From Bacteroidales bacterium (GTDB lineage: Bacteria > Bacteroidota > Bacteroidia > Bacteroidales > UBA12077): 39,755 bases of DNA. The DNA is taken from positions 1 to 39,755 of the forward strand of contig JAKSCO010000334.1 of NCBI GenBank assembly GCA_022360575.1, read 5' to 3'. The notes beneath the pieces are model-generated. The model saw nothing but the letters and a program-made list of their open reading frames with translations, was not told the DNA's origin and did no database searches. The translations under genes were made by a program, and so were the position numbers. Positions 1-39,755 of this stretch are shown piece by piece (position 1 is the stretch's first letter; each line of letters begins with the position of its first letter).

Positions 1-1
1 A

Positions 2-2674
2 ACAAAAACAAGTATTGCTGCTTTTTCGTTTACTATTAGCGATGTAACAAGCGATGGTTTCGCAACAAAGGTTTCGACATTAAAGATAAAAGCCGGGGAA
101 AATAATACAGTTGATTTTACAAAGGTTTTATATAACGGAAACTTAGTAAATAGTAAAAACGAAAAAATTCCATTTACAATAAAAACTATTGAAGCAAATA
201 CAATAACTGTGAAATTTGCCGAAGATGCTTTAAATATTGCTGATACTAAAGAGGAAACATTTACGGTTAATTTATCATTAAACAACAAGAATATACCTGA
301 CGGAGGAATAATTCAGTTAATGATTGATGCCGACGATAACGAAGCTAGTGCTTATACTTCAGGATCGTTGCTTAAACCTGAGTTAGCAAAAGATATTGTA
401 GGAAATAACATTAAATTAAATGTTACAGCAACACAATTACAATTTAAAGCTGATCCTAAATTTGCTTATGTAAACGAAAGTATTAAAAATGTTTTTGTAG
501 AAGCTACCGATGCTAACGGAAATATAGATACAGACTACACTAGCGAAATAATAATAAAAGCTAAAGGAGCTAGTTTCAGCAACTCGACTACAAAAGTTGC
601 TGCTAAAAAAGGAGTTGCTGAGTTTAATAAACTTATTTTTAATGCTAAGGCCGAAAATGTTGTTTTAATTGCATCAAGTGTAGCATTTAAAGAAGTAATA
701 ACAGAAACATTTAATGTTACTAATCGCCCTAATGGAGAATTATTCTTTTCGGAATATATTGAAGGTCTTGGCGAAAACAAGGCTTTAGAAATCTATAACC
801 CGACCGATGTAGATATTGATTTATCGAATTATATTATACGAGTTAATAGCAACGGGAAAAAATGGTCTGAAGCATTTGAATTTCCGAAAGGAAAAACAAT
901 AGCTGCCCAAGATGTATTTGTTGTTGTAAATAAAACATCTGAAGATTTAATAAAACTTGCAGACTTTGCTGTTGTAAATCCTTACCTGAATGGAGGGAAA
1001 TCGTATGTTGCTGTATTTAATGGCGACGATGTAAGAGCTTTATGTAAGATAGAAGGAACCGATACTATTATTGTTGATGTAATTGGAAGATACGACTTAA
1101 AAGATCCGGGTACGGGTTGGAATGTAGCGGGTGTTGAACATGCTACTAAGGATCATGTGTTATTAAGAAAATCGGACATAACTAAAGGAAATACCAATTG
1201 GGATGCTTCGGCCGGAACTAATGCTGAAAACTCGGAATGGATAGTTAAAAAAGCTACATCTTTTGATAACCTTGGGAAATTTGGTGAAACATCAAACGAT
1301 ATTTTAGATTTTTCGCTTGATAAACAAACGGCATATGGTATTATGAACTTTGAAAATCACACTATTGATATTGAAGTTTCGGTACATGCTGATGTTACTA
1401 AATTAGTTGCCTCGTTTATGTTGTCGGAAGGAGCTACAGCAAAAGTTGGCGAAGTAGCTCAGGTAAGCGGAACAACAACTAACGATTTTACCAATCCAGT
1501 AAAATATATTGTTAGCTCGAAAAACGGGAAAGAACAAGTATGGACAATTACTGTTACTATTGCTAAAGAGGAAAGCTTGCAAAATGCTATCACAGGAATA
1601 ACAGTAAAAAATATGGTAGGTCTTGCAACTATCGAAGATGGAACTGTTCATGTGAAAGTAAAATATGGAACAGATATTACAAACTTAAACCCTGTATTCG
1701 AAATATCTTGTTTAGCTTCTATAGCAGATACAACTCTAGCTCGTGATTTTACAAAACCACAAACCTATGTAGTAACTGCCGAAAATGGAAATACTAAAAA
1801 TTGGGTTGTTACTATAGAAAAACCTACAGTTGTTGAAGTAGCGAATATAGCAGCACTAAAAGCTAAATACAAAAAAGGAGATAAGACTATTTATAAAGTA
1901 ACAGGCGAGGTAACTTTTACTTATGCAACAAAACCTAGCTATTACATACAAGATAAAACAGGAGCTATCTCGATTTATGCCAAAACAGGTATTACAACGA
2001 ATTATAAAATTGGTGATAATGTTAAAAACATAACTTTATCGTTAAGCGATTATTTTGGAGCTGTTCAGTCGTATGCAAAATCAGATCCAGGAGCAGCAAT
2101 ATCATCTAATAATGAGGTTGAAACTCCAGAACTTACTATTGATGAATACAACAAAGACTATCAAAAGTATATCGATAAATTAGTAACAATAAAAGATGTT
2201 CGGTTTAAAGAAAAAGGTAAATTCGAAATAAAAAAGAATTACACCCTAACAAATGGTACTAGCAAATTAATAGTAAGAACTAAATTTACCAAAGCCAACT
2301 ATATAGGCAATAATATCAGTACAGAACTATTAAAAGTTACTGGTATTGGCGGAGTATTTAAGAAAGTAGGACAAATTTATCCTCGTCAAAAAAGCGATAT
2401 TCAGATTCTATCAGGGATTGAAGATAACACTGTTTTAAATTCGATTAAATTGTATCCAAATCCAAGTAACGGACTAATTACTTTAGAACTTAACAATACA
2501 AAAAATACAGTATTTACTATAGAAATATTTAATGTAACAGGTAACTTGGTTTATAAGACAAAAACTACGAGTAGTTTAAAACAAATTGATTTAACCAATA
2601 TGGCACATGGAGTATACTATGTAAACATAAACAATGGTATCTCAAGAAAAGTATCAAAAATTATGATTCAGTAA
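2..2674 (+). CDS. T9SS-exported multidomain protein, 5'-truncated by window
   Basis: The frame is open from base 2, so the gene begins upstream; the first in-frame start-like codon (GTG at 209) is not a credible start. A lamin-tail-like domain (ELFFSEYIEG.., ALEIYNPTD) lies at about nt 735-1090. Two tandem beta-sandwich repeats of the DUF5018 kind follow at about nt 1318-1560 and 1585-1815, each ending in a YVVTAENG..W.VTI-like strand. An OB-fold-like segment (VTGEVTF..YYIQDKTGAI) spans about nt 1840-2420. The last 75 or so residues (LYPNPSNG.., GVYYVNI.., end KIMIQ) form a type A type IX secretion sorting domain, so the product should be exported and anchored or released at the surface. Lamin-tail domains in such proteins often accompany nucleases, but no catalytic domain is visible in this part. 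Substrate and role are unknown. Confidence 0.85.
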   Translation, partial: TKTSIAAFSFTISDVTSDGFATKVSTLKIKAGENNTVDFTKVLYNGNLVNSKNEKIPFTIKTIEANTITVKFAEDALNIADTKEETFTVNLSLNNKNIPDGGIIQLMIDADDNEASAYTSGSLLKPELAKDIVGNNIKLNVTATQLQFKADPKFAYVNESIKNVFVEATDANGNIDTDYTSEIIIKAKGASFSNSTTKVAAKKGVAEFNKLIFNAKAENVVLIASSVAFKEVITETFNVTNRPNGELFFSEYIEGLGENKALEIYNPTDVDIDLSNYIIRVNSNGKKWSEAFEFPKGKTIAAQDVFVVVNKTSEDLIKLADFAVVNPYLNGGKSYVAVFNGDDVRALCKIEGTDTIIVDVIGRYDLKDPGTGWNVAGVEHATKDHVLLRKSDITKGNTNWDASAGTNAENSEWIVKKATSFDNLGKFGETSNDILDFSLDKQTAYGIMNFENHTIDIEVSVHADVTKLVASFMLSEGATAKVGEVAQVSGTTTNDFTNPVKYIVSSKNGKEQVWTITVTIAKEESLQNAITGITVKNMVGLATIEDGTVHVKVKYGTDITNLNPVFEISCLASIADTTLARDFTKPQTYVVTAENGNTKNWVVTIEKPTVVEVANIAALKAKYKKGDKTIYKVTGEVTFTYATKPSYYIQDKTGAISIYAKTGITTNYKIGDNVKNITLSLSDYFGAVQSYAKSDPGAAISSNNEVETPELTIDEYNKDYQKYIDKLVTIKDVRFKEKGKFEIKKNYTLTNGTSKLIVRTKFTKANYIGNNISTELLKVTGIGGVFKKVGQIYPRQKSDIQILSGIEDNTVLNSIKLYPNPSNGLITLELNNTKNTVFTIEIFNVTGNLVYKTKTTSSLKQIDLTNMAHGVYYVNINNGISRKVSKIMIQ

Positions 2675-2699
2675 TCTGTAATCGATAAAATATAATAAC

Positions 2700-2731
2700 G
2701 AAACGGCTTCAGTTAAACGAAGCCGTTTTTT
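2700..2731 (+). terminator. Rho-independent terminator
   Basis: A perfect 10-bp stem, AAACGGCTTC with GAAGCCGTTT, encloses an eight-base loop and runs into a T tract. It starts 26 bp after the stop of the T9SS protein gene and ends that transcript. Confidence 0.9.
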
Positions 2732-2813
2732 ATTGGTTTTGTATGTTCTAGTCTATTTCTTGATATAAATACTACATATCTTTGAAATATTTTTTTCTAA
2801 TGTTAATCAATAT

Positions 2814-4529
2814 TTACTTTTCAGGAATTCTTACATTTGGGTTTTCTTTCTTAAAATTAAACCAATAATCTTTTATAGTTGATTTAACTTCTTTCTGTAA
2901 TAAAAGAATACCTAATAAATTAGGGACAGCCATAAATACAACTGTCAACAAAGATAAATTCCAAACGATTGTGGTATCAGAAAATCCGGCAAAGAAGAAA
3001 CCGACAACATATAATAAGCGATAAAATACAACATATTTAGATCCGAATAGAAATGTTACTGACCGATCGCCATAATACGACCATGAGATTGCAGTGGAGA
3101 AAGCAAACAACAACAATCCGATAGAAACAATATATTTACCCCACTCGCCCATAAAGCTCCGTGTAAAAGCCCGAGCTGTAAGAGGTGCGCTATGTATTAA
3201 TGATTTTCCTTTAAAAATAACTGTTTGCTCGCCATTAAGTACAACACCATTATTTACATTTACCGAGCCTGTATATAATTTATCATCGAGATACACTTTT
3301 ATATCCTCGGCAACCGAACGAGCATGTATAATGGTTAGGTTTTCTAGAATCTGTCCGTTATCAATACTTAATTTACCTGTGTATAGAGGCAACTCATCTT
3401 CTTGCGATAAATGAGCAAGTATAGCTTTTCTGTCGTTTTGATCATTTTCATTGTAGGTATCAGCAAATACAATAATATCGGCATTCTGAAATTGATTATC
3501 TAATTTTTCGTTCCATACACCCGACGAGAGCAAGACAAGTCCTGTTATAGTGCAAATAATAATTGTATCAATAAAAGGTTCGAGTATGGCAACCAAACCT
3601 TCGGAAACAGGTTCGTGAGCACGAGCAGCCGAATGAGCTATTGGCGCCGAACCTTGTCCTGCTTCGTTAGAAAACAAGCCTCGATTAACCCCCTGATTAA
3701 ACATAAAAGCAAAACTAGCTCCTAAAAATCCACCTACAGCAGCAGGAGCAGAAAATACATCCGTAAAAATCGACACAAACGAAGGGATTATATTATGATA
3801 GTTTGTAACAATTACGGCCAAAGCTCCTAGTAAATAAATAAAGGCCATTCCGGGAACTAAACGCTCTGTTACTTTAGCAATACGTTTTATTCCACCCACA
3901 ATAACAATTGCCAATAATATAGACATCACGGCTCCTGTTATTATACGTTTAATACCAAAAGTAGCAAATACTGAATCGGTAATGCTATTAATTTGAGGCA
4001 TGCTTCCCGAACCAAATGAAGATAATATTGTTGCTGCAGCAAAAAATATCCCTAGCCACTTTCCAGTATTTATTACCCGACCACTTTTAAGATTTATATT
4101 CAACCGTTTTTTCATATAATACATTGGGCCACCTGCTACCTGACCTTTTTTATCAAAATCGCGATATTTATGCGACAAAGTAACTTCGACAAACTTGGTA
4201 CACATTCCTAAAAAAGCCGTTACTAACATCCAAAATAGTGCAGCCGGTCCTCCTAAGTGAATTGCAAAAGCAACACCAGCAATATTTCCTGTACCAACGG
4301 TTCCTGATAAAGCCGTAGTTAAAGCCTGAAAATGAGAAGTGTCTCCTTTATCCTCTTTTTTATCAAATTTCCCTCTAACTATTTTTAAAGCATGCTTGAA
4401 ATATCGTAACTGAGGAAACTTAAGGTAAAATGTAAAAAATACACCCGTCCCCACTAAAAAAAAGACAAACCAGTAATGACCTCCTAAAACACTATGAAGG
4501 CTCTTAAAGAAATCGTTTAAATATTGCAT
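2814..4529 (-). CDS. Sodium:alanine symporter family protein (AGCS)
   Basis: A polytopic inner-membrane carrier of the AGCS family, importing alanine or glycine with Na+. Family signatures include [22 protein letters not shown], and [20 protein letters not shown]. The ATG at 4529 is chosen over a TTG at 4571, because 4560-4589 carries a good promoter and the extra 14 residues have no family counterpart. The product is 571 aa; typical members are about 450-480. The excess is mainly a hydrophilic, beta-rich insert at residues about 337-446 between two membrane helices. The gene is monocistronic and divergent from the aminotransferase gene at 4777. Confidence 0.9.
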
Positions 4530-4559
4530 AATAAATTTTATATAGGTTAGTAATGGTAA

Positions 4560-4589
4560 CAAATGTAACAATATTTAGATAAGTTCAAA
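4560..4589 (-). promoter_or_regulatory. Bacteroidota-type promoter of the AGCS gene
   Basis: On the minus strand TTTG (4586-4589) is followed after 18 bases by TACATTTG (4560-4567), a perfect -7 element with spacing one base short of the usual 19. The predicted transcription start lies about 25 bases before the ATG at 4529. Confidence 0.55.
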
Positions 4590-4739
4590 ATCTATCTATC
4601 ATTATAGTAGAGGTTTAAATTCAGCTAGATTTAGTTATTGAGTCTTTCAATGCAGATTGATCATAGCAATAAGTATTCTAAAGCATATTCTCGCACCAAT
4701 AATTCGTCCTAAAAACAATAATAATAATCGAAATTATTA

Positions 4740-4761
4740 TATTTTTGGGGGTTATATAACC
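4740..4761 (+). promoter_or_regulatory. Possible -7 element and palindromic operator before the aminotransferase gene
   Basis: TATTTTTG at 4740-4747 matches the Bacteroidota -7 consensus, though no TTTG lies 19 bases upstream. The perfect 12-bp palindrome GGTTATATAACC (4750-4761) would sit at the transcription start and could be a repressor site. Weak, pattern-based call. Confidence 0.3.
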
Positions 4762-4776
4762 TTACTCGCGTAAAAA

Positions 4777-5601
4777 ATGGAATGCATTCACGATTATTAC
4801 ATTCATAACTTTAAATTGTACGATAGTTCTAACTTCGATGAAAATATCTTAACCGATGGGATTGCCGTTTATGAAGTTATCAGAATTGAAAAAAATATTG
4901 CTTTGTTTTTAGAAGAACATCTAAGTCGACTATATTATTCATCGGAAATTCATTCGCTACAAATAAACGAAGGTTATTGCGACTTTGAAACTCTGGTTGA
5001 ACAGTTATTAGAGAAGAATAAAATCTCTACAGGAAAAATAAAAATAGTTGTCAACTTCGATAAGGAGTCACGTCAAGAAAAAGATATACTTATTTATTTT
5101 ACATCTCATTACTTTCCCTCGGAAGACGAATTAAAGACAGGAGTTAATGTTGGAGTACACTGTGGAGAAAGAACAAAACCAAATGCGAAGATCTTAAATA
5201 CTCCGATAAGAACAAAAACAGATTATTTAATTGCAGAGAATGATATATTCGAGGTTCTGCTGCTTGATTCGGATGGATGTATTACCGAAGGAAGTCGATC
5301 GAATGTTTTCTTTATAAAAGACAATACAATTATTACAAGCCTCGAACACGATGTTTTGAATGGTGTCACACGAACAAAACTTTTAAAAGCATTCAAGCAA
5401 AATAATATAGAACTCGATCAAAGAAAAATATCTCTTTCGGAAATTGAAGAAATGGATTGCGCTTTTTTAACAGGAACTTCAATAGGTATTTTGCCTATTA
5501 AAAATATTAATGGCAAAAACTTAAATACAAACAATAATCTATTAATTAAAATTAAAGATTTATATAACAATTTAGTTAATGACTATTTGGAATATAACTA
5601 A
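4777..5601 (+). CDS. Aminotransferase class IV (BCAT / aminodeoxychorismate lyase-like)
   Basis: A PLP-dependent fold-type IV enzyme of 274 aa. Family landmarks are visible in order: DGIAVYEVIRI near residue 27, EEHLSRL near 47, a candidate PLP lysine K147 in TPIRTKTDYL, LLLDSDGCITEGSRSNVFFI at 161-180, and FLTGTSIGILP near 230. Members include branched-chain amino acid transaminases, D-amino acid transaminases and 4-amino-4-deoxychorismate lyase (PabC). The sequence does not decide between them. The stretch from the lysine to LLLD is shorter than I expect for BCAT. No folate or branched-chain genes are adjacent. Its 3' end overlaps the convergent uracil-DNA glycosylase gene by 4 bp. Confidence 0.8.
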   Translation: MECIHDYYIHNFKLYDSSNFDENILTDGIAVYEVIRIEKNIALFLEEHLSRLYYSSEIHSLQINEGYCDFETLVEQLLEKNKISTGKIKIVVNFDKESRQEKDILIYFTSHYFPSEDELKTGVNVGVHCGERTKPNAKILNTPIRTKTDYLIAENDIFEVLLLDSDGCITEGSRSNVFFIKDNTIITSLEHDVLNGVTRTKLLKAFKQNNIELDQRKISLSEIEEMDCAFLTGTSIGILPIKNINGKNLNTNNNLLIKIKDLYNNLVNDYLEYN

Positions 5602-6332
5602 CCTAGCCAGTTAATTATTGATTTTGTTTGGTTGAAACAATTTTGTTTCCCAAACAGGAAATCATTTTCACGTCCCTCTTTATTAAAACACATCATTGGA
5701 TGCATTGATTCTATTTTATGTTTAATATCAATGCCTTTAACTATTGCTTGAGCATTGGCACCCCATAAAAACCATATTATTTCGGAATTTGAATCGGCAA
5801 TATAATGCAATAGCTTATTTGTAAAGTTTCTCCAATATTTTTCGTGACTATTCGATTCGCCTATTTTACATGTAAACGAAGTATTCAGTAATAATACCCC
5901 CTGATTTTCCCATTCGACAAATAAATCATCAGGAGACTTTAAGTTGAAAGTAGAGCCAAGCTCTTTTTTTATATCACTGTATTTTAAATACTCATTATTG
6001 TATGCCGAATATATTGCTCTGATAATATTTTTTAGAGATACATTACTAAATTTATCTTGCCATGATCTTAAAGTTCCAACTTCAAAAGCTCTTCCGGTAG
6101 CAACTCCTTGTTGTGGATAAGGATCTTGCCCTAAGATAACAATTTTAATATCTTTCAACGATTTAGATAAGAACCGAAGAACATTATGAGTATTGGGAGT
6201 ATGTTGATTCTTTTCTAAGTTAATTTTTTCTTCGATTGCTATAAGCTCGCTTTCAGTTTCGTTTGAAACAAAAGCATCCCACGACTTATCAATAAAGTCT
6301 AATTTATTAAGTAACTCTGATTTATATTTCAT
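5598..6332 (-). CDS. ung: Uracil-DNA glycosylase family 1, divergent
   Basis: Base-excision repair enzyme removing uracil from DNA. The water-activating motif reads ILGQDPYPQQGVATGRAF (residues about 66-83), LLLNTSFT matches the LLLN uracil-recognition strand, WFLWGANAQ matches the usual LWG.A, and MHPMM occupies the place of the catalytic-loop HPSP motif. Length (244 aa) fits family 1 (about 220-230). Two positions differ from the canonical enzyme: GQDPYP instead of GQDPYH, and HPMM instead of HPSP. It is probably the last gene of a three-gene leftward operon (gap 9 bp from the membrane-protein gene at 6342). Confidence 0.85.
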   Translation of the reverse strand: MKYKSELLNKLDFIDKSWDAFVSNETESELIAIEEKINLEKNQHTPNTHNVLRFLSKSLKDIKIVILGQDPYPQQGVATGRAFEVGTLRSWQDKFSNVSLKNIIRAIYSAYNNEYLKYSDIKKELGSTFNLKSPDDLFVEWENQGVLLLNTSFTCKIGESNSHEKYWRNFTNKLLHYIADSNSEIIWFLWGANAQAIVKGIDIKHKIESMHPMMCFNKEGRENDFLFGKQNCFNQTKSIINWLG

Positions 6333-6341
6333 AAAGATTAT

Positions 6342-6839
6342 TTAATCTTGTCCTTTATACATTTTCCACAATGCCTGATCTTTTTTATGGCTATAAAACG
6401 AATTAACAAATTCGTTCATCTTTTGAGCCGACCACATGCCAAACGAATATTGTTTAAATATTGTTTCGTTACCTTTTGTGAAATAAAGGACAGGAAAGCC
6501 AAGTGTATATTTTATTTCAAGTTCGATTTCAGACAACCATTCTTTTTTCTTTACTCGTATTTTAGAACCATGTATTATCTCTATAAATATTTCTTTTCCG
6601 CGAGCAATAAATTTACCCATATGTCTATAGCTAAGTTTTAAAATTACAAGATCGCGGATTATTAGAAGAAATAATATTGAAATAAGCATTATCAGTTCCT
6701 CGTTGTTATATGGAAGAAACACTAAAGAAATTAATACCAATATTTCAAGAATAAATAACCAGTAGTTTCTTTTCATAAAAAAGAAAATCCTTTTTATAAT
6801 TCTTAAGTCTTCTTCTGTCGAGTAATAGTTTAGTTGCAT
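6342..6839 (-). CDS. Hypothetical membrane protein with two transmembrane helices
   Basis: 165 aa. A basic N-terminus is followed by two closely spaced hydrophobic helices (about residues 27-43 and 48-66), then a soluble C-terminal domain of alternating strands that is rich in Lys and aromatic residues. The architecture recalls YcxB-like or PH-domain-like small membrane proteins, but I see no diagnostic motif. It lies 3 bp downstream of the TPR gene and 9 bp upstream of ung, so it is likely co-transcribed with both. Confidence 0.6.
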   Translation of the reverse strand: MQLNYYSTEEDLRIIKRIFFFMKRNYWLFILEILVLISLVFLPYNNEELIMLISILFLLIIRDLVILKLSYRHMGKFIARGKEIFIEIIHGSKIRVKKKEWLSEIELEIKYTLGFPVLYFTKGNETIFKQYSFGMWSAQKMNEFVNSFYSHKKDQALWKMYKGQD

Positions 6840-6842
6840 AAG

Positions 6843-7151
6843 TTAATCTAACCAAGGATCGTTATTTAAATTTGTTGACTCAAAAATATCTAAAGCTTCA
6901 AATTTTAAAATTCCTTTTATCATTTCAACCTTAGATTTTATTAATGTTTGATTTTTATCAACTTTCAAAACTTTGTTATAATCATTTAATGCTTGTGAAT
7001 ATTTTTGTTGTCCGTAAAATAAATCTCCTCTTATTCTGAGCAATTCTATATTTTGTACATTTTCTGCTATCACTGCATTTAATTTATTTAGAGCTTCTGT
7101 TGTCTTCTGTTGCTGAATAAGTCTTTCTATCTCTTTCACTAAATCCTTCAT
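6843..7151 (-). CDS. Small TPR-repeat protein
   Basis: 102 aa from the ATG at 7151; an in-frame TTG at 7175 lies inside the likely -7 element (7173-7180, TAAATTTG on the minus strand) and is rejected. An N-terminal amphipathic helix is followed by tetratricopeptide-like repeats (EALNKLNAVIAEN; LRIRGDLFYGQQKYSQALNDYNKVLKVD). There is no signal peptide, so it is probably a cytoplasmic adaptor. First gene of the operon that ends in ung. Confidence 0.65.
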   Translation of the reverse strand: MKDLVKEIERLIQQQKTTEALNKLNAVIAENVQNIELLRIRGDLFYGQQKYSQALNDYNKVLKVDKNQTLIKSKVEMIKGILKFEALDIFESTNLNNDPWLD

Positions 7152-7172
7152 AAATCTATTAAATTTAAGATA

Positions 7173-7180
7173 CAAATTTA
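7173..7180 (-). promoter_or_regulatory. Candidate -7 promoter element of the TPR-ung operon
   Basis: TAAATTTG on the minus strand matches the Bacteroidota -7 consensus 22 bases before the ATG at 7151. The -33 position is AACT, not TTTG, so the call is tentative. Confidence 0.35.
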
Positions 7181-7214
7181 GTTTAAATCAATAAATTATA
7201 GTTAAATATAAGAA

Positions 7215-9800
7215 TTATTCGGTAATATATTTTTGTTTTTTTGCAATACGTTTAATCTCATCTTCATCTGCCGCTCTTAATTTCAACAAGATATTGGCTA
7301 TGATTGATTCTAATACATTTTCTGATATGGTTAACATTGAAGCTATTTGCTGTTTATTTAAATCTTCGGCAAATAAATCAACTATTGATTGCTCTTTAAT
7401 AGTCAAAGAGTCTAAATTAGGCTCTTGGCTTTTTATCGACACTCCAAACTTTGACTTAAATTGAGGACAATAATAGATTTCGCCCTGATAAACATTTTTT
7501 ACAGCACATATAAGCTCAGTTATTTTCGAATTTTTCGAGACATATCCCATAACTCCCTTATTGACTAATTGATCCATAAACCAATTTTCGAGATACATAG
7601 TAAAAGCAATAACTTTTATATCTGGATATTGATTTTTAATTTCCTCGGACAACTCAATGCCATCCATCCCGGGCATAGAAATATCAGTAATAACAATATC
7701 AACATTTTGCTTTTTTAAAATTTTTAAGACCTCCATCCCGTTTTTAGCCATACCTACTACTTCGATATTTCTTTTTGTTTTAAACAACGACATTAAACCA
7801 AAAAGAGAGACATCGTGATCTTCGGCCAATACTATTCTTATTTTTCGATTAGTATTTACTACTTCATTATTAACAAGAGGAACAGAAGTGCTTATCAAAG
7901 AACTTTTATCCTTAAAATGAACTATTTCTATCTTACTTTTTTTGTTATTAAGTTGTTCTAACAAATAAGTATCTTCAAATAAGTTTTTATTGATTAAAAT
8001 ATCATCTAACTCGATCAATACATTTATTGAATTTGCATGCTGAACCAATTGTATACTTACGCTATTTGTCTTATTTAGACAAGAACTTATAACTTCGAGC
8101 TGCTCAATCAATATATATTTTAACATTTCTTCTTTGACGGATTCTATTTTTCTCCATTTATTCAGGGGGAAGAATGTTATATTGACATTAAAAAAGTCGT
8201 AGTATTCTATTATGTTACTAATTTTCTCTTTCAAATCAATATTCTTGTAAATATCAATAACCCCTCCGCCTTGAGGCTTACTTCGAGAATTTAAAATCCT
8301 ACTTGTATGAGACGTATTATATACGCTTTGTTGCTGTTTTATTACTAACTCTTTTTGTGCAATATTATTCTCTAATTGCTTATAAAATTCTTCTTCGTTT
8401 GTTTTCAAAAGCAGATCTCTTTTCGTTTTATTTCTTTTATTCGCCATATATATGAATAGGAAAGCAAAAAAGAAGATTACGATAAAAATTGAAAAATAAA
8501 ACATATAACAAGAAAAGAATGTTTTGTCTTTCTCATATTTCAATAAAAACCAGTAGTTATCAATAGTTAACGATAATTTCGAATCAATTTCGTTTGTATA
8601 TAAATCAATATAACTATTTTTTGCCTTTTTAAAACTAAATCTTAATTCTCCTGATAAGTCATTATCCAAAATAAATAACCCATCATCTTTCTTAAATAAG
8701 AATTCCTTTGTACTATCTTTATTGATATCAGCACAAAGGACATACTCTATAAAACAATTTTTATCTTTAAATGTATGCTTTTCTTGTATTTCTAAATATT
8801 TATTGAATTTCAATATTTTATATCCAGAAAATAAGTATAGCCCTGTACTATCATTATTTATTATTGATAAATACGTATTCTCTTTTATTTTCTTCTCTTC
8901 TAACTTAACTCCTTTCGGATTAAAAACTGTGAATTTATTCTCACTCTCTAAGTTGCTATTTAAAGCAAGAATGGTGTTTTGTTTTTTAAACTTATACTTC
9001 GTAATAGTTGTTTTCGAAGCATTTCCTGGAAACATTATTGGCTCAAACAAATATTCTAAATTGTTATTTAAACCAACAAACAATGATTGTTCTTGCTCTT
9101 TTTCCTGAGGTAACGATCGACTTGAAATATAAACCTCTAGCTTCCCATCTAAATCTAAATCCTCAACAATTATAGGCTTTAAAATTTTGACTCCAAGATC
9201 ATGCGATTTTTGTAATTTGCCAGTTTCTGTATCGTACAAAAATATTTTTTGCGATAACTCAGGAATCCCATTAACAAAAAAAAGAATTTCTTTATTTTCA
9301 TCTTGGTTCATGTTGTATGCCCCAATAACCTCAACATTAAAAGTAGAATTTGTTTTTGCTACATCAAACAACACTCGTTTTTTATACAAACTCTTTCGTT
9401 TTTCTTTATCTAATATATAAAGCACTAATGAATCATTAACTTGAGTAAACACAAAAATTTCTTTCAAGCTGTCATTGTCATAATCATTAAAACTTACATT
9501 TATACAGTGAAAGGTGTCTTCAACCAACTTCCACTTCCATTTTATATTATTTCTCTCATCACAAGCATTAATACGAAATGAGGAAGTTTCTTCTTTAATG
9601 AAGCATTTTATATTTTCGCTATTTCCATCAAAATTTAAATCAGAAAAGAACATTCTTGTATTGTCACTTAAAACAAGTTTATTTGAAACATCAATACTAT
9701 ACTTTGGTGTTTTTTCGATAAAAAAAAGAATAAGAGTAACAGTTAATACAAACCCTGCAATTGCAAGATATAATAAAATGTTTTGTTGCTTAATGTTCAC
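7215..9800 (-). CDS. Membrane-tethered sensor-response regulator: FG-GAP-like ectodomain, degenerate HATPase, receiver, LuxR-like C-terminus
   Basis: 861 aa in one uninterrupted frame. An N-terminal membrane helix (about 8-27) is followed by a periplasmic domain of about 400 residues. That domain carries five Asp/Asn-rich motifs of the FG-GAP/VCBS calcium-loop type (SDLNFDGNSE 53-62, NDYDNDSLKE 105-114, YNMNQDENKE 162-171, EDLDLDGKLE 213-222, ADINKDSTKE 357-366). A second helix spans 429-452. Next come a coiled stretch and a region shaped like a NarX-type HATPase domain (about 515-645) with no recognisable His box, N-box or Gly boxes. The receiver (about 652-770) is intact, with phospho-acceptor D706 in VITDISMPGMDG. 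The C-terminus (798-855) resembles a LuxR/NarL helix-turn-helix (LTIKEQSIVDLFA..LNKQQIASMLTIS) with poorly conserved recognition-helix positions. It looks like a NarX/NarL pair fused into one membrane protein whose kinase part has decayed. The signal sensed is unknown. Confidence 0.8.
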   Translation of the reverse strand: MNIKQQNILLYLAIAGFVLTVTLILFFIEKTPKYSIDVSNKLVLSDNTRMFFSDLNFDGNSENIKCFIKEETSSFRINACDERNNIKWKWKLVEDTFHCINVSFNDYDNDSLKEIFVFTQVNDSLVLYILDKEKRKSLYKKRVLFDVAKTNSTFNVEVIGAYNMNQDENKEILFFVNGIPELSQKIFLYDTETGKLQKSHDLGVKILKPIIVEDLDLDGKLEVYISSRSLPQEKEQEQSLFVGLNNNLEYLFEPIMFPGNASKTTITKYKFKKQNTILALNSNLESENKFTVFNPKGVKLEEKKIKENTYLSIINNDSTGLYLFSGYKILKFNKYLEIQEKHTFKDKNCFIEYVLCADINKDSTKEFLFKKDDGLFILDNDLSGELRFSFKKAKNSYIDLYTNEIDSKLSLTIDNYWFLLKYEKDKTFFSCYMFYFSIFIVIFFFAFLFIYMANKRNKTKRDLLLKTNEEEFYKQLENNIAQKELVIKQQQSVYNTSHTSRILNSRSKPQGGGVIDIYKNIDLKEKISNIIEYYDFFNVNITFFPLNKWRKIESVKEEMLKYILIEQLEVISSCLNKTNSVSIQLVQHANSINVLIELDDILINKNLFEDTYLLEQLNNKKSKIEIVHFKDKSSLISTSVPLVNNEVVNTNRKIRIVLAEDHDVSLFGLMSLFKTKRNIEVVGMAKNGMEVLKILKKQNVDIVITDISMPGMDGIELSEEIKNQYPDIKVIAFTMYLENWFMDQLVNKGVMGYVSKNSKITELICAVKNVYQGEIYYCPQFKSKFGVSIKSQEPNLDSLTIKEQSIVDLFAEDLNKQQIASMLTISENVLESIIANILLKLRAADEDEIKRIAKKQKYITE

Positions 9801-10074
9801 TTATTATTCGATTTCGTTTGAAAGATTTAATTTAATTATAAAAATTAAATTAGAAAAACTTTTATTTAAAATAAGTACGCATGCTATTTTACATCTAGAA
9901 TCAAGTCATTACATAGCAACAACATAACAAATCGATAATTCTAAAATATTTTTAAAACGATACATACAACAAAATAAAAACAACACTACATAATGGGTAA
10001 TAAAACATGATCTTTATATTCATTACTTAAACCCTATCAATAAAAAAAGTATTCTATTGTATCTTGACCCCCCT

Positions 10075-10860
10075 CTATTTTATCAAGTACTTATCTTTAC
10101 AAAAATTAGATGCTGTATCGCTTACCTGAAAAACAGAAACCATATCGATATAATAATATGCTATCTTATTATTTTTTATTTTTTGCCTTATATAATTCCG
10201 ATAGTTTGAATTATTTAAAGTTATCACATCGGTATTTAGATCATCATAAAAATTACCTATTGTAATATACTTTTCTCCTCCCCGAGCCCTAAAGGTATCA
10301 CACACTAGATACCAATAATCTCGTTCGCAAGCAATATTCAATGTATCGTATACAATTTGAGGTTTCAGGCTTAGGGCTTTTGCCGAAAAACGATCTTGTT
10401 CTTTATCGGTTGAAATATACATTCCTATTCGGTTTACAGCATAAGTAGAGTAAGATGCTATAGAAAAATAAAATTTGCAAACATACAAGCTACCTGTTTC
10501 TAGTGGTTTCTTCAGTTTTGTTTGTAAATACTCGCGATAGTCTAAAGCATTCTCTCTTTTTGTACAAAAAGGAGGACTTTCAATCATTACTATTCCTGCA
10601 TATGCATTACTATCAAGAGCTAACATATTTCCCATTACGTTATTAGGAACCCCAACCTGATACATAGCACAAGCATTAAAGTAATCTGTAGTTCCTCTTG
10701 TTGGGATATTCCAATATGGGATTAATTTTTTTATCGAATACATTGTTACTTCCTCCGGACATTCGTCAAACATTTCGAAGCTAGGATTAAAAACCAGATT
10801 CTGAGCTTTAGTATAAACCACAGCCCAAAGTATTATAACTATAATATTAACACTTCTCAT
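10075..10860 (-). CDS. Secreted protein with galactose-binding-like fold
   Basis: 261 aa. The signal peptide is residues 1-19, with cleavage near TKA-QN. The mature start NLVFNPSFE and later WNIPTRGTTDYFNAC resemble the carbohydrate- or galactose-binding-like N-terminal domain seen in many Bacteroidota surface proteins, where it usually precedes an OmpA domain. Here the OmpA part is absent and the domain stands alone. Several Cys (DECPEE, NACAM, PPFCTKR, ACERDYWYLVC) could form disulphides. Last gene of the six-gene leftward operon, 1 bp from its neighbour at 10862. No enzyme motif is seen. Confidence 0.65.
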   Translation of the reverse strand: MRSVNIIVIILWAVVYTKAQNLVFNPSFEMFDECPEEVTMYSIKKLIPYWNIPTRGTTDYFNACAMYQVGVPNNVMGNMLALDSNAYAGIVMIESPPFCTKRENALDYREYLQTKLKKPLETGSLYVCKFYFSIASYSTYAVNRIGMYISTDKEQDRFSAKALSLKPQIVYDTLNIACERDYWYLVCDTFRARGGEKYITIGNFYDDLNTDVITLNNSNYRNYIRQKIKNNKIAYYYIDMVSVFQVSDTASNFCKDKYLIK

Positions 10861-10861
10861 T

Positions 10862-11332
10862 TCAGAAACCCATTCTAGGAACTTTTCTCCAATAGATATT
10901 TACACCGGCACAGACTCTTAAATCAAAAGCATCTTTAACTTTTGCTTTTTCGGCCATTAATGTTATCTCGATAATCAGATTCTGAGTTTTATCTATAGTA
11001 AATCCTACAGATTCAACATAATCATCCTCTTGATTATCATATAAAATTTCTTTTGTATCGGCATTACTAATTACATAATGTATTGGATAATATCCATATT
11101 GAGTACACAAAACAATTTTATAATCTCTTTGCCCGTAAAAAACAGCTTTAAATGTTGTAGGTTTCTTTACTTCAATTAAGGCGCTTCGTGCCTGTCCGTA
11201 TGGTTCAAAACCGTCTACCCGATAAATTTTACAATCTCCTCTTCTATGAAAATTATTACAACGCTGTGCATAAGATACAGATCCAATTAATAGAGCTATT
11301 AGTAAAATCGATATTTTCTTATTGCAATTCAT
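10862..11332 (-). CDS. Small secreted protein of unknown family
   Basis: 156 aa. The signal peptide is residues 1-22 (cleavage near SYA-QR). The mature part begins with a Cys-containing RCNNFHRRGDCKIYR, then a beta-rich body (FKAVFYGQRDYKIVLCTQYGYYPIHYVI) and ends with a DLRVCAGVNIYW segment. Four Cys suggest two disulphides. It is packed between the lipoprotein and the galactose-binding-like gene in the kinase-ABC transporter operon, so a periplasmic or outer-membrane role with that system is inferred. I do not recognise the family. Confidence 0.6.
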   Translation of the reverse strand: MNCNKKISILLIALLIGSVSYAQRCNNFHRRGDCKIYRVDGFEPYGQARSALIEVKKPTTFKAVFYGQRDYKIVLCTQYGYYPIHYVISNADTKEILYDNQEDDYVESVGFTIDKTQNLIIEITLMAEKAKVKDAFDLRVCAGVNIYWRKVPRMGF

Positions 11333-11370
11333 AAATCTTATTTTTTATGAGTTTGTAATTAACTTATTGT

Positions 11371-12249
11371 TTATGCCTTATCCACAAACATCATTCTTAT
11401 ATCAATTATTTTTTCTTTTAATTTTAAGTAAACGTCTTCGGTAACAATAATTTCTTTCCCCCCTTCAATAATAATAAAGCAATCTTTGTCTTTTGTCACC
11501 TTAATATTTGTTTCGTCGTAAGAAAAATCATCAAATATTTTCTTTATTCCGGAAAGCTGGCTCAATACTGATTTTACATATACATCATCAGAATATTGTT
11601 GGGCAAATTCGTAATAGTTATCAAATACAAATTTTTGTTCAAGAACACGTTCTACAATATCTGCCGAATGTTTAAATGTTATATTATTAATAGCAAGATA
11701 AAGCGCTTCGATAATAGCTCCTGTTGAAACTAAAACCAGAAGATTATTTTGATCCGAATTTTCTAGTATCTGAGACATCTTATAATAAAGTTCTCGTGAG
11801 ATTTTATTCAAAGAATCTTTTATCAGTAAATTGGCATTAATTCGCTCAATGATGCCTTCGCTTACAACACCATAAAGATTAACCTTATCGGTTAATTCTT
11901 TAATTGTTTTCAAATAATCTAACTCATTAGCTGTATTATCAAACACACTTAAATAAGCAAAATCAGTAATATAAACACCTAGGTTTAATGCCTGAGATTT
12001 AACATCAATATAATTTACTGCATTATCAACAGAGTTTATATATTGAATATCTAAACGAATATCTGAGATAAAGATTTCTGCAAATATCTCGTCGGGTGCT
12101 GGAAGCATATAAACAACCTGCTCTTCGGTACTGATTACTGTACTTTCGCTGTTACTCTCATTAGTTTCTGATCTTTTATTGGATTTACATTGTACTAAAC
12201 CTAATATAATTAACAAACTATAAATAAGAAGTGATTTTATTTTCATCAA
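11371..12249 (-). CDS. Lipoprotein, paralogue of the secreted protein at 18483-19313
   Basis: 292 aa. Lipoprotein signal peptide with lipobox LVQC (acylated Cys21), a Ser/Glu/Asn-rich linker, then an alpha-helical domain. It aligns along its length with the product of 18483-19313: YMLPAPDEIFAEI against YLYPTPNEINEII, SQALNLGVYITDFAYLSVF against SISLNLGIYLADMAYSAFF, LVLVSTGAIIEALYLAINN against MSLIVAGAYIECLYIALNL, and VLEQKFVFDN against VAKQKFAFNN. No enzymatic motif is seen. It lies 20 bp downstream of the ABC transporter gene, so an accessory or ligand-binding role is plausible but unproven. Confidence 0.75.
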   Translation of the reverse strand: MMKIKSLLIYSLLIILGLVQCKSNKRSETNESNSESTVISTEEQVVYMLPAPDEIFAEIFISDIRLDIQYINSVDNAVNYIDVKSQALNLGVYITDFAYLSVFDNTANELDYLKTIKELTDKVNLYGVVSEGIIERINANLLIKDSLNKISRELYYKMSQILENSDQNNLLVLVSTGAIIEALYLAINNITFKHSADIVERVLEQKFVFDNYYEFAQQYSDDVYVKSVLSQLSGIKKIFDDFSYDETNIKVTKDKDCFIIIEGGKEIIVTEDVYLKLKEKIIDIRMMFVDKA

Positions 12250-12269
12250 TACAAATTTTAAGGTTTACA

Positions 12270-15200
12270 CTAATATTTTTTATAAAAAATAATACACAGA
12301 AAAAGACTACTAAGTATAGTCATTAGCCAAATCGCAATTACATTATAAGTAATAGTATCAACAAGCCTGTTTCCGACTTTTTTTTCGGAAGCAAAAAAAT
12401 GAGCTCGCCCAAATGAAGAATCGGAAATATGATAAATAGGATCTATCTTCTGAATTATCTCTCTTGATGTTTTTACATAAGGAACAAAGCTTTGTCGTTT
12501 TAAAACAAGTTCAGATAAGCTTTTTACCGAATGTAAATTCTTAAACTCATTATAGCTATCAACACCTCCAAATTTATTTACCAGAGCATAGGTTATACTA
12601 TCTTTCTTATATGAAATTTGACTAATTATATTTGTAAATTCTGCATTTAATTTATTTAAATAGTTTTCGATTAATATTAAATCTGAATACGATAAAGAAC
12701 TAAAACGAATAGTATTTAGCTTTACAAATGGATATAAGGTATTTAATTTTTCTATCTCGTTTTTTAAAAAAGTATAAACTTGCTTTTTCTTTTGTGAATT
12801 TTCATCTTTTAAAATCTCGAATAAATCTCGAATAGCCTTTTTTAGTTCAGGTATTAGGAACAATACATTAAATCGGGCACGACTATCTTGTTTGTCTAGG
12901 TTAAAATAAAAATCTTGATATTTATTATCTCTAAACTGGGCAACAATTAGCGATTCGTAGGCCCAACGCGAAGCCATTATATCGCCCACAAGTGGAACAT
13001 ATTTTTTATTTACAACTTTATGGTTTAATTTATCATAACTAATCATTGTGCCGCTTAAAAGAATTTGAGGCACAATAAAAAGAGGAACTAGAATATAAAT
13101 TACAATAACCGAATTAAATATTGTCGAGATTAATAAACCTGTGATATTTGCAAAACAAAAAGTAGAGAAAAGAATTATCCAAAAAAGGAATAGCATACCT
13201 TTTATCTCTAAAATCCAGTTTCCGAACAAAACATATAAAAAAGCCTGTAAAGCACTTAACCCAAATAAAAATGAAATTTTAGATCTTAAATAACTTATTT
13301 TATTCAATCGTAAAAAAGCCTCTCTTTTTAATATCTTTCGATCTCGATAAATATCTTCGGCACTAATTATTAAACCAACAAATAATGCAACTATAACCCC
13401 CATAAATAAATATGCAGGAATATTGTCGTTACCAAACAGCACATAACTCTCGAAATCGTGATTCGATTGCTTACATAAAAAAGATAATATAACAGATAGT
13501 ACTGGTGTTATTAAAATAGAGAGTAATACATATTGCCTATTAGCTATTTTTGAAAGTAAATTTCGTTCAAAAAAGATCATATATTGCTTTAAGAAGTTTG
13601 GCTTTTTAAACCTCACTTTAGGAATATCTGTTTGGGTATCTTGCTCAGAAAATTTTAACGATAATTTTGTCTTATAATGTTTATGCCACTCTTGTGGGAG
13701 TACTTTTCGTAAGTTTATAAACTCCCCTTTTTCGTTTACCTTTCGTTCTTCAAGGATTTTAAATATCGACTCTGAATTTATATTTCCACACCTTTGGCAA
13801 GTATCAGCAAAAGTGATAAAACTTTCGCCCAAATTATTAAAGTACGAAATCGATTCGGCAGGATTTCCGAAGTAAACAGGATAACCTTCTTTGTCAAGCA
13901 AAAGTATTTTATCGAATAGTTTAAACACTTCAGACGAAGGTTGATGAATATTAATTACCACTATTTTTCCGCTTAAAGCCTGTTTCGAAAGCAACTGCAT
14001 AATTTCTTCCGAATCGGACGACGACAAACCCGAAGTAGGCTCATCAGCAAATAAGATATGCGGCTCGCGAATAAGCTCTAATGCTATATTTAATCTTTTG
14101 CGCTGTCCTCCGCTAATAAATTTATTTAAGGGCGATCCTACCTTTAAATCTTTTACTTCATATAAATCAAGACTTTTTAATAAATCCTCAACTTTATTAA
14201 TTATTTCTATTTTACTTAAAGTTCCAAAACAAAGTCGAGCATTTAAGAATAAATTTCTAAAAACACTAAGCTCTTCAATCAACAAATCATCTTGAGGAAT
14301 ATAGCCTATTAGCCCATCTAGTTTCGATTTGTAGCGATTTACATTATATGCATTTACTTTTACCATTCCTTTTTGAGGGATAGTATTTCCGTTTAATAAA
14401 TTTAGCAATGTCGACTTTCCTACTCCACTTCGGCCAATAACACCAACCAATTGCCCCGATTCTACAAAAAGACTTAAGTTGTGAATTCCGTTGTTACTAT
14501 TTTTAAAATGAAAATCGATATTATTGGCACTAAAATTAATCTGCGTTAAATTTTCAGATAAAAACTGGCGCAATATCTCATTGTAATATATTACAAGCTG
14601 GTTATCACAACGTATAGCGCTGCCTTTGGGTAGAAAATATATATTTTCGGGAAAAACAATTTGTTCGTTAAGAGTTATATTATCATAGCCTCTGTAATAA
14701 AATATTATAAGATTAACACTGCGAATAATATAAAACAACAACTGTCCGTTTAAACTTTGTCTTTCGAGAATTCTAATATCAGAACTAAACGAATTTGCTT
14801 TGCTAATTAACAATAAGTTTTCTTTACTCTGTAAGTTATAAAGTTTCTCTTCGATAAACGATTTACAATCGATATACTCTTTGTAATTAATGTTTAGTTC
14901 GACCGATATTTGTTTTAATAAATCCGATAAATGTATTTCGCTGTCGTTTCTGAAAGGATAGCGTAATAAAAACTTATTAAACAAAAGCAATCTTATTAGT
15001 AAAATAAACCGCTCTAGCTTGGGTAATTTATCGTTTACCTCGTTTGTTTTTTGTATTAATAACCTACTTAATTTTTTATTATCGTAAGATTGATATTCAT
15101 CAAAATTCTTATCGAACCTAATTAAGAACTCTTTTATTGCATACTGATCAAATTCTTTGCGCAAAAACAACGAAATAAAATCCTTTACATTTACTCGTGG

Positions 15201-15272
15201 TATGGTCGAGTAAATATTTGATATTATCGAAAACAAATCGATTATATATTCAATTAAGATTTTATTCATCAA
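12270..15272 (-). CDS. ABCG-like ABC transporter, ATPase and permease fused, with TerB-like N-terminal domain
   Basis: 1000 aa. Residues about 1-150 are helical and resemble the TerB-like domain found in front of some Bacteroidota ABC proteins. The ATPase domain (about 250-475) has Walker A GRSGVGKST (280-288), Q-loop region IGYIPQDD, signature SGGQRKRL (387-394), Walker B ILFADEP and the H-loop NIHQPSSE. The order, ATPase before membrane domain, is that of ABCG half-transporters. A Cys pair, TCQRCG (492-495), follows the ATPase. Membrane helices lie at about 580-600, 617-637, 664-684, 693-716, 719-741 and 975-997. About 230 residues between the last two form a large, probably periplasmic, helical domain. 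It should homodimerise and is probably an exporter. It is 7 bp from the receiver-pseudokinase gene upstream. Confidence 0.85.
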   Translation of the reverse strand: MMNKILIEYIIDLFSIISNIYSTIPRVNVKDFISLFLRKEFDQYAIKEFLIRFDKNFDEYQSYDNKKLSRLLIQKTNEVNDKLPKLERFILLIRLLLFNKFLLRYPFRNDSEIHLSDLLKQISVELNINYKEYIDCKSFIEEKLYNLQSKENLLLISKANSFSSDIRILERQSLNGQLLFYIIRSVNLIIFYYRGYDNITLNEQIVFPENIYFLPKGSAIRCDNQLVIYYNEILRQFLSENLTQINFSANNIDFHFKNSNNGIHNLSLFVESGQLVGVIGRSGVGKSTLLNLLNGNTIPQKGMVKVNAYNVNRYKSKLDGLIGYIPQDDLLIEELSVFRNLFLNARLCFGTLSKIEIINKVEDLLKSLDLYEVKDLKVGSPLNKFISGGQRKRLNIALELIREPHILFADEPTSGLSSSDSEEIMQLLSKQALSGKIVVINIHQPSSEVFKLFDKILLLDKEGYPVYFGNPAESISYFNNLGESFITFADTCQRCGNINSESIFKILEERKVNEKGEFINLRKVLPQEWHKHYKTKLSLKFSEQDTQTDIPKVRFKKPNFLKQYMIFFERNLLSKIANRQYVLLSILITPVLSVILSFLCKQSNHDFESYVLFGNDNIPAYLFMGVIVALFVGLIISAEDIYRDRKILKREAFLRLNKISYLRSKISFLFGLSALQAFLYVLFGNWILEIKGMLFLFWIILFSTFCFANITGLLISTIFNSVIVIYILVPLFIVPQILLSGTMISYDKLNHKVVNKKYVPLVGDIMASRWAYESLIVAQFRDNKYQDFYFNLDKQDSRARFNVLFLIPELKKAIRDLFEILKDENSQKKKQVYTFLKNEIEKLNTLYPFVKLNTIRFSSLSYSDLILIENYLNKLNAEFTNIISQISYKKDSITYALVNKFGGVDSYNEFKNLHSVKSLSELVLKRQSFVPYVKTSREIIQKIDPIYHISDSSFGRAHFFASEKKVGNRLVDTITYNVIAIWLMTILSSLFLCIIFYKKY

Positions 15273-15279
15273 GCATTTT

Positions 15280-16380
15280 TTAATCCATATCTTTTAATAT
15301 CAATTCAACAAGCAAGCCCTCTTCTTTATTAGTTAAATTTATATCTCCATTAAAAAGATTCACGATTTGATTTACTACAAATAAATTTAAACCCCAATTA
15401 CTTACAATTTCAGAATCTGGCGATATCTGAAACGGATTTAACAAAAACTCATCTGGATTTTCGATCAATACATCTCCATAAGAAAAGAAACTACACTTTA
15501 CCTGCTCATCTTCTGTAGCAACAGTAACTTCCATTTTTGTTGCTTCGGCAACTCCCGAAATAGTATCCTCCATAATGTATCCAAAACACTTATACAATAA
15601 ATCACGATCGCTATTTATAATAATACTAGAATCTATATCTTCGATTATCTCGATATGCTCTTTCAATACCTTATTTGTTAAGTTTAAATACGAATATTGT
15701 AGCAACTCTTTAATATTTATCGGAGTAATATTTAATTTATATTCACCAGAGCTTATCTGTGTTGATAAAATAGTTGTATTTGCAAAATTATCGAGTCTAT
15801 ATACCGAATCCTGAAGTGTTTCTAATAGTTCTTTTATTGTCGACGAAAACTCTTGATTTCGGAGCAAATGCAATGCCCCTGAAATTCCAGTTAGTGGAGT
15901 TTTTATTTCATTACTAATCATATTTAAGAACTGCGATTTTATATTATTCAAACTCTCGAGTTCTTTTTGCATCCTTATTAACTTCGAATCGTTTTCTATT
16001 TCTTTTATAGCACGCTTAATAACAATAGACAATTGGTTAAGAAAACCTCCAGTTTTTACCAGATAATCTTTTGCTCCTAATTTCATTATATCTACAGCAA
16101 TACGCTCATCGCCAAAACCTGTCATAAAAACAAACGGCAGCTCAAGATTTTCTTCTTTTAGCTGTTGTAATAATTCTTTCCCGGTAATATCGCTCAATTT
16201 ATAGTCAAGCAACATCAGAAAAATATCTTTGCTTTTGATGTGTTCAATAGCTTCGGCCCCCGAAGCAGCAGTAATTATATTGTAGTCATCATCTTCGAGT
16301 TTTGTTTTTATCAAATATTGCAATCCCATATCATCCTCAACAACAAGTATCGTATGATTAATATCTGTATTTAACCCCAT
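15280..16380 (-). CDS. Response regulator receiver fused to a histidine pseudokinase
   Basis: 366 aa. The receiver (residues about 8-125) is complete: ED at 15-17, phospho-acceptor D59 in LLDYKLSD, T87 and K109. A helix follows, then a DHp-like dimerisation region, KSQFLNMISNEIKTPLTGI, in which the His of the usual SHEIRTPL box is Asn (N157). The C-terminal part has the length of an HATPase domain, but the N-box (LLYKCFGYIMEDTISG) and G1 box are lost and only a GLNLFVVNQIVNLFNGDI remnant of the GLGL region remains. It can probably receive phosphate but not autophosphorylate, and so may act as a dimeric effector or adaptor. Between the active kinase gene (64 bp gap) and the ABC transporter gene (7 bp gap). 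Confidence 0.85.
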   Translation of the reverse strand: MGLNTDINHTILVVEDDMGLQYLIKTKLEDDDYNIITAASGAEAIEHIKSKDIFLMLLDYKLSDITGKELLQQLKEENLELPFVFMTGFGDERIAVDIMKLGAKDYLVKTGGFLNQLSIVIKRAIKEIENDSKLIRMQKELESLNNIKSQFLNMISNEIKTPLTGISGALHLLRNQEFSSTIKELLETLQDSVYRLDNFANTTILSTQISSGEYKLNITPINIKELLQYSYLNLTNKVLKEHIEIIEDIDSSIIINSDRDLLYKCFGYIMEDTISGVAEATKMEVTVATEDEQVKCSFFSYGDVLIENPDEFLLNPFQISPDSEIVSNWGLNLFVVNQIVNLFNGDINLTNKEEGLLVELILKDMD

Positions 16381-16444
16381 AGTCGTTAGATAAATAGTTT
16401 ATTAAATTTAAGAAACTTTAAACAAAGCTCACAATTTAGCCAAT

Positions 16445-18091
16445 TCATTTTTCGAGGATAACATAAAACTTACTGCCTGTATTTACTTTAGAATTTACCG
16501 TAATTTTTCCTCCAACTTGCTCAATTGTTTTCTTTATTAGAGCCAACCCCATTCCTTCGCCATTTTGTATCTCGGGATTTACTCTGTAAAAAACATCAAA
16601 GATCTTATTTATTTGCTGTTCAGAAATCCCTACTCCATTATCGGCAATACAATAAACAACATTATTTTCGTCGATTGTTGAACTTATAGTAATTACTGAT
16701 TTTCGGTTTTGAGCTCTATATTTTATTGCATTATCAATTAAATTCGAAAAAACTTGATTTATCGAAACCTCATCAGTAAAACAAGATTCTAAATTGCCAA
16801 GCTCTATTTTTATACCTTGCTGCTTTATTGTATACTCAAATGTTTTAATAACATTACGCACCAAAATATTCATATCAACATTTACTTTATTGATTGCTGC
16901 TTGCCCCAAACGCGAAAGTTTTAGTAATGCAATTAATAGTTTATCTATTTTTTGCCCACTAACTTTTATAAAATTCATAATTTGAGGAATATCTCGCTCT
17001 AATAGCAATTTGATATCATCTTTATTATTAATAGCATTTCTACTATCAAATATTTTATCTGATAACTTATTCAGTGCTTTAAACATTTCGTCGCTAAAAC
17101 CTAAAATATTTACTACTGGCGAACGAATATCATGCGAAGTAACATATACAACCTGTTCTAGCTCCTTATTTTTATTAACAATATCCTGATTTAGTTTTTT
17201 TATTCGTTCTTCTGCTTTATTTCGGCTAAATGCATGTCCTATTATCTCGGTTATTGTTCTTAATATTGCTAAATCTTCGACTGTCCACTTATCTTTCTCG
17301 TAAATATTATTAATTGTTAAAAATCCCGATAACTCAGAATCTGAATAAAGCGGAATAGCTAAAAAATTAAAAACCTTATATCTTTCAAAAAGAGCCTTTT
17401 CGAATTTTGCTTCATCAGGCAACTCTCTGATGTCATCATAAAATATAAAATCAGAACTTTTAAGTATATCTAAACTATATTGTAAAAAATCTTTATCTAC
17501 CTCTTCTATTTTCATTCTCTCAATAGCACTTTCGCTAAACTGCTCGTTAGTTAATCTCACTTTATTGTTCTGAATAAATAACATTGTATAACGCTCGGCA
17601 TTAATAATATTTTTAAGCTCTTTTAATGTGTTATCAAGTTTTTTACTAAAATTTTCGGGAGAAATAAATTGTGTTGATATTTTAACTATCATTTTTTCGA
17701 TAGATATCCGTTTCTGAAGTTTCTCGTTTATCTGCTCTTGCTCTGTAACATCAAAAAACATTGTTATAACCCCTACTATCTCGCCTTCATCTGTTTTCCA
17801 CGGAATAGACGATACATTTATTATTCGAGTCGTATTATCTTTTGTGTGTATCTGAAGTTTATATTTCGAAATCTTTTTATTTTTCGATAATATTTTCTCT
17901 GCATCTTCGGCTAATATCAAATTGGTTATTTTTTCGCCCTGTATCTCGGGTACATTTGATTTAAACATACTAGCATAAGATTGATTGCAAAACTGAATTT
18001 TCCCTTTCAGATCAATCACAGCTAAGGCCTCGTGCATATTCTTTATTAGCTTATACTGATCTGTAAATTGTAAGTTTATAGTATCTTTCAT
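16445..18091 (-). CDS. PAS-GAF sensor histidine kinase
   Basis: 548 aa, with no membrane helix, so probably cytoplasmic. A PAS domain (about 11-115, ending VITMFFDVTEQEQ) is followed by a GAF domain (about 130-290), a short coiled coil and a HisKA domain with phospho-acceptor H320 in TSHDIRSPV. A complete HATPase domain follows: N-box N454 in NLIDNAIKY, DNGVG 484-488, and GEGMGLAL 511-518. This is the only intact kinase in the cluster and the natural phosphodonor for the receiver encoded just downstream. First gene of the six-gene leftward operon, divergent from 18483-19313 across a 391-bp spacer. Confidence 0.9.
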   Translation of the reverse strand: MKDTINLQFTDQYKLIKNMHEALAVIDLKGKIQFCNQSYASMFKSNVPEIQGEKITNLILAEDAEKILSKNKKISKYKLQIHTKDNTTRIINVSSIPWKTDEGEIVGVITMFFDVTEQEQINEKLQKRISIEKMIVKISTQFISPENFSKKLDNTLKELKNIINAERYTMLFIQNNKVRLTNEQFSESAIERMKIEEVDKDFLQYSLDILKSSDFIFYDDIRELPDEAKFEKALFERYKVFNFLAIPLYSDSELSGFLTINNIYEKDKWTVEDLAILRTITEIIGHAFSRNKAEERIKKLNQDIVNKNKELEQVVYVTSHDIRSPVVNILGFSDEMFKALNKLSDKIFDSRNAINNKDDIKLLLERDIPQIMNFIKVSGQKIDKLLIALLKLSRLGQAAINKVNVDMNILVRNVIKTFEYTIKQQGIKIELGNLESCFTDEVSINQVFSNLIDNAIKYRAQNRKSVITISSTIDENNVVYCIADNGVGISEQQINKIFDVFYRVNPEIQNGEGMGLALIKKTIEQVGGKITVNSKVNTGSKFYVILEK

Positions 18092-18482
18092 CCGCTTATA
18101 AGTTGTAGCCTGCCCAAAATTTTATTCACAGCTCAAATCTTATCACACATGCATTCATTTATTTCAGACATAACTGATTTTTCTTTTTAATTAGCTCGTA
18201 TTTACTGTCACTTTCGCCGAGTAGATATCAACAATTATTATATTTAATACGTAAGTTAACAATTATTTAAGTATATCACTTTATCATTCGGACAATAATA
18301 TAATTTTTATAAATCGCAGAAATATGGCTTAAGCCTATGTGCTTTTTTATATCTAAAATCAAATCTTTATATAACAAATATAGAATGCTAAAATATTTTT
18401 AACCCGAGACTTATAATATGCCTAAATAATTTTTGATTTTTTCTTTTTACATATTAAATTTAATAGAAAAAGCAAAAAATAG
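18092..18482. other. 391-bp divergent intergenic region
   Basis: AT-rich spacer between the kinase operon (leftward) and the paralogue gene at 18483 (rightward); it should hold both promoters. I found no perfect TTTG-N19-TAnnTTTG. TAATTTTTG near 18426 is a poor -7 candidate for the rightward gene. No ORF, RNA gene or clear inverted repeat is visible. Confidence 0.4.
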
Positions 18483-19313
18483 ATGAACCACAAGTATTTA
18501 ATTTTATGTTTTTTATTTTTCCCGATTTTTGTTTTTTCTCAACATGCAAGCAATTGTTATTATCTATATCCTACTCCAAATGAAATTAACGAAATCATTA
18601 AAAAAGAAGATTTAGCTTTTAACGAATCATTATTAAATCCCGAGAATAAAGTTTCTAATTACACCAACGATCAATCTATAAGTCTGAATTTAGGAATTTA
18701 TCTTGCCGATATGGCTTACTCAGCTTTTTTTGGGCAAATACATAAATTTAAAAGCTATCTGGGAGTTGTAAAGCAATTAACAAACCATCTGCTTATTTCG
18801 CCCGAAACAAAAGAAGAATTAATTAGTAATTTCATTAAACACTCAAACGATTTCGACTCTATATATCAGTTTACACACGATTATTATTATAGAATGATTA
18901 ACGAGCTAGAGCAAAACTACAGTGCCAGCGCCATGAGTTTAATTGTTGCCGGAGCTTATATCGAGTGTCTTTACATTGCATTAAATCTAACTAAATACGA
19001 AGAAGATAGCTCGTTAATACAAATTGTGGCTAAACAAAAATTTGCTTTCAACAATTTAATTAATTGCTGCGAATTTAAATCCCGAAACAAAGAAATCACA
19101 TCTATATTAAACGATTTATTAGAGATACAAGATATTTATAATAATGTAAGTATTCAGAAAGTTGAGATTTTACGAGTTGAACGCACCAACGACGAAAAAA
19201 TAACTCTCAGAGGAGGTCCTATACTAAAAATGAAACGTAAGGAATTTTACAAACTCAAAAAAACGATCTCGAGAGTCAGAAAAAAAATTGTCGAAACCAA
19301 TTATTCGATTTAA
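18483..19313 (+). CDS. Secreted paralogue of the lipoprotein at 11371-12249
   Basis: 276 aa. A cleavable signal peptide (residues 1-19, ending VFS-QH) replaces the lipobox of its relative. The mature helical domain matches the lipoprotein over its whole length, with the best blocks at YLYPTPNEINEII, LNLGIYLADMAY and IVAGAYIECLYIALN. The C-terminus is more basic (KMKRKEFYKLKKTISRVRKK). It is divergent from the sensor kinase gene, so the two paralogues bracket the kinase-pseudokinase-transporter genes. Function unknown. The pair probably arose by duplication and may form a periplasmic pair, one anchored and one soluble. Confidence 0.7.
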   Translation: MNHKYLILCFLFFPIFVFSQHASNCYYLYPTPNEINEIIKKEDLAFNESLLNPENKVSNYTNDQSISLNLGIYLADMAYSAFFGQIHKFKSYLGVVKQLTNHLLISPETKEELISNFIKHSNDFDSIYQFTHDYYYRMINELEQNYSASAMSLIVAGAYIECLYIALNLTKYEEDSSLIQIVAKQKFAFNNLINCCEFKSRNKEITSILNDLLEIQDIYNNVSIQKVEILRVERTNDEKITLRGGPILKMKRKEFYKLKKTISRVRKKIVETNYSI

Positions 19314-19353
19314 TTACCAATAATACATCTTTAATCGCCCTCGATTACTTATA

Positions 19354-19704
19354 TCAGATATTTATATTAAAATATTTCATAATCATTATATACAACCAAT
19401 ACGACAAAGCTGTAAGTATCATCGAAAGCAATAGTGCAAACCAAAAGTTAAGACCTGCTTTTACAAGCAACGGAAATGCTATTAAAAAGACATGACTGGG
19501 AATTACTGCCAACAATACATTCCACGAAAGACTTGATACTTTTTGCTCATTGTTGCTATCAATATAAAGCCAAATCATTGCTAAAATAGTTGTTAATGGC
19601 AACGAGGCATATATTGCTGCCATAATAGAGTTACGTTTACCTACTTCCGAAATCAGAACAACTAAAAGGGATGTAATCAGAACCTTTATTACAAATCGGA
19701 TCAT
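19354..19704 (-). CDS. DUF3147 family membrane protein
   Basis: 116 aa, almost wholly hydrophobic with four predicted helices. The opening IRFVIKVLITSLLVVLISEVGKR and ASLPLTTILAMIWLYID are typical of DUF3147, a small integral membrane family of unknown function. Convergent with the paralogue gene at 18483 and probably monocistronic. Confidence 0.75.
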   Translation of the reverse strand: MIRFVIKVLITSLLVVLISEVGKRNSIMAAIYASLPLTTILAMIWLYIDSNNEQKVSSLSWNVLLAVIPSHVFLIAFPLLVKAGLNFWFALLLSMILTALSYWLYIMIMKYFNINI

Positions 19705-19758
19705 AATATTTTATCGAAATTTAAAATTATCAATTATATCGGTCTTATTAAGCGATAC

Positions 19759-20313
19759 TTATTCGTCGATTATAATTTGCAGATGATCTAATAATCCTAT
19801 TACATGAGGATGTGAAAATCGAGCATTCTTTATTTTATTATTATCTGGAATAAATGAATAGTTTTGGGCTGTACGAAAGTCACACGATAAAAGTTTACAA
19901 TTTTCGAAGACACTATCTGTTAAATCGCAATGCGCAAAAACAGCCGAACTTAAATCTGAATCTACAAACTGCACTTCTTTCAATATACATTTCGAAAACA
20001 TGGTCTTTTTCAGATTATTCTTTTGAAAGAAACTAAAATTCAGAATACAATCTTTAAAATAAACCGAAAATATAAACCTTGAGCACTTACTAAAATCAAC
20101 TCCCAGCAACTTACAGTTTATAAACTTAACATTCGATAATACTGTATTATTTAATTGTGCTAAAGAAAAGTCGCACGATTCGAATGAGCAATCAAAAAAC
20201 TCGTATCCCAATAAATCGAGGTTAGCAAAGTTCGAATTCTTAAAAACACAATCGTGGTATTCTGTACAAGAATCATTAAAACTAAAGTTGATAAATTCTG
20301 AATTTTGTGCCAT
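19759..20313 (-). CDS. Pentapeptide-repeat protein (Qnr/McbG-like)
   Basis: 184 aa composed almost entirely of A(D/N)LXX-type pentapeptides (FKNSNFANLDL, FFDCSFESCDFSLAQL, FVDSDLSSAVFAHCDLTDSVFENCKL), which fold as a right-handed quadrilateral beta-helix. The C-terminal segment ARFSHPHVIGLLDHLQIII resembles the tail of Qnr and related DNA-gyrase-protecting proteins. Length (about 180 against about 215 for Qnr) also fits this class. Chromosomal relatives are common in Bacteroidota and mostly uncharacterised. Gyrase protection is possible but inferred. The 41-bp repeat array lies upstream. Confidence 0.8.
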   Translation of the reverse strand: MAQNSEFINFSFNDSCTEYHDCVFKNSNFANLDLLGYEFFDCSFESCDFSLAQLNNTVLSNVKFINCKLLGVDFSKCSRFIFSVYFKDCILNFSFFQKNNLKKTMFSKCILKEVQFVDSDLSSAVFAHCDLTDSVFENCKLLSCDFRTAQNYSFIPDNNKIKNARFSHPHVIGLLDHLQIIIDE

Positions 20314-20345
20314 ACAGGATAAAACTTAACTCATAAAATCCTTAG

Positions 20346-20376
20346 CAAAACTAACACTTTAAAAAAGAAAAGAAAA
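20346..20376 (-). promoter_or_regulatory. Candidate promoter of the pentapeptide-repeat gene
   Basis: On the minus strand TTTT (20373-20376) is followed by 19 bases and then TAGTTTTG (20346-20353), a perfect -7 element. Only the -33 element is off by one base. The predicted start is about 25 bases before the ATG at 20313. Confidence 0.5.
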
Positions 20377-20546
20377 TCATAGTCCAAATAAGTATCCTTT
20401 AATTTTTATCTCAGTATAACTGCCATTTTTAAAATACCTCATCCGGCTTATCTTGTCTCTGCTTTAGCTGATATAAAAGCAACACACGTGTTTATCGAAA
20501 TATCTTTTCGTTGATCGAAACAATTGCTCTAAAAGACTAAAAATTG

Positions 20547-20875
20547 CAGATTACGTAAAAACTCAATACTGAGTTAAGTCCAAAATCCCAGATTACGCAA
20601 AACTCAATACCGAGTTAAGTCCAAAATCCCAGATTACGTAAAACTCAATACTGAGTTAAGTCCAAAATCCCAGATTACGTAAAACTCAATACTGAGTTAA
20701 GCCCAAAATCCCAGATTACGCAAAACTCAATACTGAGTTAAGTCCAAAATCCCAGATTACGTAAAACTCAATACTGAGTTAAGCCCAAAATCCCAGATTA
20801 TGCAAAACTCAATACTGAGTTAAGTCCAAAATCCCAGATTACGCAAAACTCAATACCGAGTTAAGTCCAAAATTC
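20547..20875. repeat. Eight-copy 41-bp tandem repeat, each copy with a hairpin palindrome
   Basis: Units begin at 20547, 20589, 20630, 20671, 20712, 20753, 20794 and 20835; the first has one extra A and all other steps are exactly 41 bp. Each unit runs CAGATTACG(T/C)AAAACTC, AATACTGAGTTAAG(T/C)CC, AAAATCC. It contains the inverted repeat AACTCA-ATAC-TGAGTT (two copies have CCGAG). Copies with GTAA also contain the palindrome TTACGTAA. Variation is confined to a few C/T transitions. There are no spacers, so it is not CRISPR; 41 is not a multiple of 3, so it is not a protein repeat. It lies in a 652-bp gene-free region (20314-20965) between the small membrane-protein gene and the pentapeptide gene. 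Confidence 0.9.
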
Positions 20876-20883
20876 TATGTAAT

Positions 20884-20954
20884 AAAAAAACCAATAACCA
20901 CAGAATGCAGTTCACTAAATAGCTTAACTGATTTTTACTAATTTCTATTGGTTT
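20884..20954 (-). terminator. Possible terminator after the gene at 20966
   Basis: On the minus strand AAACCAATA (20946-20954) pairs with TATTGGTTT (20888-20896) and runs into a T tract. The loop is long (49 bases) but holds a smaller internal stem, CAGTT/AACTG. Moderate evidence only. Confidence 0.4.
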
Positions 20955-20965
20955 GTTCAACCACC

Positions 20966-21331
20966 TTATTCCTTTACTAACAATTGCGAATAATATTTCG
21001 ATAATATGTCTGATTCTTTTCTATTTTTAATTTCAGAATCTGAAAAAACAGAATTTTGAGAATAAAATAACAAATGCTTTCTTCCTTTACTATCTAATTG
21101 AGAAATATCACATCCTCGGGTCAATACCCAAACTTTCCATTTAACAATTAAATACGAATATGCAAAAATCGATGGAGCTATAGCAAATACCGGGATTACA
21201 GGTAAGAACTTAACACTCAAATCCGAATTAAGAAACAAAATAACTACACCACTCACACATGCTAAAAAAACTATAACTGTAGGTATTATAACCCACAAAT
21301 ATCCAATCATCAACGCCTTCCCTACTTTCAT
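20966..21331 (-). CDS. Hypothetical protein with two transmembrane helices
   Basis: 121 aa. Two hydrophobic helices (about residues 8-33 and 42-63) are followed by a basic cytoplasmic tail (KWKVWVLTRGCDISQLD..RKHLLFYSQ) of about 55 residues. The ATG at 21331 is the only sensible start. I do not recognise the family. Probably monocistronic. Confidence 0.55.
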   Translation of the reverse strand: MKVGKALMIGYLWVIIPTVIVFLACVSGVVILFLNSDLSVKFLPVIPVFAIAPSIFAYSYLIVKWKVWVLTRGCDISQLDSKGRKHLLFYSQNSVFSDSEIKNRKESDILSKYYSQLLVKE

Positions 21332-21561
21332 ATTTTTATTCTTTTTAATTGATATTTAAATGCTTTTTATATTTTCCCCCTATAATGAAATGTCTTTATT
21401 TATGGCTTGCACAAGTCACAAATATTTATACAATTATTTTAAGCTGTTATCAAAAATAGTTCTCGTTATGTGTTAAAACTAAACTACAAACAGCTTATAT
21501 GCTCAGAAATACAAATTAATCTTATTAAACTTTTATTTCAAATCTAAATTATATGTATACC

Positions 21562-21590
21562 AAAAAAGACAAGTCTTTTCAAACTTGTCT
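21562..21590 (-). terminator. Terminator of the tRNA operon
   Basis: Read on the minus strand: AGACAAGT, an eight-base loop, ACTTGTCT, then a run of T. It starts 5 bp after the tRNA-Pro discriminator base. Confidence 0.85.
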
Positions 21591-21595
21591 CTCTG

Positions 21596-21670
21596 TCGGG
21601 GTGGCAGGATTCGAACCTGCGACCTCCTGCTCCCAAAGCAGGCGCGATGACCGGGCTACGCTACACCCCG
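21596..21670 (-). tRNA. tRNA-Pro (TGG)
   Basis: Acceptor stem CGGGGTG/CACCCCG with discriminator A, anticodon TGG in loop CTTTGGGAG closed by CCTGC/GCAGG, T-arm CAGGTTCGAATCCTG. CCA is not encoded, as the next bases are CAG. Second gene of a two-tRNA operon. Confidence 0.95.
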
Positions 21671-21697
21671 AAAACTAATTTTCGTTAATCGAAAGTT

Positions 21698-21788
<91 letters not shown>

Positions 21789-21799
21789 AAAACGTTGCA

Positions 21800-21830
21800 C
21801 AAAAGTATAAAATTGATTTTTATTACCAAA
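21800..21830 (-). promoter_or_regulatory. Perfect Bacteroidota promoter of the tRNA operon
   Basis: On the minus strand TTTG (21827-21830), exactly 19 bases, then TACTTTTG (21800-21807): a full match to TTTG-N19-TAnnTTTG. The -7 element ends 12 bp before the tRNA-Ser 5' end. Confidence 0.85.
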
Positions 21831-21977
21831 AGAATCGAAGAAAAAGATTCAAGATTTTTTCCTTCGATTCCTATTAACCTTCATTTATAACACATTACCT
21901 CATATCATTTTTTTCAATAAAAAATAGAATGGTCGATTTTGTCTGTTATTTTGACAAAATATTTTAAGATTTGATCA

Positions 21978-22016
21978 CAAAAAAAGAGTTGACTCAATAT
22001 AGAATCAACTCTTTTG
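21978..22016 (-). terminator. Terminator after floA
   Basis: On the minus strand AAAAGAGTTGA (22005-22015), a 12-base loop, TCAACTCTTTT (21982-21992), then more T: a perfect 11-bp stem 20 bp past the floA stop. Confidence 0.9.
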
Positions 22017-22035
22017 TTATTGCAAGTATATTTTT

Positions 22036-23001
22036 TTAGTCTTTTTTTGGCTTCGATATCGAATCGCGCATTTTAGTATCGGCTTCAATATTCTTGAATT
22101 TATAATAATCCATAATACCTAAATTTCCTTGCTTAAAAGCTTCGGCCATTGCCAACGGAATTTTAGTTTCGGCCTCGATAACTTTAGCCCTCGCCTCTTG
22201 TGCTTTAGCTACCATTTCTTGTTCTTGAGCTACAGCCATTGCTCTTCGCTCTTCGGCTTTTGCTTGTGCAATATTTTTGTCAGCATTAGCCTGATCCATT
22301 TGTAATACAGCTCCAATATTCTTTCCTATATCAATATCGGCGATATCAATAGATAATATCTCGAAAGCAGTACCAGCATCTAAGCCTTTTTCTAATACTA
22401 CTCGCGATATTGAATCGGGATTTTCTAATACTTCTTTATGAGACTCGGCAGAACCTATAGACGAAACACAACCTTCGCCTACACGAGCTAAAACGGTATC
22501 TTCGCCAGCACCACCAACCAATTGCTTAATGTTTGCTCTTACTGTAACACGAGCTTTACAAATTAACTGTATACCATCTTTTGCCACAGCTGTAACCGGA
22601 GGAGTATCGATAACTTTCGGATTAACCGACATTTGTACTGCTTCTAGTACATTACGTCCAGCCAAATCAATTGCTGTAGCCATATTAAACGGCAAATCAA
22701 TATTTGCTTTTTCTGCCGAAACTAATGCATGAACAACATCAGCAACCCTTCCTCCTGCTAAAAAGTGGGCTTCTAAATCATTTCTATTTAAGCTTAGTCC
22801 AGCCTTGGTTCCTTCAATCATTGCTCTAACAATAATTGATGGAGGAACTTTTCGCCATCTCATAAATACTAACTGTAAAAGCGAAATTCGAACTCCTGAT
22901 ACCAGAGCCTGAAACCATAAATTAATTGGTATTAAATACAAAAACAAATAAAGTAGGATAATTACTCCTACAATTATTCCTAACAAAGGTAAAATTGCCA
23001 T
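22036..23001 (-). CDS. floA: Flotillin-like protein FloA
   Basis: 321 aa, the normal FloA (formerly YqfA/UPF0365) length. An N-terminal membrane segment (residues about 5-28) is followed by the conserved [13 protein letters not shown] and [18 protein letters not shown] regions, a PHB/SPFH-like domain ([20 protein letters not shown]) and an Ala/Glu-rich helical tail ([18 protein letters not shown]). It scaffolds membrane microdomains. Its gene follows nfeD by 7 bp, the usual floA-nfeD partnership, in an operon that begins with clpS. Confidence 0.97.
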
Positions 23002-23008
23002 ATTCTTT

Positions 23009-23476
23009 TTATTTAAGTGATTTTACTATAATTTGAGTTCCCTCAACTTTTTTTACTTGTATTTTTGTTTTAGGATTTATCATCGAATCAATAGATTTTG
23101 CTTCGTAAAGCTTATCGTTAATTGATACTTTTCCGTAAGGACTTAAACGAGTAACAGCCTCTCCTTCGGTTCCTATTTGTATCTTATCTTCGAGCGATTC
23201 GCTTACTTTGCCTTCAACTTTTGTTTTCAATCCTATTTTATTCCATGTGTTAGATCGTAACATAAATATTACTGACACTATGGAGACTATTGCTGTAGAT
23301 AATAATATATAATGTCCCGTAGGAGATCCGTATTGTTTATATCCAAAATAAACACCAACGACTACACAAATTACTCCAGCGATACCTGCGACTGTAACTC
23401 CGGGAATAATTAAAAATTCAACATAAAATAATATAATACCTAAAATAATAAGGAAAATAATTGCGGTTAACGACAT
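23009..23476 (-). CDS. NfeD-like membrane protein (short form)
   Basis: 155 aa from the ATG at 23476, 11 bp after the clpS stop; an in-frame ATG at 23530 would overlap clpS by 44 bp and adds a hydrophilic, unconserved leader, so it is rejected. About three transmembrane helices ([37 protein letters not shown]) are followed by a C-terminal NfeD OB-fold ([24 protein letters not shown]). It lacks the ClpP-like protease domain of long NfeD proteins. It acts with FloA in the membrane. Confidence 0.88.
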
Positions 23477-23486
23477 ATTTATATTT

Positions 23487-23768
23487 TTAATCAAATGAAA
23501 CTGTAAGTTCTCTCTCAACCAATTTGTCATACATCGGCTTTAATCGAATATAATGTCCTTTTTTTATACTACACGACCCTCGATAATGAACTAAATAAGT
23601 ACATTGTTCTGCTTGTATAGGTTCGTGTTTGCATATATCAACTAATGAATTGATAACATATTCAAAGTCATGAATGTCATCATTATGTAAAATTAATGAA
23701 CAATTTTTTCCTTTTTGAGAAGCTTTTTTTACATCATTATTTTCATCAAAATCACTCTTCTTATTCAT
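23487..23768 (-). CDS. clpS: ClpS adaptor
   Basis: 93 aa. LILHNDDIHDFEYVINSLVD and YLVHYRGSCSIKKG match the ClpS fold (L.NDD..TMEFVV, the A..M..VH..G helix and loop). The NDD acids and the VH.G histidine line the N-degron pocket. ClpS hands N-end-rule substrates to ClpA/ClpC-ClpP. A charged N-terminal tail of about 20 residues precedes the domain. First gene of clpS-nfeD-floA, 69 bp downstream of the PD40/SPOR gene. Confidence 0.85.
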   Translation of the reverse strand: MNKKSDFDENNDVKKASQKGKNCSLILHNDDIHDFEYVINSLVDICKHEPIQAEQCTYLVHYRGSCSIKKGHYIRLKPMYDKLVERELTVSFD

Positions 23769-23837
23769 AATTTCTTAATTGATTTTCAAAGGTTCTAATA
23801 TACAATATATTTTTAATAAAAAACTGTTTTGTATATG

Positions 23838-26108
23838 TTATTTCGTTATTTTCATTGCCTGTTCTAAAGGAATTTGATTGTCAATAAAGTAAGCTTGTAT
23901 CTCAAATTCATCTTCAAGAAAAATAACCAACTTGTTTTTTATATTAACCGCATCCTTATAGGTTTTAAATGGTTTAATAATCAAGTTATTTTTATCTTTC
24001 GAGCTATCAACTATAATATTTTGTGATTTATCGATAAGCTTTTTAAACTCGTCGATTAACTCTTTATTATTTTTGTCTATTGTACCTTTTATGACATAAT
24101 TTATTATCAAATTGTTTACATCAATAGTTTCTTTAGATTTTGTTTCTTTCTGAGCATAAACTATCATCGGTTTTGCTTCTATTTTAACTGCGTTTTTTAC
24201 CGATATGTATTTATTGTTATTAAAAGCAACTATATATGCATCTCTAAACCCTTTCGATTTAACTAATCGTAGTTTATTCTCGGCGTTTTTTAATCTTCTA
24301 AATTTTCCTGCATAATATTTATAAATCCTACTCTTTGCTTTTTTTCGACACACAATAGGATACATTCCTTTAAATACCGCTGGATTTTTTCTCGAACTAA
24401 ATGCTCCCAACTGAATCAAATATATAATCCCATCTGGTAGTTTTTCGTTAAGTCTTATGGGATTTTTCGAGTTATATGCCGATCTTTTTATTTTTAACCC
24501 TATATCTTTGGGTTCTATCTTTTCTTCCTTAATAGGATTTATTGATTTTAAAAATACTTTTTGATAAGGATTATTCGTGGGTTCATTAACTATTTCCCCA
24601 GAGTTTATAGAGATTGGCTTAGCTATTTCTTTTTCTTTATTTACTCTTTCTTTACTTCGATAAGTAATATTTTTCGATGCTATATTAATTTGTTCTATCT
24701 CGCGAACTTTTTCGTAACATTTATCAGCTTTTTTCTGATACACATAAACAGCCTGCTCTAGATTTATTATTTCTTCGCCTAGCTTCGTTCTTTCTTGCTC
24801 TTGAGTTATTTTATCAAATAAGCTTCGCTTATCTTCAATAAGCCATTTGGCCGAATCGGCTTTTAACTGAAGTTCCATTGCTTTATTAAGCAAACTATCG
24901 TACTCTGATTTCTGTAGAAAATTTTCTTTATTCGTAACCTTAACTATTGTATTTTCAATTTTAGGTTTTCTTTTTTTCTTTTTTGTTTTCAAATCATCGT
25001 CTTCATGAGAAATATTTCGAGCTAAACAAGCAAAATTACGAAGCTGCTCAGCCGATTTGTATTCTACATAAGATTTGGTATTATCAAGTTTTATTTCGTA
25101 TACCTGATATTGTGTTTTTTCTTGCGTTCGATCTGATGTAAAATATGCCGATTTTTTATCGGGAGTAGGAATAAATAAGAAATCATTGTGTGGAGTATTT
25201 ATAGGAAAATCCAGATTTTTAGGTTTGCTCCATTTATGTGTTTCCCAATCCCACGAACTTTCGTAAATATCATACCCCCCCATACTATAATGACCTTTAG
25301 ATGCAAAATACAGAGTAGAACCATCAGAATGAATATATGGAAAATCTTCATCGAAAGGAGTATTTATTTGATCTCCTAAATTTTCAGGCTTGCTCCATGT
25401 AGTATCATTTATTTTAGTTGTTCTGTAAATATCTAAGTCTCCTCGGAGTTTATTCCGTGCCGAAAAATATAATATCTCTTGATTTTCGAGATAGTCGGGA
25501 ACAAAAACAATACTCATCATAGAGTCTTTCTCGTGCTCAAAAAAATTATATCGATTTTCTAATCTTCCTTCTTGTTTTTTTAAATCATACGACTCGAAAA
25601 AATATTCTCGAAAAGCAGTTTTATTCTTATATATTAAAGGTTCTCTAAAATATTTTACCAAGTACAAGCCATTTTTAGCCATTGCAATATAGTTTGATAA
25701 CTGTTTTTTATCAGCTTGAACCTTTCCTGCTTTTTTCTCAAACAATTTAAAATTTGTTATTGCTTTTTCAAATTCGTACTGTTTTAAATAAGCTATTCCT
25801 AAATAAAAATAAACATCCAAAGGAACATTTCCTGAAACAGCAAAATGAAAATATCGAATAGTCTTTTCTACATCACTATTTAAATTAATCAAACAAAGTC
25901 CTGCATAATAATTGTATGCACGATTCTGAGGATAAACGCTCAACATTTTCTTAAAATATGGATATGCCTCGTGATATTGCTCTTGTTGAATATTAATATA
26001 TGCTTTCTTTAGCTCATCAAAATCCGATTCAGATTCTGATTGAGCTGTAGTTGTAAACGAAATACAAATAAAAATTAATAAAGAAATAATAGGTTTTGTT
26101 TTTATCAT
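23838..26108 (-). CDS. TPR-PD40-SPOR periplasmic protein
   Basis: 756 aa from the ATG at 26108. The longer frame starts (26153, 26132) overlap or precede the promoter at 26138-26168, and only M at 26108 gives a clean signal peptide (cleavage after TTTAQ). TPR-like repeats occupy about the first 150 residues (KAYINIQQEQYHEAYPYFKKML; FYLGIAYLKQYEFEKAITNF). PD40/WD40-like propeller blades follow (EDFPYIHSDGSTLYFASKG; GGYDIYESSW; SAYFTSDR). A charged coiled-coil region and a SPOR-like domain (IIYLIQLGAFSSRKNPAVF.., YYAGKFRRLKNAE, GFRDAYIVAFNN) come next. The combination suggests an envelope scaffold that binds peptidoglycan. An OmpA domain, common in PD40 relatives, is absent and the SPOR-like domain takes its place. 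Confidence 0.8.
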   Translation of the reverse strand: MIKTKPIISLLIFICISFTTTAQSESESDFDELKKAYINIQQEQYHEAYPYFKKMLSVYPQNRAYNYYAGLCLINLNSDVEKTIRYFHFAVSGNVPLDVYFYLGIAYLKQYEFEKAITNFKLFEKKAGKVQADKKQLSNYIAMAKNGLYLVKYFREPLIYKNKTAFREYFFESYDLKKQEGRLENRYNFFEHEKDSMMSIVFVPDYLENQEILYFSARNKLRGDLDIYRTTKINDTTWSKPENLGDQINTPFDEDFPYIHSDGSTLYFASKGHYSMGGYDIYESSWDWETHKWSKPKNLDFPINTPHNDFLFIPTPDKKSAYFTSDRTQEKTQYQVYEIKLDNTKSYVEYKSAEQLRNFACLARNISHEDDDLKTKKKKRKPKIENTIVKVTNKENFLQKSEYDSLLNKAMELQLKADSAKWLIEDKRSLFDKITQEQERTKLGEEIINLEQAVYVYQKKADKCYEKVREIEQINIASKNITYRSKERVNKEKEIAKPISINSGEIVNEPTNNPYQKVFLKSINPIKEEKIEPKDIGLKIKRSAYNSKNPIRLNEKLPDGIIYLIQLGAFSSRKNPAVFKGMYPIVCRKKAKSRIYKYYAGKFRRLKNAENKLRLVKSKGFRDAYIVAFNNNKYISVKNAVKIEAKPMIVYAQKETKSKETIDVNNLIINYVIKGTIDKNNKELIDEFKKLIDKSQNIIVDSSKDKNNLIIKPFKTYKDAVNIKNKLVIFLEDEFEIQAYFIDNQIPLEQAMKITK

Positions 26109-26137
26109 CACGTATGGCGTGTATTGTAACATATTTA

Positions 26138-26168
26138 CAAATTTAATACTCAAAAAACATTCTCGAAA
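26138..26168 (-). promoter_or_regulatory. Promoter of the TPR-PD40-SPOR gene
   Basis: Minus strand TTTC (26165-26168), 19 bases, TAAATTTG (26138-26145): perfect -7 and spacing, one mismatch in -33. It places the transcript start about 23 bases before the ATG at 26108 and rules out the longer start at 26153. Confidence 0.6.
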
Positions 26169-26431
26169 GAAAAATATAATATCTTTTATTCGATTGATTT
26201 AAATGTTTTCTGAAAACATCTTAAACATTACGCCCCAAAACAAAAACAATTAAACAACTTTACTCGAAATTGTATGATAAAAACAAAATATACACTTATT
26301 TTAAACCTAAATTGCCTATAACTTAATTATTTTACTTATTTTTTGTTGATAAAAGATTTACAAACAACATATCCATATAGCTATCTTATCAATGTTATTT
26401 TTTAATTTTACAAATCTTAAACTTAGTAATT

Positions 26432-26896
26432 ATGAATAATTTAAAAGAAGGTGATAAAGCTCCCTATTTTAAAGGAATAGATCAAAATGGAAGTAATATA
26501 TCATTAGATGATTACAAGGGGAAAAAAGTAATTTTATATTTTTATCCTAAAGATGATACTCCGGGATGTACCGCCGAAGCTTGTAATTTACGAGACAATT
26601 ACACCGATTTATTAGATAAAGGATTTGAGGTTATTGGTATTAGTCCCGATTCTGAAAAATCACACCTCAACTTTATTAAAAAAAATGATTTACCATTCAG
26701 ATTAATTTCTGATACAAATAAAGAAATACTGAATTTATATAATGCTTGGGGAGAAAAGAAAATGTATGGTAAAACTTATGATGGAGTTTTACGAAAAACA
26801 TTTGTAATTGATAAAAATCAAAATATCGAGAAAATAATTACCAAGGTTAAAACTAAAGATCACACAAATCAGATTTTTGGAGAATTAAAGATTTAA
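26432..26896 (+). CDS. bcp: Peroxiredoxin, Bcp/PrxQ type
   Basis: 154 aa. A thiol peroxidase reducing H2O2 and organic hydroperoxides with thioredoxin. The active site YPKDDTPGCTAEACNLRD carries peroxidatic Cys46 and resolving Cys51, the spacing of PrxQ enzymes. WGEKKMYGKTYDGVLRKTFVID matches the C-terminal half. It lies 18 bp upstream of recA and is likely co-transcribed, coupling peroxide defence and DNA repair. Confidence 0.93.
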   Translation: MNNLKEGDKAPYFKGIDQNGSNISLDDYKGKKVILYFYPKDDTPGCTAEACNLRDNYTDLLDKGFEVIGISPDSEKSHLNFIKKNDLPFRLISDTNKEILNLYNAWGEKKMYGKTYDGVLRKTFVIDKNQNIEKIITKVKTKDHTNQIFGELKI

Positions 26897-26914
26897 AAGT
26901 TAATAAATATAATT

Positions 26915-27946
26915 ATGGAAAAAGAAAAGGTAGAAAATACCATCAACAAAGAAAAATTAAAAGCTTTACAACTTACTCTTGACAAAATCGATAAAGATTA
27001 CGGCAAAGGAACAATTATGAAATTAGGAGATCAAGCTGTTGCCGATATCCCAACAATTTCATCAGGTTCTATTGCTTTAAATATGGCGTTAGGAGTAAAT
27101 GGTTTCCCTCGAGGTAGAGTTATCGAAATATATGGTCCTGAATCATCGGGAAAAACAACTCTTGCAATTCATGCTATCGCTGAAACTCAAAAACAAGGAG
27201 GTATTGCTGCAATTATTGATGCCGAACATGCCTTTGACCGTTTCTATGCAGAAAAACTAGGCGTTGATGTTGAAAATCTATTAATATCTCAACCCGACAA
27301 TGGAGAACAAGCATTAGAAATTGCCGATCATTTGATTCGTTCTGGAGCTATTGACATTGTTGTTATCGACTCGGTAGCTGCTCTTACACCAAAAGCCGAA
27401 ATAGAAGGTGATATGGGTGATTCAAGAATGGGTTTACAAGCTCGTTTAATGTCTCAAGCATTACGTAAGCTTACTGCTAATATCAACAAAACCAATACTT
27501 GCTGTATTTTCATTAACCAATTGCGCGAAAAAATTGGAGTAATGTTCGGAAACCCTGAAACAACAACAGGAGGAAATGCTCTTAAATTTTATGCATCAAT
27601 ACGAATGGACATCCGCCGTGTAGGACAAATAAAAGACGGAGAAGATATTTCTGGAAATCGTACTCGCGTAAAGATTGTAAAAAACAAATTAGCTCCACCA
27701 TTCAAAAAAGCCGAATTTGATATCATGTATGGCGAAGGGATATCTAAAATCGGAGAAATCATAGATATGGGAGTTGAACAAGGCGTTATCAAAAAAAGTG
27801 GATCATGGTTTAGTTATGGCGAGACAAAACTAGGGCAAGGTCGCGAAACGGTAAAACAACTTTTAAAAGATAATATTGAACTTGCCGAAGAACTTGAATC
27901 TAAAATCATAGAATCATTTTCGATACCTGAACAAATGAAAAATTAA
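26915..27946 (+). CDS. recA: Recombinase RecA
   Basis: 343 aa, full length. Walker A GPESSGKT (74-81), Walker [18 protein letters not shown], loop L1 region [39 protein letters not shown] (L2), and [16 protein letters not shown]. It performs homologous recombination and SOS co-protease activity. Co-oriented with the peroxiredoxin gene and followed by a strong hairpin terminator. Confidence 0.98.
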
Positions 27947-27980
27947 TCTTAAAATAAAGATTAACACATCTGATAAATTT

Positions 27981-28012
27981 AATAACTACATAAGTTTTAT
28001 GTAGTTATTTCT
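27981..28012 (+). terminator. Terminator of the bcp-recA operon
   Basis: A perfect 13-bp stem AATAACTACATAA/TTATGTAGTTATT with loop GTT, followed by TCTC. It starts 34 bp after the recA stop. The T tract is short but the hairpin is strong. Confidence 0.75.
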
Positions 28013-28035
28013 CAATGTAAATCCAAATTAGATGA

Positions 28036-28073
28036 AACCTTCATTTTAATAAAACTATATTAAGATGAAGGTT
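28036..28073 (+). other. Second hairpin between recA and the S9 peptidase gene
   Basis: AACCTTCATTTTAAT (28036-28050) pairs with ATTAAGATGAAGGTT (28059-28073): 15 bp with one G-T wobble and an eight-base loop, then ATAAGTTTTC. It is either a backup terminator or a structured leader of the peptidase gene, whose ATG is 73 bp further on. Confidence 0.5.
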
Positions 28074-28146
28074 ATAAGTTTTCTACTAAAATTACTATGA
28101 TTATAGATTAAGAAAATAAATACAAAATCAATAAAAACACAACCAG

Positions 28147-30237
28147 ATGAAAAAACTGCAAATTTTATCAAATATAATTGCTTTATTAGTTTTGTTTTCA
28201 TGTACCCCAGAAACTACTCAGAAAAGCAAGATCGGGAACCCTGTAGATAAAATAAAACTTACGTCAAATATAATGACCCCCGAAGTTTTATGGTCGTTCG
28301 GACGAGTAAGTGGTGTTGAAATTTCACCAGACAATACTACTATGCTGTTTGGAGTTTCCTTTTATAACATACAAGAGGATAAAGGAAATAGAGAAATATT
28401 TGTAATGCCAACAACAGGAGGGAAAGCAATAAACATAACAAATTCTCTTTCTGGAGAATATTCAGCTGTTTGGCGTCCTGACGGTAAAAAGATAGGATAT
28501 CTTAGTTCACAAAGTGGAGAAATGCAATTATGGGAAATGAATCCTGACGGAACCAAACCTATTCAAATATCAAATATCGAAGGAGGGATTAATGGTTTTA
28601 AATACTCTCCAGATCAAACAAAAATTATTTATACAAAAGATGTAAAACTAGATAAATCAGTACACGACCTACATCCTGATTTACCTAGAGCTAAAGCTCG
28701 AATAGAAACAGATTTAATGCACCGACACTGGGATAGATGGCATGATTACAAATACAGTCATATTTTTATCGCTGATTATGATGGAAAATCATTAAGCAAT
28801 TCAATAGATATCATGAAGGGCGAAAGATTCGACAGCCCAATGAATCCTTTCGGAGGTATGGAGCAAATAAATTGGAGTCCTGACAGCAAACAAATTGCTT
28901 ATACTTGCAAAAAAATGAACGGCAAAGCCTATGCTTTATCAACCAACTCGGCAATTTATCTTTATAACTTAGGTTCGAAAGAAACTAAAAACATAACCAA
29001 AGGTTTAAAAGGCTATGATGTTAGTCCTGTTTTTTCGCCTAACGGAAAAATGATTGCATGGGAAAGCATGGAACGCGACGGATACGAATCAGATCAGAAC
29101 AGACTTTTCATTCTAAATTTCGAGAATGGAGAAAGAATGGACTACACTGCTAGTTTTGATCAAGATGTGCATGGTTTATCTTGGACTAAAGACAGTAAAT
29201 CTATCTATTTTACCAGTGATTATCATGCTAAATTTCAAGTTTACCGCTTAGATGTAAAAACGAAAGAAATATCTCAAGTTACCAAAGGAAAACACAACTA
29301 CAAATCAGTTCATCCATACGGAGAAAAGCTAATAGGAACAAAGCAAAGCATGACTTATCCTACTGAAATATTTGCTATAGACACTAAAAATGGAAACGAG
29401 ACACAGTTATCATTCATAAATAAAAATTTACATGACCAGTTAAAATATGGAAAAGTAGAAGAACGTTGGGTAAAAACAACTGATAATAAAAATATGTTGG
29501 TTTGGGTAATTTATCCTCCTAATTTTGATCCAAATAAAAAATACCCAGCATTACTTTATTGCCAGGGAGGACCACATGGCTCAGTGAGTCAATTTTATTC
29601 GTTCCGTTGGAATTTCCAAATGATGGCTGCTAACGACTACATTATTGTTGCTCCAAACCGCAGAGGATTACCTTCGTTTGGTAAAGAATGGAACGATCAG
29701 ATTTCAGGTGACTATGGAGGTCAAAACATGAAAGATTACTTTAGTGCAATTGATGCCGTAGCTAAAGAAAGCTATGTTGACAATAAAAACTTAGGTGCTG
29801 TTGGTGCTAGCTATGGAGGTTATTCTGTATACTGGATTGCTGGACACCATAACAAACGTTTTGATGCTTTTATTTCTCACGATGGAATCTTCAATTTCGA
29901 AGCTATGTATCTCGAAACAGAAGAAATGTTCTTTGTTAATTGGGATATGGGTGGCCCATACTGGGATAAATCAAATAAAAAAACATTCGATAATTCTCCT
30001 CATAAATTTGTAGATAAATGGGATACTCCTATAATGGTTATTCACGGAGAAAAAGACTATAGAATAGTTTACACTCAAGGGATGAGTGCTTTTAATGCCG
30101 CTCAACTAAGAGGAATTCCTAGCAAATACCTACACTTACCAACAGAAAATCACTGGGTATTAAGCCCACAAAACGGAATTTTATGGCAACGTGAATTCTT
30201 TAGTTGGTTAGATAAATGGCTTAAAGATGGGAAATAA
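28147..30237 (+). CDS. S9 family prolyl oligopeptidase, predicted lipoprotein
   Basis: 696 aa. A lipoprotein signal peptide ends LVLFSC (lipidated Cys19). The N-terminal beta-propeller contains PD40-like blades (YSAVWRPDGKKIGYLSS; INWSPDSKQIAYTCK; DVSPVFSPNGKMIAWES). A C-terminal alpha/beta-hydrolase domain follows, with nucleophile Ser555 in GASYGGYSV, Asp637 in HGEKDYRI and His669 in TENHWVL. The family cleaves short peptides, often after proline or as dipeptidyl or acyl-aminoacyl peptidases. Envelope anchoring suggests peptide scavenging. Monocistronic between hairpins on both sides. Confidence 0.93.
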   Translation: MKKLQILSNIIALLVLFSCTPETTQKSKIGNPVDKIKLTSNIMTPEVLWSFGRVSGVEISPDNTTMLFGVSFYNIQEDKGNREIFVMPTTGGKAINITNSLSGEYSAVWRPDGKKIGYLSSQSGEMQLWEMNPDGTKPIQISNIEGGINGFKYSPDQTKIIYTKDVKLDKSVHDLHPDLPRAKARIETDLMHRHWDRWHDYKYSHIFIADYDGKSLSNSIDIMKGERFDSPMNPFGGMEQINWSPDSKQIAYTCKKMNGKAYALSTNSAIYLYNLGSKETKNITKGLKGYDVSPVFSPNGKMIAWESMERDGYESDQNRLFILNFENGERMDYTASFDQDVHGLSWTKDSKSIYFTSDYHAKFQVYRLDVKTKEISQVTKGKHNYKSVHPYGEKLIGTKQSMTYPTEIFAIDTKNGNETQLSFINKNLHDQLKYGKVEERWVKTTDNKNMLVWVIYPPNFDPNKKYPALLYCQGGPHGSVSQFYSFRWNFQMMAANDYIIVAPNRRGLPSFGKEWNDQISGDYGGQNMKDYFSAIDAVAKESYVDNKNLGAVGASYGGYSVYWIAGHHNKRFDAFISHDGIFNFEAMYLETEEMFFVNWDMGGPYWDKSNKKTFDNSPHKFVDKWDTPIMVIHGEKDYRIVYTQGMSAFNAAQLRGIPSKYLHLPTENHWVLSPQNGILWQREFFSWLDKWLKDGK

Positions 30238-30255
30238 AATAAATTAGATATTACT

Positions 30256-30292
30256 AAAAAATGGGCTGTTTTTAACAGCCCATTTTGCATTT
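30256..30292. terminator. Bidirectional terminator between the S9 peptidase gene and nrfA
   Basis: A perfect 13-bp stem AAAATGGGCTGTT/AACAGCCCATTTT with a three-base loop between convergent genes. A and T runs flank both sides, so it can serve both strands. Confidence 0.9.
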
Positions 30293-30303
30293 TATTATAT
30301 TAC

Positions 30304-31842
30304 TTAAAGAGTTTTAGTCTTCCATGATTTTTCACGTTCCATTGCAGTTTCCGTCCATTTAGGAACAATTGATTTTAAAAACTCATTCTTTTCTTTATTC
30401 AACTTATCCATATCTAAACCAATATATTTTTGAGCCTTAGCTTTTGTCGAAATATCAGGATATGGAATAGGTTTATTATATCCTAGTTCAGCCAATAATC
30501 GAGCTAATTTTATTCTACCCTCTTGTGCGATTGTTATTCCTGTTGAAATGATTCGACCTGTTTCTACAGGCGAATGAAAAGAACCACCATGACTCGCCGC
30601 AGCATAATCCCATCTCCACTGCGCATGCCGAATATCCATTAATATCTCATTCATTTGATTTTCGGTTGCTCCTTTATCCCAAGCAAACTTTGCTTCGATA
30701 TGCGCTCTAACAATTAATTCTTCTAACTTATCTCTATTTTCAATAATACGATCCTGACGTTCGGTTACATTAGCTACTAACTTAGCAGTCTCTTCTCTAT
30801 GACAAACCTGACACGAATTTGAAACATTATTTAGTGGACTCTGCATTTTATGATCCGTAAATTTAATTCCACCTTCGTTCTTATAAGGCATATGACAATC
30901 GGCACAAGAAACTCCTCTGTCTGCATGAACTCCAGTTAAATAAATCTCATAACCAGGATGCTGTGCTTTCAACATTGGAGCTTTACTTAATTTATGAATC
31001 CAATCTTTAAATTTCATATTATCATAATATTCTTCAACTTCTTCACATGACATTCCATTATCCCAAGGTAGAGTCAAATAATTTGCACCTTCAAATTTAT
31101 TTTTATTAAAATAATATTCGACATGACACTGAGCACACACCAACGAACGCATCTCTTGATAACTCGCTTTAGCTATATCCTTCCCTTGTCTCTGAAATGC
31201 TTCAACTAAAGCCGGGCGAGTAATTCTTAAATTCATATTTTCAGGATTATGACAATCAGCACACCCTATTGGATTAATTATTTCCATTCCCAACTTAGCC
31301 CATTTACCTCTATAAAACTCAGCAACACCTTCTTTAGGTCCAAGCTTTTCAATTAGATCATTCATTACTCTTGGAACATCAGGTCCTTTACATGTCCAAC
31401 AAGTAGAAGGCATAGGCCCATCATTTGCTGTTTTGGGAGCTCCTGTACGCAATGACTTCTGCAAATCTTCAATTGCATAATAATGCCCTCGTCCTTGATT
31501 ATAATCCTTTGCAAAACCATATCCAGCCCAAAGAACCACTAACCGCGGATCAACTTCCAACATATCTATCATTGCACTACCATTATATTTTGATCTAAAT
31601 GATGTATCGGCTGTTTGATAATATGATTGGAATTCACGAGGATAATTTTCACCCCACACCTCATTTCGAGGTTCCCATTCTGACAACTCAACCTGAGGTG
31701 TATATGCAAACACAGCTTCAGCTCTTCGTTCAGCTATCGATGAAGCTAATAAGCCCAGAATAAAAACTACAACAACTGTTGCTAAAAACAATCCCCATGC
31801 TATCCATGGTTTTTTCTTTATTTGCTCATTTATTGATTTCAT
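30304..31842 (-). CDS. nrfA: Cytochrome c nitrite reductase, catalytic subunit
   Basis: 512 aa. Periplasmic pentahaem enzyme reducing nitrite to ammonia with six electrons. The active-site haem motif is the diagnostic CWTCK (148-152). Four CXXCH motifs follow: CADCH 194, CAQCH 236, CADCH 313, CQVCH 344. The catalytic region CAQCHVEYYF and HPGYE are present. An N-terminal hydrophobic segment (about 13-33) serves as signal or anchor. It lies 16 bp downstream of nrfH, the electron donor. Could also reduce hydroxylamine or sulfite. Confidence 0.97.
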   Translation of the reverse strand: MKSINEQIKKKPWIAWGLFLATVVVVFILGLLASSIAERRAEAVFAYTPQVELSEWEPRNEVWGENYPREFQSYYQTADTSFRSKYNGSAMIDMLEVDPRLVVLWAGYGFAKDYNQGRGHYYAIEDLQKSLRTGAPKTANDGPMPSTCWTCKGPDVPRVMNDLIEKLGPKEGVAEFYRGKWAKLGMEIINPIGCADCHNPENMNLRITRPALVEAFQRQGKDIAKASYQEMRSLVCAQCHVEYYFNKNKFEGANYLTLPWDNGMSCEEVEEYYDNMKFKDWIHKLSKAPMLKAQHPGYEIYLTGVHADRGVSCADCHMPYKNEGGIKFTDHKMQSPLNNVSNSCQVCHREETAKLVANVTERQDRIIENRDKLEELIVRAHIEAKFAWDKGATENQMNEILMDIRHAQWRWDYAAASHGGSFHSPVETGRIISTGITIAQEGRIKLARLLAELGYNKPIPYPDISTKAKAQKYIGLDMDKLNKEKNEFLKSIVPKWTETAMEREKSWKTKTL

Positions 31843-31858
31843 AACTTCAAATTTATCT

Positions 31859-32446
31859 TTATTCTTTTGTTATTTTCTTTAACCAATCAGGAACAGGACT
31901 TTGAGGAACAGGAACTCTAGAATTAGGTACACTCGATAAACTATTTACTCTTCCATGAGGAACCTCCCTGTGGCATTCCCAACATTCCCGATCTGTATTA
32001 TGAGGTGTAAATTTGCCTTTAGTTTGCGAAACCAGTTTAGCTTGATCAAACAAATCTACATGACAACGCACACAATTTTCTTTAACTACTTCTTTCCCTG
32101 CCTCGCCAATAAAAATAACTTGACGTTCAGCTCGCATTGTAAATTTAGATGCGTGATTTAATCCATCTTTAGCTTTAAAATAATATTTTCGTGCTACATT
32201 ATCATGAGGAACATGACAATCATTACAAGTTGTTGTTTCGCGATGCGAACTATGAGTCCATGTAGCATACTGAGGAGCCATTATATGACAATTAACACAA
32301 GCCTTAGGCTCATCCAGTATATATGACCAAGCCTTTGATACATATACAGAATAAAAACTCAAGCCCACAATAATTCCTATTAGAATAATAACTACCATAT
32401 GCCAGCTTGCTGGAGGTTTAAGTTTTTTTATAAATTCAATCATCAC
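31859..32446 (-). CDS. nrfH: Cytochrome c nitrite reductase, quinol-oxidising subunit
   Basis: 195 aa of the NapC/NirT family. One N-terminal membrane helix (about 16-36) is followed by four CXXCH haem sites: CVNCH 50, CNDCH 74, CVRCH 125, CWECH 155. NrfH takes electrons from menaquinol and passes them to NrfA. The start is ATGATG, so 32446 or 32443. The C-terminal tail after residue 165 is Pro/Ser/Val-rich and low in complexity. Confidence 0.95.
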   Translation of the reverse strand: MMIEFIKKLKPPASWHMVVIILIGIIVGLSFYSVYVSKAWSYILDEPKACVNCHIMAPQYATWTHSSHRETTTCNDCHVPHDNVARKYYFKAKDGLNHASKFTMRAERQVIFIGEAGKEVVKENCVRCHVDLFDQAKLVSQTKGKFTPHNTDRECWECHREVPHGRVNSLSSVPNSRVPVPQSPVPDWLKKITKE

Positions 32447-32567
32447 AAATGGATTATTATAAACACATAGATCAGCAAGTTACAATATTTTTTAGATTAG
32501 CAACCCTATATCGTTATTAATTGAATTAATTTAAAACAAATCAAAATAGAAACCTTTTCATAAAAAA

Positions 32568-32727
32568 TACCAAATGAATTTCTAAATGAGGGGTTTATAA
32601 AAATGAATAATTTTTGTCTTAGACGCGACGAAAAAGTAAAAGATAGCCGAGTTACCTTGCAACTTTTTTGGCAATGGATAAGGCAAAAAGAAACGTTTTT
32701 ATCACTCATTTTGATGTTCTTTTGGTA
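32568..32727 (-). mobile_element. MITE-like element, copy A (160 bp)
   Basis: Terminal inverted repeats of about 23 bp (32568-32590 and 32705-32727; ends TACCAAA...GGTA), 18 of 23 positions matching. Both ends and the adjoining GAAACGTTTTTATCACTCATTTT and AATGAGGGGTTT stretches recur in copy B at 38366-38433 in reverse orientation. The internal section (about 32600-32690) is absent from copy B. It lies in the 605-bp gene-free stretch between nrfH and ahpC. Short ORFs inside it look fortuitous. Confidence 0.6.
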
Positions 32728-32957
32728 TAAGTTACCTTCAAAATTTCAATTTCTAAATTCACACTAGAATCGCAAAATGTATTATTAAACGGATATAGTA
32801 AGATAAAACACAAGAAATTTATTTGAAATAATTCATTTCTATTTTGATTCTACTTCATTTTCTTTAACAAAAAAATAACCTACTCGAGATTTATTCGAAA
32901 ATATTTTCCTGCATTCCAATTAATTGCATTTTATTTCGTAATTTTTATATAAAAAAA

Positions 32958-32988
32958 TTTGTGAACAAATAATAAAAATCTATTTTTG
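32958..32988 (+). promoter_or_regulatory. Perfect Bacteroidota promoter of ahpC
   Basis: TTTG (32958-32961), exactly 19 bases, TATTTTTG (32981-32988). The transcript should begin near 32995, leaving a leader of about 57 bases. It shows that the in-frame upstream start at 32986, inside the -7 element, is not used. Confidence 0.85.
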
Positions 32989-33051
32989 CTCTCGTTATTG
33001 AATTGTAATGATTACAAAAACAAAATAAATTTAAATATAAAACTAAATAAA

Positions 33052-33690
33052 ATGGAAACTTTAATAGGAAAAAAAGCCCCAGAATTTAAAGCAAATGCTG
33101 TAGTAGATGGAAATAAAATAGTAGAAGGATTTTCTTTAGAACAATATAAAGGAAAACAAGATGTTGTTTTTTTCTTTTATCCATTAGATTTTACTTTTGT
33201 TTGTCCTACTGAAATATTAGCTTTTCAAAAAAAATTAGATGAGTTTAAGAAACGTAATGTTGCTGTAGTTGGCTGTTCTATTGACTCAGAATTTTCACAT
33301 TTAGCTTGGTTACAAACCGACTTAAACAAAGGAGGAATCAAAGGTGTTACTTATCCTTTAGTTTCAGATTTGTCTAAAACCATTGCTGAAAACTATGGTG
33401 TATTAGCTGGCGAATATGCTTACAACGAAGATGAAACAATAAAATTTGAAGGAGCTCCCGTTGCTTATCGAGGTCTGTTTTTAATTGACAAAAAAGGGAT
33501 TGTTCGTCACTCTGTTGTAAATGATCTTCCCTTAGGCAGAAATATTGATGAAGCTATACGTATGATTGATGCTCTTCACCATTTTGAAGAATATGGTGAA
33601 GTATGTCCAGCTGATTGGAAAGACGGAGCTGATGCAATGAAAGCTACAGCCGAAGGTGTAGCCGAATATTTATCTTCTCATCAAAACTAA
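33052..33690 (+). CDS. ahpC: 2-Cys peroxiredoxin AhpC/Prx1 type
   Basis: 212 aa from the ATG at 33052. Peroxidatic Cys51 sits in DFTFVCPTE and the resolving Cys in GEVCPADW near the C-terminus. GCSIDSEFSHLAW and YRGLFLIDKKGIVRH are typical of the Prx1/AhpC subfamily. It reduces H2O2, organic peroxides and peroxynitrite. No ahpF is nearby, so a thioredoxin is the likely reductant. Followed after 30 bp by a superoxide reductase gene with no terminator between, giving an O2-defence operon. Confidence 0.95.
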   Translation: METLIGKKAPEFKANAVVDGNKIVEGFSLEQYKGKQDVVFFFYPLDFTFVCPTEILAFQKKLDEFKKRNVAVVGCSIDSEFSHLAWLQTDLNKGGIKGVTYPLVSDLSKTIAENYGVLAGEYAYNEDETIKFEGAPVAYRGLFLIDKKGIVRHSVVNDLPLGRNIDEAIRMIDALHHFEEYGEVCPADWKDGADAMKATAEGVAEYLSSHQN

Positions 33691-33720
33691 TACATTAATA
33701 AATTCCTAATAACTTAATAA

Positions 33721-34098
33721 ATGAAAATTAATAAATACGAAGATATTTCTCAGATCGACAGAGAATCAAAAAAAGATTATATAGATAGACATTCAGCTTT
33801 TGTTTATTGTGAAAATAAAACAAAAAAAGAAGAACAATTTAAAGTAAAAGTAAAAATAGGAGATGAATATCAACATCCCGACGATCCAGATCATTATATA
33901 TCATGGGTTCAACTTTGGAATGGAGAAAAAATGCTTACTCAAGCTAACTTTACCGAAGGTGTCCTTGGTGGAGTTGCCGGAAACTTAGAAATGGATTTTT
34001 ACATTGTTCCTCAAAAGAATTTAAAACTAACAGCTCAAGCTTTTTGTACTAAACACGGATTATGGCAAAGTGACGAGGTGTTGGTTGAAGTAGAGTAA
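33721..34098 (+). CDS. Superoxide reductase (neelaredoxin / class II desulfoferrodoxin-like)
   Basis: 125 aa single-iron enzyme reducing superoxide to H2O2 without making O2. Iron ligands are visible at H24, H52, H58 (QHPDDPDHYI), C109 and H112 (AFCTKHGLW), with the spacing of archaeal 1Fe-SORs. The N-terminal desulforedoxin Cys4 domain of class I enzymes is absent. The conserved Glu-Lys before the first His is Asp22-Arg23 here. Its product H2O2 is the substrate of the AhpC encoded just upstream. Confidence 0.9.
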   Translation: MKINKYEDISQIDRESKKDYIDRHSAFVYCENKTKKEEQFKVKVKIGDEYQHPDDPDHYISWVQLWNGEKMLTQANFTEGVLGGVAGNLEMDFYIVPQKNLKLTAQAFCTKHGLWQSDEVLVEVE

Positions 34099-34155
34099 AT
34101 AACAACAAAAATTAGCAATATGCTAAACCAAACAACAAACTAACAAATATGGATA

Positions 34156-34190
34156 AATAAGCCTGTCTTTTATTAGGATAGGCTTATTTT
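34156..34190 (+). terminator. Terminator of the ahpC-SOR operon
   Basis: AATAAGCCTGTC/GATAGGCTTATT, a 12-bp stem with one G-T wobble, a nine-base loop and TT following. 57 bp after the superoxide reductase stop. Confidence 0.85.
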
Positions 34191-34212
34191 GATTTTATTA
34201 AAATGAGTAAAT

Positions 34213-34242
34213 TTTGTCCAAATTATTTTTTTCGTAACTTAA
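34213..34242 (+). promoter_or_regulatory. Candidate promoter of the cyd operon
   Basis: TTTG (34213-34216), 18 bases, TAACTTAA (34235-34242): a fair match to the Bacteroidota consensus with the last two bases of the -7 element off. Confidence 0.4.
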
Positions 34243-34246
34243 ATAC

Positions 34247-34274
34247 TCACATTTTAATGTGCTATTAAATGTGA
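34247..34274 (+). promoter_or_regulatory. Palindromic operator candidate in the cyd leader
   Basis: CACATTTTAATGTG (34248-34261) is a perfect palindrome, and TCACATTT (34247-34254) pairs with AAATGTGA (34267-34274). It lies between the candidate promoter and the ATG at 34288, where a CRP/FNR-family regulator or an RNA hairpin could control cytochrome bd expression. The regulator is not known. Confidence 0.45.
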
Positions 34275-34287
34275 ACAATAAGCAAAC

Positions 34288-34515
34288 ATGACAATTATTA
34301 AAAAAATATTAAATTTTTATATTGAAGGATTTAAAAATCAAAGCAAATCGAGTAAGAGACTTTGGGTAATCATCTTAATAAAACTATTTATCATGTTTGC
34401 TATTTTAAAGGTTTTCTTCTTTAAAGATTTTCTGAAATCTAAAAACCTAAATGAACAAGAAAAATCAGAGTATATTATTAATAATTTAACAAAACAGAAT
34501 AATGAGTCAAATTGA
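34288..34515 (+). CDS. DUF4492 protein of the cyd operon
   Basis: 75 aa. An amphipathic basic N-terminus (ILNFYIEGFKNQS) is followed by one membrane helix (about 26-46) and a charged tail. This small family sits in front of cydA in many Bacteroidota. Its 3' end overlaps cydA by 14 bp, implying translational coupling. Probably an assembly or accessory subunit of cytochrome bd; function not established. Confidence 0.85.
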   Translation: MTIIKKILNFYIEGFKNQSKSSKRLWVIILIKLFIMFAILKVFFFKDFLKSKNLNEQEKSEYIINNLTKQNNESN

Positions 34516-36034
34516 TTTATCATTAGTTGATTGGTCGAGAGCCCAGTTTGCCTTAACAGCAATATATCATTGGTTTTTTGTCCCTTTAACATTAGGACTT
34601 TCGTTTATTGTAGCTTTTATGCATACAATTTATTACAGAACAGGAAATAAGGAATGGGAGTCAATAACTCGATTTTGGATGAAACTTTTCGGAATTAATT
34701 TTGCCATTGGTGTAGCTACCGGAATTATTCTCGAATTTGAGTTTGGAACCAATTGGTCTAATTACTCGTGGTTTGTTGGTGATATTTTTGGAGCTCCCTT
34801 AGCCATAGAGGGAATAATGGCTTTCTTTCTCGAATCAACATTTATTGCAGTAATGTTTTTTGGATGGAATAAAGTAAACAAAAAATTCCATATGATATCA
34901 TCATGGTTGGTTGCTTTTGGCTCGAATCTATCTGCTTTGTGGATTTTAGTTGCAAATGCATGGATGCAAAATCCTGTAGGAATGAAATTCAATCCAGAAA
35001 CAGCACGAAACGAAATGCAAAATTTCTGGGATGTTTTACTATCGCCTACAGCTGTTCATAAGTTTCTACATACTATAACCTCTAGCTATATTGTAGGAGC
35101 TGTTTTTGTTATTGGTGTTTCGGCATGGTATATTCTGAAGGGAAGACATATCATTTTTGCACGAAAAAGCATTCTTATTGCATCGATTTTTGGATTATTA
35201 TCATCTGTTTTTGTTGCAGCAACAGGAGACAATTCTGCTTATGATGTAGCACAACAACAACCCATGAAATTAGCTGCAATGGAAGGCTTATACAAAGGAG
35301 ATACAAATGCAGGATTGGTAGCAATTGGAATATTAGCTCCAAATAAAGAAATAAAAGATGTTGAAAATCCTTTTATTTTTTCGATTAAAATCCCGTCGTT
35401 ATTATCAATTCTAGCAGAACGAGATGTTAATGCTTTTGTTCCGGGAGTAAATGATCTTGTTTACGGAAATAAAGATCAAGGGATCGTTCCTATTTCGGAA
35501 CGTATGAAAAAAGGGAAAACCTCAATTGAACATCTAAAAAAATTTAATGAACATAAAAAACAAGGCAATACTACCGAAGCAGAAAGATCATTAAAAATAT
35601 TTGAAGATAACTATAAAGATTTTGGATATGGCTATTTAAATAAACCTGAAGATGCTGTCCCAAATGTCCCATTAACATTCTATAGTTTTCATATAATGGT
35701 AGGACTAGGTTTTTTCTTTATTGTTTTATTTATTATTGCTTTATACAATGTTGCCACAGATAAACTTAAAAATAAGAAATGGCTACTTAAGCTTTTATTA
35801 TGGAGCATTCCTTTAGCTTATATAGCTTCTGAGTTAGGATGGATTGTTGCAGAAGTAGGTCGTCAGCCGTGGACGATACAGGATATTCTTCCTGTTTCAA
35901 TATCTACATCACATTTAAGTACCTCATCCGTAATAATTACATTTTTCATGTTTGCTACTCTTTTTACAATTTTACTAATTGCCGAAGTAAAAATTATGCT
36001 TAGCCAAATAAAATCTGGACCAAAAGAATTATAA
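34502..36034 (+). CDS. cydA: Cytochrome bd ubiquinol/menaquinol oxidase subunit I
   Basis: 510 aa. Polytopic quinol oxidase subunit binding haems b558, b595 and d. The N-terminal RAQFALTAIYHWFFVPLTLG carries the haem ligand His23. HTITSSYIVGAVF near residue 190 and EVGRQPWTIQDILPVS near 455 hold further haem and quinol residues. The periplasmic Q-loop is of short type. It reduces O2 to water with high affinity and tolerates nitric oxide. The start ATG lies inside the DUF4492 gene, and cydB follows after 2 bp. Confidence 0.97.
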   Translation: MSQIDLSLVDWSRAQFALTAIYHWFFVPLTLGLSFIVAFMHTIYYRTGNKEWESITRFWMKLFGINFAIGVATGIILEFEFGTNWSNYSWFVGDIFGAPLAIEGIMAFFLESTFIAVMFFGWNKVNKKFHMISSWLVAFGSNLSALWILVANAWMQNPVGMKFNPETARNEMQNFWDVLLSPTAVHKFLHTITSSYIVGAVFVIGVSAWYILKGRHIIFARKSILIASIFGLLSSVFVAATGDNSAYDVAQQQPMKLAAMEGLYKGDTNAGLVAIGILAPNKEIKDVENPFIFSIKIPSLLSILAERDVNAFVPGVNDLVYGNKDQGIVPISERMKKGKTSIEHLKKFNEHKKQGNTTEAERSLKIFEDNYKDFGYGYLNKPEDAVPNVPLTFYSFHIMVGLGFFFIVLFIIALYNVATDKLKNKKWLLKLLLWSIPLAYIASELGWIVAEVGRQPWTIQDILPVSISTSHLSTSSVIITFFMFATLFTILLIAEVKIMLSQIKSGPKEL

Positions 36035-36036
36035 CT

Positions 36037-37191
36037 ATGTTTGAAAATTTATCACATTTAGCTCTTCAACAATACTGGTGGTTTATTATTGCCATATTAG
36101 GATCTGCATTGGTATTTATGATGTTTGTACAAGGAGGTCAAACTTTAATAAAACAAATCGCTAGCGACGAAACTGAACGTTCGATGTTAATAAATACTAT
36201 TGGTAAAAAATGGGATTTAACATTTACTACTTTGGTTACTTTCGGTGGGGCGTTTTTTGCATCCTTTCCCTTATTTTACTCGACCAGCTTTGGTGGAGCT
36301 TATTGGGTTTGGATAATAATCTTATTTAGCTTTGTTATACAAGCTGTTTCGTATGAATTTAGAACAAAGCCCGAAAATCTTTTAGGTCAAAAAACATACG
36401 ATACTTTTTTATTTATAAATGGATTTTTAGGAACTATTTTAATAGGAGCTGCCGTAGGAACATTTTTTACCGGCTCTGAATTCTCTGTTGATAAGATGCG
36501 AATTACTGGAGGAGAGTCTACAATTATTTCGCGTTGGGAAAATGTTACCCGAGGACTAGAAGCTGCTTTAAACATTACAAATATAGCATTAGGTTTATCG
36601 GTATTTTTCTTGGCTCGAATTCTTGCTTTATTATATTTTATGAGTACAATAAACGATGATAACATTTTCGAGAAATCAAGAAAGCACCTTCTTTACAACT
36701 CGATTCCTTTTTTAGGATTTTTCTTACTATTTGTAGGCTTGCTTTTAACAAGCAAAGGTTTTGCTGTAAACCCTGAGACAAAGGTCATTTTTATGGAACC
36801 TTTTAAGTATTTGCATAATTTTATTCAGATGCCATGGGTATTCATCTTATTTTTGCTAGGAGTAATCTTTGTTTTAACTGGAATTTTTATGGGGTTTGTA
36901 AAAAAATCAACACAAGGAATATGGTATTCGGGAGCAGGAACAATCTTGACTGTTCTTTCGTTATTTTTTGTCGCTGGATATAACAATACCTCTTTTTACC
37001 CTTCGGTATTTGATTTACAAAGCTCTTTAACCATCGAAAATAGCTCATCAAGCCATTATACTCTTACGGTAATGAGTTATGTTTCATTATTTGTACCTTT
37101 TATTATAGCCTATATAGTTTATGCTTGGAAATCACTGACAAGTAAAAAGATTGACAGAAATGAAATTGAAACTAGCATTGATAAATATTAA
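36037..37191 (+). CDS. cydB: Cytochrome bd oxidase subunit II
   Basis: 384 aa with about eight to nine membrane helices. The N-terminus ALQQYWWFIIAILGSALVFM and FMQGG-like FVQGGQTL are typical of CydB. It pairs with CydA to form the oxidase core. The length agrees with Bacteroidota CydB. Followed after 12 bp by a 36-codon hydrophobic ORF. Confidence 0.95.
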   Translation: MFENLSHLALQQYWWFIIAILGSALVFMMFVQGGQTLIKQIASDETERSMLINTIGKKWDLTFTTLVTFGGAFFASFPLFYSTSFGGAYWVWIIILFSFVIQAVSYEFRTKPENLLGQKTYDTFLFINGFLGTILIGAAVGTFFTGSEFSVDKMRITGGESTIISRWENVTRGLEAALNITNIALGLSVFFLARILALLYFMSTINDDNIFEKSRKHLLYNSIPFLGFFLLFVGLLLTSKGFAVNPETKVIFMEPFKYLHNFIQMPWVFILFLLGVIFVLTGIFMGFVKKSTQGIWYSGAGTILTVLSLFFVAGYNNTSFYPSVFDLQSSLTIENSSSSHYTLTVMSYVSLFVPFIIAYIVYAWKSLTSKKIDRNEIETSIDKY

Positions 37192-37203
37192 AATAAATGG
37201 ATT

Positions 37204-37314
37204 ATGGAATATTTAAGCTCAATACTTTGGTTTTTATGCTGGCCTATTGTTATTTTTATCTCGTTTAAACTAGCATTCTTTTTATTGAAGAAAAAAAACT
37301 TAATTGATAATTAA
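37204..37314 (+). CDS. CydX-like small membrane protein (36 aa)
   Basis: Begins MEYLSSILWFLCWPIVIFIS and ends FFLLKKKNLIDN. One transmembrane helix (about 6-28) with a basic C-terminal end, 12 bp after the cydB stop and on the same strand. Proteobacterial cydX encodes a single-helix subunit of about 37 aa right after cydB that stabilises haem binding. Position, length and topology agree, though sequence identity cannot be judged by eye. Confidence 0.65.
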   Translation: MEYLSSILWFLCWPIVIFISFKLAFFLLKKKNLIDN

Positions 37315-37348
37315 ATTCATTTGGTATTATAATTTTAAGTAAGGGAGT

Positions 37349-37756
37349 ATGGAAAAATTTGGAAAGGTAGATGAATACTTAAGTGTAAGAGGAATAAAAC
37401 CTTCGTATCAAAGAATTAAGGTGTTTGATTATTTAATCAGATACCGAAATCATCCTACAGTAGACACAATTTATAAAGAATTGGTAGGCGAAATACCTAC
37501 TTTGTCGAAAACAACTGTTTATAATACATTAAAACTTTTTCATGATAAAGGAATTGTTTTAGTTATAAATATTGAAGATAATGAAACCCGATTTGATGCT
37601 GATGTATCAAATCATGGGCATTTTAAATGTATAAAATGTGGAGAGATTTATGATTTTAGATTAGAAGCTGAAAATTTGAATCTCCCTGATTTATCTGACT
37701 TTAAAATTGATGAACAGCATATTTATTTAAAGGGTACTTGTCCTAAGTGCGAATAA
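37349..37756 (+). CDS. Fur-family regulator, PerR-like
   Basis: 135 aa. A winged-helix DNA-binding domain (RGIKPSYQRIKVFDYLI; PTLSKTTVYNTLKLF) precedes a metal-binding domain. Residues H35, D83, H89, H91 and D102 correspond to the five Fe/Mn ligands of Bacillus PerR (H37, D85, H91, H93, D104). CIKC (94-97) and CPKC (131-134) form the structural zinc site. The D102 position favours PerR over Fur. A clear AAGGGAG Shine-Dalgarno-like sequence, unusual in this phylum, sits just upstream of the ATG. Control of ahpC, superoxide reductase or cyd is a natural inference. Confidence 0.85.
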   Translation: MEKFGKVDEYLSVRGIKPSYQRIKVFDYLIRYRNHPTVDTIYKELVGEIPTLSKTTVYNTLKLFHDKGIVLVINIEDNETRFDADVSNHGHFKCIKCGEIYDFRLEAENLNLPDLSDFKIDEQHIYLKGTCPKCE

Positions 37757-37997
37757 GTTTACTCAAGGTATTAGTATACTTTTATTTATAATAATCATTT
37801 ATTGTAGATATTGTTATTGTATTGTCATAAAATGAGTGAGTAGAAATGAATTCATAGCTGGTTAAGCTAGTTTAGGTGGGTTCCTAAGGGAGTGCTCAGA
37901 CCTTCTCGGCATTTGCTCAAAGCTTCCGATGGATTGCTTCGAGGCACTCTTCCGTTACTTCTCGTCGTTCTTCTATTGCTTCGCACTATTCTCACAA

Positions 37998-38020
37998 GCC
38001 ACAAGTCTCAGACTTGCGGC
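37998..38020. repeat. REP-like palindrome
   Basis: GCC-A-CAAGTCT-C-AGACTTG-C-GGC: an 11-bp inverted repeat with one mismatch around a single central base. It lies at the end of a GC-rich 150-bp patch unlike the surrounding DNA. The form fits REP elements mobilised by TnpA-REP (Y1) transposases; none is encoded in the window. Confidence 0.55.
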
Positions 38021-38021
38021 A

Positions 38022-38336
38022 GTGGAGGCATTTCTATTTTTCTTTATTACAATTGTATTTTTCGAAGATACATTTGTAATTTTCTTAATTACATTTCAAT
38101 TTTTCGTACTTGCAACTGTATTTTTCGGAATTACAATTGCATTTTTCGTAGTTGCATTTCTATTTTTCGGGATTACAATTGCATTTTTCGAAGATACATT
38201 TATAATTTTCTTAATTGCATTTCAATTTTTCGCACTTGCAACTGTATTTTTTGGGATTACATTTTTATTTTTCGTAGTTGCATTTCTATTTTTCTTTATT
38301 ACAATTGTATTTTTCGAAGATACAAGTTTTATTTAC
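38022..38336. repeat. 21-bp minisatellite with 126-bp higher-order repeat
   Basis: Fifteen 21-bp units in phase, nearly all ending ATTTTTC or AATTTTC. Naming unit types, the order is F A B C D E, F E B C D E, F A B, so blocks of six units (126 bp) were themselves duplicated. Type A (38043-38063, 38295-38315) holds the palindrome TACAATTGTA. The last unit is decayed. Both forward frames stay open because 21 is a multiple of 3 and the motif lacks stops; that is not evidence of coding. Confidence 0.85.
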
Positions 38337-38365
38337 CTTGTTTCTTTGTGTGTTATACACTAAAA

Positions 38366-38433
38366 GAGCATCAAAATGAGTGATAAAAATGTTTCTTTTT
38401 TACAAACCCCTCATCTTGATGCTCATTTGGTAT
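38366..38433 (+). mobile_element. MITE-like element, copy B (short form)
   Basis: GAGCATCAAAATGAG (38366-38380) and CTCATCTTGATGCTC (38410-38424) are inverted repeats with 14 of 15 matches, and the right end continues ATTTGGTA. The element matches copy A (32568-32727, opposite orientation) at both ends but lacks its central 90 bp or so. It lies beside the 21-bp array. Confidence 0.6.
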
Positions 38434-38526
38434 TACTCAAAATAGGAAAAATGCAACTTAAATCTGTATTTTCAATTAAGAATTATAAAAGTAGATCGGA
38501 CACAAACTATCAATACTTTTAAATGC

Positions 38527-38904
38527 TTAACTGTCCAATACTGTTTTCTCTTTTTTAGGTAAAAGAATAAGAATAATAATTTCTATTCGGGCGATTGCAA
38601 ATACAAAAATGGCAAAAATAGGGCCTACCAAAGCCATTTTCAGACCACCAGAAACCATTTCGGGAGTGAGCTTACCTGCTATCTGAATTGTATCAAAGGC
38701 TTTGATTAATCCTATAGTGCGCCCAAAAAAGCCCCATGCTAAGGCAAACCAAGCGATTGAGGATATTAATTTTATGTTTTTTTCTCTATCGCTTTTTAAA
38801 ATTAGCTCTTTTACAAAAAGAGCTACAATGCTTATTAATGCAATTAATACTATGAGAGTAATTCCTACTCCTCCATCTTGTAGTTTGTCAATAATGTTTT
38901 TCAT
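38527..38904 (-). CDS. MotA/TolQ/ExbB-like small membrane protein
   Basis: 125 aa with three hydrophobic helices (about 13-31, 45-65, 84-114). FALAWGFFGRTIGLIKAFDTI and GGLKMALVGPIFAIFVFAIAR follow the GFLGTVLGLI..F and A...AL..T..GL..A pattern of ExbB/TolQ/MotA proton-channel proteins. It is shorter than ExbB (about 230 aa), lacks the cytoplasmic domain, and has no ExbD/TolR-like partner beside it. A -7-like TACATTTG (38933-38940 on the minus strand) is 29 bases upstream of the ATG. Confidence 0.7.
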   Translation of the reverse strand: MKNIIDKLQDGGVGITLIVLIALISIVALFVKELILKSDREKNIKLISSIAWFALAWGFFGRTIGLIKAFDTIQIAGKLTPEMVSGGLKMALVGPIFAIFVFAIARIEIIILILLPKKEKTVLDS

Positions 38905-39084
38905 AACAATTCGAATTAAATTAATACTAATCCAAATGTAATAAGGGAATCAGTACACTTTTTTTTATTGCGATAGGATAATGATTATACATTCGTTTTA
39001 ACGAATTTAATTCTATAAGTTGAATTTAGCTTTCTTTTTCTGTTAAAAAGTCATCTAATTTAGTATTTGGTCTATAAAAAAATA

Positions 39085-39755
39085 ATGTTTAAGGATTTTA
39101 TGTATATTGCTTCGATGAAAATAGTAAACTTTAAAATTATTAAAACTATTCTTATTCATTTATTATTTTGGATAGCAGTATGGTTTTTCTATTTCTATTT
39201 CTTTAGTTTTAATTCGGATAATAGAGATTATATTATCTGGTTTTCGAGCACTATCTTACCTGTAACCATAATTCTTACTTATTTTATGGTTTATTATTTG
39301 GTTCCTCGCTTTTTATTAAAAAAGGAATACTGGAGATTTACTCTTTATAGTTTTTATACCATTGTAATATCATCAAATATTATTATCCCCTTGATATTTG
39401 GTAGTTTTATCTTTAAATCCAATTATAATATTAAACACATGCCATTAATGAGCAAGAATATTATTTTTGTTTTGGTGTTGGTGTATTTAATTCCGGGTAT
39501 AGTAAGTTTTATATATCTTTTAAATCAAAATTTTAAATCGATTTCGAAAAATAAAGAACTTCAGAATAAGATATTAGAAACGCAATTGCAATTAAAAGAA
39601 CAAGAACTACATTATTTAAAGATGCAAATACATCCGCACTTTTTGTTTAACACTCTGAATACTATTTACGGATTTGCATTAAAACAATCTAAATATACGC
39701 CTGATATTATTTTAAAATTATCGAATTTACTCGATTATATTCTTTATCATATTAA
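39085..39755 (+). CDS. LytS-type sensor histidine kinase, 3'-truncated by window
   Basis: The frame is open to the window end (223 codons seen). Start ATG at 39085; 39100 and 39115 are alternatives. Four hydrophobic helices (about residues 22-43, 55-78, 85-112, 130-150) are followed by a coiled linker and the His-kinase box QIHPHFLFNTLN of the LytS/YehU family (His_kinase, PF06580), with the phospho-acceptor in IHPHF. Such kinases normally have a LytTR response regulator directly downstream, which would lie outside the window. Confidence 0.9.
   Translation, partial: MFKDFMYIASMKIVNFKIIKTILIHLLFWIAVWFFYFYFFSFNSDNRDYIIWFSSTILPVTIILTYFMVYYLVPRFLLKKEYWRFTLYSFYTIVISSNIIIPLIFGSFIFKSNYNIKHMPLMSKNIIFVLVLVYLIPGIVSFIYLLNQNFKSISKNKELQNKILETQLQLKEQELHYLKMQIHPHFLFNTLNTIYGFALKQSKYTPDIILKLSNLLDYILYHI

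Follow-up and report, generated by a model that had tools for sequence, protein, structure and literature searches.

The cluster of six leftward genes analyzed here may encode a phosphorylation-gated ABCG-type transporter, on whose N-terminal front domain a receiver fused to a pseudo-histidine-kinase (REC-pHK) would dock as a switch; we assign this reading a probability of roughly 0.5. Direct control of the transporter by phosphorylation signals, and not only via gene expression, is likely, because the equivalent position in related clusters is taken by SiaC, a phospho-switch protein with no relation to REC-pHK. The constant part of the system is the transporter together with a lipoprotein, a conserved Bacteroidota pair usually found side by side.

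Genetic organization and conservation of the cassette

The window (the whole 39,755-nucleotide stretch of Bacteroidales DNA that was analyzed) contains six closely spaced genes on the minus strand, whose re-derived ORF coordinates and intergenic gaps (64, 7, 20, 38 and 1 bp) match those of the earlier note. In gene order they encode (i) a PAS-GAF histidine kinase (548 aa; positions 16445–18091), (ii) REC-pHK (366 aa; 15280–16380), (iii) an ABCG-type half-transporter (1000 aa, or 999 from ATG; 12270–15272), (iv) a lipoprotein, termed LIPO, whose family is unnamed and predominantly helical (11371–12249), (v) the small secreted protein E156 (10862–11332; signal peptide recognized by eye) and (vi) the secreted protein F261 (10075–10860). 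A secreted LIPO paralog is encoded divergently (18483–19313, plus strand). The start codon of two cassette ORFs is probably the ATG directly following the listed TTG.

That these genes constitute one conserved cassette, as had been proposed, was confirmed by gene-neighborhood comparison, in which homologs were found co-located in other genomes rather than separated; because the cassette recurs in this way, its arrangement is more than chance. Among the loci read, F261 was identified in the window, L054–L059, L117, L061 and L062, and the divergent LIPO paralog also lies beside the cassette in L054–L057, L061 and L062.

A promoter motif scan of the 18092–18482 spacer detected no TTG/TAnnTTTG pair (gap 18–22); position 18382 of the minus strand has a lone −7-like TATATTTG, which lies 283 bp upstream of the start of the kinase gene. 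One such pair occurs inside the cassette, within the transporter gene and on the plus strand. Sigma-70-like matches numbered 72, compared to 61.0 (sd 8.2) in shuffled sequences.

The transporter and LIPO are present in the same 38 of 59 genomes (the source genome and its relatives) and in the same 7 of 296 genomes drawn across the phylum, the source genome included (one of the searches behind the latter count scored two candidates per genome); the genomes in these co-occurrence counts are phylogenetically non-independent. Four transporters of this family are encoded by the source genome. Adjacency was counted in the 80 loci for which the transporter was the sole selection criterion (L117–L196; L050–L069 had been chosen on the lipoprotein): LIPO lies within 1.5 kb of 50 of the 58 well-flanked transporter copies, and none was found near the other eight. 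The scan of named genomes comprised the best 80 matches, Marinifilum and Reichenbachiella being among the carriers of the family, and some loci overlap (L066 and L162 have identical transporters; L118/L119/L121 and L141/L146 are near copies).

Among 95 transporter copies whose preceding (−1) gene was read, this gene encodes REC-pHK in 12, SiaC in 14, and LIPO or E156 in 45. This last set is the largest, and because REC-pHK and SiaC are both missing from −1 in it, the front domain there must be able to function without such a partner. In the transporter tree, the REC-pHK copies form a group of 13 rows (SH-aLRT 99), which includes the window copy; every visible gene just before these transporters encodes a receiver-pseudokinase, the 13th row being L060, a locus that starts inside the transporter gene. 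The SiaC copies form a group of 15 rows (SH-aLRT 100) with one other member, L160, in whose locus no SiaC ORF was found. The system would thus have two or more kinds of input, among them the two-component part and threonine phospho-switching of the SiaC type.

In the literature searched (titles and abstract openings, mostly outside subscription journals), neither the transporter-lipoprotein family nor SiaC beside an ABC transporter was found described; the names DUF1987 and DUF6272 and two long NCBI family names retrieved one paper.

Transporter and its envelope partners

The predicted ABCG-like transporter was borne out by Pfam matches to ABC_tran and ABC2_membrane and by a structural model with the ABCG fold; the order of a nucleotide-binding domain followed by a membrane domain would place it among ABCG (type V) proteins. 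The nucleotide-binding domain (residues 246–480; positions 13833–14537, minus strand, as for all domains below) contains a Walker A motif, signature, D410–E411 and His443 that are invariant in a 60-row family alignment. It is followed by a linker with a CxxCG motif (residues 492–496; 13785–13799), 72 of the 74 full-length members of the family having CxxC at this position, and by the membrane domain core (residues 560–785; 12918–13595), in which the modeled helices delimit TM1–TM5 and a re-entrant helix.

The front of the protein (residues 1–146; 14835–15272), where the switch protein is proposed to dock, is helical. Its designation as TerB-like holds at the family level, where PF05099 (TerB) is matched by 26 of 30 members (best E 2e-10), but not for the window's own copy, in which the domain is undetectable; TerB in the PDB compares with the family profile at E 0.76 at best. 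The strands of the model then indicate an all-beta domain (residues 146–245; 14538–14837), which is possibly FHA-like: the FHA profile gives a weak match in two of 30 family members (best E 0.034) and none in the window copy.

The front and the outer domain are the least conserved parts of the transporter. Identity between the REC-pHK and SiaC clades is 0.21 in the front and 0.54 in the membrane domain, and front-domain identity is 0.59 within the SiaC clade. It is 0.33 within the set having LIPO or E156 before the transporter, so the front is a fast-changing domain generally, and weak constraint may account for its divergence.

LIPO carries a lipobox Cys (LVQC, recognized by eye), in agreement with its earlier classification as a lipoprotein, and its AF2 model has a mean pLDDT of 87. 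The family comprises 1667 proteins scored at E 0.001 or better; no Pfam domain was found among the 120 relatives listed, all of which are hypothetical or unnamed, and the cassette provides a first context for this large family. The divergent protein is indeed related to LIPO (88 bits, 28% identity), with the lipobox Cys missing. E156, the third member of the envelope part, has a conserved Cys, and its family adjoins LIPO in many loci.

A 230-residue outer loop had been described, and the helices of the model indicate a matching stretch between TM5 and TM6, at residues ~739–972. Most of it is a long helical outer domain before TM6 (residues 786–972; 12357–12917), with helices at 786–820, 827–844 and 862–901. 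Mechanotransmission by ABC proteins has precedents in FtsEX and MacB, and the modeled helices of 35 and 40 residues, together with the constant lipoprotein partner, would suit a machine in which ATP hydrolysis moves the outer domain, and this in turn pushes on LIPO and E156 so that they affect the cell wall or outer membrane, with no substrate carried. It is in line with this idea that no recurrent biosynthesis gene was noticed beside the transporter in the listed, partly annotated neighborhoods. However, the membrane and nucleotide-binding domains align over ~550 residues with ABCG proteins that do transport, and we regard a purely mechanical output as possible but rather doubtful. Such an output would not conflict with the part of the phosphorylation-gated model that concerns gating, since the data bear on the input side. 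If a cargo is carried, a lipid or another hydrophobic envelope component is a first guess, because of the predicted ABCG fold.

Kinase and receiver-pseudokinase

REC-pHK matches Response_reg (E 3e-21) and HisKA (E 1e-11). Its receiver domain (residues 11–110; 16051–16350, minus strand) retains Asp59, and in its C-terminal part (residues ~143–366; 15283–15954), a DHp-like helix pair with a degenerate ATPase, the acceptor His is replaced by Asn (N157); the description of this protein as a receiver fused to a pseudokinase is therefore upheld. The residues expected of a response regulator (the acid pair 15–16, D59, T87 and K109) are kept in all 12 REC-pHK proteins encoded at −1, and D59 in all 15 such loci (L117 and L203 share the same REC-pHK, and those of L125 and L201 are 88% identical). 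The phospho-acceptor His that defines histidine kinases is replaced in every one of these 15 loci, by N (7), Q (6) or T (2), and the N-box and G1 stretches also look degenerate in the alignment.

Loss of the His follows the position beside the transporter. It is missing from 12/12 REC-pHK at −1, whereas 16 of the 17 other proteins in these loci that contain the helix retain it. A search of the 59 genomes gave 26 matches at E 1e-50 or better, the top 12 of which are encoded at the transporter and lack the His. The further 14 are receiver-kinase fusion proteins (REC-HisKA-HATPase) that match the same profile and, unlike the REC-pHK before the transporter, all retain it. With 12 dead beside 14 live relatives, these genomes offer a natural experiment in pseudokinase origin. 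The REC-pHK ORF shares 8 bp with that of the transporter in four relatives, an arrangement to be expected if the two are coupled.

The kinase was predicted to be active, and the sequence agrees: Pfam detects PAS_9 (residues 22–117), GAF (152–287) and HATPase_c (440–546), and the His motif TSHDIRSP and the ATP-binding boxes can be read by eye (Pfam HisKA is weak, E 0.018). Related kinases of 823–952 aa (619–650 bits) are encoded directly upstream of the receiver-pseudokinase gene in L054–L057, and it is from gene order that we infer the pairing of kinase and receiver.

SiaC occupies the same position in a second clade

SiaC is encoded in the same 38 of 59 genomes as the transporter, in 7/7 transporter-bearing genomes of the phylum sample and in 11 of its 296 genomes without the transporter. 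For at least 54 of the best 70 SiaC rows, a transporter was located no more than 1.5 kb away (proximity was counted over 132 ABC rows, one G009 fragment row being left out, at least 150 LIPO rows and at least 120 SiaC rows). The −1 copies include those of L177 and L180, directly before the transporter, and the equivalent of Thr68 is kept in 11 of the 12 checked.

A sister copy in the source genome (C195, locus L052) encodes SiaC (E 1.2e-42), a DUF6272 protein in the place of SiaB and a PAS/GAF-SpoIIE phosphatase. The C195 protein matches the solved DUF1987 protein 6kko (E 5.5e-17), which we take to be Pseudomonas SiaC. The aligned stretch of 6kko contains the peptide LLYLNTSSIK printed for SiaC (PMC7647112). 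SiaC is present in the sister copies C195 and C99; on the window's contig (C243), which has none of the nine SiaC matches of the source genome, the −1 gene encodes REC-pHK. No GGDEF cyclase domain (the SiaD-type output) was detected among the ten window genes or seven L052 genes scanned. In Pseudomonas, SiaC is reported to make direct contact with its output enzyme, and phosphorylation prevents this binding (PMC8457831).

Proposed mechanism

In the phosphorylation-gated model, the histidine kinase would phosphorylate the receiver of REC-pHK, and the dead kinase part would then dock on the TerB-like front domain of the transporter. Docking would switch the ATP-driven work of the transporter on its periplasmic lipoprotein partner, with LIPO and E156 presumably receiving or passing on cargo or force. 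SiaC would bind the front domain likewise in its own clade, so that binding of either switch protein would gate ATPase activity.

The suggestion in the earlier note that the phosphorelay may act on the transporter is favored by the non-DNA-binding switch protein at −1. The accompanying statement that the operon lacks a DNA-binding output needs qualifying: a LuxR-type regulator is encoded just downstream (861 aa; 7215–9800, minus strand), whose membership of the cassette is uncertain, and an additional transcriptional branch is therefore conceivable. It consists of an FG-GAP-like front, a receiver and a LuxR output (Response_reg and GerE over cut-off, FG-GAP weak). The kinase and REC-pHK could instead act on another regulator such as this one, the transporter being one co-expressed target and the pseudokinase a phosphorelay scaffold or decoy. 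The regulator gene is co-directional with the cassette, 274 bp downstream, its homologs lie near the cassette in L198 and L197, and in L054–L057 the cassette is flanked by several additional kinase genes. However, two opposite-strand genes intervene in L197, and the gene order shared by L197, L198 and the window extends as far as a uracil-DNA glycosylase gene, so the proximity seems to be simple synteny. Moreover, the LuxR-output gene was not found after F261 in L056, L058 and L059, and His loss tracks the transporter; wiring through transcription is therefore judged unlikely. Still less probable is a reversed flow, in which the transporter senses cargo and reports to the kinase via REC-pHK, as BceAB-type transporters do to their kinases (BceAB-BceS): the tight pairing of transporter and signaling genes would suit it, but the kinase has its own PAS and GAF domains and no Pfam-matched membrane domain, and it is not the kinase but a receiver-type protein, or SiaC, that neighbors the transporter.

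Bacterial signaling is mostly considered to end in transcription or second messengers. In these clusters, what seems to be the output protein of a two-component system and a threonine phospho-switch protein share one slot, ahead of the same transporter. Two proteins and one domain would therefore suffice for a direct test of whether an envelope transporter is gated post-translationally. A broader version of the phosphorylation-gated model, which we put forward tentatively and at somewhat less than even odds, is that ABCG motors across the Bacteroidota use the TerB-like front as a universal port at which phospho-switches dock interchangeably (a dead-kinase receiver in one clade, SiaC in another), that His-Asp and Ser/Thr signaling plug into the same transporter, and that this port drives pseudokinase evolution.

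Comparison with known systems

The closest eukaryotic comparators are ABCG1, ABCG2, ABCG5/8, ABCG16 and ABCG25, from which this family differs by an extra 245-residue front and an outer helical insertion of ~190 residues; members of the family also carry the CxxCG linker motif.

The sister copy in C195 resembles SiaABCD of Pseudomonas aeruginosa in its SiaC, DUF6272 and PAS/GAF-SpoIIE proteins. However, its last gene encodes an ABCG-type transporter and not the diguanylate cyclase SiaD, and the window's own copy has REC-pHK in the place of SiaC.

Rv1747 of Mycobacterium is reported to be an FHA-ABCG exporter controlled by the kinase PknF, its activity being modulated by phosphorylation (PMC3908365, PMC5549992). 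It shares with the cassette an ABCG half-transporter with N-terminal regulatory domains and an adjoining phospho-signaling gene. In contrast to Rv1747, the front of the cassette transporter is TerB-like, with an FHA-like domain weak at best, its neighbor is a REC-pseudokinase or SiaC rather than a PknF-type kinase, a lipoprotein is its constant partner, and its outer domain is long.

Composition of the cassette

The draft genome bearing the window amounts to 3.6 Mb, and the window lies on its contig C243. As the earlier note had proposed, six minus-strand ORFs (10075–18091) are followed by a divergent ORF (18483–19313); the ORF positions agree. Pfam analysis identified PAS, GAF and HATPase_c domains in the kinase, Response_reg and HisKA in the second protein (a receiver fused to a pseudo-histidine-kinase, REC-pHK; 15280–16380, minus strand), and ABC_tran and ABC2_membrane in the third, the ABCG-type half-transporter (12270–15272, minus strand). 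No Pfam match above the cut-off was obtained for the lipoprotein (11371–12249, minus strand), the two secreted proteins (E156, 10862–11332, and F261, 10075–10860, both minus strand) or the divergent paralogue, and every NCBIfam match shown for the cassette proteins falls below the cut-off.

A lone −7 element, TATATTTG, which we take to be of the Bacteroidota type, is located at 18382 (minus strand), 283 bp before the kinase start, with no upstream TTG at the spacing scanned. Downstream of the cassette, a gene for an 861-aa protein (7215–9800, minus strand) encodes a weak FG-GAP-like front followed by a receiver and a LuxR domain; between the front and the receiver, inspection by eye placed a membrane segment as well as a degenerate kinase. 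A transcriptional branch acting via this gene is possible. The LuxR-output gene is also found near the cassette in two relatives (loci L198 and L197), though separated from it in L197 by two genes of opposite orientation.

The transporter and the lipoprotein form a constant unit

The transporter and the lipoprotein are the constant unit of this family. When genome tables were matched row by row, the two were present in the identical 38 of 59 genomes, including the window's own (transporter presence called at E 1e-60 or better), and in a phylum-wide draw of 296 genomes, again with the window's own, the lipoprotein profile and the transporter occurred in the identical 7. From a scan of named genomes with the membrane domain, the 80 best loci were taken regardless of the lipoprotein; the genera represented include Reichenbachiella, Ekhidna, Marinifilum, Labilibaculum and Carboxylicivirga. 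In these loci the lipoprotein lies within 1.5 kb of 64 of the 81 transporters; for 58 of the transporters the flank reaches 1.5 kb or more on both sides, and of these, 50 have the lipoprotein at this distance and 8 do not, these pairing counts being non-independent because the genomes are kin to one another.

The window's genome contains four full-length transporters. The other three (39–41% identity, contigs C99, C178 and C195) each have a member of the lipoprotein family, which has six members in this genome, adjoining or one gene away. The lipoprotein model is mostly helical (mean pLDDT 87), with no clear relative among solved structures. Searching with a lipoprotein profile gave 1667 homologues with E 0.001 or better; the 120 of them that were listed have no Pfam domain and, where named, are called only "hypothetical protein".

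Lipoprotein–E156 pairs were also found with no family transporter in the stretch read (L053, 9354–10744; L064, 9387–10774; L065, 9534–10905); one of these pairs belongs to the window's genome. In L054 (18151–19956), the divergent lipoprotein paralogue and the two E156 paralogues that follow it mirror the cassette's envelope part.

Two transporter clades bear two kinds of switch protein

For 95 copies of the transporter we recorded which gene immediately precedes it (position −1), with simple ORF picks serving as gene calls in relatives. This gene encodes REC-pHK in 12 cases and the threonine phospho-switch protein SiaC (PF09345) in 14 (including L177 and L180); in 33 cases it encodes the lipoprotein, and in 12 it encodes E156. 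In a transporter tree of 92 rows (quick method, no bootstrap), a 13-row group (SH-aLRT 99) unites the REC-pHK copies; its thirteenth row, L060, has its upstream gene out of sight because the locus begins inside the transporter. The SiaC copies form a 15-row group (SH-aLRT 100); no SiaC was found in the locus of the remaining row, L160. Two long-branch transporters accompanied by lipoprotein, E156 and F261 (L061, 2728–5754; L062, 10921–13947) have no REC-pHK ahead of them; a divergently oriented receiver-type gene is found instead.

Judged by its residues, the receiver-kinase is predicted to be dead; within the set of matches examined, this applies solely to those at the transporter. The HisKA acceptor His is replaced by Asn, Gln or Thr in all 12 REC-pHK proteins at −1, all of which retain the receiver acid pair, D59, T87 and K109. 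Three further proteins agree (L201, Gln; L202, Asn; L220, Thr), so that at −1 the His is absent from 15 of 15 and D59 retained in 15 of 15. As a control, the same loci contain 17 other proteins bearing this helix, of which 16 retain the His, the exception being a weakly matched protein with Tyr; the His is also retained in the sole REC-kinase located after a transporter (L185). Genome-wide ranking of REC-pHK matches in 59 genomes (E 1e-50 or better; scoring was limited to 32 candidates in each genome) yielded 26 matches in two tiers: the top 12 (364–600 bits) lack the His, and all of the lower 14 (184–314 bits) have it. By coordinates, 11 of the top 12 lie directly at a transporter; the twelfth (genome G018) is at a contig end, beside an ORF matching the first 93–97 residues of the transporter (31–34% identity). 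The REC-pHK ORF runs into that of the transporter in four close relatives, with an overlap of 8 bp, and in two others, with overlaps of 11 and 25 bp.

Among the 59 genomes, PF09345 occurs in 38, exactly those that have the transporter and lipoprotein; in the phylum draw it occurs in 18 of the 296 genomes, including all 7 that bear the transporter. SiaC lies within 1.5 kb of at least 57 of 132 transporter rows, and 54 of the best 70 SiaC rows have a transporter at that distance or less. In the best 80 named loci this holds for 16 of 22 SiaC ORFs, although that flank makes up ~218 kb of 1.28 Mb. Within the window's genome, a DUF6272 (SiaB-type) protein and SiaC lead into the C195 transporter (locus L052), and a SiaC-family gene immediately follows that of C99. 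In more distant genomes, the order SiaA-SiaB-SiaC-transporter-lipoprotein recurs (L210) and a SiaB-SiaC pair faces the transporter (L209). Two CheR, CheB, a GAF protein and a PAS/GAF-SpoIIE phosphatase stand ahead of SiaB-SiaC and the transporter in L052 (8561–14177), which places chemotaxis-type methylation enzymes next to a threonine phospho-switch.

Divergent parts of the transporter and a proposed mechanism

The AlphaFold2 model of the transporter (60 sequences, mean pLDDT 88.8) matches ABCG transporters. Its front consists of a helical part (residues 4–140) and a beta part (153–222), and a long helical stretch lies between TM5 and TM6. Pfam TerB matched the helical part in 26 of 30 family members and gave no match in the window's own transporter; FHA matched the beta part weakly in 2 of 30. 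The linker between the NBD and the membrane domain contains a CxxCG motif (13785–13799, minus strand), with CxxC in 72 of 74 full-length members. As it is the sole CxxC listed per chain, a metal or redox site common to a dimer is possible.

When the REC-pHK clade is compared with the SiaC clade, identity averages 0.54 for both the NBD and the membrane domain, versus 0.21 for the TerB-like part, 0.24 for the beta part and 0.21 for the outer domain; what differs is thus the inner front together with the outer domain, the would-be contacts of changing partners. The TerB-like part is 0.59 identical inside the SiaC clade and 0.39 inside the REC-pHK clade. However, in the large lipoprotein-first set it reaches just 0.33 (membrane domain, 0.62), which counts against an easy reading of front divergence; the inner front and outer domain are fast-changing across the whole family. 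Distant transporters related at phylum level only (L204–L207, 1201–1309 aa) have an additional stretch of ~200 residues separating TerB from the NBD, with no Pfam match there at E 0.05.

We propose that the switch protein, phosphorylated or unphosphorylated, would bind the TerB-like front and alter the motor activity of the transporter, which would in turn work via the outer domain upon the lipoprotein and E156. In Pseudomonas, SiaC is reported to be phosphorylated at Thr68 (PMC7647112), and in its unphosphorylated form to bind SiaD, its output enzyme, at the helical stalk, binding being prevented by phosphorylation (PMC8457831). The equivalent residue is Thr in 11 of 12 SiaC proteins at −1 and Ile in L171. 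Mycobacterial Rv1747 (PMC3908365, PMC5549992) is a known ABCG-subfamily transporter under phosphorylation control through its front domains.
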